This document shows, piece by piece, positions 1-64,000 of a DNA stretch of 64,000 bases (position 1 is the first letter of the stretch; each line of letters starts with the position of its first letter). Below the pieces are notes generated by a model, which was not told the origin of the DNA, did no database searches, and worked only from the letters and a program-made list of their open reading frames with translations. The translations under genes and the position numbers were made by a program. Origin of the DNA: a bacterium (GTDB lineage Bacteria > Desulfobacterota > Binatia > DP-6); contig JAHCID010000003.1 of assembly GCA_026129405.1 (NCBI GenBank), positions 582,001 through 646,000 of the forward strand, written 5' to 3'.

Positions 1-840
1 CGCCATCTCGAACGAGCTGGACGTCAGCCCGGCGGCCCCCATGTCCTGGATGGCGACGATGTGGTCGGTCCGCATCAGCTCGAGGCACGCCTCGAGGAGG
101 AGCTTCTCCGCGAACGGATCGCCGACCTGCACGGCCGGGCGCTTCTCGGACGCGAGCGCGTCGAGGGCCGCCGACGCGAGCAGGCTCGCGCCGTGGATGC
201 CGTCGCGCCCGGTACGCGAGCCCACGTAGATGACGGGATTGCCCGGCCCGGCCGCGCTGGCACGGAAGAGCCGGTCGGCGGGCGCGATGCCGATCGTGAA
301 CGCGTTCACGAGGATGTTGTGGTCGTAGCCGGCGTCGAAGTAGACCTCGCCGCCCACCGTCGGCACGCCGAAGCAGTTGCCGTAGTGCCCCACGCCCCCC
401 ACCACGCCGCGCACGAGGAACGGCGTGCGCGGATGGTCGAGCGAGCCGAAGCGCAGCGAGTCGAGAATCGCGATCGGCCGCGCGCCCATGGTGAAGACGT
501 CGCGCAGGATCCCGCCGACCCCGGTCGTCGCACCCTGGAACGGCTCCACGAACGACGGGTGGTTGTGGCTCTCGATCTTGAAGACGGCGGCCAGCCCGTC
601 GCCGATGTCGACCGCGCCGGCGTTCTCGCCGGGCCCCTGGAGAACCTGCGGTCCCGTCGTCGGCAGCTGGCGCAACCACGCCCGCGAGCTCTTGTAGGAG
701 CAATGCTCCGACCACATGACGCCGAACACCGCGATCTCCTCGAACCGCGGCTCGCGGCCGAGGATGTCGAGGATGCGCTGGTACTCGTCGGGGGTGAGCC
801 CCTGCTCGGCCGCGACCTCGGCGGCGGTGGGTGCACCCAT
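1..840 (-). CDS. purL: Phosphoribosylformylglycinamidine synthase subunit PurL, N-terminal part (gene runs off the window)
   Basis: The first 280 codons of the large FGAM synthase subunit, the ATP-dependent step that turns FGAR into FGAM in purine synthesis using ammonia from PurQ. The small-type PurL signature SEHCSYK lies at about residues 44-50 (His46 expected catalytic) and the ATP/metal segment ESHNHPS at about 89-95. The ATG at 840 follows the purQ stop by three bases, so the two are translationally coupled. Glutaminase (PurQ) and PurS are separate genes here, so this is the three-subunit enzyme rather than the fused proteobacterial form. The gene continues beyond base 1. Confidence 0.95.
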
Positions 841-843
841 GCC

Positions 844-1581
844 TCAGGGTCCCGGAACGACGGTGGGCTCGCGCCGTCCTGCGGCCCCGCCGCGGCCGAG
901 CCAGGCCTGGGCGGAGCGGAACAGCGTGAGGCCATCCTCCCCGCCGGTGAGGCGGTCGGTGGCGTGCTCGGGGTGCGGCATGAGGCCGACGACGTTGCGG
1001 GCCGCGTTGGTGACGCCGGCGACGTTGCCGATCGAGCCGTTCGGGTTCGCCTCTGCCACCGTGCGTCCGGCGCGATCGACGTAGCGGAAGACGATGCGTC
1101 CCTCCGCCTCGAGCGCCGCACAGGTCGCCTCGTCGGCGACCCAGCAGCCCTCGCCGTGCTTCACGGGCAGCGCGAGCAGGTCGCCGGGACGGCACCCGTA
1201 CGTGAACGGCGTGTCCGCCGTCTCGACGCGCACCGTGACGACGTCGCAGACGAAGCGCAGCGAGCGGTTGCGCACGAGCGCGCCCGGCAGCAACCCGGCC
1301 TCGCACAGGATCTGGAAGCCGTTGCAGATGCCGAGCACGAGGCCGCCCGCCCGTGCGTGCTCGCCGACGGCGTCCATCACCGGCGAGAACCGCGCCATCG
1401 CGCCGCATCGCAGGTAGTCGCCGTACGAGAACCCGCCGGGCAGCACCACGCAGTCGACGCCGCGCACGGTGCGATCCTTGTGCCACAGCGGGATCGCCTC
1501 GTCGCCGAGGATGCGCTCCGCCACCCGCAGCGTGTCGCGGTCGTCGTTGGAGCCCGGGAAGGTGACGACGCCCCAGCGCAC
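844..1581 (-). CDS. purQ: FGAM synthase glutaminase subunit PurQ
   Basis: Class I glutamine amidotransferase subunit that supplies ammonia to PurL. The nucleophile sits in LGICNGFQ (Cys86) and the His-Glu part of the triad in PHPEH (His203, Glu205). The usual N-terminal strand ends in FPGSNDD. The 245-aa length fits the family. A longer open frame exists upstream, but the GTG at 1581, two bases after the purS stop, starts exactly at the conserved beta strand and is preferred. Confidence 0.95.
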   Translation of the reverse strand: MRWGVVTFPGSNDDRDTLRVAERILGDEAIPLWHKDRTVRGVDCVVLPGGFSYGDYLRCGAMARFSPVMDAVGEHARAGGLVLGICNGFQILCEAGLLPGALVRNRSLRFVCDVVTVRVETADTPFTYGCRPGDLLALPVKHGEGCWVADEATCAALEAEGRIVFRYVDRAGRTVAEANPNGSIGNVAGVTNAARNVVGLMPHPEHATDRLTGGEDGLTLFRSAQAWLGRGGAAGRREPTVVPGP

Positions 1582-1583
1582 GT

Positions 1584-1844
1584 CTACGCGGTCCCCTCGT
1601 CGATCTCGAAGCGGAAATCCTCGATCACGCCGTTGGCGAGCAGCTGCTCGCACATGCCGCGCACCCGCACCGCCGCCGCCTCGCGCGTGAGGTCGCGCAG
1701 GCGCAGCTCGACGTACCGTCCGACGTGAACCTCGCCCACCTCCGGAAAGCCGAGCGCGTGCAACGAGTGCTGGACGGCCTTCCCCTGCGGATCGAGGATG
1801 CCGCGCTTCGGCGTCACGACCACACGTGCGACGAGCGCCGGCAT
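1584..1844 (-). CDS. purS: FGAM synthase subunit PurS
   Basis: A small 86-aa subunit that bridges PurL and PurQ in the three-subunit FGAM synthase. It has the expected size, the opening segment VVVTPKRGILDPQG and the following GFPEVGEVHVGRYVEL strand typical of PurS. Its ATG overlaps the purC stop (TGATG), and its own stop lies two bases before purQ, so purC-purS-purQ-purL form a coupled block. No unusual residues seen. Confidence 0.93.
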   Translation of the reverse strand: MPALVARVVVTPKRGILDPQGKAVQHSLHALGFPEVGEVHVGRYVELRLRDLTREAAAVRVRGMCEQLLANGVIEDFRFEIDEGTA

Positions 1845-2557
1845 CAGGCGGCCGTCCCGCAGATGCGGCGCGCCGCTTCCTGGTACGCGTCCTCGATGTT
1901 GCCGAGGTCTCGGCGGAAGCGATCCTTGTCGAGCTTCTGGCCGGTGTGCTTGTCCCAGAAGCGGCAGGTGTCGGGACAGATCTCGTCGGCGACGAGCATC
2001 CGCCCCTGGTGGCGGCCGAACTCGAGCTTCATGTCCACCAGCACCAGGTCGCGGGCATCGAGGTACGGACGCAGCACGGCGTTCACCTCGAGCGCGGTGG
2101 CGTTGATCGTGGCGAGCTCCGCCGACGTGGCGAGCTTCAGCACGCGGATGTGCCAGTCGTTGAGGAGCGGATCGCCCAGGGCGTCGTCCTTGAAGTAGTG
2201 CTCGAGGATGGGCTCGGGCAGCAGCTCGCCTTCCGGGCGGCCGAGGCGCTGCGCCAGGCTGCCCGCGACCACGTTGCGGACGACCACCTCGATCTTCACG
2301 ATCTCGCAGGCGCGAATCAGCATCTCGCGCTCGGACAGCCGGCGTACGAAGTGGGTCGCGATGCCGTTGTCCTCGAGGAGGCGGAACAGCACCTCGGAGA
2401 TGCGGTTGTTGACGACGCCCTTCGCGGCGATCGTGCCGCGCTTCTGCGCATTGAATGCGGTCGCGTCGTCCTTGAAGTACTGGACGAGGGTGTCCGGGTC
2501 GGCGGTCCGGTAGACCTGCTTGGCCTTGCCTTCGTAGAGAAGCTCACGCCGCTCCAT
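1844..2557 (-). CDS. purC: SAICAR synthase PurC
   Basis: Phosphoribosylaminoimidazole-succinocarboxamide synthase, joining aspartate to CAIR in purine synthesis. The protein is 237 aa, normal for the bacterial form. The N-terminus [11 protein letters not shown] is the family's ATP-binding hairpin, and FKDDATAFN and FVDTH-type segments (here TCRFWD near the C-terminus) are as expected. The ATG at 2557 is preferred over upstream in-frame ATGs because it begins at this conserved hairpin. It overlaps the 3' end of purB by 14 bases. Confidence 0.95.
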
Positions 2558-3842
2558 CACCGTCCTCGAGCGCCCGCAGAAGGAGTGCGTCCACATGCCG
2601 CAGGTGGTGGGTGATGTCAAAGAGACCATCCAGCTCTGCGGGCGGCAGATGGCGCGTGATCTCCGGGTCGGCGGCGAGGGCCGCCCGCAGGTCGCCGCCG
2701 GCGAGCGCATGGCGCTGCACCAGGCGATAGGCGTCGTCGCGACGCAGCCCACGCCGGACGAGGGTCAGCAGCACCTGCTCGGAGAACGGTGCGCCGCCGA
2801 GGCGCGCGAGGTTCGCGGCCATCGCGTCCGGGCGCACGTCGAGGCCGTCGACGACGCGGGTCAGGCGCGCCAGCATGAAGTCGAGGGCGATCGTCGCGTC
2901 GGGACCGATGACGCGCTCGACCGACGAGTGGCTGATGTCCCGCTCGTGCCACAGGGCCATGTTCTCGAGCGAGGACATGGCGTAGCCGCGCAGCAGGCGC
3001 GCGATGCCGCAGAGATTCTCCGTGAGGATGGGGTTGCGCTTGTGCGGCATCGCCGAGCTGCCCTTCTGCTTGGCGCCGAAGGGCTCCAGCGCTTCGCTCA
3101 CCTCGGTGCGCTGGAGGTGGCGGATCTCGGTCGCGATGCGCTCGCAGGTGCCGCCGACGATCGCGCACACGGCGAAGAAGCGCGCGTGCCGGTCGCGCGG
3201 GATGATCTGCGTCGCGATCGGCTCCGGGCGCAGGCCGAGCCGTGCCATGACCGACGCCTCGACCTCGGGCGGGTTGTTCGCGAACGTGCCGACGGCGCCG
3301 GAGAGCTTGCCGTGAGCGATCGCCGTGCGGGCCGCGGCCAGCTGCGCCCGCCCGCGCGACAGCTCGGCGTACCAGCTCGCGCACTTGAGCCCGAAGGTGA
3401 TCGGCTCGGCGTGGATGCCGTGCGTGCGGCCGATCATCGGCGTGTATCGATGCCGCTCGGCCTGCCGGCGAACGGCGGCGCGGAGCGCATCGACGCCGAC
3501 CAGCAGGAGATCGGCGGCGTCGCGAAGCTGGAGCGCGAAGGCGGTGTCGACGACGTCGCTCGAGGTGAGACCGAGGTGGAGCCAGCGGCTCTCGTCGCCG
3601 AGCTTCTCGGTGACGGAGGAGACGAAGGCGATCACGTCGTGGTGTACCTCGGCCTCGATCTCCTGCATGCGTGCGACGTCGATGCGGGCGTCGCGCCGCA
3701 GCACGCGCGCCGCCTCGGCCGGCACCTCGCCGCGCTCGGCCAATGCGTCGACGAGCGCGAGCTCGACGTCGAGCCAGCGCTGGAGCCGCGACTCCTCCGA
3801 CCAGAGGCGCCCCATCTCCGGGCGGGTGTAGCGTGGGATCAT
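2544..3842 (-). CDS. purB: Adenylosuccinate lyase PurB
   Basis: A 432-aa fumarase-superfamily lyase acting twice in purine synthesis (SAICAR and adenylosuccinate cleavage). The superfamily signature [11 protein letters not shown], the active-site loop, is clear at about residues 257-267, and the TSSDVVDTA segment near residue 90 contributes to the substrate site. The ATG at 3842 forms an ATGA overlap with the dut stop, which fixes the start. An open frame continues 118 codons upstream through dut but has no family similarity. Confidence 0.96.
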
Positions 3843-4309
3843 GCGCGTTCTCCGCTTCCGGTGCTGCCGAAGCCCCCGCTGCCGCGCGCGCTGTCGTCGA
3901 GGCGCGCGACCTCGTTCCAGGTGATGCGAGTGACCGGCGCGACGACGAGCTGCGCGATGCGCTCGCCCCGGGCGAGCGTGACCGGCGCCGTGCCGAAGTT
4001 CACCAGGATGACCTGGATCTCGCCCCGGTAGTCCGCATCGATCGTGCCTGGGGCGTTCAGCACGGTGACGCCATGGCGCAGCGCCAGCCCGCTGCGCGGC
4101 CGCACCTGCGCCTCGTAGCCCGCCGGCAGCGCGATGGCGATGCCGGTCGGGACGAGCGCGCGCCCGCCGGGCGGAAGCTCGACGGGCTCGATGCAATCGG
4201 CGTGCAGGTCGAGCCCGGCCGCAGCCGGCGTCATGTAGCGGGGCAGCGGCAGCGCCTCCGGACCGCCCCGGAGCCGCGTCACCGCGACGGCGATCGGAGC
4301 GGCCGTCAC
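3839..4309 (-). CDS. dut: Deoxyuridine triphosphatase
   Basis: A 156-aa trimeric dUTPase that hydrolyses dUTP to dUMP. All five motifs are present: AAGLDLHA (30-37), PRSGLA (71-76), [13 protein letters not shown] (85-97, catalytic Asp91), RIAQLV (117-122) and the glycine-rich tail [11 protein letters not shown] (141-151). It overlaps the M16 peptidase and purB by four bases each, placing it inside the purine operon. Confidence 0.96.
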
Positions 4310-5559
4310 CCCGGGGTCACCGCGCCGTCGAGCGTGGCTCCCCGCAGGTCGCCGAGCACCGTGATCCCGACGTCCCCGGTTCCGAACAGGCGGCCGGCGA
4401 CACGTACGACGGCGTCGTTGTCGACGGCGTCGATCGCGTGTGCCACCTCGTCGAGCGGCACGTCGCGCCCGTAGTAGAGCGCGTTGCGGGCGATGCGGCT
4501 CATGCGGCTGTCGCTCGTCTCGAGCGCCAGCAGCATGTTGCCCTTCATCTGCGTGCGCGCGCGGTCGAGCTCCTCGGCGCGCAGCCCCTCGCGCGGGAGG
4601 GCGCCGAACTCCCGGCGCACGAGGTCGATCACCTCCTGCGTCGCATCGGGGCTCGTGCCGACGTAGACGCCGGTGTAGCCGGCGTCGGCGTAGCTCGAGA
4701 GGAAGGAGTACACCGTGTACGCCTTACCGCGCCGCTCCCGGATCTCCTGGAACAGGCGCGAGCTCATGCCGCCCCCGAGCGCGACGTTGAGGACGTGGGC
4801 GGCGTAGCGATCCGGGTCGCTCTGCGGGATGCCCGGCGTCCCGAGGCAGACGTGGACCTGCTCGAGCGGCTTCGCATGGACTCGCACCGCGGCGCGCGCG
4901 GCAGGAGACGGCTGCGGCACGGGCGGCGTCGTGCCCCCGAGGGAGCCGAAGTGGCGCGCGACGACGTCGACGAGCGCCGCGTGCGTCAGGTTGCCGGCCG
5001 CCGCGACGAGGATACGGTCGGGCCGGTACCGCGCCTCGAGGAAGCCGAGGAAGTCGTCGCGCCGAAGTGCACCGACCGTCGTCGCCGTGCCGGCGATGGG
5101 ACGCGCGAGGGGATGCTCGCCCCACCAGCTCTGCGCGAACAGATCGTGGACCCAGTCGTCGGGTGTGTCCTCGACCTGCGATATCTCCTGGACGATGACG
5201 GTGCGCTCGCGGTCGATCTCCTCCGCGGCGAAGCGGGAGTGGAGGAAGATGTCGGCGAGGAGGTCGAGCGCCATCGGCAGGTGCTCGGCCAGCACCTTCG
5301 CGTAGTAGCAGGTGTGTTCCTTGCCCGTGAACGCGTTGAGCACGCCGCCGACGGCGTCGATCGTCTCCGCGATCTGCGCCGCCGTGCGGGTGTCCGTGCC
5401 CTTGAAGAACAGGTGCTCGAGGAAGTGCGAGATCCCCGCCTGCTCGGAGCGCTCCCAGCGCGAGCCGTTCTCGACCCAGATGCCGATCGTGACCGACCCG
5501 AGCTGGGGCAGCTCCTCGGACAGGACGCGGATCCCGTTCGGGAGGCGCGAGGCCTGCAT
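4306..5559 (-). CDS. M16 family zinc metallopeptidase (YmxG/MPP-beta-like)
   Basis: A 417-aa processing-peptidase-like protein. The inverted zinc motif HFLEH (His45, Glu48, His49) and the third ligand Glu125, 76 residues after His49, match the M16B signature, so it should be catalytically active. The C-terminal half carries the usual inactive-like repeat (SRLFQEIRE segment). Position next to pnp and dut is common in Gram-negative and Gram-positive bacteria. The physiological substrate is unknown. Confidence 0.9.
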
Positions 5560-5562
5560 CCG

Positions 5563-7665
5563 CTAGCGGGCCGCCTCTCCGCGCCCCTCGGACTCCTTGA
5601 GCGCTTCCTTGCGGGACAGGCGGATCTTGCCGGACTTGTCGATCTCGAGAACCTTCACGTCGATGACGTCGCCTTCCTTGAGGACGTCCGAGACCGCGCG
5701 CACGCGCTCGTTGGCGAGCTGCGAGATGTGCACGAGGCCGTCGGTGCCGGGCATGATTTCGACGAAGGCGCCGAAGTCGACGATGCGACGCACGGTGCCG
5801 CGGTATATCTTCCCGATCTCGGCCTCGGCCGTGAGCGAGCGGATCCATTCGAGGGCGCGCTGCATCGCCTCGCCGTCGGCCGACGCCACGAGCACGGTGC
5901 CGTCGTCCTGGACGTCGATCTTGCAGCCGGTCTCCTCGACGATGCTGCGGATGACCTTCCCGCCCGGACCGATGAGGTCGCGGATGCGATCCTGCTTGAT
6001 CTTGATCGTGACGATGCGCGGGGCGTGGATCGACAGCTCGGGCGCGTGCGTCTTCAGCGACGCATCCATGATGTCGAGGATGTGCAGGCGCGAGGCGCGA
6101 GCCTGCTCGAGCGCCTGCTGCATGACGGCACGGGTGACGCCGCCGATCTTGTTGTCCATCTGCAGCGCGGTGACGCCGTCCCGCGTGCCGGCGACCTTGA
6201 AGTCCATGTCGCCGAGATGGTCCTCGTCGCCGAGGATGTCCGACAGGACGGCGACGTCGTCGCCCTCCTTGATGAGGCCCATCGCGACGCCGGCGACGGC
6301 GGCCTTGATGGGCACGCCGGCCTGCATCAGCGACAGCGAGCCGCCGCACACGCTCGCCATGGACGAGGAGCCGTTCGATTCGAGAACCTCGGACACGATG
6401 CGGATCGTGTATGGGAAGTCGCCCTCGGCGGGCACCACCGGCGCGAGCGCGCGCTCGGCGAGCGCGCCGTGGCCGATCTCGCGCCGTCCTGGCCCGCGCA
6501 GGAACTTCACCTCGCCGGTGCTGTACGGCGGGAAGTTGTAGTGCAGCATGAAGCGCTTGTAGTACTCGCCGGTCAGCGCATCGATCTTCTGCTCGTCCGA
6601 CGACGTGCCGAGCGTGGTGACCGCGAGCGCCTGCGTCTCGCCGCGCGTGAAGACCGCCGAGCCGTGCGTGCGCGGCAGGACGCCGACCTCGCATGTGATC
6701 GGCCGCACGTCGGCGAGACCGCGCCCGTCGATGCGCTTGTGCGTCTTCAGGATCGCCTGGCGGACGAACTCCTTCTTCACCTTGTCGACGAGGAAGCCCA
6801 CCGCCTTGCGACGATCCGCCTGGTCGCCGCCCAGAGCCTGCACGACCTCGGCATGCACGGCGTCGGTCGCGGCGTAGCGCTCCTGCTTCACCGTCTTCGC
6901 GAGCGCCTCGCGCAGCTTCACGGCCGCCATCTCGCGGACGCTCGCCTCGAGCGCCGGGTCGCTGGCCGCCGCGGCCAGGATGCGCTTCGGCCTACCTGCC
7001 ACCTTGCGCAGCTCCTCCTGCAACGCGATGAGCGGCTGGAGCGCCTCGTGGGCGGTGAACAGCGCCTCGAGCATGAGCGCGTCGGGCAGCACCTGCGCCC
7101 CGCCCTCGACCATGAGGATGGCGTCGCGCGAGCCGGCGACGACGAGGTTGAGCGTCGTCTCCGGGAGCTGCTCTTGTGTGAGGTTGACGACGAACTCGTC
7201 GCCGATGCGCCCGAGCCGGACGGCCGCGATCGGCTCCTTGAACGGGATGTCGGAGAGCGTGAGCGCCGCGGACGCCCCGAGGATCGAGATCATGTCGGGG
7301 TCGTTCTCGCGGTCGTGCGAGAGGACGGTGGCGATGACCTGCGTCTCGCACACGAAGCCCTTCGGGAAGAGGGGCCGGATGGGACGGTCGATCAGGCGTG
7401 AGGTGAGGATCTCCTTCTCCGCCTGGCGTCCCTCGCGCTTGAAGAAGCCGCCCGGGATCTTGCCGGCGGCGAAGGTCTTCTCGACGTAGTCACAGGTGAG
7501 CGGAAAGAAGTCGATGCCTTCCCGCGCACTCTGGCTGGCGGTGGCCGTCACCAGGACGACGGTCTCACCGTACTGAACAAGCGCCGATCCACCGGCCTGC
7601 TTGGCCAGACGGCCGGTCTCGATCGACAGGCGCCGACCGTGGAAGTCGGCTTCTACCTTGTGCAT
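5563..7665 (-). CDS. pnp: Polyribonucleotide nucleotidyltransferase (PNPase)
   Basis: A 3'-5' phosphorolytic exoribonuclease of 700 aa: two RNase PH domains with a linking helical region, a KH domain (LIGPGGKVI near residues 560-570) and a C-terminal S1 domain (about 615-690). The [18 protein letters not shown] segment is the phosphate-binding region of the second PH core. The ATG at 7665 is preceded by a strong AGGGGAG ribosome-binding site; upstream in-frame codons lack similarity. It lies downstream of rpsO as in most bacteria. Confidence 0.97.
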
Positions 7666-7670
7666 GAATT

Positions 7671-7694
7671 CTCCCCTGCGGCGCGGAGCGCCGC
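7671..7694 (-). promoter_or_regulatory. pnp leader hairpin abutting its ribosome-binding site
   Basis: A perfect 7-bp stem (7678-7684 with 7688-7694) closing a three-base loop ends directly at the pnp ribosome-binding site (7671-7677). In enterobacteria a hairpin in the rpsO-pnp spacer is the RNase III/PNPase autoregulation site. Whether this one acts the same way is inference. Confidence 0.45.
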
Positions 7695-7748
7695 GCTGGC
7701 GTGTTGCGAGCGTCGACGGGGAGAAGAAGGGGGGTGCAGCGGTGGCGG

Positions 7749-8018
7749 CTACTTCCGGATGCCGAGCCGCTCGATGAGGCCCTTGTACCGGCCGAAGTCG
7801 CGCCGCTTCAGGTAGTCGAGAAGCCGTCGGCGCTGGCCGACGAGCTTGAGAAGCCCGCGACGGGAATGGTGATCCTTCCGATGCACTTTGAAGTGCTCGG
7901 TCAGATACGTGATCCGTTGAGTCAGGAGCGCGACCTGCACTTCGGGCGACCCGGTGTCGGTATCGTGCCGACGATGGGTCGTCACCAGCTCTTGCGTGCG
8001 CTCCTTGAGCACTGCCAT
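7749..8018 (-). CDS. rpsO: 30S ribosomal protein S15
   Basis: An 89-aa primary 16S rRNA-binding protein. The family core [16 protein letters not shown] and the [21 protein letters not shown] segment are intact. The ATG at 8018 is preceded by a purine-rich AGAGGGCGGG site. It is followed by an 83-base spacer and pnp. Confidence 0.97.
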
Positions 8019-8065
8019 CCCGCCCTCTCCGTTTCCGTTCTTTCTCGCTTGTGTTTAACTGCCGG

Positions 8066-8094
8066 CACCTAACACGCGGTCCGGACGTTGTCCA
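8066..8094 (-). promoter_or_regulatory. Candidate promoter for rpsO-pnp
   Basis: TGGACA (8094-8089), 17-base spacer, TAGGTG (8071-8066), in the 98-base truB-rpsO gap. The -35 matches 5/6 positions; the -10 keeps only the leading TA. Initiation would give a leader of about 40 bases containing the rpsO ribosome-binding site. Confidence 0.35.
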
Positions 8095-8116
8095 GCTGCG
8101 TAGAGGCCTTCGCGCT

Positions 8117-8995
8117 TCATGCACCCACCAGACGGGCCAACCGCCAGCCGTCCGTCCCGATCGTTTCGACGACGGCGACGACCATGCCGGTCCCGTCCAC
8201 CACGAGCGCGGTCTCATCCGCGGCGTGCGGCGCCGGCAGCGACGCGAGCACGCCCTGCTGACCGTGCCGCAGGCGAACCACTTCTGTGTCCGAGAGCGGC
8301 AGCGGACGCAAGCCCGCGAGCGCTTCCCGGATGGGAATCAGCGGCAGCGGTCCCGCATGCGCGGCCAGCGCCTCCGGCGTCTGCGCATCCGCGATGCGGA
8401 ACGCACCCACCTCGGTCCGACGCAGACGGCTCAGATGCGCGAGCGTGCCGATCGCCGCCCCCAGATCGGCCGCCAGCACTCGGACGTAGGTTCCCTTGGA
8501 GCAGGCGACGTCGAACTCGAGGGTGCCGCCCTCGCCCGCCTCCAGGCGCAGCGCGTGTATCTCGATCGGACGCGGCGCTCGGTCCACCTCGATGCCCTGA
8601 CGGGCGAGTCGATAGAGCGGGACACCGTCGCGCTTCAGCGCCGAGTACATCGGCGGCGTCTGCGTGGTCGGTCCGACGAAGCGGCGGGAGAGCTCGTGGA
8701 GCTGCGTGGCCGTCACCGGCGGCACGGGCGCAGTCGCCGTCACGGTCCCGGTGCGATCGAGCGTGTCCGTACTCGTCCCGAGCTGGATGGTGCCCTCGTA
8801 GCGCTTGCGCTCGAGCAGGAGCCAGCGCGCGACTTTGGTCGCCTCCCCGATGCACAGCGGCAGGAGCCCGCTCGCGAATGGGTCGAGCGTCCCGAGATGC
8901 CCCACCTTGGCCGCGCCCAGCCGGCCCTTGAGCGCCCGGATCACTCCCGCCGAGCTCACGCCTTCCGGCTTGTCGACGAGGAGGATGCCGTTCAC
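8117..8995 (-). CDS. truB: tRNA pseudouridine-55 synthase TruB
   Basis: A 292-aa enzyme that makes pseudouridine 55 in the T-loop of tRNAs. The catalytic aspartate is Asp38 in GTLDPFASG; the N-terminal [11 protein letters not shown] and the KRYEG and [10 protein letters not shown] segments are typical. A C-terminal PUA-like tail is present. It overlaps rbfA by four bases. Confidence 0.96.
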
Positions 8996-9357
8996 GGCTT
9001 GCCGCCCCCTCCCGGCGACCTGGTCGCAGCGAGGAGCGCGTCCATGCGGCGGGCGGTGTCGGGAAGGGTATCGTACTCGAAGCGCAGCGTCGGCGTGGTG
9101 CGCATGGCGAGGGCTTCGCCGAGGCGGCGCCGCAAGAAGGTCGTCGCGCGCACGAGTCCCTGCGCCGTTGCGGCGCGCTCGGTCTCGTCGTCGCCGAGGG
9201 TGCGCCAGAAGACGCGGGCCTGCTTCAGATCGGCCGTCAGGCGGACGGCGGTGATGGTGACGGCGCGCAGGCGCGGGTCGGCAACCTCACGCACCAGCAG
9301 CTCGGCGAGCTCCACCTGGAGCCGGTGGGCGACGCGTTCCCGGCGATGTTCCGGCAT
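8992..9357 (-). CDS. rbfA: Ribosome-binding factor A
   Basis: A 121-aa KH-type 30S maturation factor. The start RRERVAHRLQVELAELL and the DPRL...TITAVRLTADLKQARVF core match RbfA; the proline/glycine-rich tail is short. It lies between the DUF503 gene and truB, a standard infB-rbfA-truB arrangement. Confidence 0.94.
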   Translation of the reverse strand: MPEHRRERVAHRLQVELAELLVREVADPRLRAVTITAVRLTADLKQARVFWRTLGDDETERAATAQGLVRATTFLRRRLGEALAMRTTPTLRFEYDTLPDTARRMDALLAATRSPGGGGKP

Positions 9358-9367
9358 GCCTTCGGAG

Positions 9368-9655
9368 TCAGTAGTGGAGGAACTCGACGCGTTCCTCTCC
9401 GAGCTGCGCCAGCGCGAGCTCGTCGATGAAGTTCACCACCTGGCGGAGGCACGCATCGACGTGGGGCTGCTCGCTCCCGACCTGGCTCACGCCGAGGACG
9501 GCGCGTTGCCAATGATCGTGCTCGTCGCACTCGGCGATCGACACGTTGAACTTGTTCTGCACCCGCTGCTTGATCGCGCGCAGCACGCTGCGTTTGCCCT
9601 TCAGGGATCGATTGTCGGGCAGCAGGATCTCGAGCCGCAGGACCCCGACCACCAT
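9368..9655 (-). CDS. DUF503 family protein (YlxP-like)
   Basis: A 95-aa protein with the DUF503 signature: an initial strand VVGVLRLEILLP, then SLKGKRSVLR and a C-terminal NFID segment. The ATG at 9655 is used because a GGAG box lies upstream and the infB stop is at 9672; the longer frame would overlap infB. Homologues sit between infB and rbfA in many bacteria and probably assist ribosome assembly, but the exact role is not established. Confidence 0.85.
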   Translation of the reverse strand: MVVGVLRLEILLPDNRSLKGKRSVLRAIKQRVQNKFNVSIAECDEHDHWQRAVLGVSQVGSEQPHVDACLRQVVNFIDELALAQLGEERVEFLHY

Positions 9656-9671
9656 CGGCCGGCTCCGGTGC

Positions 9672-12524
<2,853 letters not shown>

Positions 12525-12531
12525 GAACTCC

Positions 12532-12819
12532 TCAGGCCTCGGCCTCGGTCGGGGCGGTGAGCGCTCCGACGAGGGCCTCGCGGGCGGCCCGCGCCGGATT
12601 GCATCGTAGCGAACGCACGGGCCCACGCCGGGCGATGAACGACTGGGCACAGCTGGCATCGCGATGCAGATACGCACCACGGCCCGGGCGACGCCGACGC
12701 GGATCGAGCACCAGCGCCCCGGCGACGGCGACGAAGCGGACGAGCGCCTGCTGCGGGGCACGCGCTCCGCAGCCCGCGCACGAGCGAACCGGTCCAGCGA
12801 TGTCGGGTCGGCGCGTCAC
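12532..12819 (-). CDS. YlxR family (DUF448) RNA-binding protein
   Basis: A 95-aa protein lying between nusA and infB. The YlxR hallmarks are RSCAGCGAR near residues 12-20, ALVRFV, and GRGAYLH (47-53). It starts with GTG at 12819 in a GTGA overlap with the nusA stop, so it is translationally coupled. The family is a nucleoid- or RNase P-associated RNA-binding factor in some species. The usual GRGAYLC is GRGAYLH here. Confidence 0.85.
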
Positions 12820-14177
12820 TCGGCCTCTGACCTCTCTCCCGACTCCGGGTCGACGGCGACGTCCGACGGAGGCGGCACGTCGAGGTCGGCGGGCGGCGGC
12901 GGGACCTCGTTCTCGATCGCTTCGGCTGCCGCGGCTTCGAGCGCCGCGACGTGCTCGCGGGCGCTCTCCAGAAGACGGGCCGCCCGCTCGGGCGTGATGC
13001 CGTCGAGGTCGGCGAGATCGGACTCCTCGGCGACCGCGACCTCCTCGGCCGACTTGTAGCCACCCTGGTACAGCAGCTCCGCCTCGACGCCCATCATGCC
13101 GGGAATCGCCCCCAGCGACGCGCGCGCCCGGCGCGCCTCGTCCTCGGCTTCGGACTCGCTGCGGACGTCGAGCTTCCAGCCGGTCAGCCGCGAGGCGAGC
13201 CGCACGTTCTGGCCCTTCTTGCCGATCGCCAGGGAGAGCTGATCGTCGGGGACGATCACCTCCATCGCGTGCTCGTCCTCGTCGAGGATGATCTTCGAGA
13301 CCTTCGCCGGCGCGAGCGCGCGGCAGACGTACTCCGCCTGGTCCGGCACCCACTCGACGATGTCGATCTTCTCGTTGCGCAGCTCCTGCACGACGGCCTG
13401 CACGCGCGTGCCGCGCATGCCGACGCAGGCGCCGACCGGATCGACGTCGGAGTCGTGGGAGGTGACCGCGAACTTCGCACGGCCGCCGGGCTCGCGCGCG
13501 GCGCCCTTCACCTCGACGATGCCTTCGTAGATCTCCGGCACCTCCTGCTCGAACAGCTTGATCAGCAGGCCCGGGTGCGTGCGCGACAGCACGATCTGCG
13601 GGCCGCGGCTCGACAGCTCGACGTCGACGATGAAGGCGCGGATGCGGTCGCCCTGGCGATAGCGCTCGCGCGGGATCTGCTCCTTCTCCGGCAGGATCGC
13701 GTCGGTGCGGCCGAGGTTGACGATGATGTTCTTCTTCTCGAACCGCTGCACGATGCCGGTGGCGAGCTCGCCCTTGCGGCCCTTGAACTCGTTGAAGATG
13801 GAGTCGCGCTCGGCGTCGCGAACCTTCTGGATGATGTTCTGCTTCGCCGCCTGGGCGGCGATCCGGCCGAACTTCTCCGACGGGAGCTTGCGCAGGAGCT
13901 CGTCGCCGACCTCGCACTCGGGGTCGAGCGTGCGGCGCGCCTCGTCGAGCGTGATCTCGTTCTCGACGTCCTGCACGACGTCGACGACCGTCAGGATCTC
14001 GAAGAGCTCGACCTCGCCGAGGGTCGGGTCGTACTGGGCCTCGATCTTCTTCTCGGGGCCATACGTCCGCCGGGCGGCGGACAGCATCGCCTCCTTCAAG
14101 GCGTCGACGATGATGTCACGATCGATGCCCTTCTCCTTGCTGACTTGCTCGATGACGCGATTCAGATCCGGCAACAT
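12816..14177 (-). CDS. nusA: Transcription termination/antitermination factor NusA
   Basis: A 453-aa protein with an N-terminal RNA-polymerase-binding domain, an S1 domain (about 135-200), two KH domains (SLAIGKKGQNVRLAS in KH2 near 310-325) and one C-terminal helix-hairpin-helix region (GYKSAEEVA). An acidic, proline-rich tail ends the protein; there is no second full acidic repeat as in E. coli. It lies in the rimP-nusA-ylxR-infB order, downstream of the leader terminator described below, which may be its own feedback site. Confidence 0.97.
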   Translation of the reverse strand: MLPDLNRVIEQVSKEKGIDRDIIVDALKEAMLSAARRTYGPEKKIEAQYDPTLGEVELFEILTVVDVVQDVENEITLDEARRTLDPECEVGDELLRKLPSEKFGRIAAQAAKQNIIQKVRDAERDSIFNEFKGRKGELATGIVQRFEKKNIIVNLGRTDAILPEKEQIPRERYRQGDRIRAFIVDVELSSRGPQIVLSRTHPGLLIKLFEQEVPEIYEGIVEVKGAAREPGGRAKFAVTSHDSDVDPVGACVGMRGTRVQAVVQELRNEKIDIVEWVPDQAEYVCRALAPAKVSKIILDEDEHAMEVIVPDDQLSLAIGKKGQNVRLASRLTGWKLDVRSESEAEDEARRARASLGAIPGMMGVEAELLYQGGYKSAEEVAVAEESDLADLDGITPERAARLLESAREHVAALEAAAAEAIENEVPPPPADLDVPPPSDVAVDPESGERSEAE

Positions 14178-14192
14178 CGGAACCTCCTCCCC

Positions 14193-14693
14193 TCACGCAT
14201 GCGCGTGCGGTGGGCCCGCAGGCCGGGCGAAGTCGTACTCCACGTTGGCCTTGTCGATGCCGGCGAGTGCGAGGCGCACGTCGCCGACCTGGGTGTCTCG
14301 GACGGTGACGGTCTCGCCGTCGACGTCGACCAGCTCGCCGCGGAACTGCCGGCGGTCTCCGACCATGTCACGCATGCGGATCGCCACCTTCTTGCCGCGC
14401 GCACGCTCGAAGTGGGCCGGACGCACCAACGGGCGGTTCAGCCCCGGCGACGAGCACTCGAGCGTGTACTTGCCGCGCACGGCGTCGTGCGCGTCGATGA
14501 CGTCGCCCAGCTCGCGCGAGACCCGGCTGAGCTCGTCGATGGTGACGCCGCCCTCGGGTCGGTCGAGCAGGACCCGCAGCACGAGGCGCCCCCGCTCCGG
14601 GACGTACTGGACGTCCACGAGCTCGAGCCCGGCGGCGAGCGCCAGGGGCTCAGCGAGCTCCGACACGCAGCGGATGACCGCGGCACGGTCCAT
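14193..14693 (-). CDS. rimP: Ribosome maturation factor RimP
   Basis: A 166-aa 30S assembly factor. The N-terminal alpha/beta domain with LVDVQYV and the ECSSPGLNRPL motif (about 91-101) are clear; the C-terminal SH3-like domain follows. The ATG at 14693 lies about 12 bases after GGAGG. An ATG 15 codons upstream lies inside the leader terminator and is rejected. Confidence 0.95.
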   Translation of the reverse strand: MDRAAVIRCVSELAEPLALAAGLELVDVQYVPERGRLVLRVLLDRPEGGVTIDELSRVSRELGDVIDAHDAVRGKYTLECSSPGLNRPLVRPAHFERARGKKVAIRMRDMVGDRRQFRGELVDVDGETVTVRDTQVGDVRLALAGIDKANVEYDFARPAGPPHAHA

Positions 14694-14710
14694 CGAACGT
14701 CTGTCCTCCA

Positions 14711-14740
14711 AAAAGAAAAAAGTGGGCGGGAGGCCCACTT
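14711..14740 (-). terminator. Intrinsic terminator in the rimP-nusA leader (probable attenuator)
   Basis: On the minus strand, bases 14740-14733 pair perfectly with 14727-14720 (8 bp, five-base loop), followed at once by five U, one C and five U. It lies after the candidate promoter and before the rimP ribosome-binding site, so it can only stop transcripts about to enter rimP-nusA. In Bacillus subtilis the rimP-nusA leader has a NusA-dependent attenuator; the same logic here is inference. Confidence 0.85.
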
Positions 14741-14771
14741 GGGATGGGTCTTCAGGCCGGGGAACCCTGGC

Positions 14772-14800
14772 GGTATAACATGGCGTATTCAGGCCCGCAA
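14772..14800 (-). promoter_or_regulatory. Candidate promoter of the rimP-nusA-infB operon
   Basis: TTGCGG (14800-14795), 17-base spacer, TATACC (14777-14772). It would start transcription about 25 bases before the leader terminator. The -10 has four of six consensus bases. The near-palindromic GGTATAACC core could also serve the opposite strand toward galT. Confidence 0.5.
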
Positions 14801-14918
14801 TGTTGGCATTCGGTCAACGCACGCCGTCCGGGGCCAGGCGCGTGCCCGTACTGGCGCAGGGCACGGGGAGTCGCTAAGACGCGGGCCGCCCGCCCGTTGG
14901 CGGACGACGAGGTGTGCC

Positions 14919-15896
14919 GTGGCAGAGCTCCGCCGAGACCCGATCCTGCGCCGCTGGGTGATCATGGCCCCGGAACGCCCGGGAGACCTGGGACCCGCTC
15001 GTATCCCGAGCGCCGATCCGGCTCCCGCCGGCCCCTGCCCGTTCTGTCCCGGGAGCGAGCACCTGAATCCGGTCGAGATCGCGCGCCGGGACGGTCCCGG
15101 CGGCTGGAGCGTCCGCGTCACCCCGGACCGCCAGCCGCTGCTGCGCATCGAAGGCGAGCCGGGTGCGCGCGGGGTCGGGATGTTCGACCGCATGAACGCG
15201 GTGGGGGCCCACGAGCTGGTCACCGACACGCCCGATCACGTCGCCGGCTGGGCCGACTTCACGCCCATCGAGATGCAGCGGCTCCTGTCGGTCTATCGCG
15301 AGCGGGCCCGCGATCTCGCACGTGACCCTCGCTTCCGGCACGTCCTCGTCCTGAAGAACCGCGGCACGCCGCGGAGCCGCTACCGCCACGCACACTCGCA
15401 CGTGCTCGCCACGCCCTTCGTGCCGCGGCGCCTCGAGGACGAGCAGTCGGGCGCCCGCGCCTACTTCGCACGCAAGGAGCGCTGCGTGTTCTGCGACCTG
15501 CTCGCCGAGGTCGAGGGGCGGGGCAACCTGCTGGTGGCCCAGGAGGGCGACTTCGTGGCGTTCACGCCCTTCGCGTCGGCGTACCCGTTCGAGGTGTGGG
15601 TCATGCCGCGGACCCACCTCGCCCAGTACGGCGAACAGGCCGACGACGACCTCTACGCACTCGCGGCGCTGCTCGTCGACGTCCTCGCGCGCATCCGCCG
15701 GGTGTGCGACGACCCGGCCTACAGCATCGCCCTCCACACCGGGGCGCTGGATGGCAGCGACGCCGACGTCTTCCACTGGCACATCGAAATCGTGCCCCAG
15801 CTCGGACACGAGCGCGGGATGGAGTGGGCGACGGGGATACTCTCGAATCCCGTCCCGCCCGAGACGGCCGCCGCCGCGTTGCGCGACGAGGTCTAG
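14919..15896 (+). CDS. galT: Galactose-1-phosphate uridylyltransferase family protein
   Basis: A 325-aa HIT-superfamily nucleotidyltransferase. Zinc-type cysteines CPFC (40-43) and CVFC (189-192), the HAHSH cluster (157-161) and the active-site FHWHIEI (His286, His288) match the GalT family, which exchanges UMP between UDP-glucose and a sugar phosphate. The true sugar acceptor cannot be read from sequence. The GTG at 14919, after a GAGGTG box, starts at the family's N-terminus; an open frame extends far upstream without similarity. The stop overlaps greA convergently by four bases. Confidence 0.88.
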   Translation: MAELRRDPILRRWVIMAPERPGDLGPARIPSADPAPAGPCPFCPGSEHLNPVEIARRDGPGGWSVRVTPDRQPLLRIEGEPGARGVGMFDRMNAVGAHELVTDTPDHVAGWADFTPIEMQRLLSVYRERARDLARDPRFRHVLVLKNRGTPRSRYRHAHSHVLATPFVPRRLEDEQSGARAYFARKERCVFCDLLAEVEGRGNLLVAQEGDFVAFTPFASAYPFEVWVMPRTHLAQYGEQADDDLYALAALLVDVLARIRRVCDDPAYSIALHTGALDGSDADVFHWHIEIVPQLGHERGMEWATGILSNPVPPETAAAALRDEV

Positions 15897-16387
15897 CTCG
15901 ACTCGCGCGCGGCCTGGAGCTGGTGGTACGTCACCAGGGCCAGGATCTGGTACGTGCGCCGCCCGCTCGGCGTGTGGACGGTGACCTCGTCACCCTCCGC
16001 CTTGCGCATGAGCGCCTGGCCGATCGGCGACGAGAGCGAGATGAAGCCCTTCGCCGCGTCGACCTCCTCCGGGAACACGATCTGGTAGATGATCGGTGCG
16101 GGGTCGTCGGCGTCGACGTCGGCGACGGTGACGCGGCTGCCGTAGCCGACCACGCCCTCGGGGATCGAGCCGACCGTGTACATCGACAGCTCGCGGATGC
16201 GGGCCTCGATCTGACGTATCCGCGAGCGCACGAACTCCTGGCGGTTCTTCGCGGCGTCGTACTCGGCGTTCTCGGAGAGATCGCCGTGCGCGGCCGCGGT
16301 CGCGAGATCCTTCGGGATGTCGAAGGTGAGCTCGTGCTTGAGGTCGGCGTGCTCCTTCTTCAGCTTGGCGAGGATCGGCAGGTCCAT
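15893..16387 (-). CDS. greA: Transcription elongation factor GreA
   Basis: A 164-aa transcript cleavage factor. The N-terminal coiled coil carries the acidic tip DLSENAEYDAAK (56-67), which projects into the polymerase active site, and the C-terminal FKBP-like domain ends in SPIGQALM...EGDEV. It follows yqeY by 11 bases. The region after the tip is short, as in the GreA/GreB common form. Confidence 0.95.
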   Translation of the reverse strand: MDLPILAKLKKEHADLKHELTFDIPKDLATAAAHGDLSENAEYDAAKNRQEFVRSRIRQIEARIRELSMYTVGSIPEGVVGYGSRVTVADVDADDPAPIIYQIVFPEEVDAAKGFISLSSPIGQALMRKAEGDEVTVHTPSGRRTYQILALVTYHQLQAARESS

Positions 16388-16398
16388 GGCGTGTCGAC

Positions 16399-16851
16399 TC
16401 AGGTCGTGGGACCGCCGCTCAGCCGGCGACGGACGATCTCGCTCGCAAGCTTGCCGTCGTATTGCCCGGCATGCCGCTCGCGCAGCGCGGCCATCACCGC
16501 GCCGAGGTTGGTCGCCCCGGCCGCGATCACTTCGGCGACGACCATCTCGAGGCGCTCGGCGTCGAGCATCGCGGGCACGTAGCGCTCCAGGATGGCACGC
16601 TCTTCGCGGTTCTGGTCGACGAGGTCGGCGCGGCCCGCCTTGGCGGCGAACGATTCCGCCTCGTCACGCTTCTTCAGCTCGCGGCGCACGAGCTGGACGA
16701 GGTCGCTCTCGGCGAGCTCGGCACCGCGCCGCTCCACCTTCAGGTTCTTCGCGGCCGCGACCACGCCGCGCAGGACGGAAACGCGCTGCGCCTCGCGCGC
16801 CTTCATCGCCTGAGCGAGGTCGTCGGCGAGCTGCTGCTCGGTCAGCGGCAC
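16399..16851 (-). CDS. GatB/YqeY domain protein
   Basis: A 150-aa protein of the YqeY family, homologous to the tail of the GatB amidotransferase subunit. Core segments: LRGVVAAAKNLKVERR, ELKKRDEAESFAAKAGR and NLGAVM. Often placed near rpsU/dnaG; its function is uncertain, probably tRNA-related. The GTG at 16851 has no ribosome-binding site but is preceded by a promoter placed for a leaderless transcript. Confidence 0.9.
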   Translation of the reverse strand: MPLTEQQLADDLAQAMKAREAQRVSVLRGVVAAAKNLKVERRGAELAESDLVQLVRRELKKRDEAESFAAKAGRADLVDQNREERAILERYVPAMLDAERLEMVVAEVIAAGATNLGAVMAALRERHAGQYDGKLASEIVRRRLSGGPTT

Positions 16852-16859
16852 GGCGACGC

Positions 16860-16888
16860 AGCGTAGGCGGATGGTCCGGAGATGTAAA
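16860..16888 (-). promoter_or_regulatory. Candidate leaderless promoter of yqeY
   Basis: TTTACA (16888-16883), 17-base spacer, TACGCT (16865-16860), then eight bases to the GTG at 16851. The -35 starts 37 bases before the start codon, the same distance as for mazG and rpsT. Confidence 0.5.
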
Positions 16889-16899
16889 GGGTCGCGTCG

Positions 16900-17040
16900 T
16901 CAGCGGTCCCGCGATTCGGCGGGAGGCCGCGAGGCGTTCGTCCACACGTCGCGCACGGCGTCGACGAACGGGGTCACGCCCTGGAGGTAGAGGTACATGG
17001 TGATGGCGCCGACGAGGGCGCCCCAGAAGAAGTTGCTCAT
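16900..17040 (-). CDS. Small single-span membrane protein (46 aa), function unknown
   Basis: A 46-aa reading frame with one hydrophobic segment (residues 4-22, FFWGALVGAITMYLYLQGV) followed by a charged tail. GGAGGA lies about 10 bases before the ATG at 17040, which supports translation. It is divergent from comF, only 21 bases apart, and points into yqeY. I do not recognise the family. Its size, ribosome-binding site and membrane segment argue for a real small protein. Confidence 0.55.
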   Translation of the reverse strand: MSNFFWGALVGAITMYLYLQGVTPFVDAVRDVWTNASRPPAESRDR

Positions 17041-17061
17041 CCGCGTGTTCCTCCCGCAGCG

Positions 17062-17859
17062 ATGGCGCGTGGCGGACGTCCGAGGCAGCGTCCCCTGGTG
17101 TGGCGGCCGTTCGCCTGGCTCCTCGACGTCGCGCTGCCGCGTGCGTGCGCCGGCTGCGAGTCACCCTTCGCGGCAGCCCAGCACGGCGTCCTCTGCGCGC
17201 GCTGTCTCGCCTCGTTCGCGCCGGACGGGACGCCACGCTGCGGGCGCTGCGCGGCGCCGGTCCCGCGTCCGATGCCTGCGTGCTCGACCTGCATCCGTCG
17301 TCCCCCGGCCTTCGCCTCCGCCGCTTCGCTCGGATTGTACCGGCCGACCGCGGCCGGGCTCAATCCGCTCGCCACCATGGTCGTGGCGCTCAAGTATCGC
17401 GGGCGGCGTCTGCTGGCGCGCGAGCTGGGGCGCATGCTGGTGGGAGCGCTCGACGCACGCGGCGCGGAGCTGGTCGTTCCCGTGCCCCTGCACGTCCGCC
17501 GCCTGCGGGCGCGCGGCTACAACCAATCGGCGTTGCTCGCCCGGTGCGTTGCACGCCGCCTCCGTCGCCCGCTCCTCTGCGATGCGCTCCGTCAGCTGCG
17601 CCCGACACCGGACCTCGTCGGCCTCGGCGCCGCCGCCCGCCGCGCGGCACTCGCGGACGTCTTCCGCGTGGCCGCGCGCCGACGCCCCGCCGTGAACGGC
17701 CGCATCGTCCTCCTCGTCGACGACGTGCTCACGACCGGGACGACGGCGGATGCGGCGGCGCGCGCCCTGCGTGCCGCCGGGGCGCGCGCAGTGCACGTGT
17801 GGACGGTCGGACGGACGCCGCCTGCCGGCATCCTTGAGCCCGACCCGCCACGAGAGTAA
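17062..17859 (+). CDS. ComF family phosphoribosyltransferase-like protein
   Basis: A 265-aa protein with an N-terminal zinc-finger-like set of CxxC pairs (CAGC, CARC, CGRC, CSTC between residues 29 and 78) and a type I phosphoribosyltransferase domain with the PRPP loop LLVDDVLTTGTT (about 214-225) and RGYNQS. ComF is needed for DNA uptake in competent bacteria, but members are widespread and the housekeeping role is unclear. It sits 9 bases before purN. Confidence 0.88.
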   Translation: MARGGRPRQRPLVWRPFAWLLDVALPRACAGCESPFAAAQHGVLCARCLASFAPDGTPRCGRCAAPVPRPMPACSTCIRRPPAFASAASLGLYRPTAAGLNPLATMVVALKYRGRRLLARELGRMLVGALDARGAELVVPVPLHVRRLRARGYNQSALLARCVARRLRRPLLCDALRQLRPTPDLVGLGAAARRAALADVFRVAARRRPAVNGRIVLLVDDVLTTGTTADAAARALRAAGARAVHVWTVGRTPPAGILEPDPPRE

Positions 17860-17862
17860 GCC
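17834..17862 (+). promoter_or_regulatory. Candidate leaderless promoter of purN
   Basis: TTGAGC (17834-17839), 17-base spacer, TAAGCC (17857-17862), six bases to the GTG at 17869. It lies in the 3' end of comF; the -10 overlaps the comF stop TAA. No ribosome-binding site precedes purN. Confidence 0.4.
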
Positions 17863-17868
17863 AGCGCC

Positions 17869-18510
17869 GTGGTCACGGCCGGCGTGCTCGTCTCGGGCTC
17901 GGGGACGAACCTCCAGGCGATTCTCGAGCGCATCGCCGCCGGCCGGCTCGCGTGTCGGATCGCGGTGGTGATCTCGAATCGGCCGGGCGCGAAGGCCCTC
18001 GAGCGCGCCGCCGCGGCCGGCGTCCCCACCGAGGTCGTCGACCATCGCGCCTTCATGGGGCGCGAGCCGTTCGAGCGGCGCGTGATCGAGGTGCTGCGCG
18101 CCCGCGGCGTCGAGCTGGTCGTGCTCGCCGGGTTCGATCGCCTGGTCACGCCCGTGCTGCTCGGCGCCTTTCCCGGACGGGTGATGAACATCCACCCCGC
18201 GCTGCTGCCGGCCTTCAAGGGGCTGCACGCCCAGCGGCAGGCGGCAGAGTACGGCGTGCGCATCGCCGGCGCGACGGTGCACTTCGTCGACGAGGAGGTC
18301 GATCACGGACCGATCATCCTCCAGGGCGCGGTCGCGATCGGCCCGGACGACGACGCCGCGACGGTCGCCCGGCGCATCCTCGCGGTCGAGCACGAGCTCT
18401 ATCCGCAGGCGATCCAGCTCTACGCGGAGGGTCGCCTCGTGCTCGACGGCCGCCGCGTCCGTATCCGCGACGCCCGCACGCCACCCCCGTCGCTCGTACC
18501 GGAGTGGTGA
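17869..18510 (+). CDS. purN: Phosphoribosylglycinamide formyltransferase PurN
   Basis: A 213-aa folate-dependent GAR transformylase of purine synthesis. The phosphate loop SGSGTNL (8-14) and the catalytic trio Asn106, His108 and Asp144 (in MNIHPALLPAF and VDHGPI) are at the same numbering as the E. coli enzyme. It starts with GTG and lies away from the purB-purL cluster. Confidence 0.95.
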   Translation: MVTAGVLVSGSGTNLQAILERIAAGRLACRIAVVISNRPGAKALERAAAAGVPTEVVDHRAFMGREPFERRVIEVLRARGVELVVLAGFDRLVTPVLLGAFPGRVMNIHPALLPAFKGLHAQRQAAEYGVRIAGATVHFVDEEVDHGPIILQGAVAIGPDDDAATVARRILAVEHELYPQAIQLYAEGRLVLDGRRVRIRDARTPPPSLVPEW

Positions 18511-18535
18511 TGCCCGCGAAAAGGCGGCGTTTCCG

Positions 18536-18564
18536 TTGAAAGCTTCGGAACTCGCTGTTACACG
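18536..18564 (+). promoter_or_regulatory. Candidate promoter of the TPR/cold-shock gene
   Basis: TTGAAA (18536-18541), 17-base spacer, TACACG (18559-18564), in the 167-base gap after purN. It would give a leader of about 105 bases. The -10 is weak (three of six). Confidence 0.3.
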
Positions 18565-18677
18565 GAGGCCGGGTACGGCGTAGCACCAGGGGAGGTCGGG
18601 TCGGCATCGTCGGGGAGGGCGACGCCGGGGTACCGACGAACGCATGAGGCTGGGGGCGGACGTGGAGGGGACCCGAG

Positions 18678-20156
18678 ATGCGTGACATGGACGCGATCCT
18701 GTCGGAGGTCAGATCGTTGGCCCTCCGGGGAGAACATCACCTCATCGTCGCTCGCTACGGCGCCGTCGACGATACCCCGGAGGAAGAGACCTGGAACTCG
18801 ACCGAGCTCCTCTACGAGATCGGCCGGGCGTTCGGCATGCTCGGCAACGAGGACAAGGTCGAGCGCTATCTCCTGCGCTGCGCCGAGCTCGCCCCGCGGC
18901 GGGCGGCCGTCTTCCACTGCGCGATCGGCTGGTACTTCCAGCGCAAGAAGAAGTGGACCAAGGCGCTGCGCTGGTACGACCGCGCGTTGCAGTCGTTCCC
19001 CACCTATCATCTCTGTCTGTTCCGCCGCGGCTACTGCCTCGAGAAGCTCCATCGGCCGCGCGAGGCCGTCGAGGCGCTCGCCCGGGCACGCACCGTCTGG
19101 GAGCAGGCCGGGGCCGAGCAGCGCCAGCGTGGACGCGGCGTCCAGGTCCAGGTGCTGTTCCATCTCTCGCGCGTGCTGCGCGACCTCGGCGAATTCGATC
19201 ACGCCGAGGACGCCCTCACCGGCTGTCGCGACCTCGACGCCGAGACGGATCCGCCGGCCATCCGACCGGAGCACCTCCTTGCCTGCCAGGGCGAGCTGGA
19301 GCTGCGCCGCGGCGATCTCCCCGGCGCCCTCACGCTGTTCCGCGAGGCCCGCGACCTCGATCCCACCTCGAGCTACGTCTGGGAGCGCATCGGGCGTGTG
19401 CTCGAGCTCCAGAACGACGTGCCCGGCGCCGAAGCCGCCTATCAGCACGCCGTCGAGCTGCCGCGTGGCGCGTTCGCGCACCTCGCGCTCGGGCGACTGT
19501 ACGCACAGACGGTGCGCGACCTGCCGCGGGCGGCGCGCGCCCTCGCCGAGGCCCTGCGCCAGCTCCCCAGCGCCGAGCCGCTCGTCCGCCTCGAGCTCGC
19601 CCGCCTGCACCTCGCGTGTGGGCGGCCGCGCGCCGCGGCCCTCCAGGTGGAGCAGGCGCTCGCCTGTCGGCGCGAGGGCGGCTTCGCCGACGGGCTGCGG
19701 CTCGCGGCCGAGCTGGCGGAGCAGCTCGGACGCCCGGTCGAAGCCGCGAGCTATCTCCGTCAGCTCGCCCGCCTCGTGGTCGAGGACGACGCGCTCATCA
19801 AGCGCGCCGCGGCGCTCGAGCTGCGCGCGGCCGACGCGCTCCCGGCCGTGCCCGACGACGCCACCCTGCCCGACGAGCTCGCCATTCTCGCCGATGCCGC
19901 GCTTGAGACCACGGGACGGACACGCGTCTCGGGCATCGTCGATCGCTTCTTCGCCGACAAGGGATTCGGCTTCGTACGCTACGGCGAAGGGCAGACGCTC
20001 TTCTTCCACGTCACCCAGTGTCAGGACGGCGGCACCGGCATCGAGCCGGGCGCGGCCGTGTCCTTCATCGTCGGCCACAACCCGAAGAAGGGAAAGCCCC
20101 AGGCCGAGGCGGTGCGCCGCCACGATCTCGTCGACGACGAGCGGGCCCTGCCCTAG
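18678..20156 (+). CDS. TPR protein with C-terminal cold-shock domain
   Basis: A 492-aa cytoplasmic protein. Residues about 30-390 are a run of tetratricopeptide-like helix pairs (for example AIGWYFQRKKKWTKALRWYD, YVWERIGRVLELQNDVPGAE). Residues about 415-482 form a cold-shock domain with RNP1 (KGFGFV) and RNP2 (LFFHVT). The combination suggests a scaffold that docks a nucleic-acid-binding module. No signal peptide. The ATG at 18678 follows a GGAGGGGAC box. I do not know a named family with this architecture. Confidence 0.85.
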   Translation: MRDMDAILSEVRSLALRGEHHLIVARYGAVDDTPEEETWNSTELLYEIGRAFGMLGNEDKVERYLLRCAELAPRRAAVFHCAIGWYFQRKKKWTKALRWYDRALQSFPTYHLCLFRRGYCLEKLHRPREAVEALARARTVWEQAGAEQRQRGRGVQVQVLFHLSRVLRDLGEFDHAEDALTGCRDLDAETDPPAIRPEHLLACQGELELRRGDLPGALTLFREARDLDPTSSYVWERIGRVLELQNDVPGAEAAYQHAVELPRGAFAHLALGRLYAQTVRDLPRAARALAEALRQLPSAEPLVRLELARLHLACGRPRAAALQVEQALACRREGGFADGLRLAAELAEQLGRPVEAASYLRQLARLVVEDDALIKRAAALELRAADALPAVPDDATLPDELAILADAALETTGRTRVSGIVDRFFADKGFGFVRYGEGQTLFFHVTQCQDGGTGIEPGAAVSFIVGHNPKKGKPQAEAVRRHDLVDDERALP

Positions 20157-20168
20157 CCTAGTCGAAGC

Positions 20169-20822
20169 CTAGTCGGCCGGCAGCGTCGCCAACGCCGCCG
20201 CCGTGGCCGGGAGGGCCACGGCGCCCGCGGCGAGGAGCGCGCGCAGGCCACGCAGCCCTGCCGCGTCGTCGACGTCGAACGTGCGCGGCAGCCGAGCGAC
20301 GCGGAGCCCAGCGCGCGCCGCGTTGGCCTCCGTGGTGGCGAGCACCGCCCCGGTGCCCCAGGCCACGCCCGTGAAGAGCTCCCGCGGTGGCACCGTGGTG
20401 CCGACGCACCAGTAACCGCCGTCGTCGGCCGGGCCGAGAACGACGTCGCAATCCCGTCCGAGCGCCGCCGCGGCAGCGCGCAGGGTCATCGGGTCGAGGT
20501 GTGGGCTGTCCGTCCCCACCGTGACGACGGGCCCGCCGTGGACGGCATGTACCGCGGCCATCGCGTGCGCCATGCGTGTTCCGAGATCGTCGCCTTCTTG
20601 CACGAGACGCCGATCCGCCGCCACCGCGATCCCGAGGTCGCCGTCCGGCGGCGTGACGGCCCAGTGGATCGGGAGTCCGGCCGCCGGCAGGCGGCTGGCG
20701 AGGTCGGCGATGAAGGCGCGCTGGAGGCGGCAGGCCGCTTCGGGGCCGATGTGGGCGGCAAGCCGCGTCTTCACCGTACCGGGGCGCGGCGCCTTCGCCA
20801 TCACGAGGATGGCGGCGGTCAG
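20169..20822 (-). CDS. DUF2064 / TIGR04282-type GT-A glycosyltransferase
   Basis: A 217-aa GT-A fold protein: an initial strand AILVMAKAPRPG, VKTRL, the TDSPHLD metal-type motif and DGGYW. Such proteins are annotated as arsenosugar glycosyltransferases in some lineages and elsewhere are of unknown specificity. The first ATG (20801) and GTG (20804) fall inside the first strand; a CTG at 20822, in a CTGA overlap with the grxC stop, gives the normal N-terminus and is my preferred start. Confidence 0.75.
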   Translation of the reverse strand: MTAAILVMAKAPRPGTVKTRLAAHIGPEAACRLQRAFIADLASRLPAAGLPIHWAVTPPDGDLGIAVAADRRLVQEGDDLGTRMAHAMAAVHAVHGGPVVTVGTDSPHLDPMTLRAAAAALGRDCDVVLGPADDGGYWCVGTTVPPRELFTGVAWGTGAVLATTEANAARAGLRVARLPRTFDVDDAAGLRGLRALLAAGAVALPATAAALATLPAD

Positions 20823-21076
20823 GCCTTGCCCACCATCGACGCCAGCTCGCCGCGCCCGTCGAGCGCCGCGAGCTCGTCGTAGCCCCCGATGCTGGCCCCG
20901 TCGATGAAGATCTGCGGGACGGTGCGACGCCCGGAGCGGCGCATGACGTCGGCGCGCAGAGCGTCGTCGCCGCTGAGGTCGATCTCCTCGTACGCGATGC
21001 CGCGCTCGCTGAGCAGGCGCTTCGCGCGGACGCAGTAGGGGCAGCTCGGCGTGGTGAACACCTCGACGCGGGCCAT
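20819..21076 (-). CDS. grxC: Glutaredoxin 3 (GrxC type)
   Basis: An 85-aa dithiol glutaredoxin reducing disulfides with glutathione. The redox motif CPYC (Cys12, Cys15), TVPQIFID with the cis-proline, and GGYDEL (glutathione site) are present. It starts at ATG 21076 directly after a leaderless-type promoter and leads into the DUF2064 transferase. Confidence 0.93.
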   Translation of the reverse strand: MARVEVFTTPSCPYCVRAKRLLSERGIAYEEIDLSGDDALRADVMRRSGRRTVPQIFIDGASIGGYDELAALDGRGELASMVGKA

Positions 21077-21082
21077 GCATCC

Positions 21083-21111
21083 TCGGTAACGCGCGTCCTG
21101 CGCGGAGGCAA
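21083..21111 (-). promoter_or_regulatory. Candidate leaderless promoter of grxC
   Basis: TTGCCT (21111-21106), 17-base spacer, TACCGA (21088-21083), six bases to the ATG at 21076. This predicts transcription starting at the A of the start codon. A GAGGA box is also present, so leadered translation is not excluded. Confidence 0.5.
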
Positions 21112-21125
21112 GGTCGCGTCACGCG

Positions 21126-21154
21126 TTGACTCGCGCCCGGACCGCCGCTAGCCG
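21126..21154 (+). promoter_or_regulatory. Candidate leaderless promoter of mazG
   Basis: TTGACT (21126-21131), 17-base spacer, TAGCCG (21149-21154), eight bases to the ATG at 21163. There is no ribosome-binding site between the -10 and the ATG. Confidence 0.5.
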
Positions 21155-21162
21155 AGCCCACC

Positions 21163-21945
21163 ATGGCCGATCCCGCTGCCGTCGCCGCCCTCGCCCGCCT
21201 CGTCGACATCATGCACCGGCTGCGCGCGCCGGGCGGGTGTCCGTGGGATCGCGAGCAGACGCCCGAGACGTTGCGTCCCTACCTCGTCGAGGAGACCTAC
21301 GAGGTCCTCGACGCGCTCGATGCGGGTGATCCGGGCGCCGTCCGCGACGAGCTCGGGGACCTGCTCCTCCAGGTCGTCTTCCACGCGGAGATCGCGGCCG
21401 AGCACGGGGAGTTCACGATCGCAGACGTCGCCGCCGCGATCGCCGACAAGCTGGTGCGCCGCCATCCCCACGTCTTCGCCGACGTGCAGGCCGAGGACGC
21501 GGAGGCGGTGATCGCGAACTGGCGACGGATCAAGGCCGCAGAGCGGGCCGCGAAGGGCGAGGTGGGCGTCCTCGCCGGCGTCGCCCGCGCGCTGCCGGCG
21601 CTGGCACGTGCGCAGCAGGTCGGGGACAAGCTCGCCCAGGTCGGATTCGACTGGCCGGATGCGGCCGCCGTGCTCGCGAAGGTCGACGAGGAGCGCACCG
21701 AGCTGGGCGCCGCCCTCGCCGCCGGCGACGCCGCCCAGGCAGGGCGCGAGCTCGGCGACCTGCTCCTGACGCTCGCATCCCTCGCCCGTCACCTCGGCGT
21801 CCAGGCGGAGATGGCCCTGCGCGATGCGACCGCTCGGCTGATGGCCCGCGTGGGCCACGTCGAGCAGGCGGCGAACGGGTCGCTGGCGGATCTCGACGCT
21901 GCCCAGCGCGATCGGCTCTGGAGCGCCGCGAAGGCCGCGGAATGA
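21163..21945 (+). CDS. mazG: Nucleoside triphosphate pyrophosphohydrolase MazG
   Basis: A 260-aa two-domain all-alpha NTP pyrophosphatase that clears non-canonical or excess NTPs. The first domain carries GGCPWDREQT and the metal motif EETYE...DELGDLLLQ; the second repeats EERTEL...RELGDLLL. Length is normal. It is divergent from grxC with an 86-base gap that holds both promoters. Confidence 0.94.
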   Translation: MADPAAVAALARLVDIMHRLRAPGGCPWDREQTPETLRPYLVEETYEVLDALDAGDPGAVRDELGDLLLQVVFHAEIAAEHGEFTIADVAAAIADKLVRRHPHVFADVQAEDAEAVIANWRRIKAAERAAKGEVGVLAGVARALPALARAQQVGDKLAQVGFDWPDAAAVLAKVDEERTELGAALAAGDAAQAGRELGDLLLTLASLARHLGVQAEMALRDATARLMARVGHVEQAANGSLADLDAAQRDRLWSAAKAAE

Positions 21946-21970
21946 GACCGAGCCCGGGGCACAACGTGGT

Positions 21971-21999
21971 TTGACCCGCTGGGAGGCGCGTGGTACCTG
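21971..21999 (+). promoter_or_regulatory. Candidate leaderless promoter of rpsT
   Basis: TTGACC (21971-21976), 17-base spacer, TACCTG (21994-21999), eight bases to the GTG at 22008. The geometry is identical to that at mazG. Confidence 0.5.
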
Positions 22000-22007
22000 C
22001 GCCAGCC

Positions 22008-22283
22008 GTGGCGAATCACAAGTCGGCGCTGAAGCGCCACCGTCAGTCGGTCACCCGTCAGGCCCGCAATCAGGCGATCCGTACCCGCCTCCGTCACCTC
22101 GTGCGCGCCGTCCGCGCCGCGGTCGCACAGAGCGACGCGAACGCGGCCTCCGAGTCGCTCGCGCAGGCCAGCCGGGCGCTCGACAAGGCGGTGACCAAGG
22201 GCGTCGTGCACCGCAACAGCGCGTCGCGCCGCATCGCGCGCCTGTCGCACGCCGTCTACGCGCTCAAGACGTCCGCGCAGTAG
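22008..22283 (+). CDS. rpsT: 30S ribosomal protein S20
   Basis: A 91-aa helical 16S rRNA-binding protein opening with ANHKSALKRHRQS, as usual for S20. The GTG at 22008 gives this normal N-terminus. An upstream GTG at 21990, close to a GGGAGG box, would add six residues (VPAPA) not seen in the family. The C-terminus overlaps the end of holA convergently by 20 bases. Confidence 0.93.
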   Translation: MANHKSALKRHRQSVTRQARNQAIRTRLRHLVRAVRAAVAQSDANAASESLAQASRALDKAVTKGVVHRNSASRRIARLSHAVYALKTSAQ

Positions 22284-23316
22284 CCGCGCCCGGGTCGCCC
22301 TTCCCGGCCAGCGCGAAGAGCGCGGCCTCGAAGACCGCCGGCGCCGGGCGCGAGGTCTTCAGCTCCAGATCGAGCCGCCGCAGGGCGTGCAGTGCCCGGT
22401 CGAGGTGCGCTGCCGAGCCGCGTCCCTGGCTCCGCCGCACCAGCCAGGGCGGGACGCCGAGCCGCTGGGCGATGGCCTCCTGTCCGAGACCCTGCTCCGC
22501 CAGCTCGGCCACGTGCAGCGCGCGGCGGACGCTCGCCGCCAGGAACGCCGCCACCTTGATCGGCGGCTCGCCGGCGCCGAGCAGCCCGCGAAGCGCCCGC
22601 ACGGCGCCGCCGAGATCGCGGCGCGCCAGCCGGTCGGTGAGCTCCTCGATGGCCTGGGCCCGATCCCCGGCGACGGTCGCCGCGACGTGCGCCGCCTCCA
22701 CCCGCTGTCCCGCACCGGCGAAGAGCGACGCCTTCTCGATCTCACTCGCCAGCACGCCGAGGTCGAAGCCGGTCCGCTGCACCAGCAGGTCGGCGGCGTC
22801 GGCGGCGAGATCGCGACCGAGGTCGCGCGCCAGGCAGGCGACCCAGCGGCGGGCGGTGGCGTCGTCGGTCACCGGCGCCAGGGCCACCGAAGCGCCGGCG
22901 CGCGCGACCGCACCCGGGAGCTTGCGCCGGGCGTCCAGGGTCCGCGCGACGAGGATCAGGCGGGCCTGGCCCTGGAGGTGCGGGAGCACCGACAGGACGG
23001 CCTCCTCGCGGACCCCGTCGAGGGCCTCCGCACGCCGTATGACCAGCGCGGCGACGCCACCGAACAGCATCGGCGCCCCGAGATCGTCGATCGCGCCGAC
23101 CAGCGCCGCCGCATCCTCGTCCGCCCAGAGCGTGCGCCATGTGCTCGGACCGGCCTCGGCGTCGGAGCGTCGTCGCAGCAGGTGGAGCGCCCGGTCGGTG
23201 AGGAACGGATCCTCGCCGTGGAGGAGGTAGCATGGCCGCAGCGGAGCGCGGGTGAGGGTCGCGAGCGTCGCCTCGGCGTCCGGCGCCGGCGGCCCGCCGC
23301 GCCGTGCGGCGCTCAG
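22264..23316 (-). CDS. holA: DNA polymerase III delta subunit
   Basis: A 350-aa clamp-loader subunit that opens the beta clamp. The N-terminal segment PCYLLHGEDPFLTDRA (about 28-43) is the family's first strand and turn, followed by the AAA+-like and C-terminal helical domains (RTGFDLGVLASEIEKA, GEPPIKVAAFLA). No ATG, GTG or TTG lies in frame before this conserved start; a CTG at 23316, in a CTGA overlap with the lptE stop and four bases after GGAGG, is the likely initiator. Confidence 0.85.
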   Translation of the reverse strand: MSAARRGGPPAPDAEATLATLTRAPLRPCYLLHGEDPFLTDRALHLLRRRSDAEAGPSTWRTLWADEDAAALVGAIDDLGAPMLFGGVAALVIRRAEALDGVREEAVLSVLPHLQGQARLILVARTLDARRKLPGAVARAGASVALAPVTDDATARRWVACLARDLGRDLAADAADLLVQRTGFDLGVLASEIEKASLFAGAGQRVEAAHVAATVAGDRAQAIEELTDRLARRDLGGAVRALRGLLGAGEPPIKVAAFLAASVRRALHVAELAEQGLGQEAIAQRLGVPPWLVRRSQGRGSAAHLDRALHALRRLDLELKTSRPAPAVFEAALFALAGKGDPGAATARTS

Positions 23317-23906
23317 AAGCCCTCCATCGCCTGCAGGTAGACGTCGCGGGCGACGATGTCGAGGAGCTCGACGAGCGCCTCGCGGCGGCGCGTCTCGCCG
23401 ATCTGCACGTTGGTGAAGTTGATGAGGTCGCGCGCGTCGATGGTGCCGCGCTGGAATCGGGGCGAGGTCGTGATCACGACTCCCGACACCGCGCCGAAGT
23501 CGAGGGACTCCTGCACCAGTGCGTTCTGGTAGAGGACCCGGCCCGTGCTGCGCTCGGTCACCTTCATGCTGAGCTGGAGCAGCCCGCGGAACTGCACCGC
23601 CTCGTCGGTCGCACCGAACGCGACGGGGGTGCTCGAGAAGCGGCGGATCGTGCCGCTCAGCACGACGTCGCCGTCGTCGCGCACGACCTCGAGCGGCCCG
23701 CGGCGCCGGAACTCCTCTTCGAGCGCGCGCTGGAGCGACACCTCGAGGCCGCGCTCGCGCGTGCGGTTGCGGAACGCCTTGATGGTGATGCTGCGCGCCG
23801 AGGGCGGGACGATGTCCCCGGCTGCGCCGGTGAGATGATAGCCGCAGCCAGACGCGAAGAGCCCCGCGGCGAACACGGCCGTGAGGAGCGCGGCGACCGA
23901 CCTCAT
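23313..23906 (-). CDS. lptE: LPS-assembly lipoprotein LptE
   Basis: A 197-aa outer-membrane lipoprotein that plugs LptD during LPS export. A lipoprotein signal ends at FASGC (lipid-bearing Cys near residue 21), followed by GYHLTG, the typical LptE opening, and then the alpha/beta core with [11 protein letters not shown]. It overlaps the leuS stop in ATGA. The order leuS-lptE-holA is classical for Gram-negatives. Confidence 0.93.
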
Positions 23907-26377
23907 ACGACGAGGCTCACCATACGCCCGGGCACCACCACCTGTTTGCGCAGCGCCCGCCCGCCGACCTGCTGCTGGACACGCGGATCGGCGAGCGCCG
24001 CCGCGAGCACGTCGGCCTCGGCCGCGTCGGACGGCACCACCACCCGCGCCCGCACCTTCCCGTTCACCTGGACCGGCATCTCGACGGTGGCACGCTCGAG
24101 CGCCGCGGGATCGGCGACCGGCCAGCGGGCCGCGTCGATCGCCCCCCCATGCCCGGTGCGCTCCCACAGCTCGCTCGCGAGGTGTGGGACGAAGGGCTCG
24201 AGGCAGACGAGCACGACGTCGACCGCCTCGCGCAGCACGGCAGGATCGGCGGTGTCTGCCGCCGCACCGAGATCGCGCACCAGCTCCATGATCGCCGCGA
24301 TCGCGGTGTTGAACTGGAGGCGCTGGACGACGTCCTGCGTGACCCGCTCGACGGTGCGGTGCACGGCCCGGCGCAGCGTCCGGTCGGCCTCGTCCAGCTC
24401 CGCGGGTACCGGCGTCCCGGGGGCGGCCAGGCGCGGCGCGATCGCGAGCGTCAGCCGCCAGAGCCGATGCAGGAAGCGCGACATCCCTTCGATGCCCTGA
24501 TCGGACCAGTCGAGGTCGCGCTCGGGCGGCGAGGCGAAGAGGCAGAACAGGCGCGCGCTGTCGGCCCCGTAGCGCTCGATGAGATAGTCGGGGTCGACCA
24601 CGTTGCCTTTCGACTTGCTCATCTTGGCGCCGTCCTTGATCACCATCCCCTGCGTGAGGAGGTTGCGGAACGGCTCGTCGAGCTGGAGCCAGCCGAGATC
24701 GCGCAGCACCTTGGTGAAGAAGCGGGCGTAGAGCAGGTGCAGGACCGCATGCTCGATGCCGCCGATGTACTGATCCACGCCCCGGGTCCCGAGCCAGTAC
24801 GCCAGCTCGGTCGGGTCGAAGGCCGCGGTGTCGGTGTGCGGCGAGGTGTAGCGCGCGAAGTACCACGACGACTCGACGAACGTGTCCATCGTGTCGGTCT
24901 CGCGGCGCGCGGGGCCCTGGCATCGGGGGCACGAGGTGTGGACGAAGGCCGCGTGCTCCGCCAGCGGCGACCCCGTGCCGGTGAGCGCGACGTCCTCCGG
25001 CAGCGTCACCGGCAGCTCCGACTCCGGCACCGGCACCATCCCGCAGCCGTCGCAGTAGACGACCGGGATCGGCGCGCCCCAGTAGCGCTGGCGCGAGATG
25101 CCCCAGTCGCGCAAGCGGTAGCTGACGGTCGCCCGTCCGCGCCCGGCGGCGTCGAGCGCCGCGGTGATCCGCGCCTTCGCCTCCTCCGAGGCGAGGCCGG
25201 TGAACGCCTCCGACGCGACCAGCGTGCCCGCCCCGTCCCACGCCTCCGTCATCGCCGCCGGGTCGAGCGCCTCGCCCTCCGGCTGGACGACGACGCGGAC
25301 CGGCAGGTCGTGGGCGCGCGCGAACTCGAAGTCGCGCTGGTCGTGCGCCGGCACCGCCATCACCGCGCCCGTGCCGTAGTCCATGAGGACGAAGTTCGCG
25401 ACCCAGATCGGAATGCGCACGCCGGTCAGCGGATGACGGCACCACGCGCCGGTGAAGACGCCTTCTTTCCCCGCCGAGCGCTCGATGCGCGCCGTCGCCC
25501 GCGTGCGCTGCACGAACGCCTCGACCGCCGCTTCCTGCGACGTGCCCGCCGCGAGCCGGGCCACGAGCGGATGCTCCGCCGCGAGGCTCACGAACGTGAC
25601 CCCGAAGAGCGTATCCGGCCGCGTGGTGAAGACGACGACCTCGCCGTCACCCCCGTCGAGCGGAAAGCGCACCTCGGCACCCGCGCTGCGGCCGATCCAG
25701 TTGCGCTGCATGGTGACGACGCGCTCGGGCCAACCGCCGAGGCGATCGAGATCGCGCAGCAGCTCGTCGGCGTAGGCGGTGATGCGCAAGCACCACTGCT
25801 CCAGCTCGCGGTCGGTGACCGGGCCGTCGCAGCGCCAGCAGCGCCCGTCGATGACCTGCTCGTTGGCGAGCACGGTCGAGCACGTCACGCACCAGTTGAC
25901 GATGCCGCGCCGTTTGTACGCGAGGTCGCGCTCGAGCATGCGCAGGAAGGCGAGCTGCTCCCAGCGGTAGTACGACGGATCGCAGGTGGCGAGCTCGCGG
26001 TCCCAGTCGAACGAGAAGCCCAGCCGCTTCAGCTGCGCGCGCATGTGCGCGATGTTCGAGTACGTCCACTCCGCCGGGTGCGCGCCGTGCTGGATCGCGG
26101 CGTTCTCGGCCGGCAGACCGAACGCGTCCCAGCCGATCGGATGCAGCACGCGATTGCCGGCGAGCCGGCGCTGGCGCGCGATGACGTCGCCGATGGAGTA
26201 GTTGCGCGCGTGCCCCATGTGGATGCGTCCCGATGGGTACGGGAACATCTCGAGCACGTAGTAGGGCGCGGCGCCGGGATCGACGCGGGCCGCATGCGTG
26301 CGCTCGGCCTCCCAGCGTGCCTGCCACTTCGCCTCGACGACGGCCGGCTCGTAGGCGTCAGCGACGGGCGTGCTCAT
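23903..26377 (-). CDS. leuS: Leucyl-tRNA synthetase
   Basis: An 824-aa class Ia synthetase. The HIGH motif is HMGH (53-56), the KMSKS loop KMSKSKG lies near residue 586, the CP1 editing domain spans about 220-420, and zinc-type cysteines (CVTC, CWRC, CDGC) are visible. The C-terminal LeuRS-specific domain is present. The start overlaps the nusB stop (ATGA). Confidence 0.97.
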
Positions 26378-26835
26378 TCCGCTCCACCACCACCCGGCCC
26401 CTCGCTGCTGGCCGCGCGCCGCGCCGCGAGCTGCTGCGCCACCTGGTCGAGGACGCCGTTCACGAACGCCGGCGACTCCTCGCTGCCGAAGCGGCGCGCG
26501 ATCTCCACCGCCTCGTTGATCGTCACCGGCGTCGGGATCTCCGGCCGGCCGATCATCTCCCAGGTGGCGAGCCGCAGGAGGTTGAGATCGACCTTCGAGA
26601 GCCGCGGCAGCTTCCAGTGCTCGCTGCTCGCGGCGACCAGCGCGTCGACCTCGGCCAGGTGCTCGCGCACGCCTTCGACCAGCTCGCGCGCGAAACGCTG
26701 GACCTCCGCGTTCTCGTGCTCGAAGTGCCGCCAGAAGAGCGACAGGGCTCGCCCCGACTGAGCGTCGTCGCCCAGCATGTCCTCCTGGTAGAGGGCCTGG
26801 AGGGCGAGCTCGCGGGCGGCGCGGCGCGAGCCCAC
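26374..26835 (-). CDS. nusB: Transcription antitermination factor NusB
   Basis: A 153-aa all-helical factor of the rRNA antitermination complex. [14 protein letters not shown] at the start and [16 protein letters not shown]...FVNGVLD at the end are diagnostic. It begins with GTG two bases after the ribH stop, so the long upstream frame through ribH is not used. The C-terminal tail is glycine-rich. Confidence 0.93.
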
Positions 26836-26836
26836 G

Positions 26837-27310
26837 TCAGAACCTCTGGACCATGCGCAGGAGGTGCACCATCTCGAGCGCGGTGATCGCGGCCTCGTAG
26901 CCCTTGTTGCTGTGGTCGCCGCCGGCCCGGGCGAGCGCCTGCTCCATCGTGTCGGTGGTGAGCACGCCGAAGGCGATGGGAAGGTCGTAGCGCCGTGACA
27001 CCTCGCCGATGCCGGTCGCGGCCGCGCCGGCGACGTAGTCGAAGTGCGGCGTCTCGCCGCGCACGACCGCGCCGAGCGCGACGATGGCGTCGTAGCGGCC
27101 GGTGAGCGCGAGCCGCTGGGCGCAGAGCGGCAGCTCGAAGCAGCCGGGGACCGTCGCGACGTCGATGGCGTCTTCGGCGACCTTGAGCTCGACCAGCGCT
27201 TCGAGGGCGCCGGCGAGCAGCTTGTCGGTGACCGCGCGGTTGAACCGCGCGAGGGCGATGCCCACGCGCAGGCCCTCTCCAGCGGGCTCGGCATTCCAGT
27301 GACGGGGCAC
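26837..27310 (-). CDS. ribH: 6,7-dimethyl-8-ribityllumazine synthase
   Basis: A 157-aa enzyme forming lumazine from DHBP and the pyrimidine intermediate. Key segments: ARFN, GCFELP, GAVVRGETPHFDYV and the C-terminal HSNKGYEAA. It lies between ribBA and nusB. With the RibBA defect described below, its DHBP substrate must come from another source. Confidence 0.95.
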   Translation of the reverse strand: MPRHWNAEPAGEGLRVGIALARFNRAVTDKLLAGALEALVELKVAEDAIDVATVPGCFELPLCAQRLALTGRYDAIVALGAVVRGETPHFDYVAGAAATGIGEVSRRYDLPIAFGVLTTDTMEQALARAGGDHSNKGYEAAITALEMVHLLRMVQRF

Positions 27311-27319
27311 GACGGGCTC

Positions 27320-28531
27320 TCAGCGCGGACCGGGCAGGCCGGAGAGGAGGTGCCCCAGCTTGGCCTGCTTGGTCCGCAGATACTGGAGGTTGCCGGGGCG
27401 GGGCTCGATCTCGAGCGCCTGGCGCGACGTGACCGTCACGCCGTAGGCCTCGAGGCCGGCGATCTTGCGGGGATTGTTGGTGAGCAGCCGGGCGCGACGC
27501 ACGCCGAGGTCGCGCAGGATCTGCGCCCCGATGCCGTAGTCGCGCAGGTCCTCGTGGAAGCCGAGCTCGAGGTTGGCCTCGACCGTGTCGCGTCCCTGGT
27601 CCTGGAGGGCGTAGGCGCGGATCTTGTTGGCGAGGCCGATGCCGCGTCCCTCCTGATGGAGGTAGACGAGGACGCCCTGCCCCGCTTCCGCGATGAGCGC
27701 GATGGCGCGGTCGAGCTGCTCGCCGCAGTCGCAGCGCTCGGAGGCGAAGACGTCGCCGGTCAGGCACTCGGAGTGGAGGCGGACGAGCACCTCGGCGTCG
27801 CCGCGGACGTCGCCCATGACCAGCGCCACGTGCTGCTGCTGGTCGACGCTGTTGTCGTAGACGATGGCGCGGAAGGTCGCACCGCTCGCGAGCGGCACGA
27901 CCGCTTCGGTACGACGCCGCACGAGCGTGTCCGAGCGCAGGCGCATCTGGATCACGTCGGTGACGGTGAGCGTCGGCAGGGCGTGGTCACGCGCGAGCGC
28001 GGCCAGCTCGTCGGCGTTGGCGAGGTTGCCGTCGCGGCCGAGCACGTCGCAGAAGACGGCCTCGAACCCCAGCCCGGCGAGCCGCACGAGGTCGCTCGCC
28101 GCCTCCGGCAGCGCGGCCCGGATGAGGCTGCCCCCCTGGGCGAGCTGCACCGGCGTGACGTGGCCGGGCATGACGACGTCGGCCGCCGTGGCGTCGGGTG
28201 CGACCGCGGCGAGGATGGTGGTGGCTCGGTCGCCGGCGCTGATCCCGGTGGAGACGCCGTGCCGGGCCTCGATGCTCGCGGCATAGGCGCGCTGCCCCGG
28301 GGGCGGCTGCATGGCGAGCAGCGGGATGCCGAGGCGGCGCATGCGGTCGCGCGTGAGGCCGAGACAGACGAGCCCGCGGGCGTGCGTCGCCATGCAGTTG
28401 ATCGCCGCCGGCGTGGTGCGGGACGCGGCGCAGGCGAGCACCGCCTCGGGTGGGTCCGTCGCGCTGTCGACCAGCAGCACGAGGTCGCCCCGTCGCAGGC
28501 GCTCGGCGACGTCGCGCTCACTCCCAGCCAT
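27320..28531 (-). CDS. ribBA: RibBA: GTP cyclohydrolase II with degenerate DHBP-synthase domain
   Basis: A 403-aa fusion. The C-terminal GTP cyclohydrolase II domain (about 205-395) is intact: zinc cysteines in [31 protein letters not shown] and TNNPRKI. The N-terminal DHBP-synthase half keeps the fold ([19 protein letters not shown]) but its acidic RENEGD metal motif is replaced by TDPPEAV, the HTEA motif by LPEA, and the CEL glutamate by CDV. I infer that it makes only the GTP-derived branch. Start at ATG 28531, nine bases after ribD. Confidence 0.92.
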
Positions 28532-28540
28532 TGCGGGAAC

Positions 28541-29722
28541 CTACCGTGCGCGATCCGGGGAGGCAACGAGACGGCGGCGGGCACGCGCGCGCGGCGCCAC
28601 GGCGGTGTCGATGACGAGATCGTCGCCGGCGCGCGCCACCGTCAGCGCCCCGGTGCGGAGCCCATCGCGCACGCGCCGGACGCCGAGCGGCCCGACCGCC
28701 GGCACGCCGTCGCCGCCGAGGAGCAGCGGCGCGACGAAGAGCACGAGGCGATCGACGACCCCGGCCCGCAGGGCGGCGGCCGCCACCCCCGCACCGCCCT
28801 CGACGAGGACCGAGGTGAGCCCGCGTGCCGCGAGGACACGCAGGGCGGCCGGTATGGACACCCGCCCTCCCCGCCCGGGGACGAGGAGCACCTCCGCGCC
28901 CCGGCGCTGCCAGGTCGCCGCCCGCGCCGCCGCGGTGCCGCGCGGGGCCACGATCCAGGTGGGTGGGCCGCTGCGGGCGAAGATCGCCGCCCGCGGCGGC
29001 AGCGCCGAGGTCGTACCGGCAAGGACGACGCGAATCGGATCCCGACCGCCGGGGATGCGGCAGCTGAGCCGCGGGTCGTCCGTGCGCACGGTGCCCGCGC
29101 CGACGAGCACCGCGTCGCACGTGTCGCGCAGCCCGTGCGCGATGCGCCGCGCGGCCTCACCGGTGATCCAGCGCGCATCGCCGCCGGCGGCCGCGATGCG
29201 GCCGTCCAGGCTGGTCGCGAGCTTCAGGACGACGAGCGGGCGCCGGAGCAGCATGCGGGTGCGGAAGGGCGCGATCAGCGTCCGCGCCTCGTCCTCACCC
29301 ACCCCGACCACGACGGGGATGCCGGCGCGGCGGAGCTTGGCGATGCCGCGTCCCTGGACGCGCGGGTTCGGATCGCAGGTGGCCACGACCACACGCGCGA
29401 GACCGAGCGCCAGCAGCGCGTCGGCGCACGGCGGCGTCCGCCCGTGCACCGTGCACGGCTCGAGCGTCACGTACAGCGTTGCCCCCCCCGCGCGCCCCCC
29501 TGCTGCGCGCAGCGCCTCGATCTCCGCATGCGGCCCGCCCGCGCGGGCGTGGAAACCTTCGCCGAGGACGCGGCCGCCCCGCACCAGCACGGCGCCGACC
29601 GGCGGATTCGGGAACGTGCGGCCGACGCCGCGGGCGGCCAGCTCGAGCGCGCGCGCCATGAAGCGCCGGTCGCGCCCGTCGGCGCCGCCCGCGTCGGGCC
29701 GCCGGCGCGCGCCGCTGCTCAC
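28541..29722 (-). CDS. ribD: Riboflavin deaminase/reductase RibD
   Basis: A 393-aa bifunctional enzyme. The deaminase domain has HAEIEA (His65, Glu67) and [11 protein letters not shown] (Cys90, Cys99); the reductase domain follows from about residue 165 ([11 protein letters not shown]). It starts with GTG in a GTGA overlap with nrdR. The next gene is ribBA, so riboflavin synthase (ribE), usually between them, is absent. Confidence 0.95.
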
Positions 29723-30246
29723 CGCCGCGACCGCTCGCGACGAGCCCCGGTGCGCGGCGGCTTGCGTGCCGTGCCGGCGCGGTCGGCGTCACGGCGCTGC
29801 GCGATCAGCTCCTCGAGCTCGTGCATGAACTCGTGCACGTCGCGGAACGAGCGGTAGACCGAGGCGAAGCGCACGTAGGCGACCCCGTCGAGCGCGTGCA
29901 GCTCGCGCATGAGCGCCTCGCCGATCTCGCTGCTGCGCACCTCGCGCTCGCCGCGCTCCTGCAGCCAGCGCTCGATGCGGTCGGCGACGGCGAGGATGGC
30001 GTCGACCGACACGGGCCGCTTCTCCACCGCGCGCTGCAGCCCGCTGACGATCTTGCTGCGGTCGAAGGGCTCGCGGCGGTCGTCCTTCTTCACGACCATC
30101 GGCAGCAGCACCTCGACCCGCTCGTAGGTCGTGAACCGGCGCCCGCACGCGTCGCAATGCCGCCGGCGGCGGATGACGTCGCCGTCCTTCGCGAGCCGGG
30201 AGTCCACGACCCGACTCTCCGGCGCACGGCAGTACGGGCACTGCAT
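29719..30246 (-). CDS. nrdR: Ribonucleotide-reductase repressor NrdR
   Basis: A 175-aa ATP-cone repressor. Zinc ribbon cysteines are Cys3, Cys6, Cys31 and Cys34, followed by the ATP-cone domain ([16 protein letters not shown]). It controls nrd operons in response to nucleotide pools. The basic C-terminal tail is longer than usual. Located between glyA and ribD. Confidence 0.94.
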
Positions 30247-30257
30247 GGCCCGGGCGC

Positions 30258-31508
30258 CTAGACGCGCTGCGACCCGGGGAGCGGGAAGCGGGCGCAGAGG
30301 TCGTGCACCTCGCCGCCGACGCGGCGCAGGGCGGCCTCGTCGCCGACGTGCTGCAGCGCCCGGTGGATGAGGTCGGCGACGACCTCCATCTCCGGCTCCC
30401 GCATCCCGCGCGTGGTGACGGCCGGGGTGCCGATGCGGACGCCGCTGGTCACGAAGGGCGGGCGCGGGTCGAACGGGACGCCGTTCTTGTTGACCGTGAT
30501 GCGGGCGGCGTCGAGCGTCTCCTGCGCGACCTTGCCCGACAGCTCGGTGCCGCGGAGGTCGACCAGCATGAGGTGGTTGTCGGTCCCGCCCGACGAGAGC
30601 CGCAGGCCGCGCCGCATGAGGCCGTCGGCGAGCGCGCGGGCGTTGGCGACGATCTGACGTGCGTACGCCTTGAACGCCGGCTGCATCGCCTCCTTCAGGG
30701 CCACCGCCTTGCCGGCGATGACGTGCATGAGCGGGCCGCCCTGGTTGCCGGGGAAGACGGAGGAGTTGATCGCCTTCTCGTGCGCCGTACGGGTGAGGAT
30801 CATGCCCCCGCGGGGGCCGCGCAACGTCTTGTGCGTGGTGGTGGTGACGAAGTCGCAGTGGGGGATCGGCGACGGGTGCTCGCCGGCCGCGACCAGGCCC
30901 GCGAAGTGCGCCATGTCGGCCATGAGCAGCGCGCCCGTCTCGTCGGCAATGGCGCGGAACGCCGCGAAGTCGAGCTGGCGCGGATAGGCGGAATGCCCGG
31001 CGACGATCATCTTCGGGCGCTCGCGACGGGCCAGGTCGCGGACCTGATCCATGTCGAGGCGGCCGTCCGACTCGCGCACGCCATAGGGAACGATCTCGAA
31101 GAACTTGCCGGAGAAATTGACCGGGCTGCCGTGGGTCAGATGTCCGCCGTGCGACAGGTTCATGGCGAGGATCGTGTCGCCGGGCTCGAGCGTCGAGAAG
31201 TAGACGCACATGTTCGCCTGCGAGCCCGAGTGCGGCTGGACGTTCGCGACCTCGGCGCCGAAGAGCGCCTTCGCGCGATCGATGGCCAGCTGCTCGACGA
31301 CGTCGACCCACTCGCAGCCGCCGTAGTAGCGCTTGCCCGGGTAGCCCTCGGCGTACTTGTTCGTGAGGATGGAGCCCTGGGCCTCGAGCACGGCGGGACT
31401 GACGTAGTTCTCCGACGCGATCAGCTCGAGGTTGAACTCCTGCCGCTCGGCTTCGCGCCGGATGGCTTCGAGCACCTCCGGGTCGGTGCTGGCGAGCGGC
31501 GTGGTCAT
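30258..31508 (-). CDS. glyA: Serine hydroxymethyltransferase
   Basis: A 416-aa PLP enzyme making glycine and methylene-THF. The lysine lies in [14 protein letters not shown] (near residue 229). Opening and closing segments ([23 protein letters not shown]) are typical. It sits ten bases after acpP; the usual fabF and rpiB genes between them are missing. Confidence 0.97.
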
Positions 31509-31518
31509 CGGCTCCTCG

Positions 31519-31755
31519 TCACTTGTGGCTTTCGATGTACTGGACGACGTCCTGGACGGTGCGGATCTTCTCCGCCTCCTCGTCCGAGATCTCCATGTCG
31601 TATTCTTCCTCGAGCGCCATCACGAGCTCGACGATGTCGAGCGAGTCGGCCCCGAGATCCTCGATGAACGAGGCCTGCGGCGTCACCTGATCCTCGCTCA
31701 CTCCGAGCTGCTCACAGATGATCTCTCTCACGCGCTGTTCGACGCTGGCTGCCAT
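31519..31755 (-). CDS. acpP: Acyl carrier protein
   Basis: A 78-aa acidic carrier with the phosphopantetheine serine in GADSLD (Ser38). The [17 protein letters not shown] helix II is classical. It follows fabG by 16 bases. Confidence 0.96.
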
Positions 31756-31771
31756 CTCCCCTCCTTGCCGT

Positions 31772-32521
31772 TCACATCCAGAGCCCGCCGTTCACGTGCA
31801 GGACGTGGCCGGTGACGTAGCCTGCCGCGGGGCTGGCGAGAAAGGCCACGGCGGCAGCGACGTCGTCGGGTGTCCCCATGCGTCCGACGGGAATCAGGCC
31901 CGTGTACGCGGCGCGCTGGCCCGCGTCCAGTGCGGCGGTCATCTCGGTATCGACGAAGCCCGGCGCCACCGCATTGACGGTGATCCCCCGACTCGCGACC
32001 TCGCGCGCCAGCGAGCGCGTGAAGCCCTCGACGCCGGCCTTCGCCGCCGCGTAGGCCGTCTGGCCCGCGTTGCCCATGCCGGCCACGACGGAGGTGACGC
32101 TGACGATCCGCCCGTAGCGATTGCGGACCATGGTGCGCAACGCCGCGCGGGCACAATGGAACACCCCTGTCAGGTTGGTCTGCAGGACCCTGTTCCAGTC
32201 GTCGTCGGAGAAGCGCAGCACGAGGCCGTCGATCGAGACCCCGGCGTTGGCGACGAAGATATCGATTCTGCCCTGCCGGTCAACGATATCCTTCAGGGCG
32301 TCGCGGGTTGCGGTCGGGTCGCCGACGTCGAAGCCGGCGGCGTGGGCGGAGCCGCCGGCGGCGGTGATCGCGTCGACCACGGCAGCCGCCGAGTCCGCGT
32401 TGCTGACGTAGTTGACCACCACGTGCGCCCCGCGCGCCGCGAGCATGGCCGCGATGCCGCGACCGATGCCGCGCGAGGCCCCGGTGACGACCGCCGTCTG
32501 TCCCGCCAGCTCAGCGCTCAT
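31772..32521 (-). CDS. fabG: 3-oxoacyl-ACP reductase FabG
   Basis: A 249-aa SDR reductase of fatty acid synthesis. The NADPH loop GASRGIG (14-20), NAG motif, SVTSV serine region and YxxxK (YAAAK, about 153-157) are complete. The ATG at 32521 overlaps the fabD stop in ATGA. Confidence 0.95.
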
Positions 32522-33453
32522 GCCAGCACCTCCCGGGCCCGCGCGACGCCGGCGGGATCGCCGGTCGGCTGCGTCGGCAACCCCGGCACGATCCGCCGCA
32601 TGAGGCCGGCGAGAACCCGGCCCGGCCCGACCTCGAGCGCGACGGCCGCGCCCATGGCACCCACCGCCCGGGCGGTGTCCTCCCAGCGGACCGGCGCCGT
32701 CACCTGACGGACGAGCAGCGCGCGCACGTCGTCGGCGCCACCTACCGGGCGCGCCTCGACGCTGGTGACGACCGGCAGCGCAGGGGCCGCGAGCGGCACG
32801 TCCGCGAGCCAGGCGGCGAGGCCCTCGGCTGCGGGTGCCATCAGCGCGCAATGGAAGGGGGCGCTCACCGCGAGCCGCGTGGCGCGCGCACGCCGGGCCC
32901 CCGCCAGCGCGATCAGGCGCTCGACCGCGGCGGCGTGCCCCGCCACGACCACCTGTCCGCCCCCGTTCAGGTTGGCCGGCGTGCAGACGCCGTCGCCCGC
33001 GGCCTCGCGGCAGAGCGTCTCGACCTCGCCCGGGTCGAGCCCGAGCACCGCTGCCATCGCGCCTTCACCCACCGGCACCGCCGCCTGCATGAGCCGTCCG
33101 CGCTCGCGCACGCCGCGCACGGCATCGCCGAACGCGATCGCGCCGGCGACCACGAGCGCACTCCACTCGCCGAGGCTGTGGCCGGCGAGCGCGAGCGGGC
33201 GAACGCCGGTCTCGTCGGCGAGGACGCGCCAGGCCGCCACGCTGACGGCGAGGATCGCCGGCTGCGCGTGCGCGGTGAGCGCCAGCTCCTCCGCCGGCCC
33301 CGCGAAGCACAGGCGCGAGAGCGCGAAGCCGAGCGCCGCGTCGGCCTCGGCCAGCGTGGCGCGCGCGCGCGGGAAATCGCTCGCGAGCTCCCGGCCCATG
33401 CCGGGATGCTGCGAGCCCTGCCCCGGGAAGACGCAGACCGCGGCGACGGGCAG
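32518..33453 (-). CDS. fabD: Malonyl-CoA-ACP transacylase FabD
   Basis: A 311-aa transacylase charging ACP with malonate. FPGQGSQ (9-15) carries the oxyanion glutamine, and GHSLGEW (Ser93) the nucleophile. In frame, no ATG, GTG or TTG precedes FPGQGSQ back to a stop codon; the first ATG begins at GMGRELAS and would delete it. A CTG at 33453, one base after the rpmF stop and eight bases after AAGGA, gives a perfect N-terminus and is taken as the start. Confidence 0.93.
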   Translation of the reverse strand: MPVAAVCVFPGQGSQHPGMGRELASDFPRARATLAEADAALGFALSRLCFAGPAEELALTAHAQPAILAVSVAAWRVLADETGVRPLALAGHSLGEWSALVVAGAIAFGDAVRGVRERGRLMQAAVPVGEGAMAAVLGLDPGEVETLCREAAGDGVCTPANLNGGGQVVVAGHAAAVERLIALAGARRARATRLAVSAPFHCALMAPAAEGLAAWLADVPLAAPALPVVTSVEARPVGGADDVRALLVRQVTAPVRWEDTARAVGAMGAAVALEVGPGRVLAGLMRRIVPGLPTQPTGDPAGVARAREVLA

Positions 33454-33454
33454 G

Positions 33455-33637
33455 TCAGGCGTCCTTCGCTTCCTTCACCTGGCGCCCGCGGTAGGTGCCG
33501 CAATGCGGGCAGGCCCGATGCAGCAACGTGCGCTCGCCGCACTGCGGGCAGGCGATCGCGTGCGGCGCCGCGAGAGCGTCGTGGGCGCGACGCTTGTCGC
33601 GCTTGGTGGACGACGTGCGTCGCTTCGGCAGTCCCAT
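33455..33637 (-). CDS. rpmF: 50S ribosomal protein L32
   Basis: A 60-aa zinc-binding L32: the start GLPKRRTSSTKRDKRRAHD and cysteines CPQC...CPHC define the metal-containing paralogue. It precedes fabD by one base; plsX and fabH, normally next, are absent. Confidence 0.95.
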   Translation of the reverse strand: MGLPKRRTSSTKRDKRRAHDALAAPHAIACPQCGERTLLHRACPHCGTYRGRQVKEAKDA

Positions 33638-33677
33638 GGTGGAATCCTCCTCGAACTCGAATTGATCGGGCGGTCCG

Positions 33678-34208
33678 TCAGCTGCGGCGGACCAGCGTGC
33701 GGAGCGCCCCGAGCGGCCCGTCGCCGGGCTCGGTGTCGCAGGTGCAGACCGTGGTGTTGCGGTTGACGCCGCAGCGCGGACAGAGCCCGCGGCAGCTCTC
33801 GCTGCACAGCGCCCGGCTCGGCAGCGCGAGCAGGGTCTGCTCGCGCACCAGCGCCGTGACGTCGATCTCCTCGCCCTCGTAGAACGAGAGCCCGAGGTCG
33901 CCGTCGCCGAGCTCGCCGCCCTCGAGGTCGGCCGCGTTGCGCGGCGTCAGGACCACCGAGACCGGCACGTCGAGCGGCACCGCGAACTCGTCGAGGCAGC
34001 GGGCGCAGTGGCCGCGGGCGGCGCCGTGGACACGGCCGCCGAAGTACACGTCGAGGCCGGCACGGTAGTAGTCGAGATCGACGGCGAGGGCCTGCGGGAC
34101 GTCGTAGTCGCCGGCCCCCTTGCGCAGCTCGGCGTTCAAGGGGTCCGCGTCCTCGAGGTAGTGGAGCGCCTTCGGGGTCTCCACGATCTGGTCGATCGCG
34201 ATCTTCAT
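33678..34208 (-). CDS. DUF177 (YceD-like) protein
   Basis: A 176-aa protein with a CARCLDEF motif and a C-terminal cysteine cluster ([16 protein letters not shown]). This family usually precedes rpmF and is linked to rRNA accumulation. It is probably metal-binding; the precise role is not established. Confidence 0.88.
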
Positions 34209-34277
34209 GCTCGGCGATACGGCCGGGGCCGATCGCGCACTATAGCGGGCCGGCCGCGGCTGGCGAAAGGGGCCGGC

Positions 34278-35306
34278 CTAGTCGGTCTCGGTTCCGGGTC
34301 CGTCGGCACCCAGCGCGCGCTCGAGTCGGCGGACCCGGCGGAGCAGCTCGGGCAGGCGCATGACGGCGCTCGTCACCCGCCGCCACAGACGCACGTCCAT
34401 CGCCGGGTAGCCGCCCCAGACCGTGCCCGCCGGGATGTCCGAGTGGATGCCGCTCTGGGCCGCGACCTGGGCGCCGTCGCCGATGGTGAGATGCCCGCTC
34501 GCCCCCACCTGGCCGCCGAGCATCACCCCGGCCCCCAGGCGCGTACCGCCCGCGAGCCCGGTCTGCGCGGCGAGGAGGCAGCTCGGGCCGATCCGGCAAC
34601 CGTGCGCGATCATGACCAGATTGTCGATCTTGGTGCCGCGGCCGACGTGAGTCGTGCCGAGGGCCGCGCGGTCGATCGTGCTGTTGGCGCCGATCTCGAC
34701 GTCGTCCTCGATCGTGACCGTACCGACCTGGGGTATCTTCCGCGCCCCGGTGGGCGTGGGCAGATAGCCGAAGCCGTCGCTGCCGACGACGGCGCCGGCG
34801 TGCAGCGTGACGCGATCCCCGATCACCACGGCCTCGCGCACGATCGCACCGGCGTGGGCGGTGAAGTCGTCGCCGATGCTGGCCCCGGGGTAGATCGTCA
34901 CGCGCGCGTGCAGCACGGCGTCGCGGCCGAGGCGTGCGCCGGCGCCCACGACGACGTGGGGCCCGATCGCGGCGCCCGGACCGATCTCCGCCGCCGGGTC
35001 GACGACCGCCGTCGGGTGCACGCCCGCCGGGGGGCGCACGGCCGGGTGGAACAGCTCGATCACCCGCACGAAGGCGAGATACGGCTGCGGGACGCGGATC
35101 ACCGGCACGGAGACCGCGGGCGCCTGCGGCGCCAGGACCAGTGCCGATGCCCGCGTACCCGCGAGGTGTCCCTCGAGCCGGCGGTCGGCGAGGAACGAGA
35201 TGGTGCCCGGGGTGGCGTCCTCGAGGGCGGCGACGCCGCGGATATCGACCTCGCCATCCCCCTCGACCTCGGCGTCCAGCGCGCGGGCGATGTCGGCGAG
35301 CCGCAT
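34278..35306 (-). CDS. lpxD: UDP-3-O-acylglucosamine N-acyltransferase LpxD
   Basis: A 342-aa lipid A enzyme. The N-terminal uridine-binding domain leads to a left-handed beta-helix of isoleucine-rich hexapeptide repeats; DGFGY and IAHGCRIG with the catalytic histidine are present. It is divergent from hisG and heads the fab/rib macro-operon. TAAGGG lies six bases before the ATG but its -35 (TGGCGG) is weak. Confidence 0.94.
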
Positions 35307-35390
35307 CGCGCTCCCTTAGCCGACGCGCCGTGCGACCGCCACGGCTGCGGGTCGCTTTGCCCGGGGTCGCGTGGTAGGGGGCGCCGGATC

Positions 35391-36266
35391 ATGAACGTCC
35401 TTCAGCTGGGCATCCCGAAGGGCAGCCTCGAAGCCGCGACCGTGGAGCTCTTCCGGCGCTCCGGCTGGAAGATCGGCATCGACTCGCGCAGCTACTTCCC
35501 GACCGTCGACGATCCGGGCCTGCGCTGCCTCCTCGTGCGCGCCCAGGAGATGGCCCGCTACGTCGAGAGCGGCACGCTCGACGCCGGCATCACCGGCCGC
35601 GACTGGGTCCTCGAGTACGACGCCAAGGTCGTCAGCGCCAAGGAGCTCGTGTACTCGAAGACGAGCCTCCGCCCCACGCGCTGGGTGCTGGTCGTGAGCC
35701 GCGACTCGCCGGTCCAGAAGCCCGAGGACCTCCGCGGCGCGCGCATCGCGACCGAGCTGGTCGGCTACACGAAGCGCTGGTTCACGGAGCGCAAGATCGA
35801 CGTCCAGATCGAGTTCTCGTGGGGCGCGACGGAGGCCAAGGTGGCCGAGGGTCTGGTCGACGCGATCGTCGAGGTGACCGAGACCGGCTCGACGATCCGC
35901 GCCCACGGCCTGCGCATCGTCTGCGAGCTGTTCGAGTCGGTGCCGCAGCTGATCGTCAACCCGACCGCCTGGGACACGCCGTGGAAGCGCGAGAAGATCG
36001 AGCAGATCTCGATGCTCCTCCAGGGCGCGCTGCGGGCCGAGGCGCAGGTCGGGCTCAAGATGAACGTGCCGGCGGCGCAGCTCCCGGAGGTGGTCGCCCT
36101 GCTGCCGTCGATCACGGCGCCGACGGTCTCGAATCTCTATGGGACGGACTGGCTCGCGGTCGAGAGCGTCATCGCCGAGGCCACGGTGCGCGACCTCATC
36201 CCCCGGCTGATGCGCGCCGGCGCGGTGGGCATCATCGAGTACCCGCTCAACAAGATCTGCGGCTGA
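35391..36266 (+). CDS. hisG: ATP phosphoribosyltransferase, long form (HisG)
   Basis: A 291-aa first enzyme of histidine synthesis. GIPKGSLE and [14 protein letters not shown] match the catalytic domain; [13 protein letters not shown] is the PRPP loop. Residues beyond about 215 form the ACT-like regulatory domain, so it does not need HisZ. An isolated his gene here. Confidence 0.93.
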
Positions 36267-36392
36267 TGCGGCTTGCGGCGGGCGCGGCGTTCGGGATACG
36301 GGATCGCGACTCCGCGCCGCAGAAGGCGTCCTGATGCGAGGGCCCAGGGTTTTTCATTGGTGCGAGCCCCCCGAGGCGACGATACGGGTGCG

Positions 36393-37355
36393 ATGGATCG
36401 CGCTCCGCTCCCCGACGTGCCGGACGCGGCGCCTGCGGGGACGGCCGCAGTGACTCCCGCGACCCTGCCCCTCGGTGCCACCGCCGCGTGGCGGCGCGTC
36501 GCCGACTACGTCGAGCTGACGAAGCCGCGCGTGGTGATGATGGTGCTGGTCACCACGGTCGTCGGCTACTACCTCGGCTCCGCCGGCACCTCCGACCTCG
36601 TGCGCCTGGTCCACACGCTCGTCGGGACGGCGCTCGCCGCCGGAGGCACGCTGGCGCTGAACCAGTGGATGGAGCGCGACGTCGACGCGCGCATGGAGCG
36701 CACCCGGCGCCGGCCGCTGCCCGAAGGACGCGTCCTGCCGATCGAGGCGTTCGTACTCGGCAGCGCCCTCGTCGTCGCCGGACTCGCCTGGCTCCTCGTC
36801 ACGGTCAACGTGCTCTGCGCGGCGGTGACGGCGGTCGTGGTGGTGACGTATCTCGGCCTCTACACCCCGCTCAAGCAGGTGACGTCGGCCTGCTCGCTGG
36901 TCGGGGCGGTGCCGGGCGCCCTGCCGCCGGTCGCCGGCTTCGCGGCCGCGTGCGATCGTCTCGACCCGCTCGCGTGGGTGCTCTTCGCGATCCTGTTCTT
37001 CTGGCAGATTCCACACACGCTCGCGATCGGGCAGCTCTACCGCGACGACTACGCGCGCGGCGGCATCCGCGTCCTCCCGGTCGTCGACCGCGACGGGCCC
37101 AGCACCGCCACGCATGCGGTGACGAACTGCCTCGCGTTGCTGCCCGTCGCGCTGCTGCCGACGTTCCTCGGCGTCGTAGGCACGGCCTACTTCTTCGTCG
37201 CGCTCGTCGCCGGACTCGGATTCCTCTGGGCGGCGATCGGCCTCGCGCGCCGCGGCGGCGCGGCCGACGCCCGGCGGCTCCTCGTGGCCTCGCTCGTCTA
37301 CCTGCCCGTGCTGCTGGCGGCGATGGCCTTCGACAAGCTGCCCCTGATGCCGTGA
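36393..37355 (+). CDS. ctaB: Protoheme IX farnesyltransferase (heme O synthase)
   Basis: A 320-aa polytopic UbiA-family prenyltransferase that farnesylates heme B for heme-copper oxidases. The polyprenyl-diphosphate motif NQWMERDVDARMERT begins at Asn90, and the second aspartate motif is DDYARGG. About nine membrane segments. The ATG at 36393 is favoured; an upstream in-frame ATG would add a basic tail. The stop overlaps SCO1. Confidence 0.93.
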   Translation: MDRAPLPDVPDAAPAGTAAVTPATLPLGATAAWRRVADYVELTKPRVVMMVLVTTVVGYYLGSAGTSDLVRLVHTLVGTALAAGGTLALNQWMERDVDARMERTRRRPLPEGRVLPIEAFVLGSALVVAGLAWLLVTVNVLCAAVTAVVVVTYLGLYTPLKQVTSACSLVGAVPGALPPVAGFAAACDRLDPLAWVLFAILFFWQIPHTLAIGQLYRDDYARGGIRVLPVVDRDGPSTATHAVTNCLALLPVALLPTFLGVVGTAYFFVALVAGLGFLWAAIGLARRGGAADARRLLVASLVYLPVLLAAMAFDKLPLMP

Positions 37356-37936
37356 GCGCGGCGCGCGTGCGCCGCGCGGCCACCGCGCTCGCCCTGCTCG
37401 TTCTCGTCGCGGGCTGCGGGCGCGAGGAGCTGCCGGTCCTCGGCACGTTGCCGCCCTTCACGCTCACCGAGCGCACCGGCAGCCCGGTCGGCTCCGACGC
37501 GCTCGCCGGACACGTGTGGATCGCCGACTTCGTCTTCACCCGCTGCCCCGGCGTCTGTCCGGTCCTGAGCCAGCGCATGGCCGACCTGCGGCCCAAGCTG
37601 CCGAAGGGCGACGACGGCGTGCGGCTGGTGTCGATCACCGTCGATCCGGTGCACGACACGCCCGAGGTGCTGCAACCGTATGCGGAGCGCTTCGGCGCCG
37701 GCCGCGAGTGGCTCTTCCTCACCGGCTCGCGCGACGGCGTCGGCCGGCTCCTGCGCGACGGCTTCAAGGTCGGCTTCGCGGACGACGGCCCCGCGGAAGC
37801 GCCGATCACGCACAGCGAGCGGTTCGTGCTCGTCGACCGCGCTCTCCAGATCCGCGGCTATTACGTGGGCACCGATCCCGCGGACCTGGCGCGCCTGGTC
37901 GCCGACGCCATCGCGCTCACCCGTCGGCCCGGCTGA
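37352..37936 (+). CDS. SCO1/SenC copper-delivery lipoprotein
   Basis: A 194-aa thioredoxin-fold copper chaperone for cytochrome oxidase. A lipoprotein signal ends in LVAGC (Cys22), and the copper ligands are CPGVC (Cys65, Cys69) and His154 in THSERF. It begins with GTG overlapping the ctaB stop, so heme O synthesis and Cu-A assembly are coupled. The oxidase subunits are outside the window. Confidence 0.92.
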   Translation: MSAARVRRAATALALLVLVAGCGREELPVLGTLPPFTLTERTGSPVGSDALAGHVWIADFVFTRCPGVCPVLSQRMADLRPKLPKGDDGVRLVSITVDPVHDTPEVLQPYAERFGAGREWLFLTGSRDGVGRLLRDGFKVGFADDGPAEAPITHSERFVLVDRALQIRGYYVGTDPADLARLVADAIALTRRPG

Positions 37937-37946
37937 GCGCGCGCGC

Positions 37947-38723
37947 CTACAGCGTCGCGCTGCGACGCGCGACGGCGACGGCCGCGGCCAGGGTCGCGAG
38001 CCCGAACACGGTGCTGACGACGAGCCCCGTCGCCGGCGACGGCAGCGCGCCGGTCGGCACCGTCTGGCCGAGCCACATCGCCTGCCGCAGCAGCGCGACG
38101 CCGTAGGTGAGCGGGTCGAGCCGCATGATCCACACCAGGGCGTCCGGCAGCCCCTCGGGCGGGAAGAAGGCGCCCGACAGGAACCAGATCGGCAGCAGGA
38201 TCAGGTTCATCACCGCATGGAACCCCTGGGTCGAGTCCATGCGCCACGCGATCACCAGCCCGAGGTTCGTGAGGCCGAAGCCGACCAGCGCCATTGCACC
38301 GAGCGTCGCGAGCACGCGCTCGGGCGTGAGCACGACGCCCGCGAACGGGGCCAGCACGAGGAAGAGCGCACCCTGGAGCACGGCGAGGCTCGTCGCGCCG
38401 AGGGATTGCCCGAGCACGATCGCGGCCCGCGGTACGGGCGCCACCAGCACGCCCTGGAGGAAACCCGCGCGGCGGTCCTCGACCACGGCGATGGTCGAGA
38501 AGATCGCCGTGAACAGGAGCACGAGCGCGAGCACACCGGGATAGAAGTACTGGAGGTAGTCGCTGCCCGCGGCGGCGCCTGCCGGGCGGAACGACGCCGA
38601 CAGACCGCCGCCGAGGAGCAGCCAGAACACGATCGGCTGTGCGAGCGCCCCGACGATGCGGCTACGCTGGCGCAGGAAGCGCACGACCTCGCGTTGCCAC
38701 AGCGTCGCGATCGCGAGCGTCAT
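37947..38723 (-). CDS. ABC-2 type transporter permease
   Basis: A 258-aa integral membrane protein with six predicted spans and the ABC-2 signature around residues 150-215 (NLILLPIWFLSGAFFPPE). It overlaps the ATPase stop (ATGA). Likely exports a drug, lipid or polymer; substrate unknown. Confidence 0.9.
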   Translation of the reverse strand: MTLAIATLWQREVVRFLRQRSRIVGALAQPIVFWLLLGGGLSASFRPAGAAAGSDYLQYFYPGVLALVLLFTAIFSTIAVVEDRRAGFLQGVLVAPVPRAAIVLGQSLGATSLAVLQGALFLVLAPFAGVVLTPERVLATLGAMALVGFGLTNLGLVIAWRMDSTQGFHAVMNLILLPIWFLSGAFFPPEGLPDALVWIMRLDPLTYGVALLRQAMWLGQTVPTGALPSPATGLVVSTVFGLATLAAAVAVARRSATL

Positions 38724-39721
38724 CGTGCGCCCTCCGGCGCCTCGGCTCCGGCGTCGAAGAACGTCCGCCCGGTGAGGCGCACGAAGACGTCCTCGAGCGT
38801 CGGCCGCCCGACGCTGACGCTGTGGACGTCGTCGCCCAGCGCCTCGACGACCTCGCGCACCAGCTCATGGCCGCGCGGATGCTCGAGACGCAAGGTGCCG
38901 TCGACGAGACGCGTCTCCAGCCGCAGCCGCTCGCGCAGCCGGGCCTGGAGGCGTGCGGGGTCGCGCCCCTGGATGACGACGACGTCGCCGCCGACGGCGG
39001 CCTTCAGCGTGCCGGGTGCGTCGAGCGCGACCAGGCGGCCGCGATCGAGGACGGCGACCCGGTCGCAGCGCTCGGCCTCGTCCATGTGGTGCGTCGTGAG
39101 GAGCACCGTCGTGCCTTCCTGCGCGCGCACCTCGGCGAGGTGGCCGAGCAGATCGCGGCGCGCACCCGGATCGAGCCCGGTGCTCGGCTCGTCGAGCAGG
39201 AGGACGGACGGCTGCGGCAGCAGGCCCTTCGCCAGCTCCACACGGCGCGCGAGTCCGCCCGAGAGCTTCTCGACCAGATCGCGACGCCGGTCGCCGAGCC
39301 CGAAGCGGCCCAGCTGCCGCTCGATACGCTCCCGCAGATCGGCGCCGCGCAGGCCGTGGAGGCGGCCGTGGTGGCGGAGGTTCTCCTCCACGGTGAGCTT
39401 GCCGTCGACGCTCGGGTGCTGGAACACGATGCCGATGCGGCGGCGCACGCCGGCGGGATCGGCCACCACGTCGTGCCCCTCGATACGCGCCGCGCCCCCG
39501 GTCGGCCGCTGGAGCGTGGCGAGGATGCGGAAGAGCGTGCTCTTGCCGCCGCCGTTCGGCCCGAGCAGGCCGAAGAGCTCCCCGGGGGCGACGGCGAACG
39601 AGATGCCGCCCAGCGCCGTGCGATCGCCGTAGCGCTGCACGAGGGCGTCGACGGCGATGGCGGGCGTGGCGGTCACGGAAGTGGGCGCCGCGTCGGTCGC
39701 GGCGAGGCGGGCGGTGGACAC
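38720..39721 (-). CDS. ABC transporter ATPase (DrrA/ABC-2 type)
   Basis: A 333-aa ATPase: Walker A GPNGGGKST, signature LSGGLARR, Walker B VLLLDEPSTGLDP. The C-terminal extension is like DrrA drug-export ATPases. It starts with GTG. TATGGG eight bases upstream with a weak TGGTCC at 17-base spacing could be a promoter. Coupled with the permease. Confidence 0.9.
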   Translation of the reverse strand: MSTARLAATDAAPTSVTATPAIAVDALVQRYGDRTALGGISFAVAPGELFGLLGPNGGGKSTLFRILATLQRPTGGAARIEGHDVVADPAGVRRRIGIVFQHPSVDGKLTVEENLRHHGRLHGLRGADLRERIERQLGRFGLGDRRRDLVEKLSGGLARRVELAKGLLPQPSVLLLDEPSTGLDPGARRDLLGHLAEVRAQEGTTVLLTTHHMDEAERCDRVAVLDRGRLVALDAPGTLKAAVGGDVVVIQGRDPARLQARLRERLRLETRLVDGTLRLEHPRGHELVREVVEALGDDVHSVSVGRPTLEDVFVRLTGRTFFDAGAEAPEGAR

Positions 39722-39776
39722 GCGGCCCGCCCATAGCGGATGCGCCCCGGCGGGACCAGCGCGCGCCCCGCACCGC

Positions 39777-41063
39777 TCATCGCGACGACGCCGCCGGCCG
39801 CGTCGCGCCGGCGGCGGGGGCGTCCGCGCTGCCGTCGGACACGAGCAGGGCGACGACGCGGCGGGCGTTGCGCCGCTGGTCGTGCTGCCGCTCGACGAGC
39901 GCCCGCCCCTGCCGCCCGAGGAAGGCCCGCCGCTCGGGCGCAGTCGCCAGGTCGGCGATGGCGTCGGCGAGCGCGAGGGTGTCGTTCGGCGGCACGATGA
40001 CGCCGGTCTCGCCGTCGCGCACCAGCTCCGGGATGCCGGACACGGCGCAGCTGACGACCGGGCGTCCCGTCGCCATCGCCTCCATGAAGACGGTCGGGAT
40101 GCCGTCCATGTCGCCGTTGTGGTCGCGGCGGCACGGCATGACGAAGAGGTGGCAGGCACGCATCTCGCGTGCGACCTCCTCCTGCGGGATCGGCTGGCCG
40201 ATCAGCACGTGGTCGCCGAGCGCGTGGCGCGCGACCTGCGCCTCGAGCGCCGGGCGCAGCGGGCCGTCGCCGAACACGCGCAGGCTGAACGCGCACCCGC
40301 GCTCCCGCAGCACCGCGCAGGCGTCGATCAGCGTGTCGATGCCCTTCTTCTCCTGGAAGCGCGCGACGCACAGCAGGCGCAGCCTGCCGTCGTCGGGCGC
40401 GGGCGGCTCGGCGTGGAACAGCTCGGTCGGGATACCGACGTACACCGTCTGCACGCGCGCGCGCTCCGCCGCCGGCAGCATCGCGCGCAGGAGATCGCGC
40501 GCATAGTCGTTCACCGTGAACGCGCGCGCGGCGCGGCGCAGCTTCCAGCCGAGCGTCGCGTTCCGCCAGCGCGGATGCGTGGAGTAGATGTCGTAGGCGT
40601 GCGCCGTGAACGAGAACGGGACGCCCGCGACGGCGCCCGCGATGGCGGCCGTATCGGCCGTCTGCATGGCGAAGTGGGCGTGGAGGTGCTCGACGCCGAG
40701 CGCGCGCAATCGGTGCGCCGCGGCGAGCGCTTTCGGCGTCACCGCCAGCAGGCGCACGTGCGCCCAGGGGCTGGCGCCGGCGGCACGATGCGCGCCCGCG
40801 AGCGTGCGCAGCACGCGCCACGGCCGCGTGACGAGCACGCGCAGGGCGAGCCCGAGCGTGGCGCCGTCGACGAGCGGCGCCGGCAGGACGCTCGCCGGCC
40901 GCAGGCGCGCGAACGTCCCGTGCCGCACGCCGCCGGCCTCGCCCGGGTACAGGGGCAGCACGACGAGGGCGTGGCCCGCGTCCTGCACCTCGACCATCTC
41001 GTTGACGACGAACGGCTGCGAGCCGAGCGGCGGCCAGGCCGGGATGACGTAGGCGATGCGCAT
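39777..41063 (-). CDS. GT4 family glycosyltransferase
   Basis: A 428-aa GT-B fold sugar transferase. The N-terminal Rossmann segment AYVIPAWPPLGSQPFV, FTAHAYDIY, the EKKGIDTLIDA motif and the C-terminal EAMATGRPVV with the EX7E pattern are present. Probably builds a cell-surface glycan with the neighbouring GT4 protein; acceptor unknown. Confidence 0.88.
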   Translation of the reverse strand: MRIAYVIPAWPPLGSQPFVVNEMVEVQDAGHALVVLPLYPGEAGGVRHGTFARLRPASVLPAPLVDGATLGLALRVLVTRPWRVLRTLAGAHRAAGASPWAHVRLLAVTPKALAAAHRLRALGVEHLHAHFAMQTADTAAIAGAVAGVPFSFTAHAYDIYSTHPRWRNATLGWKLRRAARAFTVNDYARDLLRAMLPAAERARVQTVYVGIPTELFHAEPPAPDDGRLRLLCVARFQEKKGIDTLIDACAVLRERGCAFSLRVFGDGPLRPALEAQVARHALGDHVLIGQPIPQEEVAREMRACHLFVMPCRRDHNGDMDGIPTVFMEAMATGRPVVSCAVSGIPELVRDGETGVIVPPNDTLALADAIADLATAPERRAFLGRQGRALVERQHDQRRNARRVVALLVSDGSADAPAAGATRPAASSR

Positions 41064-41069
41064 CGAGCG

Positions 41070-42233
41070 TCAGGCGGCCGCAGCGCCCGGCTCGAAGCCG
41101 CGCGCCCGCAGATGGTCCAGGTAGACGGCGGTCGTGCGTCGCACCATGGCCTCGAGGGAGAACTCGTCCTCGATGCGCCGGCGCGCCGCGAGCCGCAGGC
41201 GCTCGGTGCGCCCGGGGTCGCGCAGCAGCGCGGTGATCGCGTCGGCCACCGCCTCGGGCTGTCGCGCAGGGACCAGCACCCCCGTCTCTCCGTCGACGAC
41301 CAGCTCGCGGCAGCCGCCGACGTCGGTCGCGACGGCCACGGCGCCGGTCGCCATCGCCTCGATGACGACGTTCGGCAGGCCCTCGTAGAGCGACGTCAGG
41401 GCGAGGACGTCCACGCCGGCGAGCACCGCGGGGACGTCGTGGCGCAGGCCGGTGAAGTGCACGCGCTCGGCGATCCCGAGCGACGTCGCGAGCGCGACCA
41501 GCTCCTCGCGCAGCCCGCCCTCGCCGACGACGAGGAAGTCGACGTCGGCACACGCCGGCGCCAGGCGGGCCGCTGCGCGCAGGTAGGTGGGATAGTCCTT
41601 CTGCTCGGCGAGGCGTCCGACCTGCGCCACGAGACGCCGCTGCGGGGCGAAGCCCGCGGCGGCGCGGGCCGCGGCGCGCGCGGGCTCGAAGCGCGGCAGG
41701 CGCGCGAGGTCGATGCCGTTCGGGATGACGCACATCTTGTCGGCCGCGAGGCCCTGGCGCTCGACGAGGCCGTCGGCGATCGCCCGGCAGTTGAGGAGGT
41801 ACGTATCGGTGAGGCGATCGAGCACGCGCTCGACGGCGATCTGCCAGCCCGGGCGCGCGATCACGTTGCGCTCCGCGGTGAGCACGATCGGGATGCCGAG
41901 CCCGGTCGCGGCGAGACGCCCGTAGGAGTTCCCCGACCAGAGCACGGTGTGCAGCAGGCGCGGCGCGAAGGCGCGCAGCGCCCGGCGCAGCCGCAGGAGC
42001 CGGCCGGCGTCGGCCGAGCCGCGGGCCGCGAGCTCGTGGACCGGCACACCGAGCTCGCGCAGCGGTCCCGCCCAGTAGCCGCCCGCGGCGAGCGCGAACA
42101 CCGCGGGCTCGAAGCGGGCACGGTCGAGCCCGCGCAGCAGCTCGTAGAGCTGGTACTCGGCGCCGCCCTTCCCGAGCTCGCCGATGACGTACGCGATGCG
42201 ATGGCGCGAGGATCCGGGCATGCGGGGCCGCAC
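41070..42233 (-). CDS. GT4 family glycosyltransferase
   Basis: A 387-aa GT-B enzyme: RIAYVIGELGKGGAEYQLYEL at the N-terminus, VIPNGID, GRLAEQKDY and IEAMATGAVAVATDVGG. Either GTG 42233 or ATG 42221 may be the start. It lies seven bases upstream of the other GT4, suggesting one unit; the donor sugar is not readable. Confidence 0.87.
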   Translation of the reverse strand: MRPRMPGSSRHRIAYVIGELGKGGAEYQLYELLRGLDRARFEPAVFALAAGGYWAGPLRELGVPVHELAARGSADAGRLLRLRRALRAFAPRLLHTVLWSGNSYGRLAATGLGIPIVLTAERNVIARPGWQIAVERVLDRLTDTYLLNCRAIADGLVERQGLAADKMCVIPNGIDLARLPRFEPARAAARAAAGFAPQRRLVAQVGRLAEQKDYPTYLRAAARLAPACADVDFLVVGEGGLREELVALATSLGIAERVHFTGLRHDVPAVLAGVDVLALTSLYEGLPNVVIEAMATGAVAVATDVGGCRELVVDGETGVLVPARQPEAVADAITALLRDPGRTERLRLAARRRIEDEFSLEAMVRRTTAVYLDHLRARGFEPGAAAA

Positions 42234-42272
42234 GGTCAGGTATGCCGGGCCGTCCCGCGAAGGTCGAGCGCG

Positions 42273-42551
42273 CTACGCCGGCGGCGGCCCCAGCCGGGCC
42301 ATCAGGTCCTTCAGGCTGCGCAGGGCCTGGAGGTTCGAGTCCATGCGGACCAGCTGGTCGATGAGACGCTGGGTCTGCTCGACGGCCCAGGCGATCTCCT
42401 GGGGGCTGACCGCGTCGAGGGCCCGGCGGAGCTGGTCGTGGAGCGCCAGGAGGTCGGGGACGTCGCGGACGCCGTTCTGGGCGAGCCGGCGCCCGAGCTC
42501 GCCGTAGTAGCGCGCGAGCTCGTCCGCCTCGCGATGGATGTCGACCCCCAT
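42273..42551 (-). CDS. Hypothetical helical protein (92 aa)
   Basis: A 92-aa soluble, helix-rich protein with heptad-like leucines (ARYYGELGRRLAQN, LHDQLRRALDAV). No recognised domain. AGAGGG precedes the ATG at 42551, and a promoter candidate lies 46 bases upstream. It begins the glycosyltransferase run. Confidence 0.6.
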   Translation of the reverse strand: MGVDIHREADELARYYGELGRRLAQNGVRDVPDLLALHDQLRRALDAVSPQEIAWAVEQTQRLIDQLVRMDSNLQALRSLKDLMARLGPPPA

Positions 42552-42596
42552 GTGAAAATCCCTCTGCGCAGCCGGCCCGGCGGGGCGCACGGCGTG

Positions 42597-42626
42597 GTCC
42601 TACCTCCGGCCGCCGCACACGCGCAA
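42597..42626 (-). promoter_or_regulatory. Candidate promoter of the 92-aa gene and glycosyltransferases
   Basis: TTGCGC (42626-42621), 18-base spacer, TAGGAC (42602-42597). Divergent from the promoter at 42694-42722 within a 178-base gap. Confidence 0.35.
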
Positions 42627-42693
42627 CGAAAAAGCGCGCGGGGTTGGCCGCTTGCGCCACGCGCCCGGACGCACAGCCTGTGTCGCCCGCGCA

Positions 42694-42722
42694 TTGCCGC
42701 CCGCCCGGACCGGTGTTAGCAG
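42694..42722 (+). promoter_or_regulatory. Candidate leaderless promoter of the toroid/lyase-like gene
   Basis: TTGCCG (42694-42699), 17-base spacer, TAGCAG (42717-42722), seven bases to the GTG at 42730. Confidence 0.45.
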
Positions 42723-42729
42723 GGACGCG

Positions 42730-45014
42730 GTGCCGGGCCAGCTTCGCGTCGCATTCCTCGCGGTGCTCCTCGGCCTGCCCGCCTCCGTTCGCGCCGCGAC
42801 GCTCGACGTGGCGCTGCCGCTGGTCGAGACCGCCGGCGTCGCGCGCCGCGACGCACCCGCCGCCGTCAGCGTGCCGCTCCCGCCCGGCGCCGTGCGCGAC
42901 GCCGCCGCGCTGCGCGTGCGTCGCCGGGGATCGCCCGGTCCCGACGCAACCCCACAGTGCTCGAACGCTGGCCCGACGGCTCGGTGCGCTGGCGCTCCTC
43001 CTCGACGTGCTCGCGAGCGTCTGCGCCGCCGAAGGCCGCACGACCCTGGCGCTGCCGGGCACGCCAGCGCGCGCCGCCAGCCCCGGCGACCCGCCGCGCC
43101 GACGGCGCCGCCCAGCAGCTCGACACCGGCCCCCTGACGCTCACCGTGCCCGGCGACGGCGCCGCGCTCGCCACCACGCTGCGCACGGGCGGCACGACGT
43201 TGCTGGCGCGCCTTCCCCTGCCCGCGCTGACGCTCGCCGACGGCGCCGCCGTGCCACCCGTGCCGGCCGGGCCGCCGAGCGTGGAGACCGACGGTCCCGT
43301 ACGCACCGAGCTGCTGCTGCGCGGGCGCTACGGCACCGAGCTCGCCTACGAGGCGCGCATCGCCGTCTTCGCGGGCCAGCCGGTCGTGCGCCTCCAGCTG
43401 ACCCTGACCCACCTGGGGGCGTCCCACGACGTGGCGATCCGCAGCCTCGCGCTCGACGTCGCCGGCTCGTTCGACGAGGGCGCCATGGGCGTCGACGGCG
43501 CGGTGAAGCGCTTCCGCACCCTGGTCGACCCGCACGCGCTGCGCCAGCTCGACGGCGAGCGCATGCGGCTCGACGACGCCGAGTCGGAGGGCAGCGGCGA
43601 CGGCTGGGTGCGCGCGCGCGGCGACACCGCCGCGGTCACGCTGGTCGCGCGCTGGTTCCGCGAGGAGTGGCCGAAGGCGCTCGTCCTCTCCGACGAGCAC
43701 GTGCAGCTCGACCTGCTCGGCGGCGGCGAGGCGCCCGTCGCGCTCGGCCGCGGCGCGGCGAAGACGTTCGAGGCCTGGGTGGTGGTCGAGCCGGCGACCA
43801 GGGCGACGCCCGCGCCGGAGCGGGCCGCCGCGCTGCTGGCCCCGCTCGTGGGCATGCCGCCCGCGCCCTGGATCGTGGCGTCCGGGGCGTTGCCGCAGTC
43901 GCTCGCGCCCGCCGCGGCGGGCGCTCCGCCGTTCCTCGCGCGTCTCGCGACCGCCTACCGCCGCTACCGCGCGCGCGGCAACGCCGAGCGTTGGGATGAC
44001 GGGCCGCCGGTCCCGTGCGAGCAGCGGACCGAGGCCCATCAGCGCACCGGCTTCACCGGCGCGCTCAACTGGGGCGACTGGAACTTTCCCGGCTTCCGCG
44101 ATCGCAGCAAGGGCTGCGACGCCTGGGGCAACCTCGAGTACGATCTGCCGCAGGTCCTCGGCCTCGGCTGGGCGGCCACCGCCGAGCGCCCCTGGTACGA
44201 CGGCTTCGTCGCGGCGGCGCGCCACTACCGCGACGTCGACGTGATCCACCATGATCCGGACAACCCGGATCGCGTCGGCCTGAATCACCCGCACAAGATG
44301 GGTCACTTCGCCCCCGAGGCGACGCAGAACGTCGACCTCGGGCACACGTGGGTGGAGGGTCTCATCACGCACTGGCGGGTCACCGGCGAGGTGCGCTCGC
44401 GCGAGGCGGCGCTGGCCATGGGCGACGCCCTCGCCCGCCGCGTCTCGAAGGCGTCGAATCCGCGCCAGTTCGGCTGGCCGATGGTCGCGCTCGGCGCGCT
44501 CGCCGCGGCGACGAACGAGGCGCGCTATCGCGACGCAGCCGCCGCGTTCGCGACCCAGGCGCTCGGCGCCTTCCCGCCGACACCGGCGGCCGCCGACTGG
44601 AAGATCGGCATCCTGGCCGACGGGCTGGCGTACGTCGAGGCCGTCGCGCCCGACGCGAAGCGGGCCGAATGGCTGCAGCGCTATGCCGACGCCTACGTCG
44701 CCGAGCCGGACCGCTGGACCGACGCGCGCTACGCCCTGCCGCTCGGCTGGCTCGGCGTGCAGCGCGACGACGCGCGCTACCGCGGCGCCGCGCTCGCCGT
44801 CGCGGACACGCTCGAGGTGGGCGACTGGGGCAAGACGCTGGCGCTGAACGGCCGCACCGGCTTCCGCCTGCTCGGTCCGCTCGCGGCGGCCGGCGTGAAG
44901 GCGCGGCCGAAGGCGGTCACGTCCGGCCGCGACGCTCCTCGTCCGGCGTCGGCGGGCGCACCGCGATCACCGTCACCGTCGCCTTCAGCCCCTGCCCGGC
45001 CCCCGGCGGATTGA
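42730..45014 (+). pseudogene. Secreted RIFT/toroid protein, exo-rhamnogalacturonan-lyase (YetA)-like, with frameshifts near the N-terminus
   Basis: A secreted protein of about 760 codons if read through. It starts GTG with signal LLGLPASVRA. The expected motif line LRV...GDRPVPTQ...LERWPDGSVRW...ALLLDVL is scattered over three reading frames between about 42925 and 43110, needing four single-base changes (+1, +1, -1, +1). From 43111 to 45014 one frame is intact: a beta domain, then an alpha/alpha toroid (LNWGDWNFPGF, GNLEYDLPQV). The tail overlaps the FKBP gene by 98 bases. Family call is tentative; the damage could be sequencing error or real decay. Confidence 0.6.
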
Positions 45015-45378
45015 AGTCCGCGCGCACGCTCGCGCCGCCGATCTCGAGCAGGCGGAAGCGCAGCGTCTTCCCGTCCGGGCTCTTCAGCGAGTACTCGTCG
45101 CCGACGGTGAGATCGAGATCCGGCGGCAGCCGGTCGCGCGGCATCTCGCGCACGAGGTCCTCGCGCCACGGCCCGTATGCCTCCTCGGCCGGGATGTGCA
45201 GCTCGCGCGTCTCGCCCGCCTGCATGCCGACGATGCGATCCTCGAGCGCGGGGAAGAGCTGCCCCGAGCCCTGCATCACGGCGATGGGCCCGCAGTGTCC
45301 CGTCGAGTCGAGGAGGCGTCCGTTGGCGAAGTGGACCGTGTACTCGAGCACGACGACGCGTCCGTCGGCGACCTCCAT
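44917..45378 (-). CDS. SlyD-like FKBP peptidyl-prolyl isomerase
   Basis: A 153-aa cytoplasmic isomerase with chaperone insert. FKBP core: LEYTVHFANGRLLDST, GQLFPALEDRIVGMQAGE; the insert-in-flap domain follows. The SlyD-type closing motif NHPLAG is NPPGAG here. It overlaps the preceding plus-strand gene convergently. Confidence 0.88.
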   Translation of the reverse strand: MEVADGRVVVLEYTVHFANGRLLDSTGHCGPIAVMQGSGQLFPALEDRIVGMQAGETRELHIPAEEAYGPWREDLVREMPRDRLPPDLDLTVGDEYSLKSPDGKTLRFRLLEIGGASVRADFNPPGAGQGLKATVTVIAVRPPTPDEERRGRT

Positions 45379-45381
45379 CTC

Positions 45382-46604
45382 CTACCCTCCTTTGCCGCGC
45401 CCGAGCTGGCGCACCAGCGTGGCGAGCAGGTCCGGCGGCCCCGAGGAGCCGCCCTTGGTGACCAGCGCCAGGCCCGCGAACGGACCGGCGCCGATGCGCG
45501 CGCGCACCACCAGCGGCGCGAGCCGCGCCTCGAGCCACAGCGCCGGGTGGCCGAGGCCGTCGAGCACGTGGAACGCGGTCTCGCCGCCGACGAGCACCAG
45601 CCCGCGCGGTCGCCCGCGTCCGAGCGCGGCCAGGGCCGCGGTCCGCATCATAGCGAGGACGCCGTCGCTCGTCGGCGCGCGCACCACGGGCGGGACCAGT
45701 GCGACCGCATGCCCGTCGCGCACCAGCCGCGCGGCGCCGTCGCCGGCCTGCTCGGCCGCGCCGGCGGACACCGCGAGCGTGCGCAGGACGCCGCGCTCGA
45801 CCGCCAGGCCACCTGAGCGTGCGCGGTCGGATGCGCGCTGCCCATGACGCAGAGCACGCCGGCGCCGGCGGGGGCGGGGCCGGTCGCACGCGGCTGGCCG
45901 ACGGGCTCCTGGCCGAGCACCCGGCGCAGCGCCCGGGCGAGCCCGATGGAGCCGGCCAGCAGCAGCGGGCGCGGCCGCCCGAGCAGGACGCGCACCGTAC
46001 GCTCGAGGTCGCCCTCGGTCTGGGCGTCGCAGACGATCACTACCGCGCCGTCCGCACGCAGCCCTGCGATCGCCGCCGCCGGGCCTTCGGGCGCACGCAC
46101 CGCCGCGAGGTCCAGGACCGCCGCTGCTCGCCGGCTGGTCGCGGCGAGGACCGCGCAGACGCTCGCGTCGTGGATCGGGTTCTGTGGGTCGCGCGCAAAG
46201 GGCGTCTCGTGCACGGGCACGCCCGCGATCATCTGTCGGCCGCCCTCGGTGGTGCGACCGACCTCCGGGATGGCCGGCAGCACGAACGCCTCCCCCGCAC
46301 CGAGCGCGTCCATCGCCGCGTCCAGCTCGGCACCGAGCACGCCGCGCAGGCCGGTGTCGATCTTCTTGAGGACGATGCCGCCGAAGCCGCCGGCGGGCGC
46401 CAGCGCGGCGTGCACGCGTGCCGCCGCGAGCGCGGGGGCGAGCGTGCGGCTCTGCGTGTTGCGCACCGCGAGCGCCTGCGGCGGCGGGGTCCCGCCGCCC
46501 TCCCCGGCCCAGACGACGGCCACGCCACCGCGCCAGGGCAGCAGCTCGGCGCCGACGTCGCAGGCGCCGGTCAGGTCGTCGGCGAGGACGCGGAGCGCGT
46601 CCAT
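45382..46604 (-). pseudogene. Four-carbon acid sugar kinase (DUF1537), broken by one frameshift
   Basis: Two pieces of one kinase. The N-terminal domain (46604 to about 45815) has LADDLTGACDVGAE, KKIDTGLRGV and VLPAIPEVGRTT; the C-terminal nucleotide-binding domain (about 45815 to 45382) has GLVLVGGETAFHVLDG and LALVTKGGSSGPPD. The frame shifts where GTG GCC CTG GCG would be expected but one C of a C-run is missing. Restoring it yields about 408 aa, normal for the family. Such kinases act with PdxA2 on threonate-like sugars. Confidence 0.8.
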
Positions 46605-46617
46605 CGCAGGCCCTCCG

Positions 46618-47250
46618 TCACTCGTCCAGCAGGATGGCGCGTGCCGGCGCCCCATCCAGCTCGGGAAACTTGAGCGGCAGACAGACGAGCGTGTAGCGCC
46701 GCCCCGGCGCCACCTGGCGCAGATCGAGGCCCTCGATCACGAAGACGCCGGCGCCGAGCAGCGTCTGATGGACGACGAACTCCGACGTCCCGAACGCCTC
46801 GATCGACAGGTAGTCCATGCCGACCGCCTTCACCCCGCGCTGGACCAGGACGTCGGCCGCGTCGCGCATGAGATAGGTGAAGTCGGTCTGGAACGACGGC
46901 GCCGCCCACTTCGCCGAGTTGTCGGTGAGGCAGAGCAGGATGTCGCCGTCGCGCAGGGACACGTCGCGCAGCGCCGCGGCGTCGATCGCGGCGCGGCCGC
47001 GCAGGTCGGCGACGAGACATTCGCCGACCATGCGGTCCAGCGGCACCTCGCCGAGGCGCGGGCCGTCGGCGAGGAAGTGGAACGGCGCGTCGACGTGCGT
47101 ACCGGTGTGGCTGCCCATCGTGAGCAGCGACAGGTTGCAGACGTCGCCGCTGGCGAGCCGCCGCACGGCGTCGATGCGCGGCTCCGGATCGCCGGGATAG
47201 ACGTGCTGGCCCGGGCCGTTCGGCACCGAGATGTCGAGGACCCGCCGCAT
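46618..47250 (-). CDS. Cyclase family protein (PF04199, kynurenine-formamidase-like)
   Basis: A 210-aa metal-dependent hydrolase fold with HTGTHVDAPFHF (His-x3-His-x-Asp) near residues 48-59. The family includes formamidases and lactone hydrolases. Its place between a DUF1537 kinase and PdxA suggests action on an acid sugar or its lactone; that is inference. Confidence 0.85.
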   Translation of the reverse strand: MRRVLDISVPNGPGQHVYPGDPEPRIDAVRRLASGDVCNLSLLTMGSHTGTHVDAPFHFLADGPRLGEVPLDRMVGECLVADLRGRAAIDAAALRDVSLRDGDILLCLTDNSAKWAAPSFQTDFTYLMRDAADVLVQRGVKAVGMDYLSIEAFGTSEFVVHQTLLGAGVFVIEGLDLRQVAPGRRYTLVCLPLKFPELDGAPARAILLDE

Positions 47251-47253
47251 CGC

Positions 47254-48294
47254 CTACGCCGCCCGGCCGAACGCCGCGGCGAGCCCGCGGTCCGTGTGCC
47301 CCTGCTTGCCGCGCGCGACCTCGGCGGCGACGCGGATCGCCTCCAGCAGGTTCACGTGGTCCGCGATGTTCCGGCCCGCGATGTCGAACGCCGTGCCGTG
47401 CCCCGTCGAGGTACGGATCAGCGGCAGCCCGATCAGCAGCGTGACCACGCGGCCGAAGCCGACCAGCTTCACCGCCATGAGCCCCTGGTCGTGATAGAGC
47501 GCGATCGTCATGTCGTAGACGCCGTCGCGCGCCTTCAGGAACACGGTGTCGGCCGGGAACGGGCCCTGCGCGTCGATGCCCTCGGCGCGCGCGGCCTCGA
47601 TCGCGGGGATGATCTGGTCGAGCTCCTCGCGGCCGAAGAGGCCGTTCTCGCCGGCATGCGGGTTCAGCCCCGCGACCGCGATCTTCGGCTTCGCGATGCC
47701 CATGTCGCGCAGCGCCGCGTCGGCGAGACGGATGCGCGCCAGCATGCGGTCCCTGGTCACGTAGTCGCACACGGCACGCAGCGCCATGTGGTTCGTGAAG
47801 AGCATGAGCCGCATCTTGTCGATGACCATGACCATCGCCGGCTTGCTCTGCGTGAGCTCGCCGAGGATCTCGGTCTGGCCCTCGTAGTTGTGGCCGGCGA
47901 CGTGCATCGCCTCCTTGTTGAGCGGGGCGGAGACGAGGCCGTCGATCTCGCCCGAGGCGGCCATGTGCCCGGCGGCCTTCGTCCACGCCACGGCGGCGTC
48001 GCCGTAGGCCGACACGATCCTGCCCCACGCGTGCGTCGCCATGTCGATGCAGGCCGAGTCGATGATCTCCACCGTGCCGGGTGTGCCCACGGCCTCGGCG
48101 GGCGTCTGGATGCGACGGATCGGCAGACGCACGCCGACGGCGTCCATCGCCTTCTCCATCACGGCGGCGTCGCCGAGGACGAGGGGGATGCACCACTCGG
48201 TCGCGCGCGGGTCGGCGAGCGACTTCACGGTGATCTCGGGGCCGATGCCGGCGGCGTCGCCCATGGTGATCGCGATGCGGGGTCGATACGTCAT
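47254..48294 (-). CDS. PdxA family dehydrogenase (probably PdxA2)
   Basis: A 346-aa metal- and NAD-dependent oxidative decarboxylase. ITMGDAAGIGPEI, SAPLNKEA, GLNPHAGENGLFG, ALYHDQGL and LIRTSTGHGTAFD are complete. The kinase neighbour argues for the PdxA2 role (4-phospho-erythronate/threonate to DHAP) rather than vitamin B6, though sequence alone does not decide. Confidence 0.9.
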   Translation of the reverse strand: MTYRPRIAITMGDAAGIGPEITVKSLADPRATEWCIPLVLGDAAVMEKAMDAVGVRLPIRRIQTPAEAVGTPGTVEIIDSACIDMATHAWGRIVSAYGDAAVAWTKAAGHMAASGEIDGLVSAPLNKEAMHVAGHNYEGQTEILGELTQSKPAMVMVIDKMRLMLFTNHMALRAVCDYVTRDRMLARIRLADAALRDMGIAKPKIAVAGLNPHAGENGLFGREELDQIIPAIEAARAEGIDAQGPFPADTVFLKARDGVYDMTIALYHDQGLMAVKLVGFGRVVTLLIGLPLIRTSTGHGTAFDIAGRNIADHVNLLEAIRVAAEVARGKQGHTDRGLAAAFGRAA

Positions 48295-48298
48295 GTCG

Positions 48299-49438
48299 TC
48301 ACTCCGTGGCCGTCACCGGTACGAGCGCGGGCCCGGCGCCCGCCACGACGGTGCGGTAGATCGATTCGATGCGGTCGAGCACGTGCTCCCACGCCTCGGG
48401 GCCCTCGACCGCGTGCCGGGCGGCCGTGCCGAGCCGGGCGCGGCCGGCGGGATCGCGCAGCAGCTCGACGACGACGGCGGCGAACGCCGCGGAGTCGCCG
48501 TCGGGCACGACACGCCCGGAGACGCCGTCGGCGAGACCCTTGGCGGAGCCGGCGCAGGCGACGATGGCCTTGCCGGCCGCCATGTAGTTCAGCAGCTTCA
48601 TGGGAAAGCCGGAGCGTTCGGCGCGCGGCAGGACGGCGACGTCCGCCCCCGCCAGGAGGCTCCGGACCTCATCGTAGGACCTCGCCTGCTCGATCTCCAC
48701 CCCCGGCCCCAGGAGGTCACCCTCGCGCAGGCGACGGGCTTCGGCGCGGGCGTCGTGGTGGGTCAGGAGGAGCAGGCGGGCCCGGGGCTCGGCCGCCCGG
48801 ATCGCGCGGAAGGTCTCCAGCAGGAACGCGAGGTTCTGGTAACCGTCGAGGTTGCCCGCGTAGCACACGAGCCCGCGCCCGGACTCCGGGCGCGGGACGG
48901 GCACCGTCTTGCGGACCTCGGCCGGCACCGAGGTCGGCTCGATGCAGGCGAGCGCCCGCTGCGCCACCCCGCCGCGGCGAAGATGCTCGCCCAGCTCGGG
49001 CGTCACCGCGATACAGTAGTCGGCCCGGCGCGGCACCTGGGTGTCGAGGAGATGGCCGAGCCGCCCGAGGAGCCGGCGCGTGCGGCGGCCGGAGACGTAC
49101 GTCGGCAGCTCCTCCGCCATGGCGCTGTGGCCGTGGTAGACGACCGGCGTCCCCGTGAGCCGTCCGACGATGAGCCCGGCGATCGCCGCCTCGTAGTTGT
49201 GCGCGTGGATCACGTCGATCGCGCGCCGGCGGACGTGACGCCACAGGCGCGCCACCAGGATCGCGTCGAGGACGACACGTCCCGGGCGCAGGCCGGGGCG
49301 GCGTCCGCGCCGCGCGCCGTAGGTGACCAGCGACACCTCGTGCCCGCGCTCCCGCAGGCCGAGCGCGAGATGCCCCACCAGCACCTGCGAGCCGCGCAGC
49401 GCGGGGTACGGCCCCGCCACGACGAGCGCGACCCGCAT
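48299..49438 (-). CDS. GT4 family glycosyltransferase
   Basis: A 379-aa GT-B protein: VAGPYPALRGSQVLVGHLA, DVIHAHNYEAAIAG, YAGNLDGYQN and the C-terminal NYMAAGKAIVA. It overlaps the upstream phosphodiesterase stop by one base and lies five bases before pdxA. Substrate unknown. Confidence 0.86.
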   Translation of the reverse strand: MRVALVVAGPYPALRGSQVLVGHLALGLRERGHEVSLVTYGARRGRRPGLRPGRVVLDAILVARLWRHVRRRAIDVIHAHNYEAAIAGLIVGRLTGTPVVYHGHSAMAEELPTYVSGRRTRRLLGRLGHLLDTQVPRRADYCIAVTPELGEHLRRGGVAQRALACIEPTSVPAEVRKTVPVPRPESGRGLVCYAGNLDGYQNLAFLLETFRAIRAAEPRARLLLLTHHDARAEARRLREGDLLGPGVEIEQARSYDEVRSLLAGADVAVLPRAERSGFPMKLLNYMAAGKAIVACAGSAKGLADGVSGRVVPDGDSAAFAAVVVELLRDPAGRARLGTAARHAVEGPEAWEHVLDRIESIYRTVVAGAGPALVPVTATE

Positions 49439-51105
49439 CAGGAGCCGGGCTCCAGATAGCCGAGCGCGGCGAGCCGCTCGGTGAGGATGCGTGTCTCCTC
49501 GGGCCCGAAGACGAGCGGCGTCGACGCCGGCGCCGGCACGCGATCGGCCTCCTCACGCGCGGCCACGGCGAGGGCGGCGCGGATGGGCCGACCGTCGAGT
49601 CCCCCCGGCACGGGCAGCCCGACGAGGGGCAGGAGCGTCGGCAGGACGTCCACGACGTCGGCGGCGGCGAGGCGCCCCCGCCCGTTCACACCGGGTCCGG
49701 CGAGCGCGAAGAGACCCTCGCGGCGATGCGTCCCGCTCGTCCCCGCGTCCTTGCCGGCGCCGTATTCGGCCGGGCTCAGCCGGCGCAGCGCGGGGCCCGG
49801 TCCCGCGCTGCGCAGGCAGGACGGGCGATAGCCGCGGTGCCAGGCCGGCTCGAGCAGGAGGTCGGGCGCACGCTCGGTCGCCGGCCCGTCGTAGATCTCC
49901 TCGCGGCGCCACACGCGCGCGACCACCGGGGCGCCGGCGGCGTCGCGCCAGTCGAGCAGCGCGGCGACGACCTGCGCGCGGACGCGCTCGTAGTCGGCCG
50001 GAGCGACGACGCCCTCGGGGTCGCGGTCGGCGCGGTTGATCCACACGCTCGGATGATAGTCGAGCTCCTCGGAGTACGCCTGCGTCCCGGGCCAGGCGAT
50101 CTGGCCGAGCCGTGCCATGCCCTCGAGACGTCCGGCGGTCTCCGGAGCCCGCCGCAGGATCGCGCCCTGGAGGCCGGTCGGTATCGCCCGCAGCGCGAGT
50201 CGCCGGGCGAGGCGCGCCGCGCCGCCGCCTGCCGTCCGGAACGCCAGCAACCCGCATTCGGCGAGGCGCCGGTTGAGGTGCAGGACGCGGTCGCTGGCGC
50301 CGCCGCTGCCGTGGTCGGAGACGACGGCGACGACCGCGTCGGGTCCGGCGGCGGCGACCAGGCGGCCGACGGCGGCGTCGAGCGCCGCGTACACGCGGCG
50401 GATCGCGTCGCCGTGCGGGCTCGCGGCGTGGCGCGGCGAGGCGGCGTCGTGGAAGCGCCAGAAATGGTGCGAGACGGTGTCGGACTCGCCGTAGACGACG
50501 ACCAGCGCATCGAGGTCGCCGCGGGCGAGCAGCGCCTCGGCCAGGCGCGTCCGCCGATCCACGCCGTCGAGCAGGCTCGCGAGCGCGCGCGCGTGCCACC
50601 CTGCCCCGGTGCGCACTTCCTGGAAGTCGGCGAACGGGAGCGTGCCGACGAGCCGGCGCACCTCGTCGTGGAACGCCGGCGGGTGCACGAAGGAGGCGTC
50701 GATGCGGGTCGTGAGCGGCGTGTCCCAGCCGCTCACCATGATCCCGTCGATCGGCTCCGGCGGATAGGTCGCGGGGACGGTGAGGACGGCGCAACGCCGC
50801 CCGGCGGCCGAGAGCCGGTTCCACAGGGCGGGCACGCGCCGGTGGCTCCCGTTCACGAAGCGCATGCGGTACGTGCCCGGGACGCGCTCCAGGAAGTCGA
50901 GCACGCCGTGGCGGCCCGGGTTGACCCCGGTCAGCAGCGACGTCCAGGCCGGGAAGGTCGCGGCCGGGATCGTCGAGCGCAGCGGGCCGAACGCACCGCG
51001 GGCGAGCAGCGCCCGCAGCGCCGGCAGGCGCCCCTCCGCCGCCCACGGCTCGACGAGGTCGAGGCCGGCCCCGTCGAGGCCGATGACGAGCAGAGGGGCC
51101 GCCAC
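49438..51105 (-). CDS. Type I phosphodiesterase/nucleotide-pyrophosphatase family protein
   Basis: A 555-aa alkaline-phosphatase-fold hydrolase. VIGLDGAG (Asp11 metal ligand), the nucleophile region PAATFPAWTSLLTG (Thr50 predicted), ESDTVSHHFW (Asp/His ligands) and VVSDHGSGG support activity. No signal peptide is seen. The GTG at 51105 lies five bases after the sulfatase-like gene. Ends GYLEPGS. Confidence 0.85.
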   Translation of the reverse strand: MAAPLLVIGLDGAGLDLVEPWAAEGRLPALRALLARGAFGPLRSTIPAATFPAWTSLLTGVNPGRHGVLDFLERVPGTYRMRFVNGSHRRVPALWNRLSAAGRRCAVLTVPATYPPEPIDGIMVSGWDTPLTTRIDASFVHPPAFHDEVRRLVGTLPFADFQEVRTGAGWHARALASLLDGVDRRTRLAEALLARGDLDALVVVYGESDTVSHHFWRFHDAASPRHAASPHGDAIRRVYAALDAAVGRLVAAAGPDAVVAVVSDHGSGGASDRVLHLNRRLAECGLLAFRTAGGGAARLARRLALRAIPTGLQGAILRRAPETAGRLEGMARLGQIAWPGTQAYSEELDYHPSVWINRADRDPEGVVAPADYERVRAQVVAALLDWRDAAGAPVVARVWRREEIYDGPATERAPDLLLEPAWHRGYRPSCLRSAGPGPALRRLSPAEYGAGKDAGTSGTHRREGLFALAGPGVNGRGRLAAADVVDVLPTLLPLVGLPVPGGLDGRPIRAALAVAAREEADRVPAPASTPLVFGPEETRILTERLAALGYLEPGS

Positions 51106-51109
51106 GCGA

Positions 51110-52969
51110 TCAGTCGAGGTAGCCGAGCGCGCGCAGCCGCTCCTTGGTGGCGGCGTCGACGTCGACCTGCCCGCCCGCGCCCTTGTGCTCGGACGCGACG
51201 AGATAGGCCTTGCCCAGGGCGGCGCGCATCTTCTCGACCTCGACCGGCTCGGCCTCCGCGAGGTCCTTCTGCTCGCCGGGGTCGGTGGCGACGTCGTACA
51301 GCTCCGTCTCTCTGAGTCCGCGCGGGTTGCCCTTGTTGGCGGTGATGAGCTTCGTCGTCTTCGAGCGAATCGCCTGCAGCGAGTTGCCCTCGAGGTCCTC
51401 CTCGGAGAAGACGTTCTCGCGCGCCGGCGCCGCGGCGCCGTTGAGCGGCAGCGCATGGCCCTGCATCACGGGCGGGATCGGCAGGCCGGCGCTCGCGAGC
51501 ATGGTCGGCGCGATGTCGAGGCTGGTCGCGAGCTCGTCGATGACGCTGCCGCGCGCGCCGCCGGCAGCGGGCTTCATGACGAGCGGCACGTGCGTCTGCT
51601 CGTCGTAGAGCGTGGTGCCGTGCCACCAGCCGCCGTGCTCGTGGAACTCCTCGCCGTGGTCGGCGGTGAGCACGATGAGCGTGTCGTCGTAGAGGCCGCG
51701 CTGCTTGAGGTCGTCGATGAGGCGGCCGACCTGGCCGTCGAGATAGGCGATCTCGCCGTCGTAGAGGTCGCTGTACTTCTGGGCGACGTCCGCCGGCGGG
51801 TTCGGGTTGGCTACGCGCGCATAGCCCTCGCCGTCGTACGGGTGCACGAAGTACGGATCGTGCGGATCCATGAAGTGCAGATAGAGGAAGAACGGGCCCT
51901 TCTTCGCGTTCGGGCCGCCGAGCCACTCGATGGCGCGATCCACCACCACCTGCGCGGGTTGGTAGTAGTTGTAGACGATGACCTGGCGCGCGAAGAAACG
52001 CTCGCGAACGAGACGCAGGCCGTTGTAGATCGTCAGCTTCGCCGCCGGCTCGTCGGCCCAGAAGAAGAGGTCGGGCGCCAGGTAGTGGAACTCGTCGAAG
52101 CCCTGCTGGAAGTTGAAGGCGGCGGTGACGTTGATGTTGTTCGGGAAGCCCGCGGCCCAGTAGCCGCCCTTGGTGAGCGCCTCGGCGATCGTCTCGACGC
52201 GGTCGGGCAGGATGTCGGCCTTGTGGATGGCGCCGTGCGACGACGGGTAGAGCCCGGTGAAGATGGTCGCGACCGAGGGCCGCGTCCACGACGCCTGTGC
52301 GAAGCTGCGTGCGGCGCGCACGCCGTCCGTCGCGAGGCTGTCGAGGTGCGGCGTCCTCGCCTTGGCGTAGCCGTAGGAGCCGAGACGGTCGGCGCGCAGC
52401 GTGTCGACCATCAGCAGGATCACGTTCGGCGCGTTGGCCGGGGCGGCCGCACGCTGCGCGGGCTCGGGCTGCGGTGGGCCCGGCATGGCGCGGGTCGCGA
52501 GCGACCAGCCGAGGGCGATCACGGCGACGAGGATCGCCGCCGGCACGGGGCGCGTCAGCAACCCGCGTCGCGCGTCGGCGCCGCGCAACGCGCGCCACAC
52601 GAGAACGCCGACGACGAAGGTCGCGAGCAGCGCCGCGAGCTGCACGACGAGCGTCATGGGCCCGCCCGGAAGCTGCTCGAGGAAGACGTCGCGGATGACG
52701 CGGAAGCGACCCACGACGAATCCCAGCCCCGCCCCGATCCCGGCCAGCGCGAGGCCGAAGCCGTCCGTGCGCAGGATCGCGGCGAGAATGCCGAGCCCGA
52801 GGCCGCCCGCGGCCCCGAGCAACCCGTAGGCAATCATTGCCCAGGCGATGGGCGGGAGCTCACCGGCTCCGTGCGTCGCCCACCACGATGCTACCGCCTC
52901 GCCGCCCCCCACGAGGGCGCCGGCCAGCAGTCCCCCTGCCAGTCCGGCTCCCAAAGCGCGCATACTCAT
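51110..52969 (-). CDS. Membrane-anchored sulfatase-fold enzyme with threonine at the nucleophile position
   Basis: A 619-aa protein: four or five N-terminal membrane spans (residues 1-165), then a large catalytic domain starting NVILLMVDTLRADRLG. The formylglycine site C/S-x-P-x-R is absent; instead ASWTRPSVAT offers Thr, as in phosphotransferases and phosphatases of this fold. FMDPHDPY and TADHGEEFHEHG metal motifs are intact. Probably modifies an extracytoplasmic polymer or lipid. The gene ends RALGYLD, similar to the next protein. Confidence 0.85.
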   Translation of the reverse strand: MSMRALGAGLAGGLLAGALVGGGEAVASWWATHGAGELPPIAWAMIAYGLLGAAGGLGLGILAAILRTDGFGLALAGIGAGLGFVVGRFRVIRDVFLEQLPGGPMTLVVQLAALLATFVVGVLVWRALRGADARRGLLTRPVPAAILVAVIALGWSLATRAMPGPPQPEPAQRAAAPANAPNVILLMVDTLRADRLGSYGYAKARTPHLDSLATDGVRAARSFAQASWTRPSVATIFTGLYPSSHGAIHKADILPDRVETIAEALTKGGYWAAGFPNNINVTAAFNFQQGFDEFHYLAPDLFFWADEPAAKLTIYNGLRLVRERFFARQVIVYNYYQPAQVVVDRAIEWLGGPNAKKGPFFLYLHFMDPHDPYFVHPYDGEGYARVANPNPPADVAQKYSDLYDGEIAYLDGQVGRLIDDLKQRGLYDDTLIVLTADHGEEFHEHGGWWHGTTLYDEQTHVPLVMKPAAGGARGSVIDELATSLDIAPTMLASAGLPIPPVMQGHALPLNGAAAPARENVFSEEDLEGNSLQAIRSKTTKLITANKGNPRGLRETELYDVATDPGEQKDLAEAEPVEVEKMRAALGKAYLVASEHKGAGGQVDVDAATKERLRALGYLD

Positions 52970-53050
52970 GCAGTCTGCCTCCCGAGGGCTCCAAAGAGCC
53001 TGCTAGGGCAGCAGATCGCAAGCGCCGCCCGACTGTGCTCCGACGCAGGA

Positions 53051-53305
53051 CTACTCGGGGAATTCGAGGTCGAGCTCGGCCGCGTCGCCGGTGACACGTA
53101 TGCCGCGCGGCGAGAGCTTGTAGAGATCCTGGGCCTTCCAATGCAGGAAGCGGTTCTGCTCGAGATCTTTCACGTCGGCCGCGATGGTCTCCCAGGCGAC
53201 CCCCATGCGCTCGGGGAGCTGGTCGCGGGCATGGAGGAACGGCGACTCCGGGGAGGCGTCGTAGACCTTGCGGTACTCGAGCAGGATGCGGCGCTTCTGG
53301 TTCAC
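53051..53305 (-). CDS. Small hypothetical protein, possible winged-helix (84 aa)
   Basis: An 84-aa protein with KRRILLEYRKVYDASP and a helix-turn-strand arrangement (GVAWETIAADVKDLEQNRFLHW, LSPRGIRVTGD) that resembles a winged-helix fold. It starts with GTG after GGGAGAA. Unknown role; it sits between the secreted paralogues and the sulfatase-like gene. Confidence 0.6.
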   Translation of the reverse strand: MNQKRRILLEYRKVYDASPESPFLHARDQLPERMGVAWETIAADVKDLEQNRFLHWKAQDLYKLSPRGIRVTGDAAELDLEFPE

Positions 53306-53369
53306 TGAGGGTTCTCCCGCGGGGCCGGCCGCGATCCACGGCCGACCCCGCCGATGTCGGGCCCGCGTT

Positions 53370-54554
53370 TCAGGACACGGACAGGATCATGTTGCCGGTG
53401 AAGGTTCCGGGGACGCTGTCGACCTCGATCTTGCACGACCCCGACGCGCCGGCGGGAACCGTGACCGTGAGGGTGTTCGAGCTCTTCGAGGTGATCGGCG
53501 CAGCGATACCACAGATCCGGACGTGGGTGGTGGAATCGAGGCTACAGTGGCTGCTGAGGGTGATGGTGTCGCCGACGCGCGCGACCTTCGGGCTGAAGTC
53601 GTCGAAGCAGACACAGCGTCCGCAGCAGCGTCCCTCGTTGCCCACGTCGGCCGTGATCGTATCGCCGACGAACTGACCGACGAGGCGGTTGCTGTGGCCG
53701 AGCGAGATCGTCGCCTCGGGAGCACAGATGCGCGCCGTCACGCGCGATTGCTTGCCGAGGTTCACCGCACCGGGGCCCTTCAGCAGCACCGTGACGTCGC
53801 CGCACTCGACGCCCACCGTGCTGGCGTTGTTCACCCGGAAGGCGGCGTCACGCCCCGGGGGGATCAGGATCGTGGCCGCGGAGGCCAGCACCGTGGCGCT
53901 CTTGCCGATCTTCACCTGGCAGAAGGTGAAGGTGCCGCTGCCCAGGATCGCCCGCGCGTCGTTGCGCACGTCGAGCACGCCGTAGCTCCCCGGCGGCAGG
54001 TCGCAGCGCTTGTTGCCCGGCGCCGTGTCGCCGATGCAGTCGGCATTGGGCTGCACCACCACGTCCTTCCCGGGCGTGCACGGCGGGAACGGCGTCGGGA
54101 AGCTGCACAGGGTCTCGATCACCGCCGGCTTCGGGGAGCAGCCGGGATCGCACGATCCCGGGATGAGCGGCGTCGCGAAGCCCTGGATGGGCGGCTGGCG
54201 CACCGTCACGTTGTCGAGCGGGCTCGAGTTGTTGCGGAACACCTGGAAGACGTCGGCACTCGGCTTGGTGAACTTGACCACGTCGCCGACGATCTGCGAG
54301 CCGTCGCCGAAGAACGCGCGGTCGAGCGTCATGGTGCCGCAGCTCGAGTTCGTGCTGGGCGACGCGCAGCTGGTGCCGACGTTGCAGCCGTCGGGCAGCA
54401 TCATGTCCTTCAGGCTGGCCGAGCGCAGCGCCACCAGGAAGTAGCTGCCGAGGTCACGCTGGAGCGCTTGTCCCCCGGCCGGATCCGCCGAACCGAGCGT
54501 CGCCAGTGCGACGCCCCCCATTCCACACCATCTCGCGATCGCACCAAAACGCAT
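53370..54554 (-). CDS. Secreted cysteine-rich paralogue 1 with C-terminal IPT/TIG-like domain
   Basis: A 394-aa exported protein. A signal peptide (to about residue 28) is followed by QRDLGSYF, a cysteine-rich region (PGSYG, ICAPEATISLGHSN, GQFVGDTITAD) that looks beta-helical, then RCCGRCVCFDDFSP leading into an Ig-like IPT/TIG domain (about 325-394, VTVPAGASGSC). About 20 cysteines suggest disulfides. GGAGG lies seven bases before the ATG. I do not recognise the N-terminal family. Confidence 0.75.
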   Translation of the reverse strand: MRFGAIARWCGMGGVALATLGSADPAGGQALQRDLGSYFLVALRSASLKDMMLPDGCNVGTSCASPSTNSSCGTMTLDRAFFGDGSQIVGDVVKFTKPSADVFQVFRNNSSPLDNVTVRQPPIQGFATPLIPGSCDPGCSPKPAVIETLCSFPTPFPPCTPGKDVVVQPNADCIGDTAPGNKRCDLPPGSYGVLDVRNDARAILGSGTFTFCQVKIGKSATVLASAATILIPPGRDAAFRVNNASTVGVECGDVTVLLKGPGAVNLGKQSRVTARICAPEATISLGHSNRLVGQFVGDTITADVGNEGRCCGRCVCFDDFSPKVARVGDTITLSSHCSLDSTTHVRICGIAAPITSKSSNTLTVTVPAGASGSCKIEVDSVPGTFTGNMILSVS

Positions 54555-54798
54555 CTGGCACCTCCCTGTGCGCCGTCCGTTTCGGGCCGAACGCCCCGCG
54601 TCCCGCTGCCGCGCGGGGCTTCCTGCCGCCGCCCTACCGCACTCCCCTGCCGGCGAACTCCTCGCCGGCACCTCTCGACGCGAGCCCCGGAACGCGCGCG
54701 GGCGGAACCACCATCTCGGCGGCTCCGCCCGCGGTTGCTCCGTCAGATCGGAATCTGCTGGAACCGGATGTGCTGCGTGATGCTCGTCAGGTCGCTTC
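54555..54798. other. 244-base gap between paralogues 1 and 2 with two hairpins
   Basis: Two perfect inverted repeats: 54649-54656 with 54662-54669 (8 bp, five-base loop) and 54698-54706 with 54724-54732 (9 bp, 17-base loop). Neither is followed by a U-run. No gene seen. Confidence 0.5.
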
Positions 54799-55983
54799 TC
54801 AGTTGACGGTCAGCTTGCTGAAGCCGAGGAAGCTGCCCGCCGGGCTCTCGAAGACGACGTTGCAGGCACCGGCGGCACCCGCCGGGACCGTGAACTTCAG
54901 CTCGAGCGGCGTCTTCACGGTGATCGGGGCGTCGAAGCCGCAGACGGTGACCTTGGTCGTCGCCATCATGTCGCAGGTGCCGGTGGCCGTGATGGTGGCA
55001 CCCACCGACGCCGTGGTCGGCGCGAACGAGTCGTAGCAGGAGCACCGTCCGCCGCAGCACTGGCCGCGGTCGTTCAGGTCCGCGTTGACGACGTCACCGA
55101 CGAACTGCCCGATGAGGGTGTTGTTGTGGCCGAGCTTCACGTTCGACTCGGGCGCACAGAGCTTGGCGGCGATCAGCGAGTTGCGGCCGAACGACACCTG
55201 GCCGCTGCCCGTCACGTGGACCGTGAAATCGCCGCAGCCGCTACCCAGGTCGTTGTTGTTGTTCAGCTTGAAGAAGCCGTTGTTGACGTTGATTTGGACC
55301 CCGGTGCCGCTGATGATGACGCTCTTGCCGCTCTTGAAGTTGCACACGTTGTACGTGCCGGGGCTCATGTTCAGGCGGGCGCCGTTGAGGACGTTGATCA
55401 GGCCGTAGGTACCCGGCGGCAGGTCACAGGCCCCGTTGCCCGGGTTCGTGTCCATGATGTCGCAGTCGCCGTTCGGCGGCACCTTGACGTTCTTGGTCGG
55501 GTCGCAGGCCGGGAACGGATTCGCAAATCCGCAGGCGGCCCGCAGCGCGGCGACGTCCGGGACGCAGCCGCTGCAGGTGCCGGGGATGATCGGCGTGTCG
55601 AACGGGGTCGGCGGCGGAAGCCCGATCGCCACGTTCGCGAGCGAGCTGTCGTTGTTGCGGAACAGCTGCCAGATCTTGGCCGGGGCCTTGCGGAAGAAGG
55701 TCGCGTGGCCGACCGTCTGGCTGCCGTTGGCCTGGGTCGTCGCGCCGAAGCTCAGCTGGCCACACTGCGAGAAGTTGCCGCTGACGCCGCAGTTCACTCC
55801 GATGTTGCAGGCGGAGTCGAGCTGCATGTCCTTCAGCGTCGCCTTGCGCTGGGCCAGGATGAAGTAGGACGCCAGGTCGCGGCGCAGGGGCTGCGCGTAG
55901 GCCGACGGCGTCAGCATGGGGCCGGCGACGGCAATGGTGAGTGCTGCCGCCAGCCCGATCTTGATGGTGTTCAGGGTGCGCAT
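54799..55983 (-). CDS. Secreted cysteine-rich paralogue 2 with C-terminal IPT/TIG-like domain
   Basis: A 394-aa exported protein starting at ATG 55983 (a GTG at 56010 would add nine residues). Signal peptide to AYA, then RRDLASYF. Shared blocks with its neighbours: NIGVNC, GLINVLNGARLNMSPGTY, LCAPESNVKLGHNN, GQFVGDVVNADLNDRGQCC and the final IPT/TIG domain. It is the same length as paralogue 1. The asparagine-rich middle is unlike the rest of the window. Confidence 0.75.
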   Translation of the reverse strand: MRTLNTIKIGLAAALTIAVAGPMLTPSAYAQPLRRDLASYFILAQRKATLKDMQLDSACNIGVNCGVSGNFSQCGQLSFGATTQANGSQTVGHATFFRKAPAKIWQLFRNNDSSLANVAIGLPPPTPFDTPIIPGTCSGCVPDVAALRAACGFANPFPACDPTKNVKVPPNGDCDIMDTNPGNGACDLPPGTYGLINVLNGARLNMSPGTYNVCNFKSGKSVIISGTGVQINVNNGFFKLNNNNDLGSGCGDFTVHVTGSGQVSFGRNSLIAAKLCAPESNVKLGHNNTLIGQFVGDVVNADLNDRGQCCGGRCSCYDSFAPTTASVGATITATGTCDMMATTKVTVCGFDAPITVKTPLELKFTVPAGAAGACNVVFESPAGSFLGFSKLTVN

Positions 55984-56011
55984 GTCGGTGGTCTCCTTCG
56001 CCTTCGCCACG

Positions 56012-57259
56012 TCAGTTCACCGTGAGGGTGGTGGAGCCGGTGAAGACGCCGGAGAGGCTCTCCACCTTGACCGTGCAGGCGCCGGAAGCGCCGGCCGGTA
56101 CGGTGAAGACCAGCTCCGTGCTCGACTGCGTCACGATGGGGGCCGCGAACGAGTTGAGGCCGCACTGCAGGACCACACCGGTGGCCGCCCCGAGACCGCA
56201 GTTGCCGGTCATGGTGACGTTCTGGCCGACGCTCGCCGTCACCGGCGACAGCGAGTCGAAGCAGGCACAGTTCCCGGTTTCCTCGCAGCAGAAGCCGCGA
56301 TCGTTCGAGTCGGCGTTGACCACGTCGCCGAAGTAGCGACCGGTCAGGTTGTTGTTGTGGCCGAGGCGGATGAGACGCTCGGGGGCGCAGAAGAAGCCGT
56401 TGATGTCGGAGTCGCGGCCGAAGCCGATGACGCCCCCACCGTTGCCGAAGACCTCGATCTTGCCGCAGTCCTGAGCCGGCGCCGGGCCGAAATCGGTGCC
56501 GTTCTTCAGGTCCATGTCGCCGTTCAGATAGATCGTCGTCTTCCCCGATGCGGTGATGTCGGCGTTCTGCCCGGCGAGCAGGTTACAGACGGTGTAGGTC
56601 CCGCCGATGAAGTTCAGCTTGGCGGCATTCTGGATCGAGATGTTACCCCAGACGCCCGGCGCGAGGTCGCAGATGCCGTTGCCAGGAATCGGATCGTTGA
56701 TGATGACCGGGCAGTCCGAGTTCGGCAGCACGACGATCGACTTGGTCAGATCGCAGGCGGGGAACTGGGCGGGGAAGCCGCAAGCGGCATACAGGTCGCC
56801 GTAGTCCGGCACGCACTGCTGGTTCTGCGTCCGGCAGCTCGGCACGCCGTCGCCGTCGACGTCGCCGAGGATCGGCGGCACCCAGGACTGCACCGGCGGC
56901 GCACCGATGGTGACGTTCGGCAGACCGGACGGCCGGTTGGAGAACAGCTGCCAGATCGACGCCCCGGGCCGGTTGAACCGGGTCATGTCGCCGACGATCT
57001 GCGAGCCCCGGTCGTAGGTGGCGTTTTCGTGCGTGACCACGCCGCACGACGAGTTCGTCGCCGGCTGGGCGCAGTTCGCGCCCGTGTTGCACGCACCGTT
57101 CAGTTTGAAGTTCTTCAGGCTGACGTTGGTCATCCCGAAGATGAAGTACGACCCGAGGTCGCGCTTCAGCGGCTGCGCCGACGCGACCTGCGCGCCGACC
57201 GCGAGCGTTGCTGCGACCACGATCGCAGCCCGGCCGAGCCGGCTCGTACGAGCTCCCAT
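56012..57259 (-). CDS. Secreted cysteine-rich paralogue 3 with calcium-type loop and IPT/TIG-like domain
   Basis: A 415-aa exported protein, first of the three in transcription order. Signal peptide to ASA, then KRDLGSYF. It has an extra insertion with GDVDGDGVPSC, an EF-hand/thrombospondin-like calcium loop, absent in the other two. FCAPERLIRLGHNN, GDVVNADSNDRGFCC and the terminal IPT/TIG domain are shared. A strong AAGGAGG site and a promoter precede it. Confidence 0.75.
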   Translation of the reverse strand: MGARTSRLGRAAIVVAATLAVGAQVASAQPLKRDLGSYFIFGMTNVSLKNFKLNGACNTGANCAQPATNSSCGVVTHENATYDRGSQIVGDMTRFNRPGASIWQLFSNRPSGLPNVTIGAPPVQSWVPPILGDVDGDGVPSCRTQNQQCVPDYGDLYAACGFPAQFPACDLTKSIVVLPNSDCPVIINDPIPGNGICDLAPGVWGNISIQNAAKLNFIGGTYTVCNLLAGQNADITASGKTTIYLNGDMDLKNGTDFGPAPAQDCGKIEVFGNGGGVIGFGRDSDINGFFCAPERLIRLGHNNNLTGRYFGDVVNADSNDRGFCCEETGNCACFDSLSPVTASVGQNVTMTGNCGLGAATGVVLQCGLNSFAAPIVTQSSTELVFTVPAGASGACTVKVESLSGVFTGSTTLTVN

Positions 57260-57289
57260 TGATTGCCCTCCTTCGCAACGAGGCGACCG

Positions 57290-57345
57290 CGGTTCGTACG
57301 GCGCCCGGGGCGCATAGGTAGCACGAACCGTACCTCGACTGTCAA
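57290..57345 (-). promoter_or_regulatory. Promoter region with inverted repeat upstream of the secreted paralogues
   Basis: A perfect -35 TTGACA (57345-57340) after an A/T-rich stretch; the best -10 is TACCTA (57320-57315, 19-base spacer). An inverted repeat CGGTTCGT (57290-57297) / ACGAACCG (57323-57330) flanks a GC palindrome and overlaps the -10, a possible operator. Confidence 0.5.
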
Positions 57346-57384
57346 GAAAAATGGGAGGGCAGAAGCGCGGAATCCCGTCGGAAT

Positions 57385-58683
57385 CTACAATCGGATTACG
57401 TTGTCACCCGTGCATCCCTGCAAGGCGTTGCGGGTATCCACGACCAGCGGCGCGGCCTTCTGGATAGCAGCATAGTCGATCCCCGGGTGCGCCGTGAGGA
57501 TCACCACGCAATCGATCGCCCCCATGAACCCGTTCTTGGCCTCGACCGAGCTCAGCTCGAAGCCCTCGTCGTGCATGTGGGGAATATAGGGATCCGTGTA
57601 GGAGAGGATCGCGCCCTTCTCCTGGAGGAGCTTCATCACGGTCAGGGCGGGCGACTCCCGGATGTCATTGACGCCGGCCTTATAGGCGACGCCCATCACG
57701 TGGATGCGCGACCCGCGCACGCTCTTCTGGTGCCGATTGAGCGCGTCGGTGACCTTCTCCACCACGAAGCGCGGCATGCTCTCGTTGATGGCGCCGGCGA
57801 GCTCGATGAAGCGGGCGTCGAAGCCATTCATCTTCGCCTTCCACGAGAGGTAGAACGGATCGATCGGGATGCAGTGCCCGCCGAGGCCCGGGCCGGGGTA
57901 GAACGGCATGAACCCGAACGGCTTGGTCTTGGCGGCGTCGATCACCTCCCAGACGTCGACGTTGAGGGCACCGCACATCTGCGCGAGCTCGTTCACGAGG
58001 CCGATGTTGACGCTGCGGAAGGTGTTCTCGAGCAGCTTCACCATCTCCGCGACCTGGGTCGACGACACCGGGATCACCGTGTCGACCGACGCCTCGTAGA
58101 GGCTCTTCGCGACCTGGGCGCAGGAGGGCGTCGTGCCGCCCACCACCTTCGGGATGTTCTTGGTGTTGAAGCGCTCGTTGCCCGGGTCGATGCGCTCGGG
58201 CGAGAACGCGAGCGCGAAGTCGGTGCCGACCTCGAGCCCCGACGACTCGAGCGCGGGGCGCACGACCTCGTCGGTCGTGCCCGGGTAGGTGGTGCTCTCG
58301 AGAATCACCAGCATGCCCTTGTGCAGGTACTGCTTGATCTCGTTCACCGCCGAGACGACGTAGGTGAGGTCCGGATCCTTCGTCTTCCGCAGCGGCGTCG
58401 GCACGCAGATGTTCACCGTGTCGAGCTCGCGGATGACGGAGAAGTCGTTCGTCGCGCGGAACTTGCCGGCCTTCACCGGCTCCGCGATCTCTTCGTCCTT
58501 GGTGTCGACGATGTACGACTTGCCGGCGTTGATCGCCTTGATCTTGCTCTCGTCGAGATCGATGCCGGTCACCTTGAACCCGGCGCGCGCCAGCTCGAGG
58601 GCGAGCGGCAGCCCGACGTAGCCGAGTCCGATCACGCCGCAATGCGCCTCGCGGCGCTCGATCTTCTTGATGAGGTCCTGCAT
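57385..58683 (-). CDS. Nucleotide-sugar 6-dehydrogenase (WbpA/VipA-like)
   Basis: A 432-aa NAD-dependent enzyme oxidising a UDP-sugar to its uronic acid. GLGYVGLPL Rossmann loop, VPTPL, ESTTYPGTT, and the catalytic cysteine in GPGLGGHCIPIDPFYLSWKAK-type context place it in the UDP-GlcNAc/ManNAc branch. It follows CobW by 12 bases and supplies precursors for a surface glycan. Confidence 0.92.
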   Translation of the reverse strand: MQDLIKKIERREAHCGVIGLGYVGLPLALELARAGFKVTGIDLDESKIKAINAGKSYIVDTKDEEIAEPVKAGKFRATNDFSVIRELDTVNICVPTPLRKTKDPDLTYVVSAVNEIKQYLHKGMLVILESTTYPGTTDEVVRPALESSGLEVGTDFALAFSPERIDPGNERFNTKNIPKVVGGTTPSCAQVAKSLYEASVDTVIPVSSTQVAEMVKLLENTFRSVNIGLVNELAQMCGALNVDVWEVIDAAKTKPFGFMPFYPGPGLGGHCIPIDPFYLSWKAKMNGFDARFIELAGAINESMPRFVVEKVTDALNRHQKSVRGSRIHVMGVAYKAGVNDIRESPALTVMKLLQEKGAILSYTDPYIPHMHDEGFELSSVEAKNGFMGAIDCVVILTAHPGIDYAAIQKAAPLVVDTRNALQGCTGDNVIRL

Positions 58684-58695
58684 GGTGCTGGTCTC

Positions 58696-59646
58696 CTAGG
58701 CTCCGACGTGGTCGGCACGCGGCGCCGGCTCACGCTCGCAATTCGCGAGCGCGGCCCGCAGCGCGGGCTCGTGGTTCGCGAGGTCACGGCCGATGAACAC
58801 GGCCTGGTTCTCCGGGATGGTGGGTAGCTTCACCCAGTTGAGCTCCCATCGCCCGCAGGTGAAGTTGAAGAGACATTGCCAATCGCGCCCGGCGATCTGC
58901 ACGAGGCCCTTGGCGCGTACGACCTCGCGCGGCAGATGCGCGAGGAAGTGCTCGAAGGCGTCCTGGTCGAGCGGCCGCGCGGATCGGTAGGCGAAGCTGC
59001 CGAAACGGTCGGCGTGCAGATGCCCGCTGTGACTCCGCGCGCGCTCGCGGTACGTGGCGACGCCCGTCGCGAAAAGGACGTCGCTGTCGATCGCGCCGCG
59101 CACGGTCTGGAAGCGCGTGGCGCGATCGTTGCGCGCGCCGAGCGTCGCCTCCACGCGCGCGAGCGCGTCCGCCGAGACGAGGTCGAGCTTGTTCACGACG
59201 AGGAAGTCGGCGGCCTCGATCTGTGCGTGGGCGACTTCGGTCTCGCGCAGATGCTGCTCGACGTTGGCGGCGTCGACGACCGTGACGATCGCGTCGAGCC
59301 CGAGCCCTGCCCCCTTCACGCGTTGCGCGAGCGGCTCGGGATCGGCGAGGCCCGTGGACTCGATGACGATCAGGTGGGGGCGCGTGGTCTCGACGATCTG
59401 CTGCACGGCGAGGTCGAAGCGGTAGTCGTCGATCGTGCAGCAGATGCAGCCACTCGAGAGCTCGACCATCTTCTCCACCGCGGAAAGCCCCGTCACGACG
59501 CGTCCGTCGATGCCGATGTCGCCGATCTCGTTCATGATCACGGCGACCGGCTTCCCCTGGAGGCCGTGGTCGAGCACGTGCCGCAGGAGAGTCGTCTTCC
59601 CGCTTCCGAGGAAGCCGGTGAGGATGTCGACGGCAACCGTAGGCAT
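58696..59646 (-). CDS. CobW/COG0523 metallochaperone GTPase
   Basis: A 316-aa G3E GTPase. Walker A GFLGSGKTT (11-19), metal motif GCICC (Cys67, Cys69, Cys70) and NKLDLV are intact; a CobW C-terminal domain follows. The C-terminus lacks an obvious histidine-rich stretch. Metal client unknown. Confidence 0.92.
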   Translation of the reverse strand: MPTVAVDILTGFLGSGKTTLLRHVLDHGLQGKPVAVIMNEIGDIGIDGRVVTGLSAVEKMVELSSGCICCTIDDYRFDLAVQQIVETTRPHLIVIESTGLADPEPLAQRVKGAGLGLDAIVTVVDAANVEQHLRETEVAHAQIEAADFLVVNKLDLVSADALARVEATLGARNDRATRFQTVRGAIDSDVLFATGVATYRERARSHSGHLHADRFGSFAYRSARPLDQDAFEHFLAHLPREVVRAKGLVQIAGRDWQCLFNFTCGRWELNWVKLPTIPENQAVFIGRDLANHEPALRAALANCEREPAPRADHVGA

Positions 59647-59673
59647 GCAGCGGCGATCCGGGGGGTACCGTCT

Positions 59674-59702
59674 GAGTTAGCGGGATTCCATCTGGGTATC
59701 AA
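59674..59702 (-). promoter_or_regulatory. Candidate promoter of cobW-dehydrogenase unit
   Basis: TTGATA (59702-59697), 17-base spacer, TAACTC (59679-59674). It gives a leader of about 20 bases with no clear ribosome-binding site. Confidence 0.45.
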
Positions 59703-59717
59703 ACCATGCGCAGCGCG

Positions 59718-61604
59718 TCATGACGCTCCGCCATCGCGCCCGGGCGGCGGCGGGAGCGCATACAGAGCGAAGCCGCCGGCCTCGACGATGGGGACCCCGC
59801 TCCGGGCGACGAGGTCGCGCCAGATTCCCGTCACACGCGCCTCGTACGGGTCCTCGCGCGCCTGCAATCCCTCCACGTCGACGGCGACGTAGCCCGCCCC
59901 GAGACGACGGATATCTGACACCAGGACGTCCGCGGACGGGAGCGTGCGATAGTCGACGAGCCCCTGCTCGAGATAGCTGAGGAGCACGAACGGCCGCTCG
60001 ATGTAGTACGGGTGCGGTATCTTCTCGAGGACCACGACGCGGCCGTCGGACGGAATGGCGGCGTTGGCCTCGCTCCAGAAGACCCAGCGCGGCGAGTACC
60101 GGCGCAGGAACGTCGTGTCGTCCATACGGCCGACGGCGACGCGCACCTGATCCGGCCACATGGGCCGCGCGACGCGCAGGCCGATCAGCGCCAGATTGCC
60201 GGCGATGGTGACGCCGACGAGGGCGGCGAACACGCGCCGGCCGCACACCGCCTGCCCCGCCGGGACGCAGGCGGCCAGCGCGAGCATCACGCCGGGCAGG
60301 ACGTAGCGCGGGTGGGCCCAGGCGCCGCCGGCGATGATGGCGACGAAGGCGACGCCGACCGCCGCGGTGCCGAGCACTGCGGCCCGTCGCCGCCGCACGA
60401 GCAGCACCCCGGGCAGGAACGCGAGCAGCAGGGGGCTGATGTCGAACGCCGAGCGCGACGTGTTTTCGAAGGCCTCGGGATGCATCGTGAGGTCCCACGG
60501 AAAGCGGAGCACGTCGAGCCCGCCGTACGCACTGCCGGCACGGCGGGCGGCGTACGTCCTCTGGTACCACTGGTAGTACTCGTCGAGATACGCGCCGGCC
60601 TCGGCGCTCCAGTATCGGCCCGGGAAGAGCCCGTGGCCGAACGGATAGATCGGGTTGCCGGTCTCGACGGCGTTGCGCACGTACCAGGGAAGCGCCACCG
60701 CGAGCACGAGGAGCCCGAACCCGAGCGCGGCGGCGAACGCGCGCCCGGGAGCCCAGCGTCGCCGCGCCATGACGGCGAGCACCCCGAGTCCGACGAGCGT
60801 CGGCAGCAGGAGGCCCATCACCTTCGTCGCCCCGGCCAGGCCGGCGAACAGCGCGGCGCGGCGGAGGTCGCTCGCCGCCGCACCCCAGGCCCAGTCGAGG
60901 AACGCGCGCACGGACAGCGCGGCGAAGGCGACTACGGGGAGATCCGCGCCGGCCCGGCTCATGAGCGACCAGCTCATCGGCAGGGTCCACACGACGAGCC
61001 CCGCGAACGGCGCGATCCGGCGGTCGAAGTGGCGGCGCACCAGGCCGGCGAGCGCGAGCGCGGCGATCACGCCCGAGACGCCGCTCAGCAGCCGCGCGAG
61101 AACGTCGCCGCGCAGCACGAACGCGCCCGCGAAGAGGAAGTTCTCGAGGAACTGCTGCTGACCCCAGAACGTCCAGGGCGTCGCCACGAGGCCGCCCGCC
61201 TGCGCCCAGAGTCGGGGATAGGCGAGCTGGTACTTCGTCTGGTCGCCGCCGACCGCCGGCGCCAGCATCATCGGGATCTCGGCGAGCCCGACGCCGAGGC
61301 CCACCGCGACCGCGCCCCATACGAGCGCGCCGTGCGGCGGCCGCAGCGCGCGCACCGCACCCACCAGATCGCGGGCACCGACGACCAGCATGACGCCCAA
61401 CGCGACCGCGACCGGCGTCGCGCGCAGGTGCCCCGTGGCCGCACATACGAGACTCACCGCGGCCAGGATCGCGAGCCCGACCGTGAGGCCCTCGAGCAGA
61501 TGGTCGGCTGCGTCGCGCGACCGGGCCCGCAACAGCCGCTGGGCGAGCAACCCGCTGCCGGCACACGCCGGCAGCAGCACGAGGAGCAGCGCGAGATCCG
61601 TCAC
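59718..61604 (-). CDS. GT-C-like polytopic membrane glycosyltransferase
   Basis: A 628-aa protein with about a dozen membrane spans and a periplasmic C-terminal domain. The general layout is that of ArnT/PMT-type transferases using lipid-linked sugars; an early acidic/aromatic loop (GGDQTKYQLAYPRLW) may be catalytic. It starts GTG in a GTGA overlap with the small gene upstream. Substrate unknown. Confidence 0.75.
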   Translation of the reverse strand: MTDLALLLVLLPACAGSGLLAQRLLRARSRDAADHLLEGLTVGLAILAAVSLVCAATGHLRATPVAVALGVMLVVGARDLVGAVRALRPPHGALVWGAVAVGLGVGLAEIPMMLAPAVGGDQTKYQLAYPRLWAQAGGLVATPWTFWGQQQFLENFLFAGAFVLRGDVLARLLSGVSGVIAALALAGLVRRHFDRRIAPFAGLVVWTLPMSWSLMSRAGADLPVVAFAALSVRAFLDWAWGAAASDLRRAALFAGLAGATKVMGLLLPTLVGLGVLAVMARRRWAPGRAFAAALGFGLLVLAVALPWYVRNAVETGNPIYPFGHGLFPGRYWSAEAGAYLDEYYQWYQRTYAARRAGSAYGGLDVLRFPWDLTMHPEAFENTSRSAFDISPLLLAFLPGVLLVRRRRAAVLGTAAVGVAFVAIIAGGAWAHPRYVLPGVMLALAACVPAGQAVCGRRVFAALVGVTIAGNLALIGLRVARPMWPDQVRVAVGRMDDTTFLRRYSPRWVFWSEANAAIPSDGRVVVLEKIPHPYYIERPFVLLSYLEQGLVDYRTLPSADVLVSDIRRLGAGYVAVDVEGLQAREDPYEARVTGIWRDLVARSGVPIVEAGGFALYALPPPPGRDGGAS

Positions 61605-61738
61605 GGCGCTCCCGGAAGCCGCAGGGCCCAGTAGGCGACGAACACGAGGAGCGCCCAGGCCGCGAGGACGACCCGGGCGATCCGCCGCCCGCGTCCGTCA
61701 GAAGACGAAGGGAAGGAGGCGTTTGGCCTGTGCGGCAT
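61601..61738 (-). CDS. Small single-span membrane protein (45 aa)
   Basis: A 45-aa frame with a basic N-terminus and one hydrophobic segment (residues 21-39, ARVVLAAWALLVFVAYWAL). Its stop forms a GTGA overlap with the following membrane transferase, and its start overlaps the methyltransferase gene by 41 bases. The coupling argues that it is real; no family recognised. Confidence 0.4.
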   Translation of the reverse strand: MPHRPNASFPSSSDGRGRRIARVVLAAWALLVFVAYWALRLPGAP

Positions 61739-62273
61739 AGCGCGAGTACTCCGGGTAGATGCGAGCGAGCGCACGTTCCTCGAGCACGATGCGGCGCGCG
61801 AGGACGACGACGGCAGGGACGGCGAGCCAGACCACCCAGCGACTGCCGAGGGTGAGCGGTGCGCCGATCGCGATCAGCCCCTGCCCGACGTACATCGGAT
61901 GTCGGAGCCAGCGATATGGACCGCCGGTCACGAGCGGCACACCGGGACGTGGCTCGGTGAGGGGCGACAGCGCCTCGCCGAGCGCGCGGCCGCCGAGCCG
62001 ATACAACGCGACGCCGGCCGTGAACGCGGCCAGCCCGACGAGACGACCGCGCGCCGGTCCCGTGTGGATCAGCGCTTCCACGGGTGCTCCGGCGAGAATC
62101 ACGGCGAAGAGGCGGTGGTGCAGCCGGATCAACCCCAGCGGGTCGTCGGCTGCGGGCAGGATCGGCGTGCGCGGCACGGCAGCGGGCGACGTCTGCACGC
62201 GCACGAAGAGCACCACGAGGAGCACGGCGTAGGCGACGCCCCAGATCACCGTAGCTCCGTTCGCTTGCAGCAT
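61698..62273 (-). CDS. Isoprenylcysteine-carboxyl-methyltransferase family protein
   Basis: A 191-aa membrane methyltransferase of the ICMT/PEMT superfamily: GPYRWLRHPMYVGQ and EERALARIYPEYSRYAAQ form the SAM-binding site. Four or five spans. The ATG at 62273 is used because upstream residues lack hydrophobic pattern. Its substrate is unknown. Confidence 0.82.
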   Translation of the reverse strand: MLQANGATVIWGVAYAVLLVVLFVRVQTSPAAVPRTPILPAADDPLGLIRLHHRLFAVILAGAPVEALIHTGPARGRLVGLAAFTAGVALYRLGGRALGEALSPLTEPRPGVPLVTGGPYRWLRHPMYVGQGLIAIGAPLTLGSRWVVWLAVPAVVVLARRIVLEERALARIYPEYSRYAAQAKRLLPFVF

Positions 62274-62549
62274 GACGCCGCGGGGCGCGCGCGCGTCGCC
62301 CCCCTCCCGGCGCATGCCACGCGTCGCCGGCACGGATCGGCGCCCGCCGCGGCTCGGCGGGACCCGGATGCGAACGACGCCGCTCTCGCAGACATGAGGA
62401 AGAGCGTACGCGAGAACGACCGGCCGAGACGCGGCTGCTCCAGCGGTACGGGCTCCACCGTGCACGCGTCTCGCGCGAGATGCGAGCCTCGGCCGAGCCC
62501 GGCAAAAGCTGCCCAGCTCAGCCGCTCGACGGCATCCGGACCCGGCCCG
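62274..62549. other. 276-base gap, no gene recognised
   Basis: Downstream of ihfB and upstream of the methyltransferase. No convincing promoter, terminator with U-run, or coding frame was found. Confidence 0.5.
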
Positions 62550-62870
<321 letters not shown>

Positions 62871-62930
62871 CGCCCCGCTCCCTGTCGGCTGTCGCTAACG
62901 ATCGTCCCGTTCCGGGTGCCGGGCGGCTGC

Positions 62931-64000
62931 TCAGCCCTTCTGCTTGTCCCGCTGCTCGAGCTCGCCGGGCATGATGTCGGCGAACGAGAACTTCGCCGCT
63001 TCCTGCTCCCGCTTCAAGTGCGCCTGGAACTCCTCGCGCTCCTCGCTGCGGCGCAGCGCCTTGATCGACAGGGCGATGCGCTTTTCGCGTGGATCGACCT
63101 GCGTGACCTCGGCCTCGACCTCGTCGCCGATCTTGTAGAGCGACGCCGGGCGGTCCACCCGCTCGGTCGAGAGCTGCGAGACGTGGATCAGGCCCTCGAC
63201 GCCCTCTTCGATCTCGACGAAGACGCCGAAGTCGGTGACGCTCGAGACCTTGCCGCGGATGCGCGTGCCGTTCGGATAGCGCTTCGGCACCGCCGACCAC
63301 GGGTCCTCGCTCAGCTGCTTGATGCCGAGCGAGATGCGCTCGTTGTCGACGTCGATGCCGAGCACGACCGCCTCGACGTCGTCGCCCTTCTTGAAGAACT
63401 CCGACGGGTGCTTGACCTTCTTCGTCCAGTGGAGGTCGGAGACGTGCACGAGGCCGTCGATCCCCTCCTCGAGCTCGACGAAGACGCCGAAATCGGTGAT
63501 GCTCTTCACCTTGCCGGTGATCCGGCTGTTCACCGGGTGGTTGATGCGGACCATCTCCCACGGGTTCGGCTCGGTCTGCTTGAGGCCCAGCGAGATGCGC
63601 CGGTTGTGCGGGTCGATGTCGAGGATCTGGACCTCGACCTCCTGCCCAGGCTCGAGCACCTTCGACGGGTGCGTCACGCGCTTCGTCCACGACATCTCGG
63701 AGACGTGGATGAGGCCCTCGAGCCCCGCCTCGATCTCGACGAACGCGCCGTAGTCGGTGAGGCTGACGACCTTGCCCTTCACGCGCGCGCCGGGGGGGTA
63801 GCGCTCGCTCACCGTCGACCACGGGTCGGGCATGATCTGCTTCATGCCGAGCGACACGCGCTCGCGCTCCGCGTCGTACTTGAGGACGACGACCTTCACG
63901 TGATCGCCGACGTTCACGAGCTCGGACGGATGGCCGACGCGAGCCCACGACATGTCGGTCACGTGGAGCAGGCCGTCGATGCCGCCCAGATCGACGAAGG
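62931..64000 (-). CDS. rpsA: 30S ribosomal protein S1, C-terminal part (gene runs off the window)
   Basis: At least 356 codons spanning the last S1 repeats: each carries a DYGAFVEIE or DFGVFVEIE-type core, a GL(I/V)HVS segment and SLGxKQ...PW spacer. It helps mRNA docking on the 30S. The 5' part lies outside the window; the reading continues to base 64000. Confidence 0.95.
   Translation of the reverse strand, partial: FVDLGGIDGLLHVTDMSWARVGHPSELVNVGDHVKVVVLKYDAERERVSLGMKQIMPDPWSTVSERYPPGARVKGKVVSLTDYGAFVEIEAGLEGLIHVSEMSWTKRVTHPSKVLEPGQEVEVQILDIDPHNRRISLGLKQTEPNPWEMVRINHPVNSRITGKVKSITDFGVFVELEEGIDGLVHVSDLHWTKKVKHPSEFFKKGDDVEAVVLGIDVDNERISLGIKQLSEDPWSAVPKRYPNGTRIRGKVSSVTDFGVFVEIEEGVEGLIHVSQLSTERVDRPASLYKIGDEVEAEVTQVDPREKRIALSIKALRRSEEREEFQAHLKREQEAAKFSFADIMPGELEQRDKQKG

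Follow-up and report, generated by a model that had tools for sequence, protein, structure and literature searches.

Putatively secreted cysteine-rich proteins with a predicted DUF3494-like solenoid and an IPT/TIG domain, encoded by a tandem gene trio

The gene trio and its surroundings

The window, a 64,000-nt stretch of DNA, contains three adjacent paralogous genes. Their features and those of the borders are as follows:

53051..53305, reverse strand: conserved 84-aa ORF, downstream border of the inserted trio
53370..54554, reverse strand: 394-aa B-type member, the second of two, 244 nt past the first B gene
54799..55983, reverse strand: B-type member, 394 aa, with the architecture of the A gene minus the DxDGDG insert
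56012..57259, reverse strand: A-type member, 415 aa; signal peptide, predicted DUF3494-like beta-solenoid (~residues 33–326) with a DVDGDGVPSC loop, Cys-cluster hinge and IPT/TIG domain (~327–415)
56834..56866, reverse strand: coding sequence for residues 132–142 of the A member, the calcium-type loop GDVDGDGVPSC
57290..57330, no strand: inverted repeat CGGTTCGT/ACGAACCG, 8-bp arms, 25-nt loop
57340..57345, reverse strand: TTGACA hexamer, for which a consensus scan gave no -10 partner
57385..58683, reverse strand: UDP-glucose/GDP-mannose dehydrogenase family gene, upstream border of the inserted trio

All three genes are intact, start with ATG and encode Sec-type signal sequences, in agreement with the initial annotation, which had described three paralogues of 415, 394 and 394 aa with signal peptides. 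The first B gene (54799..55983) begins 28 nt past the A gene. Its product, hereafter the 54799 protein, matches the other two members with E-values of 2.4e-96 and 1.4e-101, and the level of pairwise identity of the trio proteins is ~42–48%. The shared motifs described earlier were also found, in the forms RDL[GA]SYF and CAPE...LGH[NS]N. The dN/dS of the closest pair is about 0.37, which indicates constraint; positive selection was rejected.

The gene calls in the neighbourhoods of this and the other clusters were made with a simple codon-usage script. The ORF of 84–85 aa, for which no Pfam match was found in the window copy (53051..53305), occurs near the dehydrogenase gene in four genomes. 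In three of them (G003, G001 and G005) the two genes are adjacent without the trio, at distances of 82, 12 and 12 nt. The trio was presumably gained in this lineage; its loss in all three others would be the less simple reading. The location next to surface-glycan genes had been pointed out before and is correct; its significance, however, is probably incidental. Since the same glycan block lacks the trio in three relatives, the glycan setting is no guide to function, and membership of the trio in a glycan operon was rejected. The other clusters of the family have unrelated neighbours. Two adjacent genes of the alkaline phosphatase superfamily (Phosphodiest and Sulfatase) lie at 49438–52969 of the window, within a block that is conserved family-wide. 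In the G001 and G005 genomes, a further gene of ~655 aa separates the Sulfatase gene from the 85-aa ORF.

As for the putative promoter, a TTGACA element overlapping an inverted repeat had been proposed. The hexamer is present, but 53300–57500 yielded no sigma-70-type pair, and the 8-bp arm length of the repeat was reached in 77 of 1000 shuffles and is not significant. In the sequences preceding the other clusters, nothing resembling the inverted repeat was detected. A regulated promoter with an operator is therefore unsupported beyond the TTGACA hexamer. The gap between the two B genes (54555–54798, 244 nt) contains several GC-rich inverted repeats with 10-bp arms (CGCGGGCGGA), a 17-nt loop and no T run.

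Two protein types and their pairing

The proposed survey of copy number and neighbours was carried out and revealed ten full-length members at four sites of the genome. About eight remote relatives are located within longer proteins of the same genome, several of them with Thr-rich linkers. A related genus (G003) carries one pair, and a genome from another family of the class (G012) carries one member; among 148 genomes of the class, full-length close members were detected in these three only. A peptide-pattern search of 84,980 named genomes confirmed no relatives. Plasmids gave no family match, nor did viral contigs when screened with peptide patterns, and spread by plasmids or phages was rejected on these grounds.

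The DVDGDG loop had been regarded as a feature of the first gene only. This is true within the trio, but the loop marks a whole type: DxDGDG is conserved in seven of seven A members, with D133, D135, G136, D137 and G138 invariant in the A-type alignment, and is absent from the five B members. The idea of a calcium loop as a quirk of a single gene was replaced by this A/B split. The A and B types each required only one change in all of the 200 bootstrap trees (100%), with moderate branch support (85/78); most of the family tree is poorly resolved. Each of the four multi-gene sites has a B gene trailing an A gene, with gaps of 28, 4, 11 and 7 nt; other neighbouring members are spaced by 233–275 nt, compared with 4–28 nt for A–B. 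The family is probably lineage-restricted and composed of two types, with the adjacent A-then-B gene pair as its unit. The gene behind the C2 A–B pair (L033:10396-11544) lies outside the family; its product has a Thr-rich tail and DUF7450 repeats (E 8.2e-20).

The earlier description of the proteins as cysteine-rich holds for the whole set, as exactly 19 mature cysteines (after the signal peptide) were counted in 12 of 12 close members. The remote G012 member has 21. Given the odd number, at least one cysteine must be unpaired within the chain, and it could be a buried free thiol.

Predicted fold and remote kinship

AlphaFold2 models were constructed for the B type (alignment of 13 members, mean pLDDT 87.5) and the A type (alignment of 18 rows, mean pLDDT 89.3). 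Both consist of one continuous beta-solenoid, residues ~35–311 in B and ~33–326 in A, followed by an Ig-like domain. Thus, the beta-helix-like core proposed in the initial annotation appears in the models as a beta-solenoid, and the structure prediction suggested there yielded a DUF3494-like solenoid with an IPT/TIG domain.

The terminal Ig-like domain was assigned correctly. IPT/TIG (PF01833) scores 22.2 and 24.8 bits in two trio members, above the cut-off of 20.9, and 16.5 in the third, and the C-terminal domain models match TIG domains with a fold Z of about 12–13. This domain is the same by sequence and fold as the IPT/TIG domains of CGTases, plexin and Met; unlike them, it contains three conserved cysteines (337, 348 and 374 in the 54799 protein). 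A sequence search of solved structures gave the TIG domain as the sole match. The HMM search succeeded for TIG in two of the three proteins; the solenoid-related profiles Ice_binding, DUF7305 and pAdhesive_15 gave the trio no match over their cut-offs.

The N-terminal region, which could not previously be assigned to any family, is placed in the same solenoid by the models and by profile–profile comparison. When aligned by VIA-align, residues 35–311 of the B model superpose on DUF3494 ice-binding proteins with Z 17.7 (2.8 Å, 193 residues); the A-type model gives Z 17.9 with 3wp9, 17.8 with 4nu2 and 15.2 with ComZ. The entire solenoid, N-terminal region included, is superposed on DUF3494 proteins and on ComZ. 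Foldseek by itself gave weak E-values (best 1.8e-3), so the match depends on re-alignment and topology. In both models first coils are followed by a short helix and then by further coils, which is the order of first coils, short helix and remaining coils described for DUF3494 (PMC10796529). The predicted models thus have the solenoid fold of DUF3494, including the coil order and the helix (Z 17.7–17.9 to several solved members), in the arrangement seen in the PF11999 proteins FfIBP, Colwellia AFP and LeIBP. According to the models, the N-terminal region supplies the opening coils of a solenoid with the DUF3494-like ice-binding-protein fold and is no new domain. A characterised fold family has been matched, but not one that supplies a known role, so that the idea of an unassignable region is refuted in part by the standard that the initial annotation had set.

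Sequence kinship is detectable via remote relatives only. The profile of the remote relatives compared with DUF3494 proteins of the same phylum scores 49.1 (P 1.6e-6), whereas the best of 60 column-shuffled controls scores 21.3; the N-terminal segment alone gives 24.0 against 14.9 for the controls. The close-member profile alone is marginal, at 22.5 against 17.9 for shuffled profiles. The YVLFA...K......GDVGVN segment of the remote relatives, which belong to the same class, stands in the place of YFIFA...LKN....CNxGVNC of the close members and reveals the identity of the N-terminal region. It is of the same kind as the VLA...GDxGVs-type N-terminal segment of DUF3494. The predicted structure and the remote relatives together support remote homology to DUF3494. 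The differences are considerable: the level of identity is about 10–15%, there is neither a PF11999 match nor an ice-motif array, CNxGVNC replaces GDxGVs in the close members, and the 19 cysteines and the TIG domain are additional.

Weaker similarities to other families were also found. DUF7305 (PF23981) covers the second half of the trio solenoid and leaves the first half uncovered; its similarity is sub-threshold in 12 of the 13 members, with E 1.9e-5 at best, and the scores (best 25–26.3 bits) always stay below the 27-bit cut-off. The putative ice-binding-like adhesive domain pAdhesive_15 (PF20597, cut-off 23.8 bits) matches two of 13 members weakly, at E up to 1; the trio is below the cut-off, with 15.7 bits for the 53370 protein. 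A clear copy of this domain (E 2.7e-46) is present in a 615-aa protein of the same genome (L041:3844-5691, G000:C4), where a Thr-rich linker connects it to a remote trio-type solenoid.

Ligand, ice or DNA: the proposed role

The fold is in itself no demonstration of function, and the roles considered here are inferred. One reading is that these are true ice-binding members of the DUF3494 family, with an antifreeze or ice-adhesion role, whose secretion would curb ice growth round the cell; the nearest solved structures are indeed nearly all ice-binding proteins. T-A/G-x-T/N is the ice-binding motif. T[AG]x[TN] counts are at chance (0–1 per protein) and Thr makes up only about 4–9% of the solenoid, while Ice_binding (PF11999) was matched neither by the trio in hmmscan at E 10 nor anywhere in the genome at E 10. 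Because of the missing PF11999 match and the lack of motif excess, ice binding by the trio proteins appears unlikely from their sequences. The fold also occurs in ComZ, which its authors related to FfIBP with DALI; they saw no conservation of the ice site and demonstrated DNA binding (PMC6561018). Taken together, this makes the antifreeze reading very improbable.

By analogy, ComZ is a precedent for a non-ice, pilus-tip receptor role of this fold, and the trio proteins might be similar receptors for DNA or another polymer, tied to a pilus or secretion machine. The extracellular ComZ solenoid of the bacterium Thermus thermophilus (6qvi) belongs to the same solenoid class, has long loops and superposes with Z 15.2 on the B model, and on both models over about 235–240 residues. 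The DNA binding of ComZ and the weak DUF7305 similarity also fit this reading, as the sole control genome matching DUF7305 is a Thermus. However, the ComZ solenoid is inserted in a pilin, whereas that of the trio proteins is free-standing and accompanied by TIG. Neither the type IV pilin leader nor the N-terminal pilin helix of ComZ was found in them; the solenoid directly follows an ordinary signal peptide. In addition, there are no obvious pilin genes beside any cluster, and the charge of the solenoid is roughly neutral to acidic. We consider a ComZ-like role quite doubtful.

The reading we prefer is that the trio encodes secreted binding or matrix proteins with a DUF3494-like solenoid and a TIG domain, probably made as A–B pairs. 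Each protein would comprise a single solenoid, a Cys-rich hinge and one IPT/TIG domain, with intramolecular disulfides stapling the solenoid. After the signal peptide, the outer membrane could be crossed through a type II secretin, since one is encoded in the genome (GspD over the cut-off). The A and B proteins would be made together, perhaps linked through the unpaired cysteine, and would act outside the cell as ligand binders or matrix components, with putative calcium binding by the A loop. The L041 protein, which joins a remote solenoid copy to pAdhesive_15, was counted in favour of this reading.

A periplasmic location is also possible, since the trio proteins have no anchor or sorting signal. 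They would then be structural proteins of the periplasm or envelope with stabilising disulfides and not exported adhesins, and signal peptides and many cysteines suit an oxidising compartment. However, the domain also occurs in long relatives, whose repeats and Thr-rich linkers are of a kind typically found on exposed surfaces, so the periplasmic reading seems rather unlikely. Of the surface or appendage set suggested by the initial annotation, the surface or extracellular part stays the best guess, but the N-terminal region is not a novel domain. A bolder extension of the secreted A–B reading, which we regard as speculative and improbable, is that B proteins and A proteins, the latter binding calcium, form covalent heterodimers or polymers through a conserved cysteine left unpaired in the chain, and that these coat or link cells. 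Such a two-component system would build on a re-purposed ice-binding-protein fold.

These data provide fold and family context for proteins that are named only partly in sequence libraries. They would extend the DUF3494-like solenoid beyond ice binding, with a free-standing example beside ComZ that has a probable non-ice role.
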